A stretch of 64,000 nucleotides of DNA, taken from contig NZ_JBBEOG010000002.1 in assembly GCF_037860835.1 (NCBI RefSeq), positions 124,001 through 188,000 on the forward strand. Direction: 5' to 3'. A model generated the notes under the pieces. That model saw only the letters and a program-made list of their open reading frames with translations, was not told the origin of the DNA and searched no databases. The translations under genes and the position numbers were made by a program. This DNA is from Aquipuribacter nitratireducens (GTDB taxonomy: Bacteria; Actinomycetota; Actinomycetes; Actinomycetales; JBBAYJ01). Positions 1 through 64,000 of the stretch are shown here, piece by piece; the first letter of the stretch is position 1, and every line of letters begins with the position of its first letter.

Positions 1-81
1 CCCGCCGTCGACCGCACGATGGAGCAGACCGGCATGACCGACCCCGCCCCGCTCTTCGAGGCCGAGGGGGCCGACCAGTGA
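1..81 (+). CDS. nuoM: NADH-quinone oxidoreductase subunit M, C-terminal tail (partial)
   Basis: The window opens inside a reading frame that ends at the TGA at 79-81. The last 26 residues run PAVDRTMEQTGMTDPAP to EGADQ, which looks like the cytoplasmic tail of actinobacterial NuoM, the proton-pumping membrane subunit of respiratory complex I. Its stop overlaps the GTG start of nuoN, the usual order in nuo operons, so translational coupling is likely. Only the tail is visible; the assignment rests on position and the tail motif. Confidence 0.75.
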   Translation, partial: PAVDRTMEQTGMTDPAPLFEAEGADQ

Positions 82-1658
82 GCGCGCTCGCGTCCGTGGC
101 GCTGCCGCTCGGCGGCACCGTCGGCGGGGGCGGCATCGCCCCGCCCGAGATCGACTGGGTCGCGACCGCCCCCATGTGGGTCGTCGCCGCCGTCGCGATC
201 GTGTCGGTGACCCTGGAGGCCGCCCTGCCGCGCGGCCGCCGTCGCGCGGCGCAGGTGGTCGTGTCCGTCGGCGGTCTCGTCGCCGCGCTCGTCGCGCTCG
301 TCCTCACGTGGAGCGACGAGGCCGTCGTCACCGCGAGCGGGTCCATCGCCATCGACGGCGTCACCCGCTTCCTCATGGCGACCGTGCTCGTCCTCGCGAT
401 CCTCGGCGTCCTGCTCTTCGACGACCGCGTCGACGACGAGCCCGGCTTCGCCGCCCAGGCCTCCGCGGTGCCCGGGTCGCCGGGCGAGGCCGCCGCACGG
501 CGCGCCGGTCTCGAGCAGACGGAGGTCTTCCCGCTCCTGCTCTTCGTCGTCCTCGGCATGCTCGTGTTCCCCGCCGCGAACGACCTCCTCACGATGTTCG
601 TCGCGCTCGAGGTCCTCAGCCTGCCGCTGTACCTGCTGTGCGGCTTCGCGCGTCGGCGCCGGCTGCTGAGCCAGGAGGCGGCCGTCAAGTACTTCCTGCT
701 CGGGGCCTTCAGCTCGGCGTTCTTCCTCTTCGGCGCCGCGCTGCTCTACGGCTTCGCCGGGTCGATCGCGCTCGCCGACATCCGCACGGCCGTGCAGACC
801 GTGACCGGCCAGGAGGAGCTGCTCGTCCTCGGCTTCGGCCTGCTCGTCATCGGCCTGCTGTTCAAGGTCGGCTCCGCCCCGTTCCACTCGTGGACCCCCG
901 ACGTCTACCAGGGCGCCCCGACCGCGGTCGTGGCGTTCATGGCGGCGGCGACGAAGGTGGCGGCCTTCGGGGCGCTCCTGCGCGTGCTGTACGTCGCGTT
1001 CCCCGACAACCGCTGGGACTGGCTGCCGGTGCTGTGGGCCGTCGCCATCACGACGATGGTCCTCGGGACGGTCGTCGCGGTCATCCAGCAGGACATCAAG
1101 CGGGTCCTCGCGTACTCCTCGGTCGCGCACGCCGGCTTCATCCTCACCGGCGTCCTCGCGCTCGACACCGCCGGCGTCAGCGGGTCGCTGTTCTACCTCG
1201 CGGCCTACGGCGTCACGACGATCGGGGCGTTCGCGGCCCTCACCCTCGTGCGCGACGCGGGCGGGGAGAGCACGACGATCCGCTCGTGGGCGGGTGTCGG
1301 GCGACGCTCCCCGGTCTTCGCGGCGATGTTCTCGCTGTTCCTCCTCGCCCTCGCCGGCATCCCCCTCACGAGCGGGTTCGTCGGGAAGGTCGCGGTGTTC
1401 GGCGCGGCCATCGCGGGCGGGGCCGAGGTGCTCGCCGTCGTCGGCGTGCTCACGAGCGCCGTCGCGGTGGTCTTCTACGTGCGGATCATCGTGTCGATGT
1501 ACTTCGCCGACGCCGGTGACGACACCGCCCGGGTCGCGACGCCCAGCGCCGCGCTCACCGGTGTGCTCGCGGTCGCCGCGGCCGTCACCGTCCTGCTCGG
1601 CGTGCTGCCCACCCCGCTGCTGGGCCTGGCGGAGCAGTCCGGCTTCTTCGCGCTGTGA
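78..1658 (+). CDS. nuoN: NADH-quinone oxidoreductase subunit N
   Basis: Membrane subunit of complex I, an antiporter-like protein that couples NADH:menaquinone electron transfer to proton pumping. The 526-residue protein is a string of hydrophobic helices. It carries the family landmarks LEVLSLPLYLLCGF, the conserved VKYFLLGAF, the FKVGSAPFHSWTPDVYQGAPT stretch with its broken helix, and QQDIKRVLAYSSVAHAG with the conserved lysine. The GTG start overlaps the nuoM stop by four bases and the stop overlaps the next gene start, so this is the promoter-distal part of a nuo operon. Length fits actinobacterial NuoN. Confidence 0.97.
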   Translation: MSALASVALPLGGTVGGGGIAPPEIDWVATAPMWVVAAVAIVSVTLEAALPRGRRRAAQVVVSVGGLVAALVALVLTWSDEAVVTASGSIAIDGVTRFLMATVLVLAILGVLLFDDRVDDEPGFAAQASAVPGSPGEAAARRAGLEQTEVFPLLLFVVLGMLVFPAANDLLTMFVALEVLSLPLYLLCGFARRRRLLSQEAAVKYFLLGAFSSAFFLFGAALLYGFAGSIALADIRTAVQTVTGQEELLVLGFGLLVIGLLFKVGSAPFHSWTPDVYQGAPTAVVAFMAAATKVAAFGALLRVLYVAFPDNRWDWLPVLWAVAITTMVLGTVVAVIQQDIKRVLAYSSVAHAGFILTGVLALDTAGVSGSLFYLAAYGVTTIGAFAALTLVRDAGGESTTIRSWAGVGRRSPVFAAMFSLFLLALAGIPLTSGFVGKVAVFGAAIAGGAEVLAVVGVLTSAVAVVFYVRIIVSMYFADAGDDTARVATPSAALTGVLAVAAAVTVLLGVLPTPLLGLAEQSGFFAL

Positions 1659-2689
1659 GCCCCGGCGTCGGCACCGAGGAGCACGCCGACCGCCTCCTGG
1701 CGTACGGCGTCGCCGACCCGGCGCTGCGCGAGGCGGTCGTGCTCGGCCTCGCCGACGTCGAGGCGGCCGTGCACGACGCCGTCCGCAGCGCCGACCCGCT
1801 CGCGGACGACGCCGCGGGGCACCTCGTGCGCGCCGGCGGCAAGCGGACCCGGCCGCTGCTGTGCCTGCTCGCCGCGGAGCTCGGCACACCGGGCCCGCTC
1901 GTGGTCGACGCCGCGGTCGTCGTCGAGCTCACGCACCTCGCGACGCTGTACCACGACGACGTCATCGACTCCGCGACCGTTCGCCGGGGGGTACCGGCCG
2001 CGCAGGAGGTGTGGGGGAACACCGTCGCGATCCTCACCGGCGACCTGCTGTTCGCCCGGGCGTCCGTCATCGGGGCGCGGCTGGGTCCGGCGGCGGTGAG
2101 CATCCAGGCGCGCACGTTCGAGCGGCTCGTGCTCGGGGAGATGCGCGAGACCGTCGGACCGCGCGACGGCGAGGACCCGGTCGCGCACTACCTGCAGGTG
2201 CTCTCGGACAAGACGGGCTCGCTCATCGCGACGTCCGCGCGCTTCGGTGGGATGTTCTCCGGTCTCGACGAGGCCACGCAGGACGTGCTCGTCCGCTACG
2301 GGGACAAGGTCGGCGTCGCGTTCCAGCTCGCCGACGACGTCCTCGACCTCGCCGCCGACCGCGCCGACTCCGGCAAGACGCCGGGAACGGACCTGCGGGA
2401 GCACGTGCCGACGCTGCCCGTGCTGCTGCTGCGGCGGGCGGTGTCCGCCGGTGAGGCGCCCGCGGGGTCGGGGGACCTGCTCGACACGCTCGACGGGGAC
2501 CTGACCGACGACGCGGTGCTCGCCGACACGGTCGCCCGTCTCCGGGAGCACCCCGTCACGGGCGAGGCGCGTGCGGAGGCCCGCCGCTGGGCCGCCGACG
2601 CCGTCGACGCCCTCGCCCCGCTGCCCGTGTCACCGGCGAGGGACGCCCTCGCCGCCGTCGCCGAGGCGCTCGCCGACCGCACCGGTTGA
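1655..2689 (+). CDS. polyprenyl diphosphate synthase
   Basis: Trans-isoprenyl diphosphate synthase that condenses isopentenyl diphosphate with an allylic primer, probably making the side chain of menaquinone, the electron acceptor of the Nuo complex encoded just upstream. The 344-residue protein has the first aspartate-rich motif DDVID at residues 101-105, the GGKRTRPLL substrate loop near 61-69 and the second aspartate-rich motif DDVLD at 227-231. GTG start overlapping the nuoN stop. Chain length (hepta-, octa- or nonaprenyl) cannot be told from sequence; the symbols grcC or hepB would be guesses. Linkage to nuoN is common in actinobacteria. Confidence 0.93.
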   Translation: MSPGVGTEEHADRLLAYGVADPALREAVVLGLADVEAAVHDAVRSADPLADDAAGHLVRAGGKRTRPLLCLLAAELGTPGPLVVDAAVVVELTHLATLYHDDVIDSATVRRGVPAAQEVWGNTVAILTGDLLFARASVIGARLGPAAVSIQARTFERLVLGEMRETVGPRDGEDPVAHYLQVLSDKTGSLIATSARFGGMFSGLDEATQDVLVRYGDKVGVAFQLADDVLDLAADRADSGKTPGTDLREHVPTLPVLLLRRAVSAGEAPAGSGDLLDTLDGDLTDDAVLADTVARLREHPVTGEARAEARRWAADAVDALAPLPVSPARDALAAVAEALADRTG

Positions 2690-2782
2690 CGTCCGCACCG
2701 GCCCGCAGGGCCTGTGGACGAGCGCCGATGACGTCGGCCGCGCTCCGCCAGGCTGGTGACATGCCGGGTGAGGGGGAGGACC

Positions 2783-3334
2783 ATGGCCGCTGTGACGGTG
2801 ATGCCGCGTGAGGGCCACTGGACGGTCGACGACCTCGACCGGCTGCCCGACGACGGGCTCCAGTACGAGCTCGCCGACGGGGTGCTGCTCGTGACCCCGG
2901 CACCGGTCCCGGGGCACCAACGCCTCGTGGGCGACCTCTTCGTCCTCCTGCGGCAGGCGGAGGTGCCGGGCACCGAGGTGTTCGTCGCTCCCCTGGACTA
3001 CCGACCCAGTCGTGTGCGGTCGCTGCAGCCGGACCTGCTGGTCGTGCGCAGCGAGGACGTGGGCCCGGCGAACGTGCAGCGCCCGCTGCTCCTGGCGGTC
3101 GAGGTGCTGTTGCCGAGCACGCGGAGCAAGGACCTGCTCCTCAAGCGGGGGCTGTACGAGGACTCCGGCGTCGCGTCGTACTGGGTGCTCGACCCCGAGG
3201 AGCCGTCCCTGCTCGTCCTCGATCTCGTCGACGGCCGCTACGTCGAGACCGCCCGCGTCACCGGCGACGACGAGGTCCGGCTCGAGCGCCCGTTCCCCGT
3301 GACCATCCGTCCCGCCGCCCTCGGCCGGCGCTGA
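2783..3334 (+). CDS. Uma2 family (DUF820) restriction-endonuclease-like protein
   Basis: A 183-residue Uma2-type protein with a PD-(D/E)XK nuclease-like fold; the cellular role of the family is not settled. Seen: YELADGVLLVTPAPVPGHQ, then QPDLLVVRSED, VEVLLPSTRSKDLLLKRGLYEDSGVASYWVLDPEE, the usual order of the family with the acidic residues D, E and K in place. The reading frame could open earlier at 2756, but the ATG at 2783 follows a strong Shine-Dalgarno run (gagggggagg) and gives the expected N-terminus. It stands alone between the nuo end and the sulfur operon promoter. Confidence 0.85.
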   Translation: MAAVTVMPREGHWTVDDLDRLPDDGLQYELADGVLLVTPAPVPGHQRLVGDLFVLLRQAEVPGTEVFVAPLDYRPSRVRSLQPDLLVVRSEDVGPANVQRPLLLAVEVLLPSTRSKDLLLKRGLYEDSGVASYWVLDPEEPSLLVLDLVDGRYVETARVTGDDEVRLERPFPVTIRPAALGRR

Positions 3335-3410
3335 GCGACGGGCGCCGCCGTCTCAACCGGCGGACCACCGGTTTCGCGACTCGGGACGCCTCGGGCTACT
3401 CTCTCACCAG

Positions 3411-3497
3411 CCATCCAGAGCGACCGAGAGACCTGGCTCGTCGACGTCGCAGCAACCCCCCGGTGACGGGAGCGGGTGCTACCGCCAGGACCGATGG
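3411..3497 (+). ncRNA. SAM-I (S-box) riboswitch
   Basis: Class I S-adenosylmethionine riboswitch in the leader of the sulfur ABC operon. Seen: CCATC at 3411-3415 can pair with GATGG at 3493-3497 to close P1. Between them are the S-box landmarks in order: CCAGAGCGACCGAGAGACC, GCAGCAACC near 3451-3460, and GGTGCTACCGCC near 3475-3486. A -10-like TACTCT at 3397-3402 lies just upstream. There is no terminator with a U-run; instead the 3-prime strand of P1 runs straight into the GGAGGG ribosome binding site of the leader peptide, so SAM-bound P1 would be expected to mask translation initiation. Confidence 0.85.
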
Positions 3498-3506
3498 AGG
3501 GAACTG

Positions 3507-3608
3507 ATGTCGGACACCCTGGTCCTCGTGGGACGACCGCACGTCGACCTGTGCCGCCGTGCCGTCGCCGCCTGTCGTCGGGCCGACGGGCGAATGCCGC
3601 TGCGCTGA
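3507..3608 (+). CDS. 33-residue cysteine-containing leader peptide (HVDLCR type)
   Basis: Short ORF beginning MSDTLVLVGRPHVDLCRR and ending in a basic tail, with cysteines at 16 and 23. Its ATG lies 5 nt after GGAGGG (3496-3501), whose first bases belong to the P1 stem of the riboswitch. Peptides with an (R)xHVDLCR core and a following cysteine recur upstream of sulfur-assimilation genes in actinobacteria and are usually labelled putative leader peptides; from memory, they are thought to sense cysteine supply by ribosome stalling. About 130 GC-rich bases separate it from the ATPase gene. Coding status is inferred from the motif, start signal and position. Confidence 0.75.
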   Translation: MSDTLVLVGRPHVDLCRRAVAACRRADGRMPLR

Positions 3609-3737
3609 GCGCACCGCGCCGGCGCCACCCCGGGCGGCACCGCCGCCACCCCGGCAGCACCTCGCTGCCCGTCCCCGTCCGACCCCACCGCACCCGCCCT
3701 GCCGCGCGGGCGCGGGTCGAGCCCGTCCCGGAGAGTC

Positions 3738-4568
3738 ATGTCCAGCCCCCTCGCGTCCCTCACCCGGGGCGCCCGCCCCGCCCCCACCCCCCACCCGCAC
3801 GGCGTCCCCCTCCCCGTCCGCGTCGACGGCGTCGGTGTCGACTTCGGCAAGGGCCCCGTCCTCGCCGACCTCGACCTCCACGTGCCGCGCGGCGCCGTCC
3901 ACGCCGTGCTCGGCCCGTCCGGCTGCGGCAAGTCGACGCTGCTGCGCGTCCTCGGCGGCCTCACCAGCCCCACGACCGGCACCGTCCGGCTCGGCGACGA
4001 CCCGGTCGTCGAGGGCGACGACCGGGTCGCCGTCGTCTTCCAGCAGCCGCGGCTCCTGCCCTGGCTCGACCTGCGCGCCAACGTCGCCCTCGGCGCCACC
4101 CGCCGCCGCCGGCACGACCCCTCGGCGGGGAACGCGGTCGAGGTCGACGAGCTGCTCCACCGCGTCGGGCTCGACGGCTACGGCGACTACCGTCCCGCAG
4201 CCGTCAGCGGTGGCATGGCGCAGCGGACGGCGCTCGCCCGCGCGCTCATCGCCCGGCCCGGCGTGCTCCTGCTCGACGAGCCCTTCGCCGCGCTCGACGC
4301 GCTCACCCGCCTGCGGATGCAGGCCCTCGTCGACGAGCTCGTCCACGCCGACGGCACGACCGTCGTCCTCGTGACCCACGACGTCGACGAGGCCGTCCGG
4401 CTCGCCGACTCCGTCACCGTCCTCGGCGCCGCCGGCTCCGGACGCGCGACCGGGGTGGGCGTCGACCTCGACCGGCCCCGCGACACCACGGACCCCGAGC
4501 AGCTCGCCGCCGCCGCCCGGCTGCGGACCCGGCTGCTGTCGCTCGTCGGCGTGGGGGACGACGCATGA
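3738..4568 (+). CDS. ABC transporter ATP-binding protein, nitrate/sulfonate/taurine type
   Basis: Cytoplasmic ATPase energising an importer of the SsuB/TauB/NrtD type. In 276 residues it shows Walker A GPSGCGKST at 59-67, the Q-loop VVFQQPRLLPW near 99-109 (the LLPW is typical of the sulfonate/taurine group), signature VSGGMAQR at 156-163, and Walker B VLLLDE at 176-181 followed by a switch histidine in VTHDVDEAV. ATG preceded by ggagag. Stop overlaps an ATG of the next frame. The SAM riboswitch and leader peptide upstream argue for an organosulfur substrate rather than nitrate. Symbols ssuB or tauB are not decidable here. Confidence 0.9.
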   Translation: MSSPLASLTRGARPAPTPHPHGVPLPVRVDGVGVDFGKGPVLADLDLHVPRGAVHAVLGPSGCGKSTLLRVLGGLTSPTTGTVRLGDDPVVEGDDRVAVVFQQPRLLPWLDLRANVALGATRRRRHDPSAGNAVEVDELLHRVGLDGYGDYRPAAVSGGMAQRTALARALIARPGVLLLDEPFAALDALTRLRMQALVDELVHADGTTVVLVTHDVDEAVRLADSVTVLGAAGSGRATGVGVDLDRPRDTTDPEQLAAAARLRTRLLSLVGVGDDA

Positions 4569-4624
4569 GCGCCCCCCGCCCCCACCCCACCCCCGACCGT
4601 CCCGACCGCACCTGGAGAACCCCC

Positions 4625-5671
4625 GTGACCCGCACCGTCCTGTCCCGCCGCACCCTCGGCGCGCTCGCCGCCACCGCCGCCCTCGCCCTCGGCGTGGCCG
4701 CCTGCGGCTCGGGCACGAGCACCGACGACGCGTCCGCCGCCGCGGGCACCGAGACCGCCGGGCTCAGCACCGACACCATCAACCTCGACTACGCGTACTA
4801 CAACCCCGCGAGCCTCGTCCTCAAGGATCAGGGCTGGGTCGAGGAGGCCGCCGGTGACGGTGTCGAGGTGACGTGGACCCACTCGGCCGGCTCGAACAAG
4901 GCGAACGAGTCCCTGCGGGGCAGCATCGTCGACTTCGGCTCCACCGCCGGGTCCGCCGCCTTCGTCGCCCGCGCGAACGGCCTCCCGCTCAAGACCGTCG
5001 ACGTCCTCGGCCTGCCCGAGTGGTCGGCCATCGTCGTCGGCCCCGAGAGCGACATCACCTCGGCCGAGGACCTCGCCGGGAAGACGGTCGCGGCGACGCT
5101 CGGCACCGACCCGTACTTCTTCCTCCTCCAGACCCTCGCCGACGCCGGCCTGTCCGCCGACGACGTCGAGGTCGTCAACCTCCAGCACGCCGACGGACGG
5201 ACCGCGCTCATCCGCGGCGACGTCGACGCGTGGGCGGGGCTCGACCCGATGATGGCCGACGCCGAGCTCAACGAGGGCGCGCAGCTCGTCGTCCGGGCGC
5301 CGGAGCGCAACACCTTCAGCGTCCTCAACGTCCGCGAGGACTACCTCGAGGAGCACGGTGACGTCGTCGCGCTCGTCCTCGAGCAGTACGAGCGGGCCCG
5401 GCAGTGGATCGCCGACAACCCGGAGGAGGCCGCCGAGCTCCTCGCGAGCGAGTCCGGGGTGTCCGTCGAGGTCGCCGACACGGTGCTCAACGAGCGCACC
5501 GACCTCACCGTCGACCCGGTCCCCGGCGAGGACCTGCGGGCCGTGCTCGAGCGGATCACGCCCATCGTCGTCGCCGAGGAGCAGGTCGACAGCGAGGAGG
5601 CCGCGCAGACCTCCCTCGAGGGCCTGTTCGGCGGCGAGACCATCACCGAGGTCGTGGGGGCACAGGGATGA
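4625..5671 (+). CDS. ABC transporter substrate-binding lipoprotein (sulfonate/taurine type)
   Basis: Extracytoplasmic solute receptor of the NMT1/SsuA-like fold, 348 residues. N-terminus MTRTVLSRRT, a hydrophobic core and lipobox GVAAC with Cys27 as lipid anchor, then an acidic/threonine linker. The mature part contains NLDYAYYNPASLVLKDQGW and GSTAGSAAFVARANGLPLK, characteristic of alkanesulfonate/taurine receptors. I chose the GTG at 4625, with ggagaa in front; an ATG at 4565 overlapping the ATPase stop would put 20 proline-rich residues before the signal peptide. Third gene of the SAM-riboswitch operon. Ligand unknown; sulfonate or another organosulfur compound is inferred. Confidence 0.88.
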   Translation: MTRTVLSRRTLGALAATAALALGVAACGSGTSTDDASAAAGTETAGLSTDTINLDYAYYNPASLVLKDQGWVEEAAGDGVEVTWTHSAGSNKANESLRGSIVDFGSTAGSAAFVARANGLPLKTVDVLGLPEWSAIVVGPESDITSAEDLAGKTVAATLGTDPYFFLLQTLADAGLSADDVEVVNLQHADGRTALIRGDVDAWAGLDPMMADAELNEGAQLVVRAPERNTFSVLNVREDYLEEHGDVVALVLEQYERARQWIADNPEEAAELLASESGVSVEVADTVLNERTDLTVDPVPGEDLRAVLERITPIVVAEEQVDSEEAAQTSLEGLFGGETITEVVGAQG

Positions 5672-6549
5672 GCGTCGACACCCACCACGAGAGGCGGACC
5701 GCCGTGACGTCGCAGCAGCCGACGGCGCCGGTCGAGCCCACCACGGGCATCGCCCCGGGCGCGTCCGGGTCGTCGGTGGCCCGCCGTCCGCGCCGGTTCC
5801 GCCCGTCGTGGCGGGGCTGGCTGGGGCTCGTCCTGCCCGTGCTCCTCCTCCTCACGTGGCAGCTCGTCACGACCAGCGGGCGCGTGTCGCCGTCGGTGCT
5901 CCCGCCGCCGGTCGACGTGCTCGGCGAGGCCCGGCGGCTCATCGAGAACGGCGACCTCTGGCCGACGATCGGCATCAGCGTCCAGCGCGTCCTGCTCGGC
6001 TTCGGCATCGGCGCCGCGCTCGCCGTGGTCACCGGCATCGCCGTGGGGCTCAGCCGCGTCGTCGACGCGCTGCTGTCCCCGGTCCTCGTGGCCGTGCGGG
6101 CCGTGCCGTCGCTCGCCTGGGTCCCGCTCCTCATCCTGTGGGCGGGGTTCGGTGAGCTGCCGAAGGTGACGCTGGTCGCGATCGGGGCGTTCTTCCCCGT
6201 CCTCGCGACGCTCGTCGCCGGGATCCGCCAGGTCGACCTCGGCCTGCTCGAGGTCGCGCGCGCCTACGGGCTGTCGTGGCGGCAGCGGGTGACGACCGTC
6301 CTGCTGCCGAGCGCGGCGCCGTCGCTGCTCGCCGGCGCCCGGCTGGGTCTCGCGCAGGCGTGGCTCTTCCTCGTCGCGGCCGAGCTCATCGCGTCCTCGC
6401 AGGGGCTCGGCTTCCTCCTCGTCGACAGCCAGAACACCGGCCGCGTCGACGGGATCCTGCTGGCGATCGTGCTGCTCGCCGTCATCGGCAAGCTGAGCGA
6501 CGTCGTGCTCGCGCTGGTCGAGAAGCGGGTGCTCGCGCGCCTGCGCTGA
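5668..6549 (+). CDS. ABC transporter permease, SsuC/TauC family
   Basis: Membrane permease of the sulfonate-type importer, 293 residues. A long hydrophilic N-terminus (about 40 residues) precedes roughly six helices beginning WLGLVLPVLLLLTWQLV. The EAA loop that contacts the ATPase is clear: EVARAYGLSWRQRVTTVLLPSAAPSLLAGARLGLAQAWLFLVAAELIAS. Its ATG overlaps the receptor stop (ATGA), giving gene order ATPase, receptor, permease. No desulfonating monooxygenase follows, so the imported compound must be used by enzymes encoded elsewhere. Confidence 0.9.
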   Translation: MSVDTHHERRTAVTSQQPTAPVEPTTGIAPGASGSSVARRPRRFRPSWRGWLGLVLPVLLLLTWQLVTTSGRVSPSVLPPPVDVLGEARRLIENGDLWPTIGISVQRVLLGFGIGAALAVVTGIAVGLSRVVDALLSPVLVAVRAVPSLAWVPLLILWAGFGELPKVTLVAIGAFFPVLATLVAGIRQVDLGLLEVARAYGLSWRQRVTTVLLPSAAPSLLAGARLGLAQAWLFLVAAELIASSQGLGFLLVDSQNTGRVDGILLAIVLLAVIGKLSDVVLALVEKRVLARLR

Positions 6550-6643
6550 CCCGCGCCGACGACGGACGGGTGAGGGCGGACAGCGACCGCTGACACCGGC
6601 CCCGGCCCCGCGCTACGGTCCGCCCGGAGGGGCGGGTGGTCGC

Positions 6644-6991
6644 GTGGGTGATCTCGCAGGGTCCGGCTGGTACGCGAACGCGCAGCGCAACCGCCGGGAG
6701 GGCCCCCGGCCACCGGTGGCGCCGGCAGCGAGCGCCGTGCACGCGTGGGGCACGGCGACGGTCGTGGCCGGGTGGCTCCTGCTGGCCGTGGGGCCCGTGA
6801 CGCTGCTGTGGCTGCTCGACGCGACCGCACGCGACGCCGGTGGGACGACCGGTCTCGTCACGCCCCTCCTCGTCCTCAGCCTCGTGCTCGCCTGTCTCGG
6901 CGTCGCTCTCGTCGCGCTCGGCCGCGGCGTGCGGGCGGTCGCGTGGCTCGCGCACCAGCACGCCGGCGAGCGGGCGACTCAGTCCACGTAG
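6644..6991 (+). CDS. hypothetical protein with two membrane segments
   Basis: 115-residue protein I do not recognise. N-terminus MGDLAGSGWYANAQRNRREGP, then two hydrophobic segments at roughly residues 38-60 (ATVVAGWLLLAVGPVTLLWLL) and 72-92 (LVTPLLVLSLVLACLGVALVAL), and a short polar tail. GTG start; a ggagggg run lies 12 or more bases upstream and a TACGGT hexamer is about 25 bases upstream. The last 13 bases overlap the 3-prime end of the oppositely oriented flavoenzyme gene. GC-skewed codon use matches its neighbours, supporting a real gene. Confidence 0.6.
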   Translation: MGDLAGSGWYANAQRNRREGPRPPVAPAASAVHAWGTATVVAGWLLLAVGPVTLLWLLDATARDAGGTTGLVTPLLVLSLVLACLGVALVALGRGVRAVAWLAHQHAGERATQST

Positions 6992-8223
6992 CGGGCGGTG
7001 AACGCGTTGCCGAAGGTGGCGGTCGGGTCCAGCGAGCGGCGCAGCTCCCGGAAGTCGTCGAGGCGCGGGTAGAGCGCCTGGACGGCCGCCGGCTCGGCGC
7101 GGAACACCTTCCCCCAGTGCGGCCGGGCCGCGAACGGCGCGAGCGCCTCCTCCAGCGCCTCGACGACCGGCAGCACCCGCTCGGTGTCGGGCACCCACGT
7201 GAAGTGCACGCCGAGGCTGTCGCGACCCTCGGCGGGGCTCAGCCACAGCCCGTCGGCGGCGATGCTCCGCAGCTCGCTGACGGCGAGGACGGGGTGGACG
7301 AGGTCGGCGAGCCCGGCCACCGCGCGCAGCGCGGCCACGGCCTGCCCGCGCGGGACGAGCCACTCCGACTGCAGCTCCTCACCGACGCTGGGGGTGAACT
7401 CGAGCCGGAAGTGGGGCAGCCGCGCGAACCACGGCCCGGGCTCGCCGAGCTGCTGCGTGGCGTGGTCCGCGGCCTCGCCCGGGACCGGGTGGCGGGCGCC
7501 GTCCGCGGGGGTGGTGCCGAGCCACCCCTCGGGCAGCGGCTCCGCGTCGACGAGCCGCTTGCACCAGACTGCCGCGCGACGCTCGGGGCCCCACGTGGTG
7601 AAGACGCTCACGCTGTACCCGGCGGCCATCACGTCGTCGAGGTGGTCGTCGAGCGCGTCGAGCGGCAGTCCCTCGAGCACGGTCTGCGTGAGGTCGTAGG
7701 TCGGGACGGTCGCGAGGTCGAGGTGCGTGACGACGCCGAGCGTCCCCAGCGACACGACGGCACCCGGCAGCCGCGGGTCGTCCGCACCGACGTCGAGGAC
7801 GTCGCCGTCCGCCGTGACGAGTCGCAGTCCGACGACCGACGCGCCCAGCACCTGGTTCCCGTCGCCGGAGCCGTGGGTGCCGGTCGCCGCCGCGCCTGCC
7901 ACGCAGATGTGCGGCAGCGAGCCCATCGACGGCAGGGCGCGGCCGGCCGCGTGTAGGCGCTCCACGACGTCGCCGTAGCGCAGCCCCGCCGCCACCCGCA
8001 CGACCCCGGTGGCGGTGTCGAGGTCGACGTCGGCGGGCATCTGGTCGAGGACCACGAGGTCGCCGTCGGTGTCGGCGACCGGGGAGAAGGAGTGGCCGCT
8101 GCCGAGCACCCGCAGCCGGGACGACGCGGCGACGAGACGGCGCAGCGACTCCTCGTCCGCGGGCCGGTGGACCTCCCGTGCCGCGAATGTGACGTTCCCG
8201 GCCCAGTTCCGCAGCGCTGCCAC
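6979..8223 (-). CDS. FAD-binding alditol/aldonolactone oxidase family protein
   Basis: VAO-type flavoprotein oxidase, 414 residues, close to the length of the Streptomyces alditol oxidase AldO; it should oxidise a polyol or aldonolactone with oxygen, producing hydrogen peroxide. Seen: LRVLGSGHSFSPVADTDG near residues 38-54, whose histidine matches the covalent FAD site of AldO, then SLPHICVAGAAATGTHGSGDGN, the second FAD loop, and a C-terminal ALO domain ending PTATFGNAFTARYV. The frame is open to 8295, but the GTG at 8223 (MAALRNWAGNVTF) gives the family N-terminus. Divergent from the gene at 8280. Substrate (xylitol, sorbitol or similar) is inferred from family only. Confidence 0.85.
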   Translation of the reverse strand: MAALRNWAGNVTFAAREVHRPADEESLRRLVAASSRLRVLGSGHSFSPVADTDGDLVVLDQMPADVDLDTATGVVRVAAGLRYGDVVERLHAAGRALPSMGSLPHICVAGAAATGTHGSGDGNQVLGASVVGLRLVTADGDVLDVGADDPRLPGAVVSLGTLGVVTHLDLATVPTYDLTQTVLEGLPLDALDDHLDDVMAAGYSVSVFTTWGPERRAAVWCKRLVDAEPLPEGWLGTTPADGARHPVPGEAADHATQQLGEPGPWFARLPHFRLEFTPSVGEELQSEWLVPRGQAVAALRAVAGLADLVHPVLAVSELRSIAADGLWLSPAEGRDSLGVHFTWVPDTERVLPVVEALEEALAPFAARPHWGKVFRAEPAAVQALYPRLDDFRELRRSLDPTATFGNAFTARYVD

Positions 8224-8268
8224 GGTGACACTGTGCCGTACGCAGGACGGCGGCGACCGGGCCGTGCC

Positions 8269-8274
8269 TACACT
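8269..8274 (+). promoter_or_regulatory. -10 hexamer TACACT of a leaderless promoter
   Basis: TACACT ends five bases before the GTG at 8280, which lacks a Shine-Dalgarno sequence. This spacing puts the transcription start at or within a base or two of the start codon. The same geometry recurs at many starts in this window. Confidence 0.5.
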
Positions 8275-8279
8275 CCGGC

Positions 8280-8897
8280 GTGAGCCGCACCGCACGTGCC
8301 GTGACCGGGTCCGTCCTGGCCGGCGTCCTCCTCCTCGTCGCGATGGTCGCCGGGGTCCTCGCCGGCACGACGGGGGGTGGGGTCGACCGGTTCCTCGGCG
8401 AGGTGATGGCCGAGGATCTCTCCGGTTCCGCGCAGGCGGAGGTCCTCGACGTCGACGACGAGTTCGACCCGACGTGGCCGACGGTCGACGTCCGCTTCAC
8501 GACCGACGACGGTGAGGTCGTCGTCACGTACGTGGACTGGGAGTGGAGCGACGAGGTGCCGGAGGTCGGCGACACGGTCGAGGTCGCCTACGACCCGCTC
8601 GACCCGGAGTGGGCGTTCGCAGCGGACGACCCGTACGTCGACGGGGCCGCGGGCGGGACGCCGTCGTCCCCGGCGGATTCTGTCGTCGCGCGCGCCGCGG
8701 GCCTCGTCGCGCTCGGCGCCCTCGGGGCCGTGGTCCTCGTCGCGGTCCTCACCGTGGTGGCGGTCGCGACGGCACCGGCGAGGACGGTGGCGGCGCCCCC
8801 GGCCGGGCCCTTCCCCGTGGCCGCGGACCCGTACCGGCCGGTGGGACCGCGTCCCGCTCCCGGGCCGCGGGACCGGGACTGGGCGTCCCCGTCCTGA
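8280..8897 (+). CDS. membrane protein resembling DUF3592 proteins
   Basis: 205 residues with a helix at about 8-30 (VTGSVLAGVLLLVAMVAGVLAG), an extracytoplasmic beta-rich segment (AQAEVLDVDDEFDPTWPTVDVRFTTDDGEVVVTYVDW then GDTVEVAYDPLDPEWAF), a second helix near 137-163 and a proline-rich tail. The pattern of an extracellular domain ending in EVAYDPxDP between two helices is that of DUF3592-like proteins, whose function is unknown. GTG start with a -10 hexamer five bases upstream and no ribosome binding site, so a leaderless message is likely. Divergent from the flavoenzyme gene by 56 bases. Confidence 0.7.
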   Translation: MSRTARAVTGSVLAGVLLLVAMVAGVLAGTTGGGVDRFLGEVMAEDLSGSAQAEVLDVDDEFDPTWPTVDVRFTTDDGEVVVTYVDWEWSDEVPEVGDTVEVAYDPLDPEWAFAADDPYVDGAAGGTPSSPADSVVARAAGLVALGALGAVVLVAVLTVVAVATAPARTVAAPPAGPFPVAADPYRPVGPRPAPGPRDRDWASPS

Positions 8898-8933
8898 CGA
8901 GACGTCGCGCGGGCGACGTGCGAGCGTGGGGGT

Positions 8934-9395
8934 ATGTCCGGATCGCCCCGCCCCGTCCGTGCTGTCGTCCTGCTCGCCGCCCTGTCGCTGGTGCTGCTCC
9001 CCGGCTGCGTGAGCGACCGGCTGCCCGACGAGGGGCCGCAGGGCGCCGTGACGGCGGGGCCGCCGCCCGAGGACACCTCGGCGGGGGAGACGGCCGAGCC
9101 GATCGACCCGACCGGGGCGCCCGAGACGACCGACGCGACCGGGGCGGGCGAGGCGACCGGCGCGGCGGGGGACGCGCTGGCGCCGTGCGAGGCGGCGCTC
9201 GCCGAGGGCGGCGACCGGATCTCGGACGCGTTCGACGCGTGCGAGACGTACGAGGAGTTCCGCGACGCGGCCGCGTCCTACCCGGACGCGCTCGACGGCA
9301 ACCAGCCCGACATCTTCGTCTTCGACCGGTGCGAGAGCCTGCCCGCCGTCCAGGGCTCCGCGCTGTGCGAGGACATCGAGCAGGAGGGCGGCTGA
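8934..9395 (+). CDS. putative lipoprotein of unknown function
   Basis: 153 residues, unrecognised. A basic start (MSGSPRPVR), hydrophobic core and lipobox LLPGC give a type II signal with the anchor cysteine near residue 25. A low-complexity acidic/threonine linker with repeated ATGA and TTDATGAGEATGA stretches follows to about residue 80. The C-terminal domain has several cysteines (CEAALAEGG, CETYEEF, CESLPAVQGSALC), suggesting disulfides in an exported fold. A gggg run precedes the ATG. Ends 13 bases before the convergent sigma-factor gene. Confidence 0.7.
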   Translation: MSGSPRPVRAVVLLAALSLVLLPGCVSDRLPDEGPQGAVTAGPPPEDTSAGETAEPIDPTGAPETTDATGAGEATGAAGDALAPCEAALAEGGDRISDAFDACETYEEFRDAAASYPDALDGNQPDIFVFDRCESLPAVQGSALCEDIEQEGG

Positions 9396-9408
9396 GCCGG
9401 CGCCCGGC

Positions 9409-10692
9409 TCACCCGGGCAGCGCGTCGCGACGCGCGAGGAGGAACATCCGCTCGTGCGCGTTGCCGGTGAGCGCGGCGGCCCGGTCGTACTCCCGCCTCG
9501 CCTCCGCGGTACGGCCCAGCTCGCGGAGCAGGTGCGCCCGGACGGCGTGCCCGTACGGGTAGGTGTCCGGGACGCCCGACTCGTCGACGGCGGTGAGCGC
9601 CGCCCGCGCCCCGTCGACCTCGGCCAGGGCGACCGCGCGGTTGAGCGCGACGACCGGGGTCGGCCAGACGTGCAGGAGCCGGTCGTAGAGGCCGAGGAGC
9701 TCCTCCCAGTCGGTGCCCGCGTAGTCCGGGGCCGTCGCGTGGCAGGCGGCGATCGCCGCCTGCAGGGCGAACCGGCCGGGCGGGCGCGCCCGCAGCGCCC
9801 GCCGCACGAGCCGGTCGGCCTCGGCGACGACGTCGCCGTCCCACAGCGACCGGTCCTGCTCGGCGAGGAGCAGCAGCCGCCCGTCCGGGCCCTGGCGAGC
9901 GCGCCGCCGGGCCCAGGTCAGCAGCACCAGGGCGTGGACGGCGAGGACCTCGGGCTCGTCGGGCATGAGCCCGGCCAGGGCGCCCGTCAGCTCGCGCGCC
10001 CGCAGCAGGAGGTCCTCCCGGACCACGTCCTCGCCGACCGGCGCCGTGTGCGCGGCGGTCAGCAGCAGGTGGACGACCGAGAGGACGGTGTCGAGGCGGT
10101 CGGGCAGCTCGGCGCCGGTCGGGACGCGGAAGGGGACGCCGGCCGCGGCGATCTTCTTCTTCGCCCGGGTGACGCGTGCGGCCACCGTGGCCTCCTGCAC
10201 GAGCAGGAGGCGCGCGGTCTCGGCGGTCGTGAGCCCGCAGACGAGGCGGGCCGTCAGCGCGACCTGGGCGTCCCGGGCGAGGGACGGGTGGCAGCACGTG
10301 AAGAGGAGCCGGAGCAGGTCGCTGCCGAACACCGCGGGCACCTCCCTGCCGGCCTCCCGGTCGACGTCGTCGCCGACCTCCGTGAGCACGTCGTCGGTCG
10401 CCTCGGGGACCACGAGCAGGGGGAGACGGCGCGCGAGACCGGCGCGGCGGCGCAGCTGGTCGAGGGCACGCCGCCGCGCCGCGGTGACGAGCCACCCGAC
10501 CGGGTTGGTGGGGACCCCGTCGTGGCGCCACCGCTCGGCGGCCTGCGCGAACGCCTCGGCGGCGGCGTCCTCGGCGAGATCGAGGTCGCGGACGGTCCGG
10601 GCGACGGCCGCGACGACGACGGACCACGACCCGCGGTGGGCCCGGTCCAGCGCGTCGTCGGCCGCCGCCGCGGTCGCCGGTGGGCCGGTCAG
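9409..10692 (-). CDS. ECF42-type RNA polymerase sigma factor with C-terminal extension
   Basis: Extracytoplasmic-function sigma factor of the group with a large C-terminal TPR-like domain (DUF6596 type). Region 2 reads DLAEDAAAEAFAQAAERWRHDGVPTNPVGWLVTAARRRALDQLRRRAG; the family landmark SDLLRLLFTCCHPSLARDAQVALTARLVCGLTTAEIARLL-like region follows; the rest (ALQAAIAACHATAPDYAGTDWEELLGLYDRLL, PVVALNRAVALAEVDG) is the TPR part. It follows the YCII gene directly. The start is unclear: no ATG or GTG lies in frame near the expected N-terminus, and the best candidate is a CTG at 10692 overlapping the YCII stop. In this group the extension, not an anti-sigma factor, is thought to control activity. 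Confidence 0.88.
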   Translation of the reverse strand: MTGPPATAAAADDALDRAHRGSWSVVVAAVARTVRDLDLAEDAAAEAFAQAAERWRHDGVPTNPVGWLVTAARRRALDQLRRRAGLARRLPLLVVPEATDDVLTEVGDDVDREAGREVPAVFGSDLLRLLFTCCHPSLARDAQVALTARLVCGLTTAETARLLLVQEATVAARVTRAKKKIAAAGVPFRVPTGAELPDRLDTVLSVVHLLLTAAHTAPVGEDVVREDLLLRARELTGALAGLMPDEPEVLAVHALVLLTWARRRARQGPDGRLLLLAEQDRSLWDGDVVAEADRLVRRALRARPPGRFALQAAIAACHATAPDYAGTDWEELLGLYDRLLHVWPTPVVALNRAVALAEVDGARAALTAVDESGVPDTYPYGHAVRAHLLRELGRTAEARREYDRAAALTGNAHERMFLLARRDALPG

Positions 10693-11030
10693 TCGAACTC
10701 CATGACCGGACGCACCTCGACCCCGCCGGCACCGGCAGGGCAGAGACGGGCGATCTCGATGGCGTGGTCGAGGTCGCGGGCGTCGATGACGTAGTAGCCG
10801 CCGAGCGCCTCCTTCGACTCGAGGAACGGGCCGTCGCTCAGCTCGCCGCCGCGGATCGTCGTCGCCGTCGACGTGGGGTGCAGGGCCTCGCCGCCGACGA
10901 TGGTGCCGCCGTGCTCGCCGACGGCCGCCGAGAACGCCTCGTGCTCCGCCATGGACGCCTGCCACTCCTCGGGCGTCGCGTCGACGTACTTCGTCTCGTC
11001 CTCGTAGATCAGGACCAGGTACTTGGCCAT
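10689..11030 (-). CDS. YCII/DGPF-domain protein, partner of the ECF42 sigma factor
   Basis: 113-residue protein with the DGPF fold: MAKYLVLIYEDETKY, ATPEEWQASMAEHEAF, and the defining GGELSDGPFLESKEALGGYYVIDARDLDHAIEIA. Such proteins are almost always encoded beside ECF42 sigma factors and are presumed part of the same signalling unit, though the ligand or reaction is unknown. ATG preceded by ggaggccacc. Its TGA overlaps the presumed start of the sigma factor, so the pair should be co-translated. Confidence 0.9.
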   Translation of the reverse strand: MAKYLVLIYEDETKYVDATPEEWQASMAEHEAFSAAVGEHGGTIVGGEALHPTSTATTIRGGELSDGPFLESKEALGGYYVIDARDLDHAIEIARLCPAGAGGVEVRPVMEFD

Positions 11031-11107
11031 GGTGGCCTCCTCCGGGATGGGTGGGTCGGACACCATGCTGTCGCTCGGGACCGGCCGGGATCGACAGCCG
11101 GCGGCGA

Positions 11108-12193
11108 CTACGTCTCGATCCGGTTGCCGTCCTCGTCCCAGTGGGCGGCGACCTTCTTGCTCGGCTGCACCCGCGGCGGCTCGCCCGGCATCTTCGGGTA
11201 GTCCGGCGGGAAGTTGAGCTCGCCGCCGGGCAGCGTCTCCCACAGCTCGAGCAGCGGCTCGAGCGCGAAGGCCTCGTCGTCCATGCCGGCCCACGGGTCG
11301 CCGCGCCCGGCGAGCAGCGCCGGCACCGTGGCGAGGGTGAGGCGCGCCGGGTCGTCGAGGTCGGCGAGCTCGTCCCACGTGAGCGGTGTGCTGACCGGTG
11401 CACCGGGCCGGGCCCGCAGGCTCCACGCGCTGGCGATGGTGCGGTCGCGGTTGTTCTGGTTGTAGTCGAGGAACACGCGCTCGCCGCGCTCCTCCTTCCA
11501 CCACGCCGTCGTCACCTGGTCGTCGCGGCGCTCGAGCAGGCGGCCCAGGCCGATGGCGGCGTGGCGCACGTCCTCGAAGGAGTACCGCGGCTGGATGCGG
11601 ACGTAGACGTGGACGCCGCGGTTGCCGCTCGTCTTGCAGAAGCCGGTGAGCCCGAGCTCGGCGAGCAGGTCGCGGGTCAGCAGCGCCACGCGGCGCGCGT
11701 CGGCGAAGCCGGTGCCGGGCTGCGGGTCGAGGTCGAGCCGGAGCTCGTCCGGGTGGTCGACGTCGGGGCGTCGCACCGGCCACGGGTGGAACGTGAGGGC
11801 GCCCATCTGCGCCGCCCACACGAGGGCGGCGGGCTCGGTGGGGCACAGCTCGTCGGCGGGGCGTCCGCTGGGGAAGGTGATCCGGACCGTCTCGACGAAG
11901 TCGGGCGCACCCCTCGGCAACCGCTTCTGGTAGAAGCCGTCGCCCTCCCGGTCCTGCGGGCCGGTCGCCAGACGCATGCCCTCGCGCCAGCCGTCCGGCC
12001 AGCGCTCCATGGCCGTCGGCCGCTCCCCGACGGCCCGCAGCATCGCCTCACCGACCGTGGCGAAGTACTCGCACACCTCGAGCTTCGTGACGGCCGGGGT
12101 GCGGTCGGTGGCCTCGTACACGACGCGGTCCGGGCTCGTCACGCGGACCTCCCGGTCGCCTGCCTGCACCGTCGCGGCCGGGGCCTTCGCCAT
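11108..12193 (-). CDS. LigD-type polymerase/primase domain protein (non-homologous end joining)
   Basis: Stand-alone archaeo-eukaryotic primase-superfamily polymerase homologous to the polymerase domain of LigD, 361 residues. It fills gaps at double-strand breaks with ribo- or deoxyribonucleotides before ligation. Seen: LRLDLDPQPGTGFADARRVA, whose DLD aspartates bind metal; GFCKTSGNRGVHVYVRI, the nucleotide-binding SGNRGxH; and FLDYNQNNRDRTIASAWSLRARPGAPVSTPLTWDEL. ATG start at 12193. Divergent from the ATP-dependent ligase gene by 69 bases, a typical actinobacterial arrangement in which polymerase and ligase are separate proteins. No ku gene is in the window. Confidence 0.92.
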   Translation of the reverse strand: MAKAPAATVQAGDREVRVTSPDRVVYEATDRTPAVTKLEVCEYFATVGEAMLRAVGERPTAMERWPDGWREGMRLATGPQDREGDGFYQKRLPRGAPDFVETVRITFPSGRPADELCPTEPAALVWAAQMGALTFHPWPVRRPDVDHPDELRLDLDPQPGTGFADARRVALLTRDLLAELGLTGFCKTSGNRGVHVYVRIQPRYSFEDVRHAAIGLGRLLERRDDQVTTAWWKEERGERVFLDYNQNNRDRTIASAWSLRARPGAPVSTPLTWDELADLDDPARLTLATVPALLAGRGDPWAGMDDEAFALEPLLELWETLPGGELNFPPDYPKMPGEPPRVQPSKKVAAHWDEDGNRIET

Positions 12194-13337
12194 GCGGCCA
12201 CCGTAGGCCCGCCGCCCGTCAGTCGGGTGCTTCTGTCGGGGGTGGGGCGGCAGACTGCCGCCGTGGACCTGCCTGTCATGCCGCCCGTCAAGCCGATGCT
12301 CGCGAAGCCCGGCGACGGCATCCCGCCCGGTCACCTCTACGAGCCGAAGTGGGACGGCTTCCGGGCGATCGTGTTCCGCGACGGCGACGAGGTCGTCATC
12401 GGCAGCCGCAACGAGCGGCCTCTCACCCGCTACTTCCCGGACGTCGTGGCCGCGGTCCTCGACGCGTTCCCGGAGCGTGCGGTCGTCGACGGGGAGGTCG
12501 TCGTCGCCGACACCGCCCGCAACCGGCTCGACTTCGAGGCGCTCCAGCAGCGCATCCACCCCGCCGACAGCCGCGTCCGGCTGCTCGCGGAGCAGACGCC
12601 CGCGGCGTTCGTCGCGTTCGACCTGCTCGCGCTCGGCGACGAGGACCTCACCCAGCGACCCTTCGCCGAGCGCCGCGAGCGGCTCGAGCAGGTGCTGCCC
12701 GCCGACCACCCGTCCGTCCACGTCACGCCCGCCACGAGCGACGAGGCCGAGGCCGCCCGCTGGTTCGAGGTCTTCGAGGGGGCGGGCCTCGACGGGCTCG
12801 TCGCGAAGAAGCCGGACCTGCGCTACCAGCCGGACAAGCGCGTCATGACGAAGGTGAAGCACGTGCGGACCGCCGACTGCGTCGTCGCGGGCTACCGGGT
12901 CCACAAGTCCGGTCCCGACGCGCTCGGCTCGCTCCTGCTCGGGCTGTACGACGACGACGGGACGCTGCAGAGCGTCGGCGTCTGCGGCAGCTTCACGATG
13001 GCGCGGCGGCGCGAGCTCCTGCAGGAGATGCAGGAGCTCGTGACGGACCTCGACGAGCACCCGTGGAACTGGGCGGCGCACGAGGCGGGGGAGCGCACGC
13101 CCCGCAAGAACGAGCAGAGCCGCTGGAACGCCGGCAAGGACCTGTCGTTCGTCCCGTTGCGGCCCGAGCAGGTGGTCGAGGTCCGCTACGACTACATGGA
13201 GGGGACCCGGTTCCGGCACACGACGCAGCTCGTGCGGTGGCGCCCGGACCGGGAGCCGCGCAGCTGCACGTACGACCAGCTGGAGACCCCGGTCCGCTTC
13301 GACCTCACCGACGTCCTCACAGGGCCGGGTGTGACGA

Positions 13338-13375
13338 CGGAGCCCCGCCCTGCCGGTCGGCAGGACGGGGCTCCG
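13338..13375. terminator. hairpin terminator, probably bidirectional
   Basis: Eighteen-base arms at 13338-13355 and 13358-13375 (CGGAGCCCCGCCCTGCCG against its complement, one mismatch) make a very strong hairpin between the convergent ligase and nuclease genes. There is no U-run, as is common at high GC. It lies inside the extended ligase reading frame. Confidence 0.75.
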
Positions 13376-13398
13376 TCGGTTCGTCGCGCGGGGCGCGA

Positions 13399-16140
<2,742 letters not shown>

Positions 16141-16175
16141 GAAGGGGTCCTTCCCGGTCGTCCGTTGACCTGTCG

Positions 16176-16197
16176 AACCTAGGCCGACGGGGTGAAC
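16176..16197 (-). promoter_or_regulatory. promoter region with PHO-box-like half site of the nuclease gene
   Basis: On the minus strand GTTCACCCCGT (16197-16187) matches the PhoP direct-repeat unit well, and TAGGTT (16181-16176) is a good -10 five bases further on. The next unit upstream is poor, so only one half site is convincing. Phosphate control is inferred because secreted nucleases often belong to the Pho regulon. Confidence 0.35.
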
Positions 16198-16264
16198 GGA
16201 GGCTAGACATCGCTCGAAGCCGTCGTGAAACCGGCGGAGCGGCGCCGCCCGCCCGCGCGCGACA

Positions 16265-16270
16265 TAGTCT
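16265..16270 (+). promoter_or_regulatory. -10 hexamer TAGTCT of a leaderless promoter for yaaA
   Basis: TAGTCT is followed by eight bases and then the GTG start at 16279. No ribosome binding site is present, so the message is probably leaderless. Confidence 0.45.
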
Positions 16271-16278
16271 CCGGGACC

Positions 16279-17067
16279 GTGCTCCTGCTCCTCCCGCCCT
16301 CGCAGGGCAAGTCGCCCGCACCCCGGCGCTCGCGACCGGTCGACCTCGCCTCCCTCAGCCGGCCGGGGCTCACCGGCGCCCGCGACCACGTCCTCGACGC
16401 GCTCGCCGCGGTCAGCGCCCGGGCCGACGCCCGCGACGTCCTCGGGGTCGGCGCCTCCCTCGCCGCGGAGGTCGAGCGCAACACGCGCGTGCGCACCGAG
16501 CCGGCCGCCGACGTCACCCGGGTCTACACCGGGGTCCTCTTCGCCGCCGCCGACCTCGCCGGACTCCGGGACCCGATGAGTCCCACGGCCCGGCGGCGCG
16601 CCCGCCGGCACGTCGTCGTCCTGTCGGGGTTGTGGGGTGCGCTCGCCCCGGGCGACCGGGTGCCCGCCTACCGGCTGTCGATGGGCACCGACCTGCCGGG
16701 CGCGGGCCCGCTCGCGGCCTTCTGGCGCCCGCACCTGCAGCGCGAGCTCGCGCCCGCCGCCGACGGTCTCGTCGTCGACTGCCGTTCCGCGGAGTACGCG
16801 GTCGCGTGGCGGCCCGCCCGTGGGGCGGAGGACCGCCACGTCACCGTCCGCGTGCTGTCCAGCGGGGCGGTCGTCTCCCACCACGCGAAGCACGCCCGGG
16901 GGGAGCTCGTCGGTCACCTCCTGCGCCGCGACGGCCGGGTCCCGGGCACACCGGACGCGCTGGCCCGCGCGGCCGCCGAGCGGTGGGGACGAGAGGCGGT
17001 CGAGCTCGTCCGGAGCGGACGCGGGTGGCGCCTCGACGTGGAGACCGGGCCCGTCGCCCTCAGGTGA
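16279..17067 (+). CDS. yaaA: YaaA family peroxide-stress protein (DUF328)
   Basis: 262-residue protein of the YaaA family, which in E. coli lowers intracellular iron during peroxide stress and binds DNA. Seen: the N-terminal LLLLPPSQGKSPAPR, TRVYTGVLF, VVVLSGLWGALAPGDRVPAYRLSMGTDLPG, DCRSAEYA and VSHHAKHARGELVGHLL, all in family order. The GTG at 16279 is chosen because it gives the family N-terminus and sits eight bases after TAGTCT. Stands between the divergent nuclease gene and a c-di-GMP gene with no obvious functional link, although the aldO-like oxidase elsewhere in the window would produce peroxide. Confidence 0.9.
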   Translation: MLLLLPPSQGKSPAPRRSRPVDLASLSRPGLTGARDHVLDALAAVSARADARDVLGVGASLAAEVERNTRVRTEPAADVTRVYTGVLFAAADLAGLRDPMSPTARRRARRHVVVLSGLWGALAPGDRVPAYRLSMGTDLPGAGPLAAFWRPHLQRELAPAADGLVVDCRSAEYAVAWRPARGAEDRHVTVRVLSSGAVVSHHAKHARGELVGHLLRRDGRVPGTPDALARAAAERWGREAVELVRSGRGWRLDVETGPVALR

Positions 17068-17115
17068 CAGCCGGTCCGTGCCGACTTCCTGGGAGCCGTC
17101 GGAGAGGACCTGCCC

Positions 17116-19017
17116 ATGCCGCCCCACGCGAGCGCGCCCTCCGGGGTGAGCCAGCGCGAGATGGGGCGCGCCCTCGGGTGGCTGTACGTGGCCGGGGCGA
17201 CCCTGGCCGTGCTGTGGAGCCTCCTCCCGCACCCCGGCGACGCGGGCGACCCGGTCGTGCTCGCCATGGCGGCGTGCGCCGCCGCACTGGGCGCGGCCCT
17301 CGCCGCCGGGGCGGCGGACCGCGCGTCGGAGCGCGCCATCCACTGCGTCCTCGTCGTCATCCAGGTCGTCATCACCGTCGCCTTCGTCGCGGTCGGCATG
17401 GCGGGGGGAGCGGACAACGACATCCGCCTCTTCTACCTGTGGGCGACACCCTTCGCCGCGTTCTTCTTCTCGCCCCGGGGCGCGCTGCGGCACAGCGCGT
17501 GGACCGTCCTCTGCCTCACCGTGGCGCTCGCGGGCCTGCCGGTCGACCCCGGCACGAAGCTGCGGGTGTGGCTCACGACGGTGGGGGCGCTGGCCGCCGT
17601 CGGGCTCCTCGTCGGCACGGCGGCGGCACGGGTGCGGGCCGCGCTCGCCCGGCTCCAGCACACCGCGTGGCACGACGGCCTGTCCGGGCTGGCGAACCGC
17701 GGGCTGTTCGCCCGACGCCTCGAGGAGGCGCTGACGGCCCGCGACCGTGACGGTGGCTCCGTGCACGTGCTGCTCGTCGACCTCGACCGGTTCAAGCACG
17801 TCAACGACACGTACGGCCACCACGCCGGCGACGCCGTCGTCGTGGCCGTCTCCGGGCGGTTGGCCGAGCGCTTCCGACGGACCGTGACGGTGGCGCGGAT
17901 GGGCGGCGACGAGTTCGCGCTCGTCGCGCGCAGCCCCTACGGCGCCCGCCCGCGCACTGCCGACCCCCACCTCACCGCCGTCCTCGCTCGGCTCGCAGAC
18001 GTCTGGCGCGAGCCGGTCGTGCTCCCGGGAGGCGACGTGCTGCGCCTGTCCGCGACCGTCGGCGTCGCGAGCGCGAGCGGGCCCGGCGCCGACGCGGGCA
18101 CCCTGCTGCGCGACGCCGACGTCGCGCTGTACCGCGCGAAGCAGGACGCCCGTGGCAGCGTCCGGATGTTCGACGCCGACCTCCGGGTCGCGGTCGAGCG
18201 GCGCGTGTCCGTCGACCGGGAGCTCGCCGGCGCGATGGAGCGCGGCGAGCTCGACGTCGTCTACCAGCCGGTCGTCGACCTGGGCGACGGGCGCACGCGG
18301 CACGCCGAGGCGCTCGTCCGCTGGACCAGCCCCGTCCTCGGGGCCGTGTCCCCGGCCGAGTTCGTGCCGATCGCGGAGGACAACGGGCTCGTCGTCGCCA
18401 TCGGCCGCTTCGTCCTCGACCGTGCCATGGCCGACCTCGCGCGCTGGCGCGCAGCGGGCGTCGTCGACGACGACTTCGGTGTCGCCGTCAACGTCTCCGC
18501 CCGCCAGCTCGAGCCGTGCTTCGTCGACACGGTCACGGGGCTCCTCGCCCGTCACGGCCTTCCCGCGGACCGCGTCCACCTCGAGGTGACGGAGTCGGTG
18601 CTCGTCGAGGACACCGCCCGCGCCGACGCCGTCCTCACCGCGCTGCGGGCCCTCGGCTCCCGGGTCGCCCTCGACGACTTCGGTACCGGCTGGTCGTCCC
18701 TGTCGTACCTGCAGCGCTTCCCCCTCGACACCCTCAAGGTCGACCGGTCGTTCGTCGCCGAGCTCGACGGTGACCGGTCCCGACCGGGACTGGTCGCCGC
18801 GGTCGTCGACCTCGCCCGGAGCCTCGGCATGGACGTCGTCGCGGAGGGCGTGGAGACCCCGCTGCAGGCGCAGCGGCTCCGGGCCATGGGCGTCCGCTGG
18901 GGACAGGGCTGGCTGTTCGCCCGGCCGCTGCCCGAGGCGGCCCTCGTCGCGCACCTCGCGGCCGGCCCGGCTGCGGTCGTGGCGGTGCCGGTCCCCCCGC
19001 CGCGCGTCGCGACCTGA
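17116..19017 (+). CDS. membrane GGDEF-EAL cyclic di-GMP enzyme
   Basis: 633 residues. An N-terminal membrane sensor of about five or six helices (residues 20-172) leads into a GGDEF domain (DGLSGLANRGLF, DLDRFKHVNDTYGHHAGDAVV, intact GGDEF at 263-267) and an EAL domain (VVYQPVVDLGDGRTRHAEALVRW with EAL at 398-400, NVSARQLE, LEVTESV, LDDFGTGWSSLSYLQRFPLDTLKVDRSFV, VAEGVE). Both active sites look complete, so the protein could make and hydrolyse c-di-GMP; which activity dominates cannot be read. ATG preceded by ggagaggac. The NYN gene follows 19 bases later on the same strand. Confidence 0.93.
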   Translation: MPPHASAPSGVSQREMGRALGWLYVAGATLAVLWSLLPHPGDAGDPVVLAMAACAAALGAALAAGAADRASERAIHCVLVVIQVVITVAFVAVGMAGGADNDIRLFYLWATPFAAFFFSPRGALRHSAWTVLCLTVALAGLPVDPGTKLRVWLTTVGALAAVGLLVGTAAARVRAALARLQHTAWHDGLSGLANRGLFARRLEEALTARDRDGGSVHVLLVDLDRFKHVNDTYGHHAGDAVVVAVSGRLAERFRRTVTVARMGGDEFALVARSPYGARPRTADPHLTAVLARLADVWREPVVLPGGDVLRLSATVGVASASGPGADAGTLLRDADVALYRAKQDARGSVRMFDADLRVAVERRVSVDRELAGAMERGELDVVYQPVVDLGDGRTRHAEALVRWTSPVLGAVSPAEFVPIAEDNGLVVAIGRFVLDRAMADLARWRAAGVVDDDFGVAVNVSARQLEPCFVDTVTGLLARHGLPADRVHLEVTESVLVEDTARADAVLTALRALGSRVALDDFGTGWSSLSYLQRFPLDTLKVDRSFVAELDGDRSRPGLVAAVVDLARSLGMDVVAEGVETPLQAQRLRAMGVRWGQGWLFARPLPEAALVAHLAAGPAAVVAVPVPPPRVAT

Positions 19018-19036
19018 GGCGCGGCACCCTGGCCGG

Positions 19037-19393
19037 GTGCTCGTCGTCGACGTCGCCAACATGGTGGGCAGCCGCCCCGACGGGTGGTGGCGCGACCGCT
19101 CCGGCGCCACCCGCCGCCTGCTCGAGAGGCTCGTCGCCGCCGAGCCGGCACTCGGACCGGTCGTCGCGGTCGTCGAGGGGGCCGCGCGCGACGTCGAGGT
19201 CCCCGACGAGGCCGCTGCGGCCGGCGTGACGGTCGTCCGCGCGTCCGGCAGCGGCGACGACGCCGTCGTGGCCGTCAGCGCCGAGCACCCCGGCGCGACC
19301 GTCGTGACGGCCGACCGGGGGCTGCGGGCACGGCTGGCTGCGGGGACACCCGTCGAGGGCCCGGGGCGGCTGCTCGGGCTCCTCGACGGGTGA
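19037..19393 (+). CDS. small NYN/PIN-fold protein, possible ribonuclease
   Basis: 118 residues: MLVVDVANMVGSRPDGWWRDRSGATRRLLERL, then VVAVVEGAARDV, ASGSGDDAVVAV and ATVVTADRGLRARL. The spaced acidic residues (D5 with N8, D in GSGDD, D in TADRGLR) follow the NYN/PIN nuclease pattern. Such proteins are often labelled NTP pyrophosphohydrolase in databases without evidence. GTG start with no ribosome binding site; a CACCCT hexamer six bases upstream suggests a leaderless message. Function beyond the fold is inference. Confidence 0.7.
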   Translation: MLVVDVANMVGSRPDGWWRDRSGATRRLLERLVAAEPALGPVVAVVEGAARDVEVPDEAAAAGVTVVRASGSGDDAVVAVSAEHPGATVVTADRGLRARLAAGTPVEGPGRLLGLLDG

Positions 19394-19408
19394 GGCGGCG
19401 CGCCGTCC

Positions 19409-21439
19409 TCAGGCGGGCAGCACCTGGATGCACGCCGGGCGGGCCCCGGCGAAGACGCCGTCGTAGGGGAACGTCGAGCGCGGGTTCGCGTAGGACGCGT
19501 CCCCGAAGTCCCCCGGGTGCTGGACGGCCACGAGGACGTAGCCGTCCTGCGCCTTGACCTGCGGGCCGCAGGTCTCCGCGCCCGTCGGCACCGCGAGGAA
19601 CTGCTGGACCCGGCCGCGTTCGGGCCCCTCGACGGGCACGAGGTACAGCCCGTCGTTGTAGCCGATGGTGCCGGGCTGGCCGTCGGTCGAGACCCACAGG
19701 TTGCCGGCGTCGTCGAACGCGAGGTTGTCCGGGCAGCTGATGGGGCTCACCGGACCGTCCCAGCCGCCGAAGTACGTGAGGACCGACTCGTCCTCGGGGT
19801 CGCCGCACAGCAGGAGGATGGTCCACGTGAACGTCCTGCCCGTCGGGTCGCCGGCGTCCTCACGGAGCTCGATGACGTGGCCGTCCTTGTTGTTCGCGCG
19901 CGGGTTCGCCTCGTCGGTCTGCGCGCCGGTGCGGCGCGTGTTGTTCGTGCACGCGATGTAGACGAACCCCGACACCGGGCTCGGCTCGACGTCCTCCGGC
20001 CGGTCGAGACCGGTCGCGCCGACGGTGTCGGCGGCGACGCGCGTGTAGACGAGGACCTCCTCCACGCTCATGCCCGGCACCATCGAGCGGCCGTCGACGA
20101 CGAGCGGCAGCCACGTCCCGGTGCCGTCGTACTCGCCGTCCGCGAGGCCGTCGCCGACGAACCTCGCGACGTAGAGGTCGCCGTCGCTCAGCAGCGTCTT
20201 GTTGTGGCGACGCGCTGCCTGCGACGGGCCCTCCCGGAAGGTGTCGCGGGAGACGAACTTGTAGAGGTAGTCGAAGCGGTTGTCGTCGCCGGAGTAGGCG
20301 ACCGCGTGCCCGCTCGGGGCGATCTGCACGTGGGCGCCCTCGTGCTTGAAGCGACCCATCGCGGTGTGCTTGACGGGCGCCTCGTCCGGGTTCTCGGGGT
20401 CGAGCTCGACCACCCAGTTGAAGCGGTTCGGCTCGTTGCGGGTGGCCGTGTTGCGAAGGTCGAAGCGACTCTGGACGGCGCCCCAGCCGCGGCCGGCGGT
20501 GTTCAGGCCGTAGCGGGCCTCGCGGGCCGTCGGGTCGGTCGGACCGGTGAAGTACTGGTCGACGTTCTCCTCGCCCGACAGCACCGTGCCCCACGGGGTC
20601 GTCGAGCCCGCGCAGTTGTTGAGGGTGCCGAACACGCGCGTGCCGGTCGGGTCCTCGCTCGTCCGCAGCAGCGGGGAGCCGGCGGCCGGCCCGTCGAGGA
20701 CGAACTGGGTGTCGAGGGTGATGCGCCGGTTGTACCGGGAGCGGCGCAGCGCCTCCCACGGGGCGCCCTTGCCGCGGCGCTTCACCTCGACGACGGACAT
20801 GCCGTGGGCGTACATCGCGGTCTCGAGGTTGCGCAGCCGCGCGGCCTCGTCGGTGGTCCCGTAGTCGGGGAACATCAGCTCGTCGTTCGTGTACTCGTGG
20901 TTGGCCACGAGCAGGCCGCGGTTGCCGTTGCCGCGGAACGGGACGACGTCGAGGTAGTCGTTGTTGTAGCCGAACTGCTTCTTCTGGGCCTCGGCGCTCT
21001 GGTTCTGCGGGTCCCAGGCGGGTGCCCCGGCCTCGACCGGGTCGCCCCACGCGATGATCGGGTGCCAGCGCCAGCCGGCGGGGACGGTGACGTCGTCGAC
21101 GGTGTTGCCGACGGGGTCGATCGCGGTGAACCCGAAGGCGCCGGTCGAGCCGACGGCGACTCGCGGCCGGGGAGCCGCCGCAGCGGGGGCGATGCCGGAC
21201 AGCCCGGCGAGCGCGGCCCCGGCGACGGTGCCGGCCAGGACGGAGCGGCGGGAGGCGCGGCGCTGCAGCGCCTGGCGTGCGACGTCGACGAAGCGCTCGG
21301 TGCCCGAGGTGTTCTCGTCCGGTCGGGCGCACGCGTCGGCGCACTTCCAGTGGCAGACGCTCGCGCTGCGGGAACCGTGGGTGCGGCCGGTCATGGGGAG
21401 CACGGTGAGGAGCCGACGGGACTCCGGGGCGATGGTCAC
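19409..21439 (-). CDS. phoX: PhoX-family secreted phosphatase (DUF839), Tat substrate
   Basis: 676-residue calcium/iron-dependent alkaline phosphatase family member that releases phosphate from organic esters outside the membrane. The N-terminus has the family cysteine cluster CHWKCADAC (residues 29-37) followed by a twin-arginine signal SRRSVLAGTVAGAALAGL from residue 63 and an AAAA cleavage site near 88. The mature part has GNNRGLLVANHEYTNDELMFPDY-like and VLSGEENVDQYF segments, KHEGAHVQIAPSGHAVAYSGDDNRFDYLYKFVS and a late SPISCPDNLAFDDAGNLWVSTDGQ. GTG start with ggagga six bases upstream. A two-unit PHO-box-like repeat lies about 77 bases upstream, consistent with phosphate-starvation control. 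Confidence 0.92.
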   Translation of the reverse strand: MTIAPESRRLLTVLPMTGRTHGSRSASVCHWKCADACARPDENTSGTERFVDVARQALQRRASRRSVLAGTVAGAALAGLSGIAPAAAAPRPRVAVGSTGAFGFTAIDPVGNTVDDVTVPAGWRWHPIIAWGDPVEAGAPAWDPQNQSAEAQKKQFGYNNDYLDVVPFRGNGNRGLLVANHEYTNDELMFPDYGTTDEAARLRNLETAMYAHGMSVVEVKRRGKGAPWEALRRSRYNRRITLDTQFVLDGPAAGSPLLRTSEDPTGTRVFGTLNNCAGSTTPWGTVLSGEENVDQYFTGPTDPTAREARYGLNTAGRGWGAVQSRFDLRNTATRNEPNRFNWVVELDPENPDEAPVKHTAMGRFKHEGAHVQIAPSGHAVAYSGDDNRFDYLYKFVSRDTFREGPSQAARRHNKTLLSDGDLYVARFVGDGLADGEYDGTGTWLPLVVDGRSMVPGMSVEEVLVYTRVAADTVGATGLDRPEDVEPSPVSGFVYIACTNNTRRTGAQTDEANPRANNKDGHVIELREDAGDPTGRTFTWTILLLCGDPEDESVLTYFGGWDGPVSPISCPDNLAFDDAGNLWVSTDGQPGTIGYNDGLYLVPVEGPERGRVQQFLAVPTGAETCGPQVKAQDGYVLVAVQHPGDFGDASYANPRSTFPYDGVFAGARPACIQVLPA

Positions 21440-21515
21440 AGGGTCCTCCGAGGACGCTGAACGGGGTCAGTGGACGAGCGCGACCCTGGCCCCGGCGTCT
21501 TGCCGCACGGTGGCG

Positions 21516-21537
21516 GACGGGTGAACGGCGGACGAAC
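21516..21537 (-). promoter_or_regulatory. PHO-box-like direct repeat upstream of phoX
   Basis: Read on the minus strand, two contiguous 11-base units GTTCGTCCGCC and GTTCACCCGTC fit the actinobacterial PhoP direct-repeat consensus (GTTCACCYGGC-like). They lie 77 bases upstream of the phoX GTG. The second unit, with a matching GTTCACCC at 21552-21559 on the plus strand, can also form a hairpin downstream of rarD, so a terminator role is an alternative. Confidence 0.5.
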
Positions 21538-21585
21538 TCGGCATGACGCCGCGGTTCACCCGGCTGTGGTGGGATGCGCGACCGC

Positions 21586-22524
21586 TCAGGTCGCGGTCGT
21601 CGCCTCCGCGAGCCGCGCCTCGGCGCGCGCCTGCGCCCTCGCCCTGGCCCCGGTGCGCAGGCCGTCCGCGGTGAGGACGACGAGGGCGCACCACACGAGG
21701 GCGAAGCCGGCGAGGCGCAGCGGCGGCATCGGCTCGCCGAAGACGAGCGTCCCGATGAGCAGCTGCATGACGGGTGTGACGTACTGCAGGAGCCCGATCG
21801 TCGACAGCGGCACGCGCCGGGCCGCCGCGGCGAACAGCAGCAGCGGGGCGGCCGTCAGCGCGCCGGACAGCACGAGGAACGTCGTGTGCCACGGACCCTC
21901 GGAGACGAGTGTCCCGCTGCCCTGCGCCTGGAGCCACAGCACCCCGGCGAGGGCCGGCAGGAACAGCACGGCCGTCTCCACGGTGAGACCGGGCAGCGCA
22001 CCGACGCCCTGCCCGCTGCCCTGGCCGACCCGGTTCTTCAGCAGCCCGTAGCTGCCGAAGCTCGCGGCCAGCGCGAGGGCGATCCACGGCGGACGGCCGT
22101 AGTCGACGGTGAGGACGACGACGGCCGAGGCGGCGATCCCGACCGCGACCCACTGCGCGCGCCGCAGCCGCTCGTGGAGCAGCAGCACGCCGAGCAGCAC
22201 CGACACGAGCGGGTTGATGAAGTACCCGAGGGACGTCTCGACGACCTGCTCGGTGTTGACGGCCCAGATGAACACGCCCCAGTTGATGCTCAGCACCGCC
22301 GCCGCGGCGGCGAGCAGGAGCACCTGCCGCCGGGTCACCGCCCGCAGCGCCGCCCACGCGCGCGCCGCCGCGATGAGGACCAGACACGTCAGCAGGGACC
22401 ACACGATGCGGTGGAGGACGATCTCGACCGCGCCCGCGGACTGCAGCAGCCGGAAGTACAGGGGGAACAGCCCCCACATCCCGTAGGCGCCGAGCGCGAG
22501 CGCGACCCCCGCGCGGCCCGTCAC
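21586..22524 (-). CDS. rarD: EamA-family transporter, RarD type
   Basis: 312-residue drug/metabolite transporter superfamily protein with ten predicted helices. N-terminus MTGRAGVALALGAYGMWGLFPLYFRLLQSAGAVEIVLHRIVWSLL, INWGVFIWAVNTEQVVETSLGYFINPLVSVLLGVLLLHERL and LLQYVTPVMQLLIGTLVFGEPMPPLRLAGFALVW are close to RarD. The E. coli name comes from chloramphenicol resistance; the substrate is not established. GTG start lies four bases after the serA stop, so the two are probably co-transcribed, and an amino-acid-related export role is conceivable. Confidence 0.9.
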   Translation of the reverse strand: MTGRAGVALALGAYGMWGLFPLYFRLLQSAGAVEIVLHRIVWSLLTCLVLIAAARAWAALRAVTRRQVLLLAAAAAVLSINWGVFIWAVNTEQVVETSLGYFINPLVSVLLGVLLLHERLRRAQWVAVGIAASAVVVLTVDYGRPPWIALALAASFGSYGLLKNRVGQGSGQGVGALPGLTVETAVLFLPALAGVLWLQAQGSGTLVSEGPWHTTFLVLSGALTAAPLLLFAAAARRVPLSTIGLLQYVTPVMQLLIGTLVFGEPMPPLRLAGFALVWCALVVLTADGLRTGARARAQARAEARLAEATTAT

Positions 22525-22528
22525 CGCG

Positions 22529-23767
22529 TCACGACGCCAGCAGCCGGGTGGAGATGGTCTCCGGGACCTCCGCGAGGGCCGCGAGCACCCCGGCCGGCGC
22601 GACGCCGCCGGCCGTCCCGATGTCGGTGAGGGCGTAGCCGACGGCGCCACGGGTGCTGAGGAGCTGACCCTCGATGTTGACGCCGCGCTCGGCGAGCAGC
22701 TGGTTGACCCGGGCCATGGCTCCGGGGACGTTGTGGTGCAGGTGCGCGATGCGGCAGGTGCCGGGGCGCGGGTCCATCGTCACCTGCGGGAGGTTGACCG
22801 ACAGGGTCGTCGTGCCGGCGCCGGCGTAGTCGCGGAGCTTCGCGGCGGTGAAGCGGCCGATGTCCTGCTGCGCCTCGGCGGTCGAGCCCGCGATGTGGGG
22901 GGTGAGGATGACGTTGCGGAGGCCGCGGAGCTCGGAGTGGAACGGGTCGCCCTTGCGCTTGGGCTCGTCGGGGAACACGTCGACGGCGGCACCGGCGATG
23001 TGGCCGGACTCGATGTGCCGGCGCAGCGCGGCGTAGTCGACGACGAAGCCCCGCGACAGGTTGAGGAAGATGCTGCGCGGGCGCATCGCGGCGAACTGGG
23101 CGGCACCGAACATGCCGGCGTTCCCCGAGCGGCCGTCGACGTGGAGCGTCACGGTGTCGGCCTCCGCGAGGAGCTCGTCGAGGCTCGCGCACGCCCGCGC
23201 GTTGCCGAGCGCGAGCTTCTCCGTGGTGTCGTAGAACATCACGCGCATGCCGAGGGCCTCGGCGACGACCGACAGCTGGCTGCCGATGTTGCCGTAGCCG
23301 ACGATGCCGAGCGTGCGGCCGCGGACCTCGTGGGCGCCGTCGGCGCTCTTGTCCCACACGCCGGCGTGCATCTGGTCGTCGCGCTCGGTGAGCCGCCGGG
23401 CCAGGGAGATGATCTCGGCGACGGCGATCTCGACGACGCTGCGGGTGTTGGAGAACGGCGCGTTGAACACCGCGACACCCCGGTCGGTGGCCGCGGCGAG
23501 GTCGATCTGGTTGGTGCCGATGCAGAACGCGCCGATGGCGAGGAGGTCGTCGGTACCGGCGAGCACCTCCCGCGTGACGTGTGTCGTCGAGCGGATGCCG
23601 AGCACCGAGACCCCGGGCAGGGCGGCCGCCAGCTCCGCCTCGTCCATCGCGCCCGGGTGCGTGCGCACCTCGAACCCGGCCGTCGACAGCAGCTCGACCG
23701 CGTACGGGTGGATGTTCTCCAGGAGGAGGGCGACGGGCCGGGCGGTGGTGTCGGGCACGACCGCCAT
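22529..23767 (-). CDS. serA: D-3-phosphoglycerate dehydrogenase, short ACT form
   Basis: First step of serine synthesis: oxidises 3-phosphoglycerate with NAD. 412 residues, the length of the E. coli-type enzyme. Seen: GIRSTTHVTREVLAG, the NAD-binding GIVGYGNIGSQLSVVAEALGM, NLSRGFVVDYAALRRHIESGHIAGAAVDVFPDEP with the catalytic Arg/Glu region, the LTPHIAGSTAEAQ histidine, and a C-terminal ACT domain (TCRIAHLHHNVPGAMARVNQLLAERGVNI) that would bind serine as feedback inhibitor. ATG at 23767. Upstream the regulator gene on the same strand ends 35 bases away. Confidence 0.94.
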   Translation of the reverse strand: MAVVPDTTARPVALLLENIHPYAVELLSTAGFEVRTHPGAMDEAELAAALPGVSVLGIRSTTHVTREVLAGTDDLLAIGAFCIGTNQIDLAAATDRGVAVFNAPFSNTRSVVEIAVAEIISLARRLTERDDQMHAGVWDKSADGAHEVRGRTLGIVGYGNIGSQLSVVAEALGMRVMFYDTTEKLALGNARACASLDELLAEADTVTLHVDGRSGNAGMFGAAQFAAMRPRSIFLNLSRGFVVDYAALRRHIESGHIAGAAVDVFPDEPKRKGDPFHSELRGLRNVILTPHIAGSTAEAQQDIGRFTAAKLRDYAGAGTTTLSVNLPQVTMDPRPGTCRIAHLHHNVPGAMARVNQLLAERGVNIEGQLLSTRGAVGYALTDIGTAGGVAPAGVLAALAEVPETISTRLLAS

Positions 23768-23802
23768 GGTCCCATCCCGCGACCGGGTGCCGGTCCGTGG
23801 TC

Positions 23803-24360
23803 TCAGTCGCGGTCCGGGTCCGGGTGCAGGGCGTAGAAGAACGACCACGGCTCGCCCCGCGGGTCGCGGGCGTGCACCCGGTACTCCTCCGCGAGGGCGT
23901 GGAGACGCTCGGCGAGCTCGGCCTGCTGGTCCGGGGTGAGGCGGAGGCCGAGCCGGGCCATCGGGAAGTCGCGCGCGGGGGAGCGGGTGACGCCGTCGAC
24001 GAAGGACTGGACGAGCGCGTTGTCGCCGCCGCTGCCGTCGATCCACCACGACTTCCCCGTGGCGCGGTAGGGCCGGGGGCGGGAGCCGCGCGGGCCGCGC
24101 TCGGCCGGGAGGGCCTCGAGGAAGCCGGTGTCGACGAGCGTGCGGACGTGGTGCAGGACCGTCGCCGGTGCCATCCCGAGCCGCTCGGCGAGCCGGGCGT
24201 TGGTCTGCGGCACGTCGAGGCACATGCGGAGGATCCGCAGCCGGAGGCCGGAGGCGAGTGCCCGCGCCTCGGCGTCCGTCGGGGGGCGGCGCGTGGCGGC
24301 GTCGTGCGGCTCGTCCCGCGGCTCGTCCCGCGGCTCGTCGTGCGCCGGGGTGCTCGCCAC
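23803..24360 (-). CDS. winged-helix transcriptional regulator (ArsR-like)
   Basis: 185 residues with a basic winged helix near residues 30-95: ALASGLRLRILRMCLDVPQTNARLAERLGMAPATVLHHVRTLVDTGFLEAL. The C-terminal half (SWWIDGSGGDNALVQSFVDGV, LRLTPDQQAELAERLHALAEEYRVHA) resembles the effector or dimer region of ArsR-type regulators often paired with transporters. The GTG at 24360 is chosen because it sits six bases after TACCCT, a leaderless arrangement; the frame is open further upstream. Divergent from an MFS gene across a 68-base region holding a dyad, so it probably represses both. Confidence 0.82.
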   Translation of the reverse strand: MASTPAHDEPRDEPRDEPHDAATRRPPTDAEARALASGLRLRILRMCLDVPQTNARLAERLGMAPATVLHHVRTLVDTGFLEALPAERGPRGSRPRPYRATGKSWWIDGSGGDNALVQSFVDGVTRSPARDFPMARLGLRLTPDQQAELAERLHALAEEYRVHARDPRGEPWSFFYALHPDPDRD

Positions 24361-24389
24361 GGCGCCAGGGTACCCGCAGGGCAGTGACC

Positions 24390-24407
24390 GATTGACTCTT
24401 CCCAATC
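24390..24407. promoter_or_regulatory. candidate operator between the regulator and the MFS transporter
   Basis: Dyad GATTG, eight bases, CAATC. It covers the MFS -35 TTGACT (24392-24397), which is followed 18 bases later by GACCCT (24416-24421) and, seven bases on, by the GTG at 24429. On the other strand TACCCT (24372-24367) serves the regulator, and the dyad sits at its -35 position. One bound dimer could shut both promoters. Confidence 0.5.
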
Positions 24408-24428
24408 AGTCGCGCGACCCTGAGCGCC

Positions 24429-25760
24429 GTGACCGCTCCGCACGACGTCCGTCCGCCCGGTGAGGCTGCCGGCGGGCGCCTGCGCCGCTGGTACCGGCAG
24501 AGCCTCGTCGGGCACCCCGTGGGTCGGGACTTCCGGCAGCTGTGGATCGGCGACACCATCGGCCAGGTCGGCACGCAGGTCGGCACGATCGCGCTGCCGC
24601 TGCTCGCGGTGTCCGTGCTCGGGGCGGGCGAGTGGGAGATGGGCCTGCTTGCCACGTCGGAGAACCTCGCGTTCCTCCTCGTGGGCCTGCCGGCGGGCGC
24701 GTGGGTCGACCGGATGCGCAAGCGTCACGTGCTCGTCTGGGGCGACGTCGTCCGCGGGGTCGCGCTGCTGTCGTTGCCGGCGGCGTGGCTGCTCGGTGTC
24801 CTCAGCTTCCCGCTCGTGCTGGCGGTCGCGGTCGTCATGGGCGTCGCGACGGTGTTCTTCGACGTCGCGTACCAGAGCTACCTGCCCTCGCTCGTGCCGT
24901 CGTCGCGGATCAGCGAGGGCAACGCCAGGCTCCAGGTGTCCCACTCCGCCGCCCAGGTCGCCGGCCCGGGGCTCGGCGGCGGCCTCGTCGGCCTCGTCGG
25001 CGCCCCGCTCGTCCTCCTCGCCGACGCGGTGTCGTTCCTCGGGTCCGTCGTCTTCACCCTGCGGATCCGGCACCGCGAGGAGCCGCCGCCTCGGGAGGGT
25101 CGCCGCCCCCTGCACGTCGAGATCGGCGAGGGGCTCGGGTTCGTCCTGCGCCAGCCGCTCCTGCGCCGCATCGTGGCGACGACGGCGCTGTCGAACTTCG
25201 CGAGCAACATCGGCGGGGCGCTGCTCGTGCTCTACGTCGTCCGCGACCTCGGGCTCTCGGAGGCGCAGCTCGGACTGGTCCTCAGCGTGGGGGCGATCGG
25301 CGGCCTGGTCGGTGCCGTCGCCTCCGGCGCCGTCATGCGGCTGCTCGGCGAGGGGCGCACGATCGCGCTGGTGATCGTGCCCGCGTCGGGGGCGGCGGCG
25401 CTCGTGCCGCTGGCGGCGGGCCGGGACACGGTCGTCGCGTTCGCGCTGCTCGCGGTGTCCATGGCGGTGTACGGCTTCGGGGTGGTCGTCTACAACGTCG
25501 CGCAGGTGTCGTTCCGGCAGCGGCTGTGCCCTGCCCCGCTGCTCGGCAGGATGAACGCCTCGGTCCGCTTCATCGTGTGGGGCGTGACGCCGATCGGGGC
25601 CTTCGTCGGCGGCGTCGTCGGGGCGCAGGCCGGGATCCTCACCGCCCTGTGGCTCGGCGTGGCCCTCGAGCTCGTCGCGGTCCTGCCCGTGCTGCTGAGC
25701 CCGCTGCTGCGGATGCGCGACCTGCCCCGCGGTCTGGACGCCCACGCGGCGGCCCCCTGA
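24429..25760 (+). CDS. MFS transporter (enterobactin-exporter/macrolide-efflux-like)
   Basis: 443-residue major facilitator with about twelve helices. Seen: DFRQLWIGDTIGQVGTQVGTIALPLLAVSVLGAGEWEMGLLATSENLAFLLVGLPAGAWVDRMRKRHVLVWGDVVRG, the motif A loop (GAWVDRMRKR), and the second half beginning near RRIVATTALSNFASNIGGALLVLYVVRDLGL. This is the MFS_3 pattern of exporters such as EntS and MefA; the substrate is unknown. GTG start without ribosome binding site, preceded by a -35/-10 pair under a dyad. Its TGA is immediately followed by the first copy of the 31-base repeat. Confidence 0.9.
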   Translation: MTAPHDVRPPGEAAGGRLRRWYRQSLVGHPVGRDFRQLWIGDTIGQVGTQVGTIALPLLAVSVLGAGEWEMGLLATSENLAFLLVGLPAGAWVDRMRKRHVLVWGDVVRGVALLSLPAAWLLGVLSFPLVLAVAVVMGVATVFFDVAYQSYLPSLVPSSRISEGNARLQVSHSAAQVAGPGLGGGLVGLVGAPLVLLADAVSFLGSVVFTLRIRHREEPPPREGRRPLHVEIGEGLGFVLRQPLLRRIVATTALSNFASNIGGALLVLYVVRDLGLSEAQLGLVLSVGAIGGLVGAVASGAVMRLLGEGRTIALVIVPASGAAALVPLAAGRDTVVAFALLAVSMAVYGFGVVVYNVAQVSFRQRLCPAPLLGRMNASVRFIVWGVTPIGAFVGGVVGAQAGILTALWLGVALELVAVLPVLLSPLLRMRDLPRGLDAHAAAP

Positions 25761-25840
25761 GTCTGCGTTTCTGTCGACGTCCGGCACGGATGTCTGCGTT
25801 CTTGTCGACGTCCGGCACGGATGTCTGCGTTTCGGTCACC
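25761..25840 (+). repeat. left array: three 18-bp cores at 31-bp period
   Basis: Core GTCTGCGTTTCTGTCGAC at 25761-25778, repeated with two mismatches at 25792-25809 and with three at 25823-25840. The two 13-base spacers are identical (GTCCGGCACGGAT), and each can fold as TCCG-gca-CGGA, extendable to eight-base arms with core bases. The array starts at the base after the MFS stop codon. Inverted with respect to the array at 26322-26401. Confidence 0.9.
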
Positions 25841-25879
25841 GAGGACACGGGCCCAGCGGAGCGGCCTGCCCGATCTGAC

Positions 25880-25902
25880 CGGTGTGCACCGATCTGTTGA
25901 CA
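25880..25902 (+). promoter_or_regulatory. promoter with adjacent palindrome for the small secreted protein
   Basis: TTGACA at 25897-25902 is a consensus -35; CAGCAT 16 bases later is a possible -10. Just upstream the 12-base palindrome CGGTGTGCACCG (25880-25891) could bind a regulator. The coding ATG is at 25978 behind a gagaggga ribosome binding site. Confidence 0.45.
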
Positions 25903-25977
25903 CATGTCGGGACCGGGGCAGCATGGGGCGCGGTCGGCGCCGACCCGCGGTGCCGACCGGACGAGAGGGAGACCCCC

Positions 25978-26307
25978 ATGCGTGTCCTCACGACCACCGC
26001 GCTGGCCGGCGGCGTCGCCGCAGCAGCCGTCCTCGGCCTCGGCGCCGCCCCCGCCTCGGCGGACCACGTCCACTTCCGGGTCCTCGGGAACGGCGACTGC
26101 GTGCTCCTCGCCCCCGACGGCGGCGAGAAGCACGTCCAGCTGCCGAACGCCGACGGCTTCGCCGACAACCGCAAGCACCCGCTCCACGTCAAGGTGCACC
26201 TCGGCACCCCAGGCAGCGTCGGCGAGATCTACGTCGCCTACCCGGCCTCCGGCGTCCTCAACCCCGAGGCCGTCGAGCTGTGCGGCGGGGAGTTCGTCAA
26301 CGGCTGA
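25978..26307 (+). CDS. small secreted protein of unknown function
   Basis: 109 residues. Sec signal peptide with cleavage after ASA at 26-28, leaving an 81-residue mature protein DHVHFRVLGNGDCVLLAPDGGEKHVQLPNADG and so on. Two cysteines (41 and 102) could form one disulfide bridging start and end of the domain; six histidines in the first half of the mature chain (30, 32, 52, 67, 70, 74) hint at metal binding but prove nothing. ATG behind gagaggga. Codon use matches the host. It is the only gene inside the inverted 31-bp-period repeats. I do not recognise the family. Confidence 0.75.
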   Translation: MRVLTTTALAGGVAAAAVLGLGAAPASADHVHFRVLGNGDCVLLAPDGGEKHVQLPNADGFADNRKHPLHVKVHLGTPGSVGEIYVAYPASGVLNPEAVELCGGEFVNG

Positions 26308-26321
26308 CCGACCGCGCCCAC

Positions 26322-26401
26322 GTCGGCAGAACTGCAGACGTACGGCGCGTAGGTCCACAGAAACGCAGACGTACGGCGCGTAGGTCGACAGAAACGCAGA
26401 C
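26322..26401 (-). repeat. right array: three inverted 18-bp cores at 31-bp period
   Basis: Reading the minus strand from 26401: the core is identical to the left outermost copy at 26401-26384, has one mismatch at 26370-26353 and three at 26339-26322. The two 13-base spacers are identical to each other (CTACGCGCCGTAC on this strand) but differ from the left-hand spacer. They keep the fold TACG-cgc-CGTA, so one C-G pair on the left is an A-T pair here. The array lies between the small gene and the convergent korB stop. Confidence 0.9.
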
Positions 26402-26413
26402 GTCGCGGCGCGG

Positions 26414-27517
26414 TCAGACCGTCCAGGTGTCCTGACCCGCGAGCAGCGCGTCCAGGTCGGCGTCCGTCGCCGGGCCACCCGCCGCCGAGACGGCCGCGTC
26501 GACCTGGGCGCGGACGAGGTCGTCGTACGCGGGGCGCTGCACGGAGCGGAACACGCCGAGCGGGACGTGGCCCATCGCCGTGTCGTCCAGGCGCGACAGC
26601 GCGAAGGCGGCCGAGGGGTCGTCCGCGGCCGGGTCGTGGACGACGGGCGTCCGGCCGCTGGCGTGCGCGACGTCCCGCGAGACCACCTCGACCCCGCCGC
26701 CGTCGCGGCGCGGCACGACGACCTGCGCGCGACCGTCCGACCCGCCGAAGGTGACCTCCTCGCCGGCGCGGAGGCGCACGAGCCGCGCGGCGGCCTCGTC
26801 CTTGTCCTTGAGGACGTCGAAAGCGCCGTCGTTGAAGATCGGGCAGTTCTGGTAGATCTCGACGAACGCGCTGCCGCGGTGCTCCGCCGCGGCCCGCAGC
26901 ACCTCGGTGAGGTGCGCGCGGTCCGAGTCGAGCGTGCGCGCGACGAACGTCGCCTCCGCGCCGAGCGCGAGCGAGACCGGGTTGAACGGCCCGTCGACGG
27001 AGCCCGCCGGGGTCGACTTCGTCACCTTGCCGGTCTCCGAGGTCGGGGAGTACTGGCCCTTCGTCAGCCCGTAGATGCGGTTGTTGAACAGCAGGATCGT
27101 GACGTTGAGGTTGCGGCGCAGGGTGTGGAGCAGGTGCCCGGCCCCGATCGACAGGGCGTCGCCGTCGCCGGTCACGACCCACACGTTGAGGTCCGGGCGC
27201 GACACCGCGAGGCCGGTCGCGAACGTCGGGGCGCGGCCGTGGATGGAGTGCACGCCGTACGTGTCGAGGTAGTACGGGAAGCGCGAGGAGCACCCGATCC
27301 CGGAGACGAAGACGAGGTTCTCCCGCTTCACCTGCAGGTCGGGCAGGAAACCCTGGACGGCCGCGAGCACGGCGTAGTCGCCGCAGCCGGGGCACCAGCG
27401 GACCTCGTTGTTCGCGACGAAGTCCTTCCGGGTGAGGCTCTCGCCCTCCGACAGGGTGGGCACGCCCCGCAGGCCCTGGCCGGGGCCGACCTGCGGCAGG
27501 CCGAGGTCGATGCTCAT
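26414..27517 (-). CDS. korB: 2-oxoacid:ferredoxin oxidoreductase, beta subunit
   Basis: Thiamine-diphosphate subunit of a 2-oxoglutarate (or pyruvate) ferredoxin oxidoreductase, 367 residues; the complex decarboxylates a 2-oxoacid to acyl-CoA and reduces ferredoxin. Seen: EVRWCPGCGDYAVLAAVQ, GIGCSSRFPYYLDTYGVHSIHGRAPTFATG, and the ThDP motif VVTGDGDALSIGAGHLLHTLRRNLNVTILLFNN, then the 2-oxoglutarate-type YGLTKGQYSPTS. Overlaps the korA stop by four bases and is coupled to it. The QYSPTS and length match KorB, which provides an oxygen-tolerant 2-oxoglutarate route in actinobacteria. Confidence 0.94.
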   Translation of the reverse strand: MSIDLGLPQVGPGQGLRGVPTLSEGESLTRKDFVANNEVRWCPGCGDYAVLAAVQGFLPDLQVKRENLVFVSGIGCSSRFPYYLDTYGVHSIHGRAPTFATGLAVSRPDLNVWVVTGDGDALSIGAGHLLHTLRRNLNVTILLFNNRIYGLTKGQYSPTSETGKVTKSTPAGSVDGPFNPVSLALGAEATFVARTLDSDRAHLTEVLRAAAEHRGSAFVEIYQNCPIFNDGAFDVLKDKDEAAARLVRLRAGEEVTFGGSDGRAQVVVPRRDGGGVEVVSRDVAHASGRTPVVHDPAADDPSAAFALSRLDDTAMGHVPLGVFRSVQRPAYDDLVRAQVDAAVSAAGGPATDADLDALLAGQDTWTV

Positions 27518-29475
27518 GCGTGGCTCCCTTCGCTGACGCGGACGCTGCCGTTGGTGCCGCGGGCGGCCGCGCTGCCGTTGGTGAAGCGGCGGGCCGTCGG
27601 TTGCGGCGGCGCGTGGCGTACGGCGTCGCCGATGGCCTGCTCGAGCTCACCGGAGGTGAACGGCAGGCCGCGGACGCTGGTGTGGCTGTGGACGTCGACG
27701 AGGTAGCGGGCCCGCAGCAGCAGCGCGAGCTGGCCGAGGTTCATCTCCGGCACGAGGACGCGCGGGTACGCGCGCAGGACGTCGCCGGTGTCGGCGGGGA
27801 ACGGGTTGAGGTGGCGCAGGTGCGCCTGTGCGACCCGCAGGCCGTTCGCCCGTGCCGCGCGCACGGCGGCGCTGATCGGCCCGAACGTCGAGCCCCAGCC
27901 GAGGACGAGGAGGTCGGCGCCCTCGCTGCCGTGCGACCCGTCGGCCCACGGGTCGTCGACCTCCAGGTCGGGGACGGCGACCCCGTCGACCTTCGCCTGG
28001 CGCAGCCGCACCATCCGGTCGTGGTTGTCGGGGTCGTAGCTGATCTCGCCGGTGCCGTCGGCCTTCTCCAGGCCGCCGATGCGGTGGGCGAGCCCGGGCG
28101 TGCCGGGGACCGCCCACGGCCGGGCGAGGGTGCCGGGGTTGCGGGAGTAGGGCCGGAACTGCTCCTCCTCCGGCACGTCGTCCGCGCTCGCGAAGCGCGG
28201 CCGCAGCCGCGGCAGGTCCGCCACCGAGGGCAGCCGCCACGGCTCGGAACCGTTCGCGAGGTAGCCGTCGGACAGCAGGATGACGGGCGTCATGTACGTG
28301 AGCGCGATCCGCGCCGCCTCGCGGGCCGCCTCGAAGCAGTCGGCCGGCGTCGCGGCGGCGACGACCGGGAGGGGTGCCTCGCCGTGGCGGCCGAACAGCG
28401 CCTGCAGGAGGTCCGCCTGCTCGGTCTTCGTCGGCAGGCCGGTGCTCGGTCCGCCGCGCTGGACGTCGACGAGCACGAGCGGCAGCTCGAGCGCGACCGC
28501 GAGGCCGAGCATCTCCGCCTTGAGGGACAGGCCCGGCCCGGACGTCGTCGTGACGCCGAGCGCCCCGCCGTAGGCCGCGCCGAGCGCCGCGCCGATGCCG
28601 GCGATCTCGTCCTCCGCCTGGAGCGTCGTCACGCCGAAGCGCTTGAGACCGGACAGGGTGTGGAGGATGTCGGAGGCCGGCGTGATGGGGTACGAGCCGA
28701 GCACGAGCGGCAGGCCGCTCGTGTGCGCGGCCGACACCAGGCCGTAGGCGAGCGCGACGTTGCCGGTGACGTTGCGGTACGTGCCGGACGCGGCCGGCGC
28801 GGGCGCCACCTCGTAGCGGACGGCGAACGTCTCCGTCGTCTCCCCGAACGACCAGCCGGCCTCGAGGGCGCGGAGGTTCGCCTCGAGGATCTGCGGGCGG
28901 TGCCCGAACTTCGTCTCGAGGAAGCGGCGCGTGCCGTCCGTCGGGCGCGAGTACAGCCACGACAGCAGCCCGAGGGCGAACATGTTCGTCGAGCGCTCGG
29001 CGTCCTTGCGGCCGAGGCCGAGCTCGGTGAGCGCCTCGACGGTCATCGACGTGAGCGGGACCGCGTGCACCTGGTAGGCCGCGAGGGAGCCGTCCTCGAG
29101 CGGGTCGGACGCGAAGCCGACCTTCTGCAGCGCCCGTGTGGTGAAGGCGTCGGAGTCGACGACGAGCGTGGCCCCGTGCGGCACGTCCGGCAGGTTCGCC
29201 TTGAGCGCGGCGGGGTTCATCGCGACGAGCACGTCGGGGGCGTCGCCGGGGGTGAGGACGTCGTGGTCGGCGAACTGCACCTGGAAGCTCGAGACACCGG
29301 GCAGCGTGCCGGCGGGGGCGCGGATCTCGGCCGGGAAGTTCGGCAGGGTCGCGAGGTCGTTGCCGAGCGCGGCCGTCTCGGCGGTGAAGCGGTCGCCGGT
29401 CAGCTGCATGCCGTCGCCGGAGTCCCCCGCGAAGCGGATGACGACATGGTCGAGCGGGGTGGCGGCTGAGGACAT
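27514..29475 (-). CDS. korA: 2-oxoacid:ferredoxin oxidoreductase, fused gamma-alpha subunit
   Basis: 653 residues. The N-terminal gamma domain (residues 1-195) begins VIRFAGDSGDGMQLTGDRFTAETA; the alpha domain follows from about 225 (TGNVALAYGLVSAAHTSGLPLVLGSYPITPASDILHTLSGLKRFGVTTLQAEDEIAGIGAALGAAYGGALGVTTTSGPGLSLKAEMLGLAV) and ends with a transketolase-C-like part. This fused layout is standard for actinobacterial KorA. ATG at 29475 with gagagg upstream. With KorB it should feed succinyl-CoA and reduced ferredoxin. Divergent from htpX across about 200 bases. Confidence 0.94.
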   Translation of the reverse strand: MSSAATPLDHVVIRFAGDSGDGMQLTGDRFTAETAALGNDLATLPNFPAEIRAPAGTLPGVSSFQVQFADHDVLTPGDAPDVLVAMNPAALKANLPDVPHGATLVVDSDAFTTRALQKVGFASDPLEDGSLAAYQVHAVPLTSMTVEALTELGLGRKDAERSTNMFALGLLSWLYSRPTDGTRRFLETKFGHRPQILEANLRALEAGWSFGETTETFAVRYEVAPAPAASGTYRNVTGNVALAYGLVSAAHTSGLPLVLGSYPITPASDILHTLSGLKRFGVTTLQAEDEIAGIGAALGAAYGGALGVTTTSGPGLSLKAEMLGLAVALELPLVLVDVQRGGPSTGLPTKTEQADLLQALFGRHGEAPLPVVAAATPADCFEAAREAARIALTYMTPVILLSDGYLANGSEPWRLPSVADLPRLRPRFASADDVPEEEQFRPYSRNPGTLARPWAVPGTPGLAHRIGGLEKADGTGEISYDPDNHDRMVRLRQAKVDGVAVPDLEVDDPWADGSHGSEGADLLVLGWGSTFGPISAAVRAARANGLRVAQAHLRHLNPFPADTGDVLRAYPRVLVPEMNLGQLALLLRARYLVDVHSHTSVRGLPFTSGELEQAIGDAVRHAPPQPTARRFTNGSAAARGTNGSVRVSEGSHA

Positions 29476-29584
29476 GTGGGGGGAAATACCTCTCGTCGGT
29501 CTGACTCAATGGTAGGAGCCGAACCTCACTGCCGCCGCCCCGGCGTCCGACAAGCCGTGGAGCTTTCTCTGGGCCGAGTCAAGT

Positions 29585-29597
29585 CGCAAACCTTGCG
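29585..29597. promoter_or_regulatory. small inverted repeat upstream of htpX
   Basis: CGCAA-acc-TTGCG in the 207-base gap between korA and htpX, which otherwise holds no gene that I can see. A stress-regulator site is possible, but the sequence does not match a motif I can name. Confidence 0.25.
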
Positions 29598-29682
29598 TTG
29601 CGAGGGAACGCGTCGCGCGGCCTCCGTCGTTCCTGGGGAAGAGTGGACCCCACGGGTCCGTGGAGCACGAGAGCGAGGAACG

Positions 29683-30582
29683 GTGCTGCAGCGCCACAAC
29701 CACCACAACGGGTTCAAGACCGCCCTGCTGTTCGGCGCCATCTGGGGGCTGCTGCTCCTGGTCGGGGCCGCGGTGGCGGCGTGGGTCGGCAACGCGTCGA
29801 TCATGTTCCTGTTCGCGCTCATCGGCGTCGCGATGACCGCGTACAGCTACTGGAACAGCGACAAGCTCGCGATCCGCGCGATGCGCGCCCAACCCGTCTC
29901 CGAGGCCGAGCAGCCGCAGATGTACCGGATCGTCCGCGAGCTGTCCGCCGTCGCGCAGCAGCCGATGCCGCGCCTGTACGTCTCGCCGACCATGGCGCCG
30001 AACGCGTTCGCCACCGGTCGTAACCCGGAGAACGCGGCGGTGTGCTGCACCGTCGGCATCCTCCAGCTGCTCGATGAGCGGGAGCTGCGGGGCGTGCTCG
30101 GGCACGAGCTCATGCACGTGTACAACCGCGACATCCTCACCTCGTCGGTCGCCGCGGCGGTGGCGGGGATCATCACGTCGATCGCGCAGTTCCTCCAGCT
30201 CAGCTTCCTGTTCGGGGGCAGCCGCGACAACAACGGCAACCCCCTGGCGATCATCGGGGTGCTCGCCTCGGCGATCCTCGCGCCGATCGCGGCGAGCCTC
30301 ATACAGCTCGCGATCTCCCGCACGCGCGAGTACGACGCCGACGAGGACGGCGCCGCCCTGACCGGGGACCCGCTGGCTCTCGCCTCGGCGCTGGCGAAGA
30401 TCGAGGCGGCGGCCTCCCGGGCCCCGCTCCCGCCGGAGCGCCAGCTCGTCAACGCCTCGCACCTGTTCATCGCCAACCCGTTCCGGGGCGGCGGGGTCAA
30501 GGCGCTGTTCGCCACCCACCCGCCGATGGAGCAGCGGATCGCGCGCCTGGAGGCGCTCGCCTACGGCGGCCCGACCCGGTGA
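29683..30582 (+). CDS. htpX: zinc metalloprotease HtpX homologue
   Basis: Membrane-bound M48 peptidase that degrades misfolded membrane proteins. 299 residues with two N-terminal helices (about 13-33 and 38-55), the zinc site HELMH at 141-145 and the third ligand region ISRTREYDADEDGA, with two further helices between. FANPFRGGGVKALFATHPPMEQRIARLEAL-type ending is typical of the family. The GTG at 29683 follows gagga and gives the usual RHNxxNxxKTALLFG start. Divergent from korA; stress induction is likely from the family but not shown here. Confidence 0.94.
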   Translation: MLQRHNHHNGFKTALLFGAIWGLLLLVGAAVAAWVGNASIMFLFALIGVAMTAYSYWNSDKLAIRAMRAQPVSEAEQPQMYRIVRELSAVAQQPMPRLYVSPTMAPNAFATGRNPENAAVCCTVGILQLLDERELRGVLGHELMHVYNRDILTSSVAAAVAGIITSIAQFLQLSFLFGGSRDNNGNPLAIIGVLASAILAPIAASLIQLAISRTREYDADEDGAALTGDPLALASALAKIEAAASRAPLPPERQLVNASHLFIANPFRGGGVKALFATHPPMEQRIARLEALAYGGPTR

Positions 30583-30606
30583 GGTGCGCCCCGTGAGGTC
30601 CGCGCG

Positions 30607-31179
30607 GTGAGGTGCGGCCCGCTCGCCGCGGCGCTGCTCGCGGCGGGCGCGCCGGTGCTCGTCGCCGGCTGCGCGTACGACCCGGCGGACGCGTTCGCCT
30701 CCGCCGAGGCGGTCGCGACGACCGATCTCGCCGGGGTCGCGCCGCCCGACGATGCGCAGCCGGTCGAGGTGGTCCGCGTCGTCGACGGCGACACCGTCGT
30801 CGTCGACGGGGATCCCGGACCGGTGCTGCCGGACGGCGGCGAGACGCGTGTCCGGCTGCTCCTCGTCGACACCCCGGAGGTCGACGGGCCGAACGCCGAG
30901 GAGGAGTGCCTCGGTCCCGAGGCCTCCGCCTACGCCGAGGAGCTGATGCCGCCGGGGTCGCGGCTGCTGCTCGCGCCGGACGAGGAGCTGCTCGACGACT
31001 TCGACCGGACGCTCGCGTACGCGTGGACCGAGGACGGGCGCTTCGTCAACGAGCTGCTCGTCGCGAACGGGCTCGCGTACGCCGTCGTGTTCCCGCCGAA
31101 CGACGAGCACATCGAGGCGGTGCTCGATGCGGAGGACCGCGCGCGGACCGCGCGGCTCGGCGTGTGGGGGAGCTGCTGA
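30607..31179 (+). CDS. thermonuclease-family lipoprotein
   Basis: Secreted staphylococcal-nuclease-like enzyme, 190 residues, with lipobox LVAGC (Cys22). The nuclease domain shows VVRVVDGDTVVVDG, then TRVRLLLVDTPEVDGP, where R and E match catalytic Arg35 and Glu43 of SNase, and DDFDRTLAYAWTEDGRFVNELLVANGLAYAVV, where the arginine matches Arg87. The catalytic trio is therefore present. GTG start at 30607; a second GTG 13 bases upstream lies in another frame. It starts 24 bases after htpX on the same strand and may share its transcript. Confidence 0.87.
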   Translation: MRCGPLAAALLAAGAPVLVAGCAYDPADAFASAEAVATTDLAGVAPPDDAQPVEVVRVVDGDTVVVDGDPGPVLPDGGETRVRLLLVDTPEVDGPNAEEECLGPEASAYAEELMPPGSRLLLAPDEELLDDFDRTLAYAWTEDGRFVNELLVANGLAYAVVFPPNDEHIEAVLDAEDRARTARLGVWGSC

Positions 31180-31229
31180 GGCAGCCGCCCCGAGGTGTGC
31201 CGCCGCGCGGCCTGGGGTAGGAGAGTGAC

Positions 31230-32672
31230 GTGCCGTCACAGCTGTACGACTTCGTCGTGGTCGCCAACCGTCTGCCCGTCGACAAGGTCGGGACCACCGA
31301 CGACGGCGAGCCGCTGTACGAGACGTCGCCCGGGGGACTCGTCACCGCGCTCGCACCCGTCATGCGCAGCCAGCACGGGGCGTGGGTCGGCTGGGCCGGG
31401 GCACCGGACGAGGCCGGTGACGCCTTCGACTCCGACGGCATGCACCTGGTGCCCGTCGAGCTGAGCGCGCAGGAGATCGAGGACTACTACGAGGGCATGG
31501 CGAACGGCACGCTGTGGCCGCTGTTCCACGACGTCATCGCCGCACCGGAGTACCACCGGCACTGGTGGGACGCCTACGCCAAGGTCAACCGCCGCTTCGC
31601 CGAGGCCGCCGCTGCGCAGGCCGCGGAGGGCGCGACCGTGTGGGTGCAGGACTACCAGCTCCTGCTGGTGCCCATGATGCTGCGCGAGCAGCGCCCGGAC
31701 CTGCGGATCGGCTTCTTCAACCACATCCCGTTCCCGGGCTACGAGATCTTCAGCCAGCTCCCGTGGCGCAAGCGCGTGGTCGAGGGGGTGCTCGGCGCCG
31801 ACCTCGTCGGCTTCCAGCGCCGCTCCGACGCGACGAACTTCCTCCGGGCCTGCCGCCGCGCGGCCGGTGCGACGACCCGCGGCTCGCACGTCCACGTCGG
31901 TCACGGCGAGGGCCGGCGGACGGTCCACGCCGCCCCGTTCCCGATCTCCATCGACGCGCGCGGCTTCGAGGCGCTCGCGAGCGACCCGGCCGTCATCGAG
32001 CGCGCGGCGCAGGTGCGCACGGAGCTCGGCGACCCCGACGCCATCCTGCTCGGCGTCGACCGGCTCGACTACACGAAGGGCATCCGCCACCGTCTCTCGA
32101 CGTTCAAGGAGCTGCTGGAGGATGGCGCCCTCGGCGACAAGCGGGTCGTCCTCGTGCAGGTCGCGAGCCCGTCGCGGGAGCGCGTGAAGGCCTACGCGGA
32201 CCTGCGCGACGAGGTCGAGCTCATCGTCGGGCGCCTCAACGGCGACCACGGGACGGTCGGCTGGCAGCCGGTGCACTACCTCCACCAGTCCTTCCCCCGC
32301 GACGAGATGGCGGCGCTGTACCTCGCCGCCGACGCGATGCTCGTGACGGCGCTGCGCGACGGCATGAACCTCGTGGCGAAGGAGTACGTGGCGGCCCGGC
32401 ACGACGACGACGGCGTCCTCGTGCTCAGCGAGTTCGCCGGCGCCGCCGACGAGCTCCACCAGGCGGTCCTCGTGAACCCCCACGACATCGACGGCACCAA
32501 GGGCGCCATCGTCGAGGCGCTCGGGATGCCGAAGGCGGAGCGCCGCCGGCGGATGCGGGCCCTGCGCCGCCGGGTCCGGGAGCACGACGTCGAGCGCTGG
32601 GCCCGGGACTTCCTCGGTGCGCTGCAGGACGGCGCGCACGCGCACGACGAGGAGCCGGCGGGGCAGGCGTGA
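31230..32672 (+). CDS. otsA: trehalose-6-phosphate synthase
   Basis: GT20 glycosyltransferase joining UDP- or GDP-glucose to glucose-6-phosphate, first step of trehalose synthesis. 480 residues. Seen: VVVANRLPVDK and ETSPGGLVTALAPV at the N-terminus, WVQDYQLLLVPMMLREQRPDLRIGFFNHIPFPGYEIFSQLPWR, the donor-site VDRLDYTKGIRHRL, and RDGMNLVAKEYVAAR with LSEFAGAADEL. GTG start behind aggagagtg. Overlaps otsB by four bases, so synthase and phosphatase are coupled. Role: osmotic, drying or heat protection. Confidence 0.95.
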   Translation: MPSQLYDFVVVANRLPVDKVGTTDDGEPLYETSPGGLVTALAPVMRSQHGAWVGWAGAPDEAGDAFDSDGMHLVPVELSAQEIEDYYEGMANGTLWPLFHDVIAAPEYHRHWWDAYAKVNRRFAEAAAAQAAEGATVWVQDYQLLLVPMMLREQRPDLRIGFFNHIPFPGYEIFSQLPWRKRVVEGVLGADLVGFQRRSDATNFLRACRRAAGATTRGSHVHVGHGEGRRTVHAAPFPISIDARGFEALASDPAVIERAAQVRTELGDPDAILLGVDRLDYTKGIRHRLSTFKELLEDGALGDKRVVLVQVASPSRERVKAYADLRDEVELIVGRLNGDHGTVGWQPVHYLHQSFPRDEMAALYLAADAMLVTALRDGMNLVAKEYVAARHDDDGVLVLSEFAGAADELHQAVLVNPHDIDGTKGAIVEALGMPKAERRRRMRALRRRVREHDVERWARDFLGALQDGAHAHDEEPAGQA

Positions 32673-33439
32673 GCGTCGCCCCGGACGTCGAGGCCGCGCT
32701 GCAGGGGCTCGTCGGGCGCACGCCGCTGCTGCTCGCCCTCGACTTCGACGGCGTGTGCGCGCCGCTGGTCGACGACCCCGAGGCCGCTCGCGCCCTGCCC
32801 GGCACCGCGTCCGTCGTCGCCGAGCTCGCGGCGCTCGACGGGGTCGAGGTCGCGATGGTGTCGGGCCGCTCGCTCGCGAGCCTCACGCACGTCTCGCAGG
32901 CGCCGGCCGGGGTGCTGCTCGTCGGTGGGCACGGGGCCGAGACCGGTGACGGGGTCGTCCTGCCCGACGACGCGGCGGCGTTGCTGGAGACCATCACCGC
33001 CGAGGTCGAGGCGATCGTCGCCGGTGCCGACGGGACGTCGGTCGAGCACAAGCCGACGTCCGTCGTCCTCCACACCCGACGCGCGGACGACGAGGCGACC
33101 GCGAGCGCGCAGCGGGCCGTGCTCGACGGGCCGGGCGCCCGCGACGGCGTCCGCGTGCGGCCGGGTCACGAGGTCGTCGAGCTGTCCGTCGTGACGGCCG
33201 ACAAGGGCCAGGCGCTGCGGGCGCTGCGGGACCGGGTGGGCGCGTCGGCCGCCGTGTACGTCGGCGACGACGTGACGGACGAGGACGCGTTCGCCGTGCT
33301 CGACCAGGAGTCCGGCGACGTCGCGGTGAAGGTCGGGTCGGGGGAGACCCGGGCACGGCTGCGGGTGGAGTCCCCGGAGGACGTCACCGAGCTGCTCGAG
33401 CGCCTTCTCGACCTGCTACGAACCGGTCACCGGGGGTAG
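32669..33439 (+). CDS. otsB: trehalose-6-phosphate phosphatase
   Basis: HAD-superfamily phosphatase, 256 residues, releasing trehalose from the OtsA product. Motif I is LALDFDGVCAPL with the two catalytic aspartates, motif II VSGRS, and motif IV VYVGDDVTDEDAF; GHGAETGDG and EHKPTSVVLHTR belong to the cap domain. The GTG overlaps the otsA stop. The final TAG coincides with the -10 hexamer of the next gene. Confidence 0.93.
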   Translation: MSVAPDVEAALQGLVGRTPLLLALDFDGVCAPLVDDPEAARALPGTASVVAELAALDGVEVAMVSGRSLASLTHVSQAPAGVLLVGGHGAETGDGVVLPDDAAALLETITAEVEAIVAGADGTSVEHKPTSVVLHTRRADDEATASAQRAVLDGPGARDGVRVRPGHEVVELSVVTADKGQALRALRDRVGASAAVYVGDDVTDEDAFAVLDQESGDVAVKVGSGETRARLRVESPEDVTELLERLLDLLRTGHRG

Positions 33440-33442
33440 GTT
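33437..33442 (+). promoter_or_regulatory. -10 hexamer TAGGTT overlapping the otsB stop codon
   Basis: TAGGTT begins with the otsB TAG stop and ends seven bases before the GTG at 33450. This gives the SnoaL-like gene its own leaderless promoter at the end of the trehalose operon. Confidence 0.5.
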
Positions 33443-33449
33443 CAGCGAG

Positions 33450-33899
33450 GTGGACGCCGACGCCCGAGCCGCCATCGACCTGCTGCTGAGCGAGTCGCAG
33501 ATCAACCGGCTCGTGCGCGAGTACTGCCACGGAGTCGACAAGCGCGACGCGGACCGCTTCATGGCCGTGTGGGCCGAGGACGCCGTGTGGCAGGTCGGTC
33601 CCGAGCAGGTGTTCCGCGGCCACACCGCGATCCTCGACGGCGCCCAGCGGCAGTGGGACGCCTTCGGCCAGATGCACCACTGGGCCGCCAACGTCGTCAT
33701 CGACATCGAGCCCGGCGAGGACCGCGCGACGGGGGAGAGCGACGTCGACGTCACCGTCGAGATGGTCGACGGGCGCTGGGTGCGTGGCGGCGGCACCTAC
33801 CGCGACCAGTACGTGCGGGAACACGGGCAGTGGAAGATCGCGCGGCGCGAGGCGGTCGCGCACTTCCACCTCTACGGCGAGAGCGCCGACATCCGCTAG
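33450..33899 (+). CDS. SnoaL-like (NTF2-fold) protein
   Basis: 149 residues of the nuclear-transport-factor-2 fold: DLLLSESQINRLVREYCHGVDKRDADRFMAVWAEDAVWQVGPEQVFRGHTAILDG, then MHHWAANVVIDIE and the C-terminal GGTYRDQYVREHGQWKIARREAVAHFHLYG. Members of this SnoaL_4-type family include ring-hydroxylating dioxygenase small-subunit-like and polyketide-cyclase-like proteins; many have no known reaction. No partner enzyme is adjacent. GTG start seven bases after TAGGTT and no ribosome binding site. Confidence 0.8.
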   Translation: MDADARAAIDLLLSESQINRLVREYCHGVDKRDADRFMAVWAEDAVWQVGPEQVFRGHTAILDGAQRQWDAFGQMHHWAANVVIDIEPGEDRATGESDVDVTVEMVDGRWVRGGGTYRDQYVREHGQWKIARREAVAHFHLYGESADIR

Positions 33900-33936
33900 G
33901 TCGAACGTCGCCCGAGCGTGCCAGGGGTCGGACCGA

Positions 33937-33952
33937 CCTGAGCTTGCTCAGG
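33937..33952 (+). terminator. short hairpin after the SnoaL-like gene
   Basis: CCTGAGC-TT-GCTCAGG is a perfect seven-base stem 38 bases after the stop, next to a palindromic GGTCGGACCGACC at 33927-33939 that shares some bases. No U-run. The remaining sequence up to 34116 holds no gene I can support, only several short inverted repeats. Confidence 0.4.
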
Positions 33953-34116
33953 CCGCTGCGTCCCGTCGAGCCGCTCGGCTCGGGGAGGGGCCACTTCTTG
34001 GACCCTCGTCGGGAGCGCGGCACCTGGAAATTCCGACGTGGCGTGTCAGGATTTCAAGGTCGGAGCGACCGGTCATGCCCCGAGACTCGCCCCGACAGAA
34101 CGACCAGGTCTGATCC

Positions 34117-34146
34117 TTGACAGCGCCCGACCTGGGCTCCTTCACT
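34117..34146 (+). promoter_or_regulatory. promoter of the LuxR-type regulator
   Basis: TTGACA (34117-34122), an 18-base spacer and TTCACT (34141-34146), then five bases to the ATG at 34152. A leaderless message is implied. Confidence 0.5.
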
Positions 34147-34151
34147 CGAGC

Positions 34152-34970
34152 ATGGTGTCCGACGCGGGTACCGAGCGACTCGTGCTGCGCTGCGTCGACC
34201 TGCTCGCGGAGCTGCTCGCCCAGCCACTCGACCGGTTCCCGGTGCAAGAGGTGGCCGAGCACCTGCGGGAGTCCGTGGGCGCGTCGATGGTCGCGTGGAA
34301 CTACGTGTCCGGGCACCGCAGGCGGCTGGGGTACCTCAGCGAGGGCGCGGAGTCGTTCCGTGACGCCGGCGAGGCGTGGTTGCAGGCGCACGGGCCGGGC
34401 GCCCACCCGTTGCTGCGGTGGTACGCGACGAGCGGGTCGACCGTCCCGCTGACGGCGGCGAGGGTGCCGAACGCCATCGCGGACCGGCGGTGCCAGGAGG
34501 CGTTCGCCGCCGTCGTCGAGCCCCTGGGGGTGCTGCGTCAGCTGTCGGTCCCCGTCTCCCTGTCCGTGCACGAGCACGACGCCGTCGTGCTCGGCCGCGA
34601 CGACGTCGACTTCTCCGACGCCGACGTCGAGCTGGTGGCCCGGATACAGCCGCTGCTCGTCGGGGTCCGCCGTCAGATCGAGACCCGGAGGCGGTGGGCC
34701 GACTCGCACGGTCGGGTCGACGGCGAGGACGGCAGCGGCGCAGACGACGCGGCCCGGGCGGTCGGGCTCACGCCACGGGAGCTCTGCGTGCTCCAGCTGC
34801 TGAGCGAGGGCTGGACCCAGCACGCCATGGCGCACCACCTCGGCATCTCGCCCCGGACGGTCCACAAGCACGTCGAGCACGTGTACGCCAAGCTCGGTGT
34901 CGGGGACCGGCTGCTGGCCGTGATGCGCGCACGGGATCTGTCGGTGCTGCCGCAGCAGCGAGAACGCTGA
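34152..34970 (+). CDS. LuxR-family transcriptional regulator
   Basis: 272 residues. The C-terminal LuxR helix-turn-helix is clear at about 202-262: VGLTPRELCVLQLLSEGWTQHAMAHHLGISPRTVHKHVEHVYAKLGVGDRLLAVMRARDL. The N-terminal 180 residues (LLAELLAQPLDRFPVQEVAEHLRESVGASMVAWNYVSG, LSVPVSLSVHEHDAVVLGRDDVDFSDADVELVARIQPLLVG) look like a GAF-type ligand-binding domain, so this is not a phosphorylated response regulator. Start ATG at 34152 from the -35/-10 position. It precedes two serine-hydrolase lipoproteins on the same strand and may control them. Confidence 0.85.
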   Translation: MVSDAGTERLVLRCVDLLAELLAQPLDRFPVQEVAEHLRESVGASMVAWNYVSGHRRRLGYLSEGAESFRDAGEAWLQAHGPGAHPLLRWYATSGSTVPLTAARVPNAIADRRCQEAFAAVVEPLGVLRQLSVPVSLSVHEHDAVVLGRDDVDFSDADVELVARIQPLLVGVRRQIETRRRWADSHGRVDGEDGSGADDAARAVGLTPRELCVLQLLSEGWTQHAMAHHLGISPRTVHKHVEHVYAKLGVGDRLLAVMRARDLSVLPQQRER

Positions 34971-35087
34971 TCGCCCACCGCGCTCACGAGGGCCGAGGCA
35001 GTACGTACGACGGCCCATTCCGCTCCGGCCCGCGGAGGAGGACCCTTCTCCCACCGGCCTACGGCGCCGGGCGGCAAGGAGGACACC

Positions 35088-36284
35088 ATGTCGCGGGCAC
35101 GACCCCGGCTCCGGTCTCGCGGGACGACGACGTCGGTCGTCGCCCGGGGACGTCGCCGCCTCGTGTGCGCCGCGGGTGCGGCCGTGCTGCTCGCCGGGTG
35201 CTCCGTGTCGCCCGCGGGCGCCGAGCAGCAGGCGTCGGACCGGGCGCAGCTCGCGGCGCTCGTCGAGGCGGACGTCGAGGAGTACCTGGCCGAGGCGGAC
35301 GCCCCGGGGAAGGTGAGAGCCGTCGTCGTCCACCACGACGGTGCGCCGCTCGCAGAGCGGTACCACCTCACCGACGCCGACGAGTGGTGGGACACCCGGT
35401 CGGTCACCAAGTCGGTGATGTCGACGCTCATCGGCATCGCCATCGGCGACGGCTTGATCGACGGCGTCGACGCGACCCTCGGCGAGCTCCTTCCCGACCG
35501 GCGCGACGAGATGACGGAGGAGGTCGCCGCGCTCACCCTCCACCAGGTGCTCACCCACACGGCGGGCTTCGGGGAGGAGGGCTCCGCGGCGGACGACTAC
35601 TGGTGGACGGAGGACTGGGTGGGCTCGATCCTCGCGACCCGGGCGGAGACGGGTGGGGACGTCGGGACCTTCGCGTACTCCAACGCCGGGGCCCACCTGC
35701 TGTCGGCGGTGCTCGTGGAGGCGACGGGCGTCCCCGTCCTCGAGTACGCCCGCGAGGAGCTGTTCGACCCCCTCGGCATCCCGACCGAGCCGGTATTCGA
35801 GCCGACGGTCGACCCGGCCGACCCCGACTCGCTCGACGAGGTGTACGCCGACTACGTCGAGGCCGACTTCGCGTGGGGGGTGGACCCGCAGGGGCTTCAC
35901 GAGGGGTCCTGCTGCTCCAAGCTGCGCCCACGGGACCTCGCCCGGCTCGGCCAGCTGTACCTGGATCGTGGCCGGCGGGACGGGGAGCAGGTGCTGCCGG
36001 AGAGCTGGGTGGAGGAGGCCACCCGTCAGCACGTCGAGGTCCCGGCCGCGGGCGTCGCCGGCTACGGCTACATGTGGTGGACCGGCGAGGTCGACGGGCA
36101 CGAGACGTCCGTGGCGTACGGCCGGGGCGGTCAGGCGGTCGTCGTCGTGCCCGAGCTCGACCTCGTGGTCGCCGTCGCGACGGAGTTCGACGATCGAGAC
36201 CCCCTGCGCCTCGCGCAGGCGTTCGGTCCGGAGAGTGTCGTCCGGATGGTCGAGCTGGCCATCGCGCCGCACGTCCAGCCATGA
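35088..36284 (+). CDS. serine hydrolase lipoprotein (beta-lactamase/class C PBP fold)
   Basis: 398 residues. Lipobox LLAGC with Cys38. Class C beta-lactamase-like fold with SVTK at 105-108 (nucleophile serine and lysine) and YSN at 197-199 (catalytic tyrosine); a GRGGQ stretch stands where the KTG-type triad normally lies. GLHEGSCCSKLRPRDLARLGQLYLDRG is typical of the serine-hydrolase subgroup. Could be a peptidase, esterase or peptidoglycan-modifying enzyme; not evidence of antibiotic resistance. ATG behind a strong aaggagg. Overlaps the next gene of the same fold by four bases. Confidence 0.9.
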   Translation: MSRARPRLRSRGTTTSVVARGRRRLVCAAGAAVLLAGCSVSPAGAEQQASDRAQLAALVEADVEEYLAEADAPGKVRAVVVHHDGAPLAERYHLTDADEWWDTRSVTKSVMSTLIGIAIGDGLIDGVDATLGELLPDRRDEMTEEVAALTLHQVLTHTAGFGEEGSAADDYWWTEDWVGSILATRAETGGDVGTFAYSNAGAHLLSAVLVEATGVPVLEYAREELFDPLGIPTEPVFEPTVDPADPDSLDEVYADYVEADFAWGVDPQGLHEGSCCSKLRPRDLARLGQLYLDRGRRDGEQVLPESWVEEATRQHVEVPAAGVAGYGYMWWTGEVDGHETSVAYGRGGQAVVVVPELDLVVAVATEFDDRDPLRLAQAFGPESVVRMVELAIAPHVQP

Positions 36285-37500
36285 GGCCTCCACCGACGGG
36301 CGCTGTGCCTCGCGGGTCGCGTCCGGCAGCGGCCGCAGCTCTCGTGCTCGCGGCGGCTCTGTCCGCCTGCACGGGCGACGTGAGCGCGGGTGGTGGGGAC
36401 GTGGGGGGCGCGGCGGGACCGGAGCCCGCCGCGACGGGTGAGGCGCTGCTCTGGACCACGCCGGCGGACAGCGCTCTCCCGGCGGAGACGGTCGACGCCC
36501 TCCAGGAGGCCCTGGACGCCTACCGGCAGGCCCAGGAGGCGCCGGGTCTCACGGCGGCGGTCGTCACGCCCGACGGGATGTGGGCGGGGGCGTCGGGCGT
36601 CGACGGGACGGGCACGCCGCTCCAGCCGGAGTCCGCGTTCGCCATCGCGAGCATCACGAAGACCTTCGTGGCGGCGGAGGTCGTGCTGCTCTCCGCCCAG
36701 GAGCAGGTGGACCTCGACGCGGACATCGCCGACTACGTCGACCTGCCGTTCACCAGCGACGGCGCGACGGTCCGAGAGGTCCTGGGGATGGAGAGCGGCT
36801 TCCCCCTCGACCCGGTCGACGAGGTGCTCGGCATGACCGGTGACCTCGACCGCGAGTGGACCCAGGACGACGTCTTCGACCTCGTCCTCGCGGGGAGCAT
36901 CCAGGGCGTGCGCGGCGAGGACCCGAGCTACAACAACCTCAACTACTGGGTCCTGGGAGCGCTCGTCGAGGAGGTGACCGGGGAGCCGCTCGCGGTCGCC
37001 CTGCGCCAGGACGTGCTCGATCCGTTCGGCCTCGAGCGGGTGTGGGTCCAGGCCGCCGAGGAGCCGACGCCGCCGCTCGCGATCGCCGCCGACGAGGCCC
37101 GCTTCCCCGAGGTCGACGAGGACGGCCCCTTCCTGCCGTCCCGGGCGGTCGCGTCGGCCGCCGGTGCCGCTGGCGGCATGGCCGCCGACGCCCCCACCCT
37201 CGCCCGGTGGGGGCACCTGCTGTACGGCGGTGCGGTGCTCGAGCGGTCGCTCGTCGAGGACATGACGACACCGGAGGGCGACGACGACTGGTACGGCCTC
37301 GGGACGGTGCTCGCCCGGGACGGCGAGGCCCCGCTCGTGGGGCACGACGGCGACCTGGGCGTCTACCACAGCCTGCTGGCCGTGTGGCCCGACGACGCGA
37401 TCTCCGTGGCGGTTCTCGTGCCGACCCCGTCGCCGCTCGGCCTCGACGAGGAACTCACCCCCACCGGCCTCGCGCGCACGCTCCACGAGGCCGCCCTGGG

Positions 37501-37504
<4 letters not shown>
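36281..37504 (+). CDS. second serine hydrolase lipoprotein (beta-lactamase/class C PBP fold)
   Basis: 407 residues. Lipobox LSAC with Cys30, a glycine/alanine linker, then the catalytic domain with SITK at 124-127, YNN at 217-219 and VGHDGDLGVYHS, an HDG in place of KTG. It shares the fold but little sequence with the upstream gene, so this is not a recent duplication. ATG overlaps the upstream stop (ATGA). The TAG stop shares the palindrome CTAG with the stop codon of the opposing ABC-F gene. Confidence 0.9.
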
Positions 37505-41022
<3,518 letters not shown>

Positions 41023-41037
41023 CTCTGCGAGCGGCCG

Positions 41038-42207
41038 TCAGAACAGCTGCTCGAGCGAGTCGTCGGACAGCACCTGGTCGATGACCATCGTCGCCGCTCC
41101 GATGACGGCGGCCCGACCACCGGTCCGTGACGTGACGATCCGCAGGTGCTGCGTGGCCAGCGGCAGGGAGCGGCGGTAGACGACCTCCCGGATGCCGGCG
41201 AGCAGGTGGTCACCGGCGCCCGCGAGGCTGCCGCCGATGACGACGACGGAGGGATTGAGCAGGTTGACGCAGGTGGCGAGGACGGCGCCCAGGGAGCGTC
41301 CGGCCTCGCGGACCGCGGCCGACGCCTCGGCGTTGCCCGACCGGACGAGGGCGACGACGTCGACGCTGGAGTGGACGTCGAGGCCGGACGCGGCGAGCCG
41401 CCGCGCGACGGTCTGCCCGCTCGCGAGCGCCTCGAGGCACCCGGTGTTGCCGCACGTGCACAGCACGTCGTCCCCGCCCGGCACGGCGACGTGGCCGAGG
41501 TCGCCGGCCGCACCCTGCGCGCCCCGGCGGATCGCCCCGTCGCTCACGAGTCCGGCGCCGATGCCCGTCGCTACCTTGACGAAGAGGAGGTGGTCGACGT
41601 CGCGGAGCCCGGCGGCGTGCTCGCCGAGCGCCATGATGTTGACGTCGTTGTCGACGAGGACCGGCACCTTCCCCAGCCGCTGCTGGAGGAAGCCGCGGAC
41701 GTCGGCCTGGTCCCATCCCGGCATGATCGGCGGGCTGATGGGCCGGCCGGACTCGTGGTCGACCGGCCCGGGCAGACCGACGCCGACGCCGACGAGGTCG
41801 CTCTGGACGCGACCGGTCTGGGACACGAGGGCGGTCACGACGTCGGCGACGCGGCCGAGGACGACCTCGGGGCCGTCGGTGATGTCGATGTCCTCCGACT
41901 GCTCGACGAGCACGGTCGCGCCGAGGTCGGTGAGCGCGATGCGCGAGTGCGTGGCCCCGAGGTCGACCGCGGCCACGAGCCGGGCCGCCGGGTTGAAGGC
42001 GAACGTCGCCGGAGGGCGCCCGCCGGTCGACACGGCGCCGCCCCCGGGGGCGAGCAGCCCAGCCGAGAGCAGCTGGTCGATCCGCTGCGCGATGGTCGAG
42101 CGGGCCTGGCCGGTCACGGTGGCCAGCTCGGCGCGGGTGCGGGGGCGGCCGTCGCGCAGCAGCTGCAGCGTCGCCCCCAGGTCCGTGGGCCGGCTGCTGA
42201 TGCTCAT
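41038..42207 (-). CDS. ROK-family sugar-responsive repressor
   Basis: 389 residues. N-terminal winged helix (ATLQLLRDGRPRTRAELATVTGQARSTIAQRIDQLLSAGLLAPGG) fused to a ROK kinase-like domain: AAVDLGATHSRIALTDLG, GVGVGLPGPVDHESGRPI, DNDVNIMALGEHAAG, and the zinc site CTCGNTGCLEALASG. Such proteins repress sugar genes until a sugar or sugar phosphate binds. ATG at 42207 lies six bases after TTCACT (42219-42214), itself 17 bases after CTGACG, a leaderless promoter. Divergent from the ABC sugar importer, with a dyad in between, so it most likely controls both. Confidence 0.9.
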   Translation of the reverse strand: MSISSRPTDLGATLQLLRDGRPRTRAELATVTGQARSTIAQRIDQLLSAGLLAPGGGAVSTGGRPPATFAFNPAARLVAAVDLGATHSRIALTDLGATVLVEQSEDIDITDGPEVVLGRVADVVTALVSQTGRVQSDLVGVGVGLPGPVDHESGRPISPPIMPGWDQADVRGFLQQRLGKVPVLVDNDVNIMALGEHAAGLRDVDHLLFVKVATGIGAGLVSDGAIRRGAQGAAGDLGHVAVPGGDDVLCTCGNTGCLEALASGQTVARRLAASGLDVHSSVDVVALVRSGNAEASAAVREAGRSLGAVLATCVNLLNPSVVVIGGSLAGAGDHLLAGIREVVYRRSLPLATQHLRIVTSRTGGRAAVIGAATMVIDQVLSDDSLEQLF

Positions 42208-42264
42208 GAGCCGAGTGAAGCACAGCCAGAAGCGCACGTCAGCGCGTAGTTGCCGTTTCGTTGC

Positions 42265-42304
42265 CGACTTTTGCTTGACGTCTGGCAAAAGACGCCCCTA
42301 CGTT
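42265..42304. promoter_or_regulatory. sugar-operon promoter with overlapping operator dyad
   Basis: For the importer: TTGACG (42275-42280), an 18-base spacer, TACGTT (42299-42304) and seven bases to the ATG at 42312. A dyad CGACTTTTGC (42265-42274) and GCAAAAGACG (42285-42294), one mismatch, straddles the -35. GTTGCCG is also directly repeated at 42249-42255 and 42260-42266. The ROK protein encoded next door is the natural candidate to bind here and block transcription. Confidence 0.65.
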
Positions 42305-42311
42305 CCTCCGC

Positions 42312-43844
42312 ATGGTCGATGGTGACTCCGCGGCACAGCCGCTGCCGGTGCTGCTCACGATGCACGGCATCGTCAAGCACTTCCCCGGCGCGAAGGCGCT
42401 CGACGGCGTCGACCTCGACGTCCGCGCGGGCGAGGTCCACTGCCTGCTGGGCCAGAACGGCGCCGGCAAGTCCACGCTCATCAAGGTCCTCGCGGGTGCC
42501 CACGCCCCCACCGCGGGCGAGATCCGCTGGCAGGGCGAGCCGCTGCGCCTCAGCTCCCCGGTCGCGGCTCTCGAGGCCGGCATCGCGACGATGTACCAGG
42601 AGCTCGACGTCGTCGACGGCCTCACGGTCGCGGAGAACGTCTACCTCGGGCACGAGCTGTCGACGGGTGGCCTCACCCGCCGCCGCGAGGCACACACCCG
42701 CACGGCGGAGATCCTGCGAAGGCTCGGCCACAGCGAGATCAGCCCCAACCGCGAGGTGGGGACGCTCCCGGCGGCGGGCAAGCAGGTCGTCAGCATGGCG
42801 CGGGCGCTGTCCCGCGACGCGCGGCTCATCATCATGGACGAGCCCTCGGCCGTGCTCGACTCCGAGGAGGTCGCGAACCTCTTCCGGGTCGTCCGCGAGC
42901 TCACGGCGTCCGGTGTGGCCGTCCTCTACATCTCCCACCGGCTCGACGAGATCCGCGAGATCGGCGACCGCATCACCGTGCTGAAGGACGGCCGCTCGGT
43001 CGCCTCCAACCTCCCGGTCGCGGACACCCCGACGCCGGAGCTCATCCGCCTCATGACCGGTCGCACGGTCGAGCAGGTGTTCCCCACCCGCAACCCCGTC
43101 GCCGACGACGCGCCCGTCATGCTGACGGTGGAGAACCTCGGCCTGCGGGGCGAGTTCGCCGACGTGTCGTTTACCGTCCGCGCCGGTGAGGTCGTCGGCC
43201 TGGCCGGGCTCGTCGGGTCCGGCCGTTCCGAGATCCTCGAGACCGTCTACGGCGCCCGCCGTGCGACCGAGGGGAGGGTCGAGGTCACCGGTAAGCCGCT
43301 GCGTCGCGGCTCCGTCGATGCAGCGGTTACGGCTGGCATCGGCCTTGCTCCAGAAGAGCGCAAGAGTCAGGGCTTGCTTCTCGACGAGCCCGTCTACCGC
43401 AACATCACCCTGTCGACCTTCGCCCGCCAGGCCCGCGGTCCCGTGCTCGACGAGCGCGCCGAACGGAAGGTCGCGGTGGAGCAGATCAGCGCCCTCGACC
43501 TGCGCCCCGCCGACCCCGACCGCACGATGCGGACCCTGTCGGGCGGCAACCAGCAGAAGGCGATGCTCGCCCGCTGGCTCGTCCACGGCTGCCGCGTGCT
43601 GCTGCTCGACGAGCCCACCCGCGGCGTCGACGTCGGCGCGCGCGCCGAGATCTACGCCCTCGTCCACCGCCTCGCCGAGGCCGGGAACGCCGTGGTGGTC
43701 GTCTCCAGCGAGATCGAGGAGGTGCTCGGGCTCTCCCACCGGGTGCTCGTCGTCTCCGACGGACGCGTGCTCCACGAAGGTCCCGCGGACCAGATCGACG
43801 AGCACGGAGTGCTCGCCCTCGTCATGGAAGGAACAGCCGCGTGA
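42312..43844 (+). CDS. sugar ABC transporter ATP-binding protein, ribose (RbsA) type
   Basis: 510 residues with two fused ABC domains, as in RbsA, XylG and MglA. First domain: Walker A GQNGAGKST near 53-61, Walker B LIIMDEPSAVLD. Second: GLVGSGRSE, a degenerate Walker A typical of the family, APEERKSQGLLLD, LSGGNQQKAMLARWL and LLLDEPTRGVDVG. A stretch from 43320 to 43385 in the second domain has strikingly AT-ending codons. ATG seven bases after TACGTT, no ribosome binding site. Overlaps the permease start by four bases. Confidence 0.94.
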   Translation: MVDGDSAAQPLPVLLTMHGIVKHFPGAKALDGVDLDVRAGEVHCLLGQNGAGKSTLIKVLAGAHAPTAGEIRWQGEPLRLSSPVAALEAGIATMYQELDVVDGLTVAENVYLGHELSTGGLTRRREAHTRTAEILRRLGHSEISPNREVGTLPAAGKQVVSMARALSRDARLIIMDEPSAVLDSEEVANLFRVVRELTASGVAVLYISHRLDEIREIGDRITVLKDGRSVASNLPVADTPTPELIRLMTGRTVEQVFPTRNPVADDAPVMLTVENLGLRGEFADVSFTVRAGEVVGLAGLVGSGRSEILETVYGARRATEGRVEVTGKPLRRGSVDAAVTAGIGLAPEERKSQGLLLDEPVYRNITLSTFARQARGPVLDERAERKVAVEQISALDLRPADPDRTMRTLSGGNQQKAMLARWLVHGCRVLLLDEPTRGVDVGARAEIYALVHRLAEAGNAVVVVSSEIEEVLGLSHRVLVVSDGRVLHEGPADQIDEHGVLALVMEGTAA

Positions 43845-44914
43845 GCGAGAAGCAGCCACCGTCGCTGGCCACGGCCGGCGGCGTCCCCCCCGAGGAGGAC
43901 ACGGTCGAGCACACCCGGAAGGCACCGTCCCGCCGGGCCGCGACGTTCCTCGGGGGCGGCGCCGGCCGCAACCTCGGGCTCGTCATCGTGCTCGGCCTCA
44001 TCGTCGCCGTGGGTGTCGCGACCGCTGGCGTGCAGTTCGCCAGCATCGACAACCTCCTCACGATCCTGCGGCTGGCCGCGGTCATCGGCGTCGTGTCCAT
44101 CGGCGTGACGTTCGTCATCACCGGCGGCGGTATCGACCTGTCCGTCGGCTCTGTCCTCGGACTGGCCTCGGTGTGGGCGACGACGCTCGCGACGCAGACG
44201 CTCGCGGCGGACACCCACTGGATCGTCATGGTGTTCACCGCGCTCGCGGTCGGCACGGTGGCGGGCCTCGTCAACGGCGTCCTGGTCGCCTACGGCAAGG
44301 TCGTCGCGTTCATCGCGACCCTCGCGATGCTCGTCGCGGCCCGCGGCGTGGCCGAGATCATCGCGCAGCGCAGGACGCAGATCGTCACCGTCGACCCGTT
44401 CCTCGACTTCTTCCGCGCCGACCTCATCGGGATCCCCGTCCTGGTGTGGATCTTCGCCCTCGTCGCGGTCGCGGCGTGGTTCCTCCTCAACCGCACGACC
44501 TTCGGGCGCCGCACGATCGCCGTGGGCGGCAACCCGGAGGCGGCGCGCCTCGCGGGCATCAAGGTGCAGCGCCACACCATGTACCTGTACGCCCTGTCCG
44601 GGCTGTGCGCCGGGATCGCCGGCGTCATGATGCTCGCCCGCACGACCGCCGGGTCGTCGACGAACGGCCAGCTCTACGAGCTCGACGCGATCGCGGCCGT
44701 CGTCGTCGGCGGCACGCTCCTGGCGGGTGGTCGCGGCACGATCGTCGGCACCGTCCTCGGCGTCCTGATCTTCGCCTCGCTGACGAACATCTTCATCCAG
44801 AACAACCTCTCGATCTCGTCCCAGTCCATCGCCAAGGGCGCGATCATCGTCGCCGCCGTCCTGCTGCAGCAGCGCTTCGCCACCCGCCGGCCCGTCGCGG
44901 CCCGGGGCTCCTAG
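43841..44914 (+). CDS. sugar ABC transporter permease, RbsC type
   Basis: 357-residue inner-membrane permease with a hydrophilic N-terminus of about 45 residues and roughly ten helices. Family landmarks: ITGGGIDLSVGSVLGLASVWA, GLVNGVLVAYGKVVAFIATLAMLVAARGVAEII, FGRRTIAVGGNPEAARLAGIKVQRHTMYLYALSGLCAGIAGVMMLART, and ELDAIAAVVVGGTLLAGGRGTIVGTVLGVLI. GTG start overlapping the ATPase stop. Works with the ATPase upstream and the receptor downstream. Confidence 0.95.
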   Translation: MSEKQPPSLATAGGVPPEEDTVEHTRKAPSRRAATFLGGGAGRNLGLVIVLGLIVAVGVATAGVQFASIDNLLTILRLAAVIGVVSIGVTFVITGGGIDLSVGSVLGLASVWATTLATQTLAADTHWIVMVFTALAVGTVAGLVNGVLVAYGKVVAFIATLAMLVAARGVAEIIAQRRTQIVTVDPFLDFFRADLIGIPVLVWIFALVAVAAWFLLNRTTFGRRTIAVGGNPEAARLAGIKVQRHTMYLYALSGLCAGIAGVMMLARTTAGSSTNGQLYELDAIAAVVVGGTLLAGGRGTIVGTVLGVLIFASLTNIFIQNNLSISSQSIAKGAIIVAAVLLQQRFATRRPVAARGS

Positions 44915-44989
44915 CCGCGCGCCCTGGCACCTCGACCCCTCCACAGTCCCCCCGCACGTCCTGCACGACCCATCTATAAGGAGACACAG

Positions 44990-46075
44990 ATGTCCCGCAC
45001 CCTCACCCGCCGTCGCGTCGCCCTGGCCGTCGGCTCCGTGTCCGTCGGCGCGCTGCTCGTCAGCGGCTGCACGTCGAACACCCCGGCTGCCCCGGAGGAG
45101 GACGCCGCCGGCGGTGTCTCCGCGGACGCCGGTTCGGGTGACGCCGCCGCCGGTGGCGACAACGCGAACGACGCCTCGGGCGAGACCGTCACCATCGGCT
45201 TCTCGGCGCCCGCCGCCGACCACGGCTGGATGGCCGCGATCACGCGCGCCGCACAGGAGAAGGCCGCCGAGTACGACGACGTCGAGCTCGTCGTCGCCGA
45301 GGGCACCAACGACGTCAACGTCCAGATCAGCCAGATCGAGACGTTCATCAACGACGGCGTCGACGCGATCGTGCTCCTGCCGTTCGACGGCGCCGCCCTC
45401 ACCGAGGTCGCGACGCAGGCGATGGAGGCCGGGATCACGGTCGTCAACGTCGACCGCGAGTTCTCCAGCCCCTTCGCGGCCCGCACCACCGTGCTCGGTG
45501 ACAACTACGGCATGGGCGTGAGCGCCGGCACGTACATCTGCGAGCGGCTCGGCGACAACCCGGACGCCGTCGTCGCCGAGATCGCCGGCATCGACTCCCT
45601 CCCCCTTACGCAGGACCGGAGCCAGGGCTTCGAGGACGCGCTGTCCGACTGCGGTCTCGACGTCGACAACCGCGTCGCCGCGGACTTCACGGTCCAGGGT
45701 GGCCAGGAGGCGGCCGCGAGCCTCCTCCAGGCCGCTCCCGAGATCGACGCCATCTGGAACCACGACGACGACCAGGGCGTCGGTGTCCTCGCCGCCATCG
45801 ACCAGGCCGGCCGCGACGAGTTCTTCATGGTCGGCGGCGCGGGCTCCGCGAACGTCATGCGCGAGATCCAGGAGGGTGGCTCGGTCGTCGAGGCGACCGT
45901 CATCTACCCGTCGACGCAGGCCGCGGACGGCATCGCGCTCGCCCGCCTCATCGAGCAGAACAAGGACCTCGGCGACCTGGTCTCGAGCACGGTGCCGCGC
46001 GAGGTGCAGCTCTACGCCCCGGTCGTCACCGCGGACAACGTCGAGCAGTACCTGCCGACCGCGTTCGAGTCCTGA
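44990..46075 (+). CDS. sugar-binding lipoprotein, RbsB-like
   Basis: 361-residue periplasmic-binding-protein type 1 receptor. Signal peptide with lipobox LVSGC (Cys27), then an alanine/acidic linker to about residue 62. The mature fold starts TVTIGFSAPAADHGWMAAITRAAQEKAAEYDDVELVVAEGTNDVNVQISQIETFINDGVDAIVLLPFDGAAL and continues NVDREFSSPFAARTTVLGDNYGMGVSAGTYI and IWNHDDDQGVGVLAAIDQAG. ATG preceded by a strong aaggaga ribosome binding site after a 75-base gap, consistent with the higher level a receptor needs. The sugar is unknown. Confidence 0.93.
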   Translation: MSRTLTRRRVALAVGSVSVGALLVSGCTSNTPAAPEEDAAGGVSADAGSGDAAAGGDNANDASGETVTIGFSAPAADHGWMAAITRAAQEKAAEYDDVELVVAEGTNDVNVQISQIETFINDGVDAIVLLPFDGAALTEVATQAMEAGITVVNVDREFSSPFAARTTVLGDNYGMGVSAGTYICERLGDNPDAVVAEIAGIDSLPLTQDRSQGFEDALSDCGLDVDNRVAADFTVQGGQEAAASLLQAAPEIDAIWNHDDDQGVGVLAAIDQAGRDEFFMVGGAGSANVMREIQEGGSVVEATVIYPSTQAADGIALARLIEQNKDLGDLVSSTVPREVQLYAPVVTADNVEQYLPTAFES

Positions 46076-46102
46076 CCGACCGACGACACACGCACGGGCG
46101 AC

Positions 46103-46128
46103 GGCGGCGCGGCAGGAGCCGCGCCGCC
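46103..46128 (+). terminator. hairpin between receptor and catabolic genes
   Basis: GGCGGCGCGGC-AGGA-GCCGCGCCGCC, a perfect 11-base stem with a four-base loop and no U-run, 27 bases after the receptor stop. It could be a partial terminator or a 3-prime stabiliser that keeps receptor message higher than the downstream enzymes. Confidence 0.6.
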
Positions 46129-46153
46129 GCCGTCCGAGAAGGAGGGGGCCGAG

Positions 46154-47338
46154 ATGGGCTCTGACGAACGGATCCCGCAGCTCGGGGTCGCGATGGTGGG
46201 CCACTCGTTCATGGGGGCCGCCCACTCCCAGGCATGGGCCAACGCGCCCCGGTTCTTCGACCTGCCGCTGCACCCGCGCATGCTCGTCGTCGCCGGCCGT
46301 CGGCCCGAGGCCGCCGCGGCGGCGGCACGGAAGCTGGGCTGGGAGGAGTCGGAGACAGACTGGCGCAAGGTCCTGCTCCGCGACGACGTCGATCTCGTCG
46401 ACGTCTGCACCCCCGGCGACACGCACTGCGACATCGCCGTGGCCGCCCTCGAGGCCGGCAAGCACGTCCTGTGCGAGAAGCCCCTCGCGAACAGCGTCGC
46501 CGAGGCCGAGCTCATGGCGGCGACGGCCGAGCGGGCCGCGGCGCGCGGCGTCCGGGCGATGGTCGGCTTCACGTACCGACGCGTCCCCGCGATCGCGCTC
46601 ATGCGGGAGCTCGTCGCCGAGGGGCGCGTCGGCACCGTCCGCCAGGTCCGCGCCCAGTACCTGCAGGACTGGATCGCCGACGAGGACGCCCCGATGTCGT
46701 GGCGACTGGAGAAGGACAAGGCGGGCTCGGGGGCCCTCGGCGACATCGGCGCGCACGTGGTCGACCTCGCGCAGTTCGTCACCGGTGAGCGCATCACCGG
46801 TGTGAGCGGGCTCCTCGAGACGTTCGTCGACGAGCGCCCGCTCCCGGGCGAGGCCGGGGCGCTGCGCGGCAGCGCAGGCGAGGGTCGGGGGAAGGTCACC
46901 GTCGACGACGCCGCCCTCTTCACCGCGCGCCTGTCGGGCGGGGCCGTGGCGAGCTTCGAGGCGACCCGCTTCGCCTACGGCCGCAAGAACGCGATCCGAC
47001 TCGAGGTCAACGGCTCCGCCGGGTCGCTCGCCTTCGACTTCGAGGACATGAACGTCCTCCACTACTACGACGCCACCGACGACCCGCGCATCGCCGGCTT
47101 CCGTCGCATCTACGTCACCGAGCCGCAGCACCCCTACGTCGGGTCGTGGTGGCCCGCGGGGCACGGTCTCGGCTACGAGCACGGCTTCGTGCACCAGGTC
47201 GTCGACCTGCTGCGGGCCCTCGGCGAGGACCGGCAGCCCGAGCCGTCGTTCGCCGACGGTCTGCAGGTCCAGCGGGTCCTCGACGCCGTCGAGCGCAGCA
47301 GCACTGCCGGAAGCCAGTGGACGGAGGTCCCCGCATGA
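46154..47338 (+). CDS. Gfo/Idh/MocA-family sugar oxidoreductase
   Basis: 394-residue NAD(P)-dependent dehydrogenase with N-terminal Rossmann fold ([23 protein letters not shown]) and the family EKP motif in [18 protein letters not shown], where lysine is catalytic. [38 protein letters not shown] and [22 protein letters not shown] are characteristic. Probably oxidises the imported sugar, inositol or glycoside at a ring carbon. ATG behind aaggaggggg. Overlaps the next gene by four bases, so the dehydrogenase and TIM-barrel enzyme likely act in sequence. Confidence 0.93.
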
Positions 47339-48339
47339 CCCGACCCATCACGCTCTTCACCGGCCAGTGGGCCGACCTGCCGCTGGAGGAGGTGGCGAAG
47401 CTGGCCGCCGGCTGGGGCTACGACGGCCTCGAGCTCGCGTGCTGGGGCGACCACCTCGACCCGTGGCGCTGGGACGACGCGGAGTACGTCCAGGGCCGCC
47501 TCGACCTGCTCGAGCGCCACGGCCTCCAGCTGTTCGCCATCTCCAACCACCTCAAGGGCCAGGCCGTCTGCGACGACCCCATCGACCACCGCCACCAGGC
47601 GATCGTCGGGTCCCGGGTGTGGGGCGACGGCGACGCCGAGGGCGTCCGCCGGCGGGCCGCGGAGGAGATGCAGAACACCGCGCGGCTCGCGGCGGAGCTC
47701 GGCGTCGACACCGTCATCGGCTTCACCGGCTCCGCGATCTGGAAGTACGTCGCGATGTTCCCGCCGGTCGGTCAGGACGTCATCGACGCCGGGTACCAGG
47801 ACTTCGCCGACCGGTGGAACCCGATCCTCGACGTCTTCGACGAGGTGGGGGTCCGGTTCGCCCACGAGGTCCACCCCAGCGAGATCGCCTACGACTACTG
47901 GACGACCGTGCGGACGCTCGAGGCGATCGGGCACCGTGAGGCGTTCGGGCTCAACTGGGACCCCAGCCACATGGTGTGGCAGGAGCTCGACCCCGTCGGC
48001 TTCCTCTGGGACTTCCGCGACCGCATCTACCACGTCGACTGCAAGGACACCCGGATGCGGACCGGCAACGGGCGCAACGGCCGGCTCGGCAGCCACCTCG
48101 CGTGGGCCGACGGGCGACGCGGCTGGGACTTCATCTCCACCGGCCACGGCGACGTGCCGTGGGAGGACTGCTTCCGGATGCTCAACCAGATCGGGTACTC
48201 CGGCCCCATCAGCGTCGAGTGGGAGGACGCCGGCATGGACCGGCTCGCCGGCGCCGAGGAGGCGCTCGCGTTCGTGCGCCGGCTCGCCTTCGACCCGCCC
48301 GAGGCGGCGTTCGACGCCGCGTTCTCCTCCGGCGGCTGA
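47335..48339 (+). CDS. cytosolic TIM-barrel sugar isomerase/epimerase family protein
   Basis: 334-residue xylose-isomerase-like TIM barrel. Seen: [59 protein letters not shown], the metal-ligand region [40 protein letters not shown] and [14 protein letters not shown]. The glutamate, aspartate and histidine ligands of the family are present. In Gfo/Idh neighbourhoods such enzymes epimerise keto-sugars or cleave 3-keto-glycosides; the reaction here is inferred from neighbours. ATG overlaps the dehydrogenase stop. No signal peptide, in contrast to the TIM-barrel gene downstream. Confidence 0.9.
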
Positions 48340-48390
48340 CCCCCACGTGCGCGGCCCCTCCCGGCGGGAGTCGACGGCCGCGCCCCGGCT

Positions 48391-48424
48391 CCCGGCGGGG
48401 GCGTCGAGCCTCGCCCCCGCCGGG
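48391..48424 (+). terminator. hairpin between the two TIM-barrel genes
   Basis: CCCGGCGGGGGCG and its exact complement, 13 bases each with an eight-base loop, 52 bases after the cytosolic isomerase stop. Likely the end of the main transcript, with the exported protein separately transcribed or attenuated. The 177-base gap has no other feature that I can see. Confidence 0.6.
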
Positions 48425-48516
48425 GCGCCGGTCCGGGACACCCCCACCCGGACCGCGCCTCGTACCACCCGGAGCGCGTCCGCGCCCCGGCCCACCCCGT
48501 CGAGGAGGACGACCCC

Positions 48517-49452
48517 ATGACCCGCACCCCCCGCCGCGCCCTCGCCGGCGTCGCCGCCCTCGCGCTCGCCGCCACCGGCGTGCTCGCCGCCACCGCCCCC
48601 GCCGGTGCCGCCCCGAACAGCGGCAAGGCGAACGCCGCAGCCGACTGCGCCGGGCGGAGCGTCCCGGCCAGCAAGATCTCCATCCAGATGTTCAGCTACT
48701 TCGGGTGGACCCGGAACGCGGGCGTCGAGCCCGTCCTCGCCGAGCTCGCCGAGGTCGGCTACCAGAACATCGAGCCCTTCGCCTTCGGCCCCAACCCGTA
48801 CGGCGGCTACTCCGGCGAGGAGCTGCGCGACCTGCTCAAGGGCTACGGCATGAAGGCGCCGTCCTCCCACGGCAGCACCAACGAGGCGACCTGGGACCAG
48901 CAGCTGGAGTACTACAAGGCGCTCGGCCAGAAGTACGTCGGCTCCGGGGGCTTCGCGTCCCCGGGCATCGGCAGCTACGAGGACGTGCTCGCCACGGCCG
49001 AGACTCTCAACCGCCTCGGCGAGGCGTCCGTGAAGAACGGCACCGGCAAGATCTTCGGCCACAACCACCAGAGCGAGTTCACGACGACGTACGTCGACCC
49101 CGAGACGGGCGAGACGAAGTCGGCGTGGCAGATCCTCGTCGAGAACACCGACCCGCGGTACGTCACGTTCCAGGTCGACGTGTTCTGGGCGGCCGACGCC
49201 GGGGTGGACGTCGTCCAGCTGCTCGAGGACTACGGCGACCGCATCGAGCTGCTCCACATCAAGGACGGCGACCTCAACGGCGACGCCCGCGGCATCCCCG
49301 GCGACGTCGGCGAGGGCGACATCGAGTGGGGCCCGATCCTCGAGGCCGCCCAGGGCCACGTGAAGCTGTACATCGTCGAGCGCGACGGCGCACCCGCGGA
49401 CATCGAGTTCGCCCGCGACAGCTTCGAGTTCCTCACCTGCTTCGAGTACTGA
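48517..49452 (+). CDS. exported TIM-barrel sugar isomerase/epimerase-like protein
   Basis: 311 residues with a Sec signal peptide (MTRTPRRALAGVAALALAATGVLAATAPAGAA, cleavage near 32). The mature part is a xylose-isomerase-like barrel: KISIQMFSYFGWTRNAGVEPVLAELAEVGYQNIEPFAFG, SSHGSTNEATWDQQLEYYKALG, KIFGHNHQSEFTTTYVDPETGE, VTFQVDVFWAADAGVDVVQLLEDYGDRIELLHIKDGD and KLYIVERDGA. Metal-ligand residues of the cytosolic family are kept (H, D, H, E), so it may be an active extracellular enzyme acting on sugars before import. Two cysteines may form a disulfide. ATG with gaggacgac. Followed by a strong terminator. Confidence 0.87.
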   Translation: MTRTPRRALAGVAALALAATGVLAATAPAGAAPNSGKANAAADCAGRSVPASKISIQMFSYFGWTRNAGVEPVLAELAEVGYQNIEPFAFGPNPYGGYSGEELRDLLKGYGMKAPSSHGSTNEATWDQQLEYYKALGQKYVGSGGFASPGIGSYEDVLATAETLNRLGEASVKNGTGKIFGHNHQSEFTTTYVDPETGETKSAWQILVENTDPRYVTFQVDVFWAADAGVDVVQLLEDYGDRIELLHIKDGDLNGDARGIPGDVGEGDIEWGPILEAAQGHVKLYIVERDGAPADIEFARDSFEFLTCFEY

Positions 49453-49463
49453 GCGGCACCCCT

Positions 49464-49499
49464 GAGGGGCCGGTGTGACCAGCGTCACGCCGGCCCCTC
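49464..49499 (+). terminator. strong hairpin terminator of the sugar locus
   Basis: Sixteen-base arms at 49464-49479 and 49484-49499 around CAGC, with a single G-U pair, 12 bases after the stop. This marks the end of the sugar locus. The rest of the gap to 49657 shows no further feature besides weak promoter-like sequence. Confidence 0.8.
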
Positions 49500-49657
49500 G
49501 GTCGTCGTCACCGTGCCGTGACCTGCGAGGACGCCGCCTCCTCGGTGATCGTCACCCTCGGTGGTGCTGGCGGGCGGCGGCGGGGCCACTTGAGGTCCGA
49601 CGACGCCGTGCCGAGCACGCAGGGGTACCGGAAATCGACAGAAGACGGCCGAAACCC

Positions 49658-50377
49658 ATGCGAAACGACACCCATCCGACGACCCGCACGACCGTCACGA
49701 CCCGCCTGCGGCGCTCCCGCGCCCTCCTCGCCGTGACCCTCGCCGGCCTGCTCGTGCTCGGCGGCTCCGCCGCCGCGACGGCCGCCACACCGGTCCCGAA
49801 GCCGAGCGTGCCCTACGGCAGCCGCACCCCCGACCGCGCCCCCGGCTACCAGGGGCAGGTGACGTGCATGCCGTTCGAGTCGCGCGGTGCCAAGGCGCTG
49901 CGGGACCTCCTGCGCCGCACGTACGGCGCCAACTCCGGGGGCATCCTCCGCCCCTGCGCGAGCGGCGGGCGCAGCGAGCACAAGGAGGGTCGCGCCTACG
50001 ACTGGATGCTCGACGCCTCCCGGCCGGCGGACCGCGCGAAGGCCGACGCGTTCCTCGGCTGGCTCACGGCGAAGGACGCCAGCGGCGTCGCCGGTGGCAA
50101 CGCCCAGCGCCTCGGCGTGCAGTACGTCATCTGGGACACGAGGTGGTGGAACACGTGGACCAAGCGCTGGCAGCCCTACACGGGCGCCGTGCCCCACACG
50201 GACCACGTCCACATGTCCCTGACATGGGACGGGGCGTACAAGCGGACGAGCTTCTGGGACGGCTGGGCCGTCGCGAGGATCGACCACGGGCCCTGCGTGG
50301 CGACCGAGGGCATGCTCGCCCCGCGCTACACGGCGCCGAACTACACGCCGTGCCCGCGGCCGCGCCCCGCCGGCTGA
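49658..50377 (+). CDS. secreted M15-like peptidase (ARB_07466-like)
   Basis: 239 residues with a signal peptide (RLRRSRALLAVTLAGLLVLGGSAAATAA, cleavage near 45). The mature part has SEHKEGRAYDWML and, about 70 residues later, HTDHVHMSLTW, which together match the SxHxxGxAxDW and HxH zinc-ligand pattern of D,D-peptidases of the M15/VanY fold. Four cysteines could make two disulfides. A role in peptidoglycan trimming is inferred. ATG at 49658; no clear ribosome binding site, and a TACCGG lies 26-31 bases upstream. The last 37 bases overlap the 3-prime end of the opposing helicase gene. Confidence 0.75.
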   Translation: MRNDTHPTTRTTVTTRLRRSRALLAVTLAGLLVLGGSAAATAATPVPKPSVPYGSRTPDRAPGYQGQVTCMPFESRGAKALRDLLRRTYGANSGGILRPCASGGRSEHKEGRAYDWMLDASRPADRAKADAFLGWLTAKDASGVAGGNAQRLGVQYVIWDTRWWNTWTKRWQPYTGAVPHTDHVHMSLTWDGAYKRTSFWDGWAVARIDHGPCVATEGMLAPRYTAPNYTPCPRPRPAG

Positions 50378-52134
50378 CGCCCGCCCCGCGACCCGCCCGG
50401 ACCCCCCGGGCGGGTCGTCCGGCGCACGGGGCGGCGACCGTCCGCCTCCTGCGTCCGGTCCCGTCGCACCTGCACCTTGCGGCCCTTCACCTTGCTCGCC
50501 TGCAGGGCGTGGATGACCTCGGTGGCGGCGTCGTCGGGCACGTCGACGAGCGAGAACCGCTCCGTGATGACGATCGGCCCGATGTCGCGGCCGGACAGCC
50601 GTGACTCCCCGGCGATGGCCCCGACGAGGTCCTGCGGCCGCATGCCGCCGGAGCGCCCGGCGCTGACGAACAGCCGCGTCCTCCCCGGTGCGGGCCCCTC
50701 CCGCTCGTCGCGCACCCGCGGACCGCCGTCGCGCCCGCCGTCGCGCCCGCCCCGGGAGGAGTCCTCCCGCCACGGCCGGATGCTCAGCTGGGGGATCTCC
50801 TCCTCGTCCTGCGCGCCGCGCCGCGCGTCCGCGGCGAGCGCGAGCGCCGCGAGGAGCAGGTCGTCGGCGCCGCTGCCGGCGGGGAGGTCGGCGAGCACCT
50901 GCTCGCGCACGCCCGCGAACTCCTCGAGGTCGTCGCGCCCGACGGCGTCCCGCAGCGCGGCGGCGGTGTCGTCGAGGCGCCGGGCGCGCAGGTCGGCGAC
51001 GCTCGGCAGCGGCTGCAACGGGACCTCATGCCCGGTGACCCGCTCGACCGCCTGCAGCTGCCGGCGCTCCCGCGGCGTCGCGAGGGTGAGGGCGACCCCC
51101 TCGCGCCCTCCGCGCCCGACCCGGCCGGTCCGGTGGACGTAGGACTCCGGCGCCGACGGCACGTCGTAGTTGACCACGTGCGTGAGGTGGTCGATGTCGA
51201 GACCCCGCGCCGCGACGTCGGTGGCGACGAGCAGCTCCGCGGCCTGCGACCGGACCCGGCCCATCACCCGGTCGCGCTGCTCCTGGCTCATCCCGCCGTG
51301 GAGCGCCTCCGCCCGGTAGCCGCGCGCGCCGAGGGTCTCCGTCACCTGCTCGACCTCGTCGCGGGTGCGGCAGAACACGATGGTGGCGACGGGCTGCTCG
51401 ATGTCGAGCAGCCGGCCGAGCGCGGCAGGCTTGTGAGCGCGGTCGACGAGGTAGGCGACCTCCCGCACCCGCGGCGCCTCGCCCTCCGCCGGCACCTCGC
51501 GCTCGATCCGGATGCGCGTCGGCTCCCGCAGGTACCGGCGGGCGATCGCCTCGAGTCGCCTCGGCATGGTCGCGGAGAACAGGACGGTCTGGCGCTCGCC
51601 CGGGGTGGCGTCGAGGACCTGCTCGAGCTCCTCCGCGAAGCCCATGTCGAGCATCTCGTCGGCCTCGTCGAGCACGACCGCCCGCACGTGCGAGAGGTCG
51701 AGCGACCGGCGCTCGAGGAGGTCGACCGCGCGCCCGGGCGTCGCGACGACCACGTCGACGCCGCGCTGCAGCTCCTTGATCTGCCGCACCACCGGCTGCC
51801 CGCCGTACACCGGGAGCGTCCGGACGCCGAGCGTGCGGCCGTAGCGCTGCAGGGCCTGGGACACCTGGACGCACAGCTCCCGGGTGGGCACCAGCACGAG
51901 ACCGGCGGGGGCGCCGCCCTGCCGGTCGCCCGGGCCCGCGTCGGCCACCTGCTGCAGCAGCGGCAGCGCGAAGGCGGCGGTCTTGCCGGTGCCGGTGGCG
52001 GCCTGCCCGAGCAGGTCCGCGCCCGTGAGGAGGGCGGGCACCGCCTCGGCCTGGATGGGCGTCGGCTCCTCGTAGCCGAGGCCCGCGAGCGCGTCGAGGA
52101 GCTCGGCGCGCAGGCCGAGGGAGCGGAACGTCAT
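50341..52134 (-). CDS. DEAD-box RNA helicase with DbpA-type RNA-binding domain
   Basis: 597-residue ATP-dependent RNA helicase of the DeaD/CsdA type, acting in ribosome assembly and RNA turnover, often in cold. Helicase motifs in order: PTPIQAEAVPALL, AATGTGKT, PTRELC, VVLDEADEMLDMGF (DEAD), SATMP, VATDVAARGLDIDHLTHVVNYDVP and YVHRTGRVGRGG. A charged linker follows, then the DbpA RNA-binding domain (RTRLFVSAGRSGGMRPQDLVGAIAGESRLSGRDIGPIVITERFSLVDVPDDAATEVI) and an arginine/glycine-rich tail. ATG at 52134. Antisense 3-prime overlap of 37 bases with the peptidase gene. Confidence 0.95.
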   Translation of the reverse strand: MTFRSLGLRAELLDALAGLGYEEPTPIQAEAVPALLTGADLLGQAATGTGKTAAFALPLLQQVADAGPGDRQGGAPAGLVLVPTRELCVQVSQALQRYGRTLGVRTLPVYGGQPVVRQIKELQRGVDVVVATPGRAVDLLERRSLDLSHVRAVVLDEADEMLDMGFAEELEQVLDATPGERQTVLFSATMPRRLEAIARRYLREPTRIRIEREVPAEGEAPRVREVAYLVDRAHKPAALGRLLDIEQPVATIVFCRTRDEVEQVTETLGARGYRAEALHGGMSQEQRDRVMGRVRSQAAELLVATDVAARGLDIDHLTHVVNYDVPSAPESYVHRTGRVGRGGREGVALTLATPRERRQLQAVERVTGHEVPLQPLPSVADLRARRLDDTAAALRDAVGRDDLEEFAGVREQVLADLPAGSGADDLLLAALALAADARRGAQDEEEIPQLSIRPWREDSSRGGRDGGRDGGPRVRDEREGPAPGRTRLFVSAGRSGGMRPQDLVGAIAGESRLSGRDIGPIVITERFSLVDVPDDAATEVIHALQASKVKGRKVQVRRDRTQEADGRRPVRRTTRPGGPGGSRGGRQPAGRGRGHGV

Positions 52135-52208
52135 GAGGTCAGTGTCCCGCGCCCGGGGGACTGCCCGGTGCGCGCCGTCCGGGGGTCGCTCCCGCCCGGG
52201 TCGTCAAG

Positions 52209-53597
52209 GTGGGACGCGGACCTGCCGAGTCCCGCAGGGTGACGCAGGGCTCCCGACCCGGACCCGGCGTGCCCGTCGGCGCGCCGCGGGCCGCCATGGA
52301 CCTCGGCGGGCTGCTCGTGCGCCCGCGCCGACCCGCCGGCGAGGGCGGCACCGACCCCCTGACGGGCCTGCCCGGCCGTGGTGTCCTCGAGCGGCGCACC
52401 GCCGACGCCCTGCAGCGCGGGCGGAGCGAGCGCCGCGGGGTCGGGCTCGTCGTGTGCGGCGTCGACCGGCTCAGCACCGTCAACTACCGCCTGGGGCGCG
52501 ACGGCGGTGACGAGGTGCTCCGCCTCGTCGCGGAGCGGCTCGGTCGCGTGGTCACGGGGCGCGGCACGCTGCACCGGCTCGCGGGCGACGAGTTCGCCCT
52601 GCTCGTCGAGGACCTGCGCCACCCCGGCGACCTGCGGTCGGTGGCGGCCGGCATGCTCCGCGCCGTCCGGCACCCGCTCACGACCGGGCGCGGTGACATG
52701 GTGGCGACGTCGGTCAGCCTCGGGGTGGCCTCCGTCGGATGGGACGGCGCCGAGCGCGACCTCCTCCGTGAGGCCGACCTCGCGATGCACCGCGCGAAGG
52801 ACGCCGGCCGCGACCGGGTCGTGGTGTTCGACGAGCGCCTGCGCGCCCACGCGGAGTCCGCCGCGGAGGCCGAGCGGCGGCTGCGGGCGGCGCTGCGCGA
52901 CGGGGAGCTGCGCCTGCACCTGCAGCCCATCGTCGACCTCGCGACCGGCGACCAGGTGGCGAGCGAGGGTCTCGTGCGGCTCGTCGACAGCCACGGGGCC
53001 GTCACGATGCCGTCCGACTTCATCTCCGTCGCCGAGGACCGGGGCCTCGTGTCGGAGATCGACCGGTGGGCGCTCGCCCGCGGCGTCGCGCTGCTGGCGG
53101 CCGACGTCGTGCCCGCGGTGACGGTCAACCTGTCCGCACGCACCTTCGATCGGATCGACGTCCCCGGGCGGGTCGTGGCGGCCGTCGAGGAGCGAGGCGT
53201 CGACCCGTCCCGGCTGCACCTGGAGATCACCGAGAGCACGCTCGCGGCGTCGGAGACGACCGTCGTGCAGGCGCTCGAGCAGCTGCGCGCCTTCGGCTGC
53301 GGCATCGCGGTCGACGACTTCGGCACGGGCTACTCCTCGCTCGCGCACCTCGCCGGCTACCCCGCGGACACCCTCAAGATCGACCGGTCCTTCGTGCAGG
53401 GCCTGGGCCGCACCACGCGCGAGGACGCCGTCGTCCAGGCCGTCATCGCGATCGCCCACGCCCACGACATGCTCGTGGTCGCCGAGGGCGTGGAGCGGCA
53501 GGAGCAGGCCCGGCAGCTGCTGGCGATGGGCTGCGACCGGGCGCAGGGGTGGTACTTCGGTCGACCGGTCGACCCTCGCTCCGGCTCGACCGGCTGA
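52209..53597 (+). CDS. soluble GGDEF-EAL protein with degenerate catalytic motifs
   Basis: 462 residues, no membrane segment. GGDEF-like domain (DPLTGLPGRGVLERRTADAL, RLAGDEFALLVEDL) in which the motif is AGDEF at 125-129, and an EAL-like domain (LHLQPIVDLATGDQVASEGLVRL) in which the first motif is EGL at 253-255. The remaining EAL residues (NLSARTFD, EITEST, VDDFGTGYSSLAHLAGYPADTLKIDRSFV, VAEGVE) are kept. The cyclase may be weak and the phosphodiesterase altered, so a receptor role is possible. Start uncertain: GTG at 52209 or ATG at 52296. Convergent with the EAL gene nine bases away. Confidence 0.88.
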   Translation: MGRGPAESRRVTQGSRPGPGVPVGAPRAAMDLGGLLVRPRRPAGEGGTDPLTGLPGRGVLERRTADALQRGRSERRGVGLVVCGVDRLSTVNYRLGRDGGDEVLRLVAERLGRVVTGRGTLHRLAGDEFALLVEDLRHPGDLRSVAAGMLRAVRHPLTTGRGDMVATSVSLGVASVGWDGAERDLLREADLAMHRAKDAGRDRVVVFDERLRAHAESAAEAERRLRAALRDGELRLHLQPIVDLATGDQVASEGLVRLVDSHGAVTMPSDFISVAEDRGLVSEIDRWALARGVALLAADVVPAVTVNLSARTFDRIDVPGRVVAAVEERGVDPSRLHLEITESTLAASETTVVQALEQLRAFGCGIAVDDFGTGYSSLAHLAGYPADTLKIDRSFVQGLGRTTREDAVVQAVIAIAHAHDMLVVAEGVERQEQARQLLAMGCDRAQGWYFGRPVDPRSGSTG

Positions 53598-53606
53598 GGC
53601 GCCCGT

Positions 53607-54845
53607 TCAGGACGGCACGGGGCCCGGCGCGCCGAGGAGGAGCCCCTGCCCGAACGGCACGCCGAGACGGGCGAGGACGCGCGCGTCGGCCTCGGTCTCG
53701 ATGCCCTCGGCGACGACCTGCGCCCCGCTGCGGCGGGAGAACCACGTGAGCGCGGACACGAGCGACTGGCGGACCTCGTCGCCCGCGACGCCCTGGACGA
53801 GGGTCCGGTCGAGCTTGATGAGGTCGGGGGAGACCTCGAGGATGCGGTGCAGCCCGGCGTGGCCCGAGCCCGCGTCGTCGACCGCGACCCGCACCCCCCT
53901 GGCACGGAGCGCGGCCAGCCGGGCCCGCAGCTCGTCGTAGTCGGCGATGCCCGTCTGCTCCGTGAGCTCGACGACGACCCGCTGCAGCGTCGCGTCGTCG
54001 AGCGCGGCGAGGACGTCGGACACCTCGCTGGAGCACAGCGCCGCGGCGGACGCGTTGACCGCGAGGTACGTCCCGGGGCGCAGGGCCGGCATGACGCCGA
54101 GCGCGGTGCGCACCGACTCGGCCTCGAGCTCCACCCCGAGCCCGACGGTCGTGGCGAGGGCGAACCAGCCGTCCGGCGGGGCGCCGTCGGGGAACCGGGA
54201 CAAGGCTTCGTAGCCGACGACGGACCGGTCCCGAAGCGACAGGACGGGTTGCACGACGACGTGCGCGGCGTGCCCGGCGATGGCCTGCGCGACGCGGGCG
54301 CGGTCCTCGTCGAGCTCGGCGTCCGGGCGGCGCTCGCGCTCCAGGTGCGTGGCGAGCAGCCGCGCGAGCAGCCGCAGCACCCCGAGCTCGCGCTCCTGCA
54401 GCAGCGGGTCCGGCTCGTGGGTGAAGCCGCACAGGGTGCCGTAGACGCTGCCGTCGCTGAGCCGGACCGGGACGCTGAGGTACGTGCCGATCCCCAGGGT
54501 CCGGCCGATCGGGAGGTCGTTGACGCCGGGCTCGCGCTCGGCGTCCGGGATGTGCTCCGGGGCGCGGCCCGCGACGACGCGCGCGCAGAACGTCTCCTCG
54601 ATCGGGTCGCCCTCGCCGGGGCTGATGGTGTGGTGCCCCGGTGCCTCGCTCACCACCCGGAACCGCCGCCGCCCGCCGCGGAACTCGCCGAGGAACGCGA
54701 CGTCGAGCCCGAGGTACTCCCGCAGGCCGCTCACGACGACCTGGAGCGTCTCGTCGGCGTCCTCCCGCCGGCCGGCGGCGAGGTCCCCCGCGACCTTGAC
54801 GAGGCCGGGCAGGTCGACGGGCCCGGTGCGGGCTGCACGCACCAC
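53607..54845 (-). CDS. GAF-EAL cyclic di-GMP phosphodiesterase-like protein
   Basis: 412 residues. N-terminal GAF domain (residues about 20-165: DETLQVVVSGLREYLGLDVAFLGEFRGGRRRFRVVSE, GTYLSVPVRLSDGSVYGTLCGF) followed by an EAL domain with EAL intact in VVGYEALSRF. Further along, AVDDAGSGHAGL stands where DDFGTG is usual, keeping both aspartates, and IKLDRTLV and VVAEGIETEAD are present, so hydrolysis of c-di-GMP remains likely. The GTG at 54845 is chosen for the ggagg seven bases upstream; the frame is open to 54938. Convergent with the degenerate GGDEF-EAL gene. Confidence 0.87.
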   Translation of the reverse strand: MVRAARTGPVDLPGLVKVAGDLAAGRREDADETLQVVVSGLREYLGLDVAFLGEFRGGRRRFRVVSEAPGHHTISPGEGDPIEETFCARVVAGRAPEHIPDAEREPGVNDLPIGRTLGIGTYLSVPVRLSDGSVYGTLCGFTHEPDPLLQERELGVLRLLARLLATHLERERRPDAELDEDRARVAQAIAGHAAHVVVQPVLSLRDRSVVGYEALSRFPDGAPPDGWFALATTVGLGVELEAESVRTALGVMPALRPGTYLAVNASAAALCSSEVSDVLAALDDATLQRVVVELTEQTGIADYDELRARLAALRARGVRVAVDDAGSGHAGLHRILEVSPDLIKLDRTLVQGVAGDEVRQSLVSALTWFSRRSGAQVVAEGIETEADARVLARLGVPFGQGLLLGAPGPVPS

Positions 54846-54959
54846 GTCACCACCTCCGCTTCGTCTGGGGGCCCAGTCAACCGTGCCAGGGGGTCCGGAC
54901 GCACGAAGTTCCTCCTCGTGGCGGAGCGTGACCGCCATGACGCGACTGCCGGGACGGGG

Positions 54960-55000
54960 CCGGGCCGGGGCGGTGGCATCCCTCCACCGCCCCGGCCCGG
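54960..55000 (-). terminator. strong hairpin terminator after the fasciclin gene
   Basis: A perfect 17-base stem (54960-54976 with 54984-55000) and a seven-base loop, 34 bases after the fasciclin stop on the minus strand. It closes the molybdoenzyme-fasciclin transcript and insulates the EAL gene downstream. Confidence 0.85.
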
Positions 55001-55034
55001 GGTCTCGCTGGGGCGCCGCGGCGCCTCGACCAGG

Positions 55035-55766
55035 TCAGCTGGTCGGCATGAGGACGCCGTCGATGAGGTAGACGGTCGCGTTGGCGGTGGTGACGCCGCC
55101 GCAGATGACGTTCGCGCCGTTCACCATGAGCATGTCGGGCTCGCCGGTGACCTCGACCGTGCCGCCCTGGACGGTGGTCTGGGTCGTGCCGGCGAGCTCC
55201 TCGGGCGCGATCTGCCCGGGGACGACGTGGTACGTGAGGATGGTCGACAGCAGGTCGGCGTCCTCCTGCAGCGTCGCGAGGGTCGCCTCGTCGACGTCGG
55301 CCGCGAAGGCGTCGTCGACGGGGGCGAAGACCGTGAACTCGTCGCCGTTGAGCGTGTCGACGAGGTCGACGTCGGGGTTGAGCTCGCCGGAGACCGCCGC
55401 GGTGAGGGTCGTGAGGATGGGGTTGTTGCTCGCGGCGACCGCGACGGGGTCGTCGCTCATCCCCTCGACGGAGCCCTCGCCCTCGGGGGCGATCTCCGTG
55501 GCGAACTGCTCGCAGCCCGGTCCCACGGGACCGCCCATGGCGGCGGCGTCGGACGCGTCGTCCACCGGCTCCTCGGAGCCCATGTCCTCGGCCATGTCGG
55601 TCGCCATGTCGGAGGCCATGTCGTCGGCCTCCTGCGTGGCGGTGTCGACGGCGTCGCCGGCGGCGCCCGTCGCGTCGGTCGTGGCGTCCTCCGCGGCACC
55701 GCCGCAGGCGGCGAGCACGAGGGCCGCCGTCACGGCGACGGGGGCGAGTCGGAGGTGGCGCTTCAT
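55035..55766 (-). CDS. fasciclin-domain lipoprotein (MPT70/MPT83-like)
   Basis: 243 residues. Lipobox LAAC with Cys21, then an acidic low-complexity linker with repeated ADDMASDMATDMAEDM units to about residue 75, and one fasciclin domain: DDPVAVAASNNPILTTLTAAVSGELNPDVDLVDTLNGDEFTVFAPVDDAFAADV, LSTILTYHVVPGQIAPEELAG and NATVYLIDGVLMPTS. These are the H1 and H2 fasciclin motifs; such domains mediate adhesion or protein contacts at the surface. In mycobacteria the homologues MPT70 and MPT83 belong to the SigK regulon. ATG behind gaaggag, 37 bases after the molybdoenzyme gene, so probably one operon. Confidence 0.93.
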   Translation of the reverse strand: MKRHLRLAPVAVTAALVLAACGGAAEDATTDATGAAGDAVDTATQEADDMASDMATDMAEDMGSEEPVDDASDAAAMGGPVGPGCEQFATEIAPEGEGSVEGMSDDPVAVAASNNPILTTLTAAVSGELNPDVDLVDTLNGDEFTVFAPVDDAFAADVDEATLATLQEDADLLSTILTYHVVPGQIAPEELAGTTQTTVQGGTVEVTGEPDMLMVNGANVICGGVTTANATVYLIDGVLMPTS

Positions 55767-55803
55767 GTGGGTGCTCCTTCGTGTCGGGTGGTGCGTGTGG
55801 CGG

Positions 55804-57378
55804 TCAGGCGACCGTCACGACGACGGAGTGCCATCCGGTGGCTCCGTCGGGGTCTACGGGGGCGCGGTCCTCGGTCTGGACCTCGCCGTCGGTGGTGGTG
55901 GCACGGACCTGGAGGCGGTGCTGTCCCGGCTCCGCGGCCCACTCCAGGCGCCACTGCTGCCACGTGAGGCTGCTGGGCACGGGGGCGAGCTCGGCGACCT
56001 GCCAGTCGCCGTCGTCGACGGACACCTCGACCTGCCCGATGCCGCGGCCGGGCGCCCACGCGACGCCCGCGACGACGACCGTCCCGGCGTCGAGGCGCTC
56101 GAACGGGCCGGGCACGTCGATGCGGCTGCCGACCTTGACCGGCGCGCGCTCGGCGTACCCGCGCGGCGTCCAGAAGGCGGTGTCGTCGGCGAAGGTCGTG
56201 ACCTCGAGGTCGGTGACCCACTTGGTCGCGCTCACGTAGCCGTAGAGGCCGGGCACGACCATGCGGACCGGGTAGCCGTGCTCCGGGGGCAGCGGCTCGC
56301 CGCCCATCGCGAAGGCGAGGAGGGCGTCGTCGCTGTCGACGAGCGCCTCGAGCGGCGTGGAGGCGGTCCAGCCGTCGGTGGACGTCGACAGCAGCATGTC
56401 CGCGCCGCCGCGCACCCCGGCGGCCGCGAGGACGTCCGCGAGGCGGACGCCCCGCCACACCTGGTTGCCGAGCAGCTCCCCACCGACCGGGTTGGACACG
56501 CACACGAGGGTGATCTCGCGCTCGACGACCTCGAACGACGTGAGGGCGTCCCAGTCGAGGTCGAGGGGTCGCTCGACCCGTCCGTGGACCCGAAGGCGCC
56601 AGTCCTCGGCCCGCACCTGCGGGACGGTGAGGGCGGTGTCGATGCGGTAGAAGTCCGCGGGCGGCGTCCGGAAGGGGGTCGCGGGCGAGGCCTGGGCGCC
56701 GACGGGCGCGGGCGGCGCCGGGTCGAGCGGCGGGGGGAGCACGAGGGCGGCGCGCGAGGCCGCGGCGTCCCGGAGGCGGCCGGCGACGAGACGACCGGTG
56801 ACGGCGACGGCGGCGGCCGCCGCGCCGACCCCGGCCGCAGCCACCAGCACACCCCGCCTGCTCGAGTCCCCGCGCCGCGACTCGTCGTGCGCGCTCCCCG
56901 TGGCGCCGGCCCGACGCACGAGGACCACGAAGCCGGGTGCGGCGAGCGCCGTGCCCGCGAGCAGCGGCAGCACGTCGAGGGGCGCGGCGCCCGGCGCGGC
57001 GACGACCGCGGTGAGCGCCGCGACGACGAGCACGAGGGGGGCGACGAGACCGGCGGCGAGCCGGCGGGTGGCGAGGGCGCCGCTCGCCGCGGCCACGACG
57101 GCGAGGACGCCGCCGATGCCGACGAAGAGGACGAGCTTGTCGTACGTGCCGAACGTCGCGATCGCCCACGACGTCACGGTGGGAGGAGAGAGCCGGACCA
57201 CCGCGTCGCCCACCGCGACGAACGGGTCGGCGGCCGCCAGCAGGCCGGCGAGCGCCGTCGCCGTCCCGAGCAGCAGGCCCGCCGACACGAGCCCTGCCAG
57301 CGCACCGAGCGCCACCACGGAGCGTCCGCCGCCGACGGCGCGGCGGCGGGCGACGGGCGCCCCGGTGGTCGTGGTCAT
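55804..57378 (-). CDS. membrane molybdopterin-dependent oxidoreductase (sulfite oxidase family)
   Basis: 524 residues. Four or five N-terminal helices (20-155), then SSRRGVLVAAAGVGAAAAAVAV, a further anchor, and an extracytoplasmic Mo domain: RIDTALTVPQVRAEDWRLRVHGRVERPLDLDW, EITLVCVSNPVGG with the molybdenum-binding Cys293, NQVWRGVRLADVLAAAGV, and a C-terminal dimerisation domain. Related to sulfite oxidases and MsrP, it may repair or oxidise envelope substrates. The ATG at 57378 is chosen because it lies seven bases after a SigK-like -10 (CCGAAT); the ATG at 57387 lies inside that hexamer. Followed by the fasciclin gene. Confidence 0.9.
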   Translation of the reverse strand: MTTTTGAPVARRRAVGGGRSVVALGALAGLVSAGLLLGTATALAGLLAAADPFVAVGDAVVRLSPPTVTSWAIATFGTYDKLVLFVGIGGVLAVVAAASGALATRRLAAGLVAPLVLVVAALTAVVAAPGAAPLDVLPLLAGTALAAPGFVVLVRRAGATGSAHDESRRGDSSRRGVLVAAAGVGAAAAAVAVTGRLVAGRLRDAAASRAALVLPPPLDPAPPAPVGAQASPATPFRTPPADFYRIDTALTVPQVRAEDWRLRVHGRVERPLDLDWDALTSFEVVEREITLVCVSNPVGGELLGNQVWRGVRLADVLAAAGVRGGADMLLSTSTDGWTASTPLEALVDSDDALLAFAMGGEPLPPEHGYPVRMVVPGLYGYVSATKWVTDLEVTTFADDTAFWTPRGYAERAPVKVGSRIDVPGPFERLDAGTVVVAGVAWAPGRGIGQVEVSVDDGDWQVAELAPVPSSLTWQQWRLEWAAEPGQHRLQVRATTTDGEVQTEDRAPVDPDGATGWHSVVVTVA

Positions 57379-57385
57379 GCCCCTC

Positions 57386-57413
57386 ATTCGGTACGGGGTC
57401 GCCGCCCGGATGG
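57386..57413 (-). promoter_or_regulatory. SigK-type promoter of the molybdoenzyme-fasciclin operon
   Basis: On the minus strand CCATCC (57413-57408), a 16-base spacer and CCGAAT (57391-57386), which is the mycobacterial SigK consensus as I remember it, base for base. The ATG at 57378 follows after seven bases, so the message is probably leaderless. A sigK-rskA pair is encoded about 1.3 kb away. Confidence 0.75.
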
Positions 57414-57508
57414 CCCGGGGCCGGTGACGTCTTTCACAGCGCGTGACGGTTTGGCACGCACCGTGCCGTGGGATCGCGCGCGCGCCCGCGCCGCGACAGG
57501 GTGACGGC

Positions 57509-58525
57509 GTGACCGACGCCCGCGACTCCCGCGCCCCTGCCGCGGTCCTCGTCACCCGCCCCGACGTGCCCGGCCGTGACGCGGTCGACGGGCTCGCCGG
57601 CGACGGCTGGTCGCTCGTGTGGGAGCCGGGCCGCCCCGCCGACGGCCACGCCCTCGGGGGACGGGTGGACGCCGTCGGGGCCGTCGGGGTCATCGCCCTG
57701 GGCGACGACCCTCTCGACGCGAGGTTCTTCGCGGCCGCCGGCGCGGCCGGGGTGCGCGTGGTGTCGCTCGTGGCGGTCGGGCACGACAACGTCGACCTCG
57801 CCGCGGCCGAGCGGGCGGGGGTCGTCGTGACGAACACCCCGGGCGTGCTCGCGGAGACGGTCGCCGACACCGCCTTCGCCCTCGTCCTCATGGCGCGGCG
57901 GCGGCTCGTCGAGGCCTCCGACGACATGCGGGCCGGTCGGTGGGCGGGCTTCGCCCTCGACGGGTGGCTCGGGCTCGACGTGCACGGCGCCACGCTCGGT
58001 CTCCTCGGCTACGGGGAGATCGGTCGTGCCGTCGCCCGCCGGGGCCGCGGCTTCGGCATGCGCGTGCAGCACCTCGCCCGTCCCTCGGCGCCCGACGACG
58101 AGGTGTCGAGCGCCGTCGGGTGGGAGGAGCTGCTCGGCGGCAGCGACGTCGTCGTCGTCGCGCTTCCGCTGCGGGACGGACCCGGCGGCACACGCGGCAT
58201 CGTCGACGCGGCGGCCCTGCGGCTCATGCGCCGCACCGCGACGCTCGTCAACGTCGGCCGCGGTCCGCTCGTCGTCGAGGCCGACCTGCTCGCCGCGCTC
58301 GGCGAGGGGCGGCTGCACTCCGCGGGCCTCGACGTGTTCGACGGCGAGCCGCGCCGCGACCCCCGCGACCCCGTCATGCGGACGCCCGGCCTCGTCGTGC
58401 TGCCCCACGTGGGCTCCGCGAGCGAGGCGACCCGTGTCGGCATGACGCGGCTCGCCGTGCGGAACGTGCGGGCCGTGCTCGCGGGGCAGCCGCCCCTCAC
58501 ACCCGTCACGGCCCCCACGACCTAG
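57509..58525 (+). CDS. D-isomer-specific 2-hydroxyacid dehydrogenase
   Basis: 338-residue NAD-dependent dehydrogenase of the D-2-hydroxyacid group. Seen: VGHDNVDLAAAERAGVVVTNTPGVLAETVADTAFALVLMARRRL, the Rossmann motif GLLGYGEIGRAVARRGRGFGM, VNVGRGPLVVEADLLAALGEGRLHSAGLDVFDGEP and VLPHVGSAS with the catalytic histidine. The pattern resembles glyoxylate/hydroxypyruvate reductases; substrate undecided. GTG at 57509 preceded by aggg. It lies between the molybdoenzyme and sigK but its own regulation is not evident. Confidence 0.9.
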   Translation: MTDARDSRAPAAVLVTRPDVPGRDAVDGLAGDGWSLVWEPGRPADGHALGGRVDAVGAVGVIALGDDPLDARFFAAAGAAGVRVVSLVAVGHDNVDLAAAERAGVVVTNTPGVLAETVADTAFALVLMARRRLVEASDDMRAGRWAGFALDGWLGLDVHGATLGLLGYGEIGRAVARRGRGFGMRVQHLARPSAPDDEVSSAVGWEELLGGSDVVVVALPLRDGPGGTRGIVDAAALRLMRRTATLVNVGRGPLVVEADLLAALGEGRLHSAGLDVFDGEPRRDPRDPVMRTPGLVVLPHVGSASEATRVGMTRLAVRNVRAVLAGQPPLTPVTAPTT

Positions 58526-58567
58526 CATCGGCGTGGCACCGGGCGCGGCCCTTCCCGCGCGGCGGCC

Positions 58568-58595
58568 CAATCCGCCACCGGTGACGGCGTCGAAC
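58568..58595 (+). promoter_or_regulatory. weaker SigK-like promoter upstream of sigK
   Basis: CAATCC (five of six to CCATCC), a 16-base spacer and TCGAAC (four of six to CCGAAT), 53 bases before the sigK GTG. The same spacing as the strong site supports autoregulation, but the match is modest and could be chance. Confidence 0.4.
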
Positions 58596-58648
58596 CCCTG
58601 CCGACACGACCGGGTGGCGGTCGACGGAGCGCGGGACCAGGAGGACAC

Positions 58649-59269
58649 GTGCCAGCAGCACCGCAGGCGGACGGACCCGAGCCGGTCCACGCCGGCACCT
58701 CACGGCCCGGCGCCCCCGACGAGGAGCTGCGCCGGCTCGTCTCGCTGACGTCCCGCGGTGACGAGGCCGCGTTCGAGGCGCTCTACGACGCGGTGTCGGC
58801 GACGGTGTTCGGCACGTGCCGCCGGGTGCTGCGCGACCCCGCGGAGGCCGAGGAGGTCGCGCAGGAGGTCCTGCTCGAGATCTGGCGCACGGCGTCGCGC
58901 TACGACCCCGCCCGGGCGGGCGTGCGGTCGTGGGTCGTCACCATCGCCCACTCGCGCGCCGTGGACCGGGTCCGGTCCAGCGAGCGGCGCCGGGCGCGGG
59001 AGGAGGCGACGGCGCTGCCCGAGCCCCCGGCGGTCGACGAGGTCGTCGAGGCCGCCGTCAGCGCCTTCGAGGTGCGACGTGTCCAGCGCGCGATGTCGAC
59101 CCTCAGCGACGTCCAGCGGGAGTCGGTGCGGCTCGCCTTCTACGGCGGCCACACCCACCGGGAGGTGGCGGCCCTGCTCGGCGTCCCGCTGGGGACCGTG
59201 AAGACCCGAATCCGGGACGGCATGACCCGGCTCCGCATGCACCTGACGCAGGAGGAGGTGGCCCGGTGA
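58649..59269 (+). CDS. sigK: ECF sigma factor, SigK type
   Basis: 206-residue extracytoplasmic-function sigma factor. Region 2 runs DEAAFEALYDAVSATVFGTCRRVLRDPAEAEEVAQEVLLEIWRTASRYDPARAGVRSWVVTIAHSRAVDRVRS; region 4 is SDVQRESVRLAFYGGHTHREVAALLGVPLGTVKTRIRDGMTRLR. GTG start with aggagg four bases upstream. Its stop overlaps the rskA start, so factor and anti-factor are made together. The name rests on sequence similarity, the RskA partner and the nearby SigK-type promoter in front of a fasciclin operon. Confidence 0.9.
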   Translation: MPAAPQADGPEPVHAGTSRPGAPDEELRRLVSLTSRGDEAAFEALYDAVSATVFGTCRRVLRDPAEAEEVAQEVLLEIWRTASRYDPARAGVRSWVVTIAHSRAVDRVRSSERRRAREEATALPEPPAVDEVVEAAVSAFEVRRVQRAMSTLSDVQRESVRLAFYGGHTHREVAALLGVPLGTVKTRIRDGMTRLRMHLTQEEVAR

Positions 59270-60009
59270 GGCCCGACGCACACGCCCTCGTGGCCGCCTA
59301 CGCGGCCGACGCCCTCGACCCGACGGAGCGGGAGGACGTCGAGGCGCACCTCGCCGAGTGCCCGGTGTGCCGCGACGACCTCGACGGCTTCCGCGAGGCC
59401 CTCTCGGCGCTCGCGGCCGCGACCGCGGAGGCCCCGCCGGCGCGGATGCGGGAGGCCGTGCTCGCCCGCGCCCGCACCACGCCCCAGCTGCCACCGGAGA
59501 CGCCGGCGGTGCCGTCACCGCGCAGCCGTACGGGGACCGCGCTCACCCGGCCGGTGCTGGCCCTCGCCGCGTCCGTCGTCGCCGTCCTCGCCCTCGCTCT
59601 CGGGGTCTGGGGCGTCACGACCGCGCAGCGCCTCGACGACGTGCGCGCGCAGCAGGCCGCCGTCCAGCGGGTGCTCGCCGCCGACGACGTCGAGTCCCTC
59701 GCCGCGCGGCCGCAGCTGTCTGGTGGTGTGCAGGGCGACGAGGTCGTCGTGCTCGCGAGCCGCGAGGCCGACGCCGCGCTGCTGCTGCCCGCGAACCTGC
59801 CGGCCGCGCCGGACGGCTCGACGTGGCAGGCGTGGACCATCGCCGGTGAGGAGGTGGCCTCGGCCGGGACGTTCGACGTGCGCAGCGGTGAGGCCGTCGC
59901 CTTCAGCGCCGGTATCGCCGACGTCGACGCGGTCGCGGTGAGCCTCGAGCCGAGCGGGGGGTCCGAGGCGCCCACGACCGACCCGGTGCTCGTCGTGCCG
60001 CTGGCCTGA
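59266..60009 (+). CDS. rskA: anti-sigma-K factor RskA
   Basis: 247 residues. An N-terminal zinc anti-sigma domain (ALVAAYAADALDPTEREDVEAHLAECPVCRDDL) with the His28, Cys32 and Cys35 ligands in HxxxCxxC; a single membrane helix near 95-117 (PVLALAASVVAVLALALGVWGV); and the extracytoplasmic RskA domain (LLLPANLPAAPDGSTWQAWTIAGEEVASAGTFDV, AVAVSLEPSGGSEAPTTDPVLV). Such proteins hold SigK at the membrane and release it on regulated proteolysis or redox change. GTG overlaps the sigK stop by four bases. Confidence 0.93.
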   Translation: MRPDAHALVAAYAADALDPTEREDVEAHLAECPVCRDDLDGFREALSALAAATAEAPPARMREAVLARARTTPQLPPETPAVPSPRSRTGTALTRPVLALAASVVAVLALALGVWGVTTAQRLDDVRAQQAAVQRVLAADDVESLAARPQLSGGVQGDEVVVLASREADAALLLPANLPAAPDGSTWQAWTIAGEEVASAGTFDVRSGEAVAFSAGIADVDAVAVSLEPSGGSEAPTTDPVLVVPLA

Positions 60010-60056
60010 GACACGCGGACGGGGCGCGGACGCGGGCCGCGCCCACACCAGGGTGT

Positions 60057-61001
60057 CTACCTGGCCACCGGTGGGTCCGCCGTCGCCCCCGCCGTCGCCT
60101 TCTCGGCGCGGGCGGCACGGGTCTCCGTCCCGTCGTGGGCCCGCCGCAGGGCGACGGCGTTGGCGACGACGACCACCGCGATGCCCACCCACTCGTGGAC
60201 CGCGAGCACCTGTCCGAGGACCACGAGCCCCGCGAGCGCGGCGAGGACGGGGTGGCAGCTCATGATCACCCCGAACTGCCGGGCCGGCACCCACCGCAGC
60301 GCCGTGAGGTCGACGGCGTACGGCACGACCGACGACAGCACCCCCGCCGCCACCGCGAGGACCAGCGGCTCGCCGGCGAGGCGGCCGTCGGCGAGCAGCA
60401 CGGCGACGAGCGGGAGGTAGGCGAGCGCGCTGACGCCGCTGGCGACGGCCGGCGCCTGCAGCCCGGGCAGCCGCGAGCCGACGGTGCGGCCCAGGACGAT
60501 GTACCCGGCCCAGCAGCACGCGGCAGCGAGCCCGAGCCCGACACCGACCCAGTCGCTCGCCGGGCCCGGCAGCACGAGGACGTAGACGCCGACCGCCGCC
60601 GCGAGGGCGACGAGGAGGTCGCGGACGGTGCGCGACCCCGCGAGCGCGACCCCGAGGGGACCGAGGAACTCCAGCGTGACCGCGAGGCCGAGGCCGATGC
60701 GCTCGACCGCCGAGTACAGCGAGAGGTTCATGCCGGCGAACACGAGCGCGAGCAGGAGCACCGGCCACCACTGAGACCACGTCATGCGGCGCAACGGCGG
60801 GCGGGCGACCGGGAGGAGGACGGCGGCGGCGACGACCTGCCGGACGGCCACGACCCCGGCAGGGCCGATGGACGCGAAGGCGCCCGCGCCGAGAGCGGCA
60901 CCCGTCTGGCTGCTCGCGGCGCCGGCGAGCACGAGCGCGAGACCGTTGCGGCGAGGACGGGTGCGGGGCACGGGGCCGAGTCTGCGGAGGCCGTAGGTCA
61001 T
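60057..61001 (-). CDS. EamA-family exporter, RhtA-like
   Basis: 314 residues with ten helices in two EamA repeats: LVLAGAASSQTGAALGAGAFASIGPAGVVAVRQVVAAAVLLPVARPPLRR, LALVFAGMNLSLYSAVERIGLGLAVTLEFLGPLGVALAGSRTVRDLLVAL, and ALRWVPARQFGVIMSCHPVLAALAGLVVLGQVLAVHEWVGIAVVVVANAVALRR. The EFLGPLGVAL segment is close to RhtA threonine/homoserine exporters. ATG at 61001. Divergent from a LysR gene, the usual arrangement for an exporter under its own regulator; the exported metabolite is unknown. Confidence 0.9.
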   Translation of the reverse strand: MTYGLRRLGPVPRTRPRRNGLALVLAGAASSQTGAALGAGAFASIGPAGVVAVRQVVAAAVLLPVARPPLRRMTWSQWWPVLLLALVFAGMNLSLYSAVERIGLGLAVTLEFLGPLGVALAGSRTVRDLLVALAAAVGVYVLVLPGPASDWVGVGLGLAAACCWAGYIVLGRTVGSRLPGLQAPAVASGVSALAYLPLVAVLLADGRLAGEPLVLAVAAGVLSSVVPYAVDLTALRWVPARQFGVIMSCHPVLAALAGLVVLGQVLAVHEWVGIAVVVVANAVALRRAHDGTETRAARAEKATAGATADPPVAR

Positions 61002-61027
61002 CCACGAAATGCACGGCGTGAAGGAGG

Positions 61028-61044
61028 CATACGATCTGCGTATG
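61028..61044. promoter_or_regulatory. palindrome overlapping -10 and start codon of the LysR gene
   Basis: CATACG, five bases, CGTATG: a perfect six-base dyad with ATACG-N5-CGTAT symmetry, the spacing of LysR boxes. It contains the -10 TACGAT (61030-61035) and the ATG at 61042, which is therefore probably leaderless. Binding here would repress the regulator gene and lies 27 bases from the exporter start. Confidence 0.6.
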
Positions 61045-61923
61045 GCCGGTGTCGACCTGCGTCAGCTGCGTTCGCTGGTCGCCGTCGTCGACGAGGGGAC
61101 GTTCACCGACGGCGCGCTCGCGCTCGGTGTGACGCAGGCGTCCGTCTCGCGTGCGGTCGCCGCGCTCGAGGCCGCGCTGGGCGCGCGGCTGCTCCAGCGC
61201 ACGAGCCGCGGCGCCGGGGTCACCGTCACCGGGGCGCGGGTCGTCGCGCACGCCCGGCGCGTGCTGGCGGAGGTCGACGCGCTCCACGGCGCGGTCCGCG
61301 AGGTCGGCGGCGAGGTCCGCATGGGCTACGCGTGGGCGGCGCTCGGCCGCCACACGACACCGCTGCAGCGGCGCTGGAGCGAGCTCCACCCCGTCTCGGC
61401 GCTCGTGCTCGTGCAGTGCACCTCCCCGACGGCCGGGCTGCTCGAGGGAGCCGCGGACGTGGCGGTGACGCGCCGCCCGCTGGACGACAGCCGCTTCGAC
61501 ACGGCGCTCGTCGGGGTCGAGGCGCGGATGGCGGCGGTCGCCTCCGACGACCCGCTGGCGCGGCGCAGGACCCTCCGCCTCGCGGACTTCGCCGGCCGGA
61601 CGGTCGGCGTCGACGACCGCACCGGCACGACCACCCCGGACCTGTGGCCGGAGGGCGCGGCGCCCGCGTCGACGCGGCGGGTCTCCACGGTCGACGAGTG
61701 GCTCACGCTCATCGCCGCTGGTCAGGCGGTGGGGCTCACGGCGGAGGCGACCGCGCGCCAGCACCTGCGGCCCGGTGTCGCCTTCCGCCGCGTCACCGAC
61801 GCGCCGCCGGTGCCGGTGCGCCTGGTGTGGTGGCGCGACGACCCGCCACCGCACGTGCCCGAGCTCGTCCGGCTCGTGAGCGAGCTGTACGGCCGTCCGC
61901 CGGCCCGAGGTGGCGCGGGGTGA
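61042..61923 (+). CDS. LysR-family transcriptional regulator
   Basis: 293 residues. N-terminal winged helix VDLRQLRSLVAVVDEGTFTDGALALGVTQASVSRAVAALEAALGARLLQRTSRGAGVTVTGARVV, linker helix, and a substrate-binding-like effector domain (VRMGYAWAALGRHTTPLQRRWSELHPVSALVLVQCTSPTAGLLEGAADVAVTRRPL). The ATG at 61042 gives the family N-terminus and lies six bases after TACGAT; aaggagg at 61021-61027 is too far to serve it. Divergent from the RhtA-like exporter, which it likely activates. Confidence 0.9.
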   Translation: MAGVDLRQLRSLVAVVDEGTFTDGALALGVTQASVSRAVAALEAALGARLLQRTSRGAGVTVTGARVVAHARRVLAEVDALHGAVREVGGEVRMGYAWAALGRHTTPLQRRWSELHPVSALVLVQCTSPTAGLLEGAADVAVTRRPLDDSRFDTALVGVEARMAAVASDDPLARRRTLRLADFAGRTVGVDDRTGTTTPDLWPEGAAPASTRRVSTVDEWLTLIAAGQAVGLTAEATARQHLRPGVAFRRVTDAPPVPVRLVWWRDDPPPHVPELVRLVSELYGRPPARGGAG

Positions 61924-62017
61924 GCCGTTCGGCGCGGGTCGCCGCCTCGGGGGCGCGATGCCCCCTACAGTTGCGGCGGGTGGCCCCACCAAACCAGCCC
62001 AGCAGGGGGTGACGACG

Positions 62018-63277
62018 ATGTCGACCCGGGGGACCGCCGCCCCGGCGGACCAGCTGACCGTGCGACGGTCGAACCTCAGCCTCGTGCTGCAGCACCTCCG
62101 GGACGCCGGACCGCGCTCGCGCGCCCGCATCGCCTCCGACACCGGCCTCAACAAGGCGACGGTGTCGAGCCTCGTGGCGGAGCTCATCGACCGTGGCCTC
62201 GTGAGCGAGGGCGAGGTGCAGCGCATCGGCAGCGTCGGGCGCCCCGGGCTCAGCGTCGAGCTCGCCGGCGGCACGGTGGTGGGCGTGGGGGTCGAGGTGA
62301 ACGCCGACTTCGTCGACGTCACCGCCCTCGACCTCACCCACAGCGTCGTCCTGTCCGCGCGCACGCCCGCCGACATGCGGGCCCTCGGCGAGGAGCGGGC
62401 TCTCGGGCTGCTCGTGCGGTGCCTGCGGGAGGCCTTCGACGCCCTCGCAGGCCGGGGCTGCACCGTGGTCGGGACCACGGTCGCGGTGCCCGCGCTCGTC
62501 GACTCCCGTGCCGGTCGGGTGGCGGTGGCGCCGAACCTCGGCTGGACCGACACGCCGCTGGCGGACCGGCTCGCGGTGGCCCTGGCCGGCCACCCCGTGC
62601 TCGGGGGCGCCGAGCCGGCCGTGACCGTCGACAACGACGCGAACCTCGGCGCCATCGCGGAGCACGCCCTCGGCGTCGGCCGGGACGCCGACGACCTGGT
62701 GTACCTCGCCGGTGAGGTCGGCGTGGGCTGCGGGATGGTCGTCGGGGGCACCCTGGTGCGCGGTGCGACCGGCTTCACCGGCGAGATCGGGCACGCGCCC
62801 CTCAACCCGCGCCTGGAGCGCTGCGGCTGCGGCCGGGTCGGGTGCTGGGAGACCCAGGTCGGCCTGGGGGTGCTCCTGCAGGGCTGCGCCCACGGGCCGG
62901 ACGACCCGCTGCTCGACCCCGCCGGTGACATCGACTCGCGGCTGGGTCTGGTCCGTGACCGGGCGGCCGCCGACGACGAGCGGACGTGCGAGACCCTCGA
63001 ACGGGTCGGCATCGCGCTCGGGCTGGGCGCCAGCGTGCTCGTCAACATCGTGAACCCCCGGGTGCTCGTGCTCGGCGGCTACTTCGGCCTGCTCGCCCCC
63101 CTGCTGCTGCCCTACGTGGTCGAGACGCTCACGGAGCGGGTGGTGGCCCCGGACGGCGGCGGCGTCGAGGTGCGCGCCTCCGAGCTCGGGTTCGCGGCGG
63201 CGAGCCGCGGCGGCGCGGTCGTCGCCCTCCAGACGGTGTTCGCCGACCCCACGCGGGTGGGGTCACCGGCGGTCTGA
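62018..63277 (+). CDS. ROK-family transcriptional regulator
   Basis: 419 residues. N-terminal winged helix (TVRRSNLSLVLQHLRDAGPRSRARIASDTGLNKATVSSLVAELIDRGLVSEGEVQRIGSVGRPG) and ROK domain (VVGVGVEVNADFVDVTALDL, TTVAVPALVDSRAGRVAVAPNLGW, VDNDANLGAIAEHALGVG, zinc site RCGCGRVGCWETQVGL). ATG at 62018 behind a gggggtg run; a TACAGT hexamer lies at 61966-61971. No sugar gene is adjacent, so its targets are probably elsewhere, unlike the first ROK gene in the window. No glucokinase activity is implied. Confidence 0.88.
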   Translation: MSTRGTAAPADQLTVRRSNLSLVLQHLRDAGPRSRARIASDTGLNKATVSSLVAELIDRGLVSEGEVQRIGSVGRPGLSVELAGGTVVGVGVEVNADFVDVTALDLTHSVVLSARTPADMRALGEERALGLLVRCLREAFDALAGRGCTVVGTTVAVPALVDSRAGRVAVAPNLGWTDTPLADRLAVALAGHPVLGGAEPAVTVDNDANLGAIAEHALGVGRDADDLVYLAGEVGVGCGMVVGGTLVRGATGFTGEIGHAPLNPRLERCGCGRVGCWETQVGLGVLLQGCAHGPDDPLLDPAGDIDSRLGLVRDRAAADDERTCETLERVGIALGLGASVLVNIVNPRVLVLGGYFGLLAPLLLPYVVETLTERVVAPDGGGVEVRASELGFAAASRGGAVVALQTVFADPTRVGSPAV

Positions 63278-63351
63278 ACCGGGTCGCCCAGCAGGAACAG
63301 CAGCCAGATGACCCCGAGCACGGCGGGGAGGACGAGGACGGTGAGCAGCAT
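63112..63351 (-). CDS. possible small membrane protein
   Basis: Open frame of 79 codons starting MLLTVLVLPAVLGVIWLLFLLGDPVQ, a single strong hydrophobic segment. The rest overlaps antisense with the end of the ROK gene and is low-complexity. The N-terminal part lies in the 124-base gap between the ROK and FAD oxidoreductase genes, with the same orientation as the latter. Composition alone can produce such frames here; existence is doubtful. Confidence 0.25.
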   Translation of the reverse strand: MLLTVLVLPAVLGVIWLLFLLGDPVQTAGDPTRVGSANTVWRATTAPPRLAAANPSSEARTSTPPPSGATTRSVSVSTT

Positions 63352-63401
63352 GCGAGCAGGCTGCGCCCACCCCCGGACACAACCCGCCGGACCGCGGTCC
63401 C

Positions 63402-64000
63402 TCAGCCGGCGAGCGCGTCCACCGCGCCGCCGAACACGCGCGGCAGCCTCGATGCCGCAGGCACGAGCGCGCGCCGGAGCCCCGGCACCGACGTGGCCGC
63501 GAGCAGGGTCTCGGTGAGGAGCCGCGGTCGCCGCTCCAGCCGCGCGACCGCCCGCTCGTAGCCCGCCGCGTCGTCGCCGGCCACGCACGCCACCGCCGCC
63601 TCGGCCGCGGCGAGCCCGATCCGCAGGCCCTCCCCGGTGAGGGCGTCCACGTAGCCGGCGGCGTCCCCGACGAGCAGCACCCGGCCGGCGCGTCGCGCCC
63701 GCGCCCGCTGCCGCAGCGGTCCGGCGCCCTGCACCCGGGACGCGGTCGCCCGGCCCGCCAGGCGGGCGGCGAGGCCCGGCAGGCACGCGACGTGCTCGTC
63801 GAAGGAGCGCCGCGCCGTCGACAGCACCGCGACGCCGACGAGGTCGGGGGCGACCGGGGTGACGTACGCCTCGACGTCCCGCGCCCACAGCACGTCGACC
63901 CACGGGGACCACGGCGCGCAGCGGACGTGGCGGCGCAGCCCGTAGCGGGCCGGGCGTGACGGCCGCAGCGGCGTCGCGGCGTCGAGCCCGAGCGCCCGGC
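63402..64000 (-). CDS. FAD-dependent oxidoreductase, geranylgeranyl-reductase-like (C-terminal part)
   Basis: The gene enters from the right edge; about 199 C-terminal residues are visible, in frame from 63998. RALGLDAATPLRPSRPARYGLRRHVRCAPWSPWVDVLWARDVEAYVTPVAPDLVGVAVL is the substrate-domain sheet, and RAGRVLLVGDAAGYVDALTGEGLRIGLAAAEAAVACV contains the second FAD motif (GDAAG) of the group-A flavoprotein monooxygenase/geranylgeranyl reductase superfamily. A short helical tail follows. The N-terminal nucleotide-binding motif is outside the window, so the substrate cannot be suggested beyond prenyl or polyketide-type compounds. Confidence 0.85.
   Translation of the reverse strand, partial: RALGLDAATPLRPSRPARYGLRRHVRCAPWSPWVDVLWARDVEAYVTPVAPDLVGVAVLSTARRSFDEHVACLPGLAARLAGRATASRVQGAGPLRQRARARRAGRVLLVGDAAGYVDALTGEGLRIGLAAAEAAVACVAGDDAAGYERAVARLERRPRLLTETLLAATSVPGLRRALVPAASRLPRVFGGAVDALAG

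Follow-up and report, generated by a model that had tools for sequence, protein, structure and literature searches.

A young family of short extragenic repeats on a 31-bp grid, probably serving or tolerated as transcript-end hairpins, from two congeneric actinobacterial species

The two repeat arrays that enclose a small gene in the window (the whole 64,000-nucleotide stretch of DNA analyzed here) are best read as belonging to a family of short, dispersed, extragenic repeats that is lineage specific, REP-like, untagged, and transposase-less and that amplifies in tandem. The arrays probably serve, or are tolerated, as hairpins at transcript ends, and we give somewhat better than even chances to the fuller reading of a spreading family that is kept as such hairpins. 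Why should this family be of interest? It is young and apparently still spreading, and a repeat-free congener is at hand for comparison. It also belongs to a phylum outside those in which REPs have mostly been described and does without the usual REP transposase. It thus makes two processes testable: the colonization of new sites without RAYT and a possible takeover of the job of transcription terminators.

The window contains six 18-bp cores at an exact spacing of 31 bp, three on the + strand and three on the - strand. Six sequences lie within three mismatches of the consensus GTCTGCGTTTCTGTCGAC, compared with 0.05 expected (100 dinucleotide-preserving shuffles, largest count 2), and the positions and period given in the preliminary description stand. 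The features are as follows.

24429..25760, + strand: MFS transporter gene (PF07690, E 1.6e-33)
25761..25778, + strand: left array core 1, exact consensus
25779..25791, + strand: left 13-bp spacer, GTCCGGCACGGAT
25792..25809, + strand: left array core 2, 2 mismatches
25810..25822, + strand: left 13-bp spacer, second copy of GTCCGGCACGGAT
25823..25840, + strand: left array core 3, 3 mismatches
25978..26307, + strand: gene for a probably secreted 109-aa protein
26310..26324, + strand: left arm, GACCGCGCCCACGTC, of the closing hairpin of the right array (fold -56.9 kcal/mol, z -3.7)
26322..26339, - strand: right array core 3, 3 mismatches
26340..26352, - strand: right 13-bp spacer, GTACGGCGCGTAG on the + strand
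26353..26370, - strand: right array core 2, 1 mismatch
26371..26383, - strand: right 13-bp spacer, second copy of GTACGGCGCGTAG on the + strand
26384..26401, - strand: right array core 1, exact consensus
26399..26415, + strand: right arm, GACGTCGCGGCGCGGTC, of the closing hairpin
26414..27517, - strand: korB-like gene, 2-oxoacid:ferredoxin oxidoreductase beta subunit (PF02775, PorB_KorB)

As had also been claimed, the outermost cores are identical and the innermost two carry three mismatches each (0, 2, and 3 mismatches to the consensus for the cores starting at 25761, 25792, and 25823; 3, 1, and 0 for those at 26322, 26353, and 26384), and the 13-bp spacers are constant within an array and differ between the two. 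The TGA stop of the MFS gene (25758-25760) directly adjoins core 1 of the left array. The stop of korB, a gene whose closest counterpart outside the genus is 71% identical, is followed after 12 bp by core 1 of the right array, and the left arm of the closing hairpin begins 3 bases past the stop of the 109-aa gene. Most arrays of the family are found near stop codons, behind their neighbor genes, and hence the mirror-image layout in the window: each array stands in sense orientation behind its own neighbor, the MFS gene on the + strand and korB on the - strand.

How widely is the repeat dispersed? The assembly that contains the window (G000; 3.83 Mb, of which 1.65 Mb was read as stretches) has 37 matches to the core at up to three mismatches, compared with 1 to a reversed control; among the weakest single matches, a few sit inside genes and are probably due to chance. 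About 30 units are spread over about 12 sites, where they stand alone, form inverted pairs, or make up arrays of two to five. The congener G001 has 63 core matches at up to two mismatches, with arrays that reach 11 direct units, and a second congener, G002, has none at that threshold. Among 396 genomes of the order, a sequence-only model built on the 49-nt core-spacer-core unit found 13 matches in G000, 25 in G001, and elsewhere only isolated, single, weak ones; in a class sample of 395 genomes, it found G000 alone at E 1e-4. The tandem pattern had no match in the genomes of 84,980 species, a collection from which own or very near records may be missing, and the repeat had none in the plasmids and phages searched. 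A loose pattern gave three matches in viral contigs, all isolated and chance-like on inspection. Rfam yielded no match for the repeat, and no description of it was found in the literature. The hint in the preliminary description of a general element is borne out in two species of the genus only.

Each unit combines an 18-bp core, in which two GTCGAC-like half sites surround a conserved hexamer, with a spacer of 13 bp that contains an inner CG-NNN-CG dyad. Across 142 units, the sequence of the core is GTC-[TG][GA]-C-[GA]-TT-[CT][CG]-TG-[TC]-CGAC, the left half site being GTCTGC or GTCGAC and the right one GTCGAC or GCAGAC, while the spacer consensus is GTACG-NNN-CGTAC with a nearly fixed inner CG..CG. 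Neighboring cores lie exactly 31 bp apart in 101 of 105 cases (24/25 in G000 and 77/80 in G001), even where the second core is inverted, as it is in only 4 of the 101. Inverted core pairs are found at C6:163217, a perfect 49-nt palindrome, and at L059 and L071. The alternating 62-bp higher-order repeats of L056 and L068 are a sign of tandem duplication. A diverged array that the core pattern misses, also with 62-bp steps, lies between two genes in G001 (L101:3838-4150; G001:C31).

Core and spacer identities are 0.91 and 0.82, respectively, within an array, 0.85 and 0.65 between arrays of one genome, and 0.81 and 0.52 between genomes. At position 10 of the core, T prevails in the arrays of G000 and C in those of G001 (p 5e-4). 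Since units are more alike within arrays than between arrays or genomes and position 10 is biased by species, the arrays seem to undergo concerted evolution within each species. Orthologous arrays hold 5 versus 8, 4 versus 5, 3 versus 2, and 3 versus 1 units in G000 and G001, a comparison that covers two species, with genes about 80 to 85% identical, rather than strains.

Where do the units lie relative to genes? With genes called by a simple codon-usage caller, most arrays are 0 to 60 bp past a stop codon, with copies at many unlinked sites, and they are almost never found in promoters. Convergent gaps make up 10% of intergenic bases and hold six of the nine multi-unit G000 arrays with clear neighbors (p 7e-5 by intergenic bases; 0.0015 by number of gaps). 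At L077:4018-4066, the perfect 49-nt palindrome occupies, in frame, the final codons of a methyltransferase-like open reading frame (ORF), to the C terminus of which it would append about 20 repeat-encoded residues. A spacer copy at L071:4019-4031 in G001 provides the TAG stop of the upstream gene. Also in G001, a 5-unit array and a possible small lipoprotein ORF lie between two divergent genes (L064:3973-4405); the counterpart in the window (12194-12235) is only a short gap without an array.

Comparison of the congeners reveals occupied and empty sites. Between MFS and korB, G000 carries the left array (three units), the 109-aa gene, and the right array (three units). G001 has a left array of two units and the gene, lacks the right array, and leaves 15 bp between gene and korB. 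G002 offers the empty site, with neither array nor gene, the two reading frames 36 bp apart, and a strong hairpin across the MFS stop. A second mirror pair, at C2:417 kb, flanks a gene on both sides in G000 and G001; in G002, the gene is present, the arrays are absent, and the first gap contains a long inverted repeat. At the site of a ParA-type gene, G000 has three units, G001 a single degenerate one, and G002 ordinary hairpins; at the L083 site, an array in G000 corresponds to a gap only a few bases long in G001. Arrays of at least one unit are present in G001 and absent from G000 at 12.2 kb and 41.0 kb of the window and at C1:104.7 kb, C1:167.5 kb, and C3:480.2 kb. Genes that are adjacent in the window (41024-41051) are split in G001 (L103; G001:C9:111500-128500) by an island of roughly 14 kb that carries sugar-transport and extracellular-protein genes. 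Both ends of this island are same-orientation arrays of the repeat, and no integrase or recombinase is evident from its gene listing.

How might units come to be kept at gene ends? A single unit would settle near the end of a gene and then be amplified in tandem via slippage or unequal recombination. In RNA, the self-complementary half sites and spacers could form long hairpins by which the transcript would be terminated or protected, and these would take the place of the ordinary terminator-like hairpins that repeat-free G002 shows at the corresponding sites. Of the three suggestions in the preliminary description, that of RNA elements with a role in terminating or protecting transcripts has the strongest backing, given the location at 3' ends, the enrichment in convergent gaps, the strong folding, and the G002 hairpins. 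The best pointer to such a role is that G002 has ordinary hairpins at all three of the sites examined there (MFS, the ParA-type gene, and C2:417 kb), which are a small sample. The G000 arrays in convergent gaps fold with z of -2.5 to -5.0, like the better convergent gaps of the genome; without arrays, convergent gaps have a median z of -1.7 and a lower quartile of -3.9, and divergent gaps have -0.4. Convergent gaps commonly carry hairpins anyway.

Other results weigh against this role, namely, almost no covariation in the spacers and no U-tract. The 4-base stems TCCG/CGGA and TACG/CGTA do exist, and the compensatory change between them is real for the pair of arrays in the window, but it is not general. 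Among 60 distinct 49-nt core-spacer-core units, pairing is hardly above that of column shuffles (82.3% versus 81.3% in total), spacer positions 1/13 being unpaired in 28 units and 2/12 in 25. The covariation score is 0.160 versus 0.137, with 11 of 500 shuffles reaching it, and the consensus folding energy is only -1.1 kcal/mol. Two alternative RNA hairpins tested by covariation showed little or none, and the folds of two expanded G001 arrays are no stronger than those of their shuffles. With so little covariation, so small a consensus energy, and shuffle-like folds in G001, the hairpins may be a mere consequence of dyad-symmetric sequence. The terminator pattern of a G+C-rich hairpin with a U-tract had no match in 24000-28000 of the window, where hairpins are strong. 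The L064 array between divergent genes also counts against a transcript-end role, and a strong ordinary hairpin beside the array at C12:29.4 kb in G000 means that an array need not be the sole hairpin.

Are there other ways to account for the arrays? The preliminary description also raised a structured miniature element with a passenger gene; read as a mobile element, it would end in the two arrays and carry the 109-aa gene (25978-26307). The product of this gene has a signal-peptide-like start and matches no Pfam or NCBIfam family; in a set of 198 order genomes, it is present only in G000 and G001 (88% identical). In favor of such an element, gene and both arrays are absent from the 36-bp interval in G002. 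However, the same flanks do not travel with the gene: G001, the only other one of those genomes with the protein, has the left array alone, with 15 bp from the gene to korB. Arrays also stand at many sites without a common gene, and the gene inside the second mirror pair stands in G002 free of arrays. Left array, gene, and right array thus have separate histories. A single mobile element enclosing the gene was therefore rejected, and we regard this reading as scarcely credible.

A neutral or selfish minisatellite, the units of which spread without use and survive at gene 3' ends as insertion elsewhere is harmful, is a possible but rather unlikely explanation. The repeat is missing from G002 and every other genome sampled, copy number and sites vary between two congeners, the 62-bp higher-order repeats show tandem duplication, and covariation is not clear, all as this reading would have it. 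However, the core is kept between genomes (0.81), in contrast to the diverging spacers (0.52), and the 31-bp register outlasts spacer turnover, which suggests constraint, though homogenization could also explain it. The protein-binding array suggested from the window is retained as a candidate because of the register in 101 of 105 neighbors, which includes inverted cores. Here the GTCGAC half sites, spaced 12 and 19 bp apart, would be putative cooperative sites of a nucleoid or regulatory protein. The period is about three helical turns, the TT..TG center is conserved and non-palindromic, and dyad symmetry without clear covariation is expected of a DNA site. We nevertheless consider it improbable: absence from G002 argues against a conserved chromosomal function, the arrays are at gene ends and almost never at promoters, no candidate protein was found, and tandem duplication alone also preserves register within an array. 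More doubtful still is a self-spreading, transposase-less, protein-bound lattice on the three-helical-turn grid that colonizes gene ends and promotes the exchange of gene islands between arrays.

How does the family compare with known systems? With CRISPRs it shares regular short repeats at constant spacing, but its spacers are near identical within arrays (0.82; identical in the window arrays), it occupies dozens of sites, and no cas genes are among the neighboring genes scanned. MIRU minisatellites have longer units, of 77 to 101 bp. Like the repeat, they are dispersed intergenic tandem repeats of varying copy number in an actinobacterium (PMC3635867); the 49-nt model matched nothing else in the class sample. 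The inverted core pairs at C6:163217, L059, and L071 recall REPINs with RAYT (PMC3116915), but such pairs are a minority here, and the RAYT/Y1 transposase (PF01797) is absent from G000, G001, and G002, whereas five control genomes match.

A close likeness is to REP elements, the GTAG- and CGTC-tagged repetitive extragenic palindromes (PMC3733652). These too are dyad units of 20 to 40 nt, dispersed in tens of copies near gene 3' ends, mostly between convergent or unidirectional genes; they sometimes provide a stop codon or occupy the end of an ORF, and those of the CGTC super-family likewise lack a dedicated transposase (PMC3733652). The location downstream of genes, mainly convergent or unidirectional ones, is shared by the repeat. 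CGTC REPs, however, have a stem of 8 to 9 bp starting with A-T pairs, a loop of 4 to 5, and a CCA tail (PMC3733652), whereas the stem here starts GAC/GTC, with G-C first, and is followed by a loop of 3 and then TGC. In that super-family, an unpaired CGTC (or TGTC) tag stands at one end of the stem. The TGTC of the core does precede the spacer hairpin here, but it shares bases with the half site GTCGAC and is itself able to pair. No GTAG tag (by alignment), CCA tail, or RAYT gene accompanies the repeat, and in place of the head-head dimers that dominate among CGTC REPs, in which head-tail pairs are negligible, there are head-to-tail arrays at a fixed 31 bp, with the few inverted neighbors noted above. 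As stem and tail, dimer orientation, and RAYT all differ, the repeat is not filed as a REP, and it has been found only in two species of a single actinobacterial genus. By analogy in place, size, and copy number, it would nonetheless work like REP elements; what we rate as distinctive among known short dispersed extragenic repeats is its fixed 31-bp grid, its recent spread, and its having no known mover.
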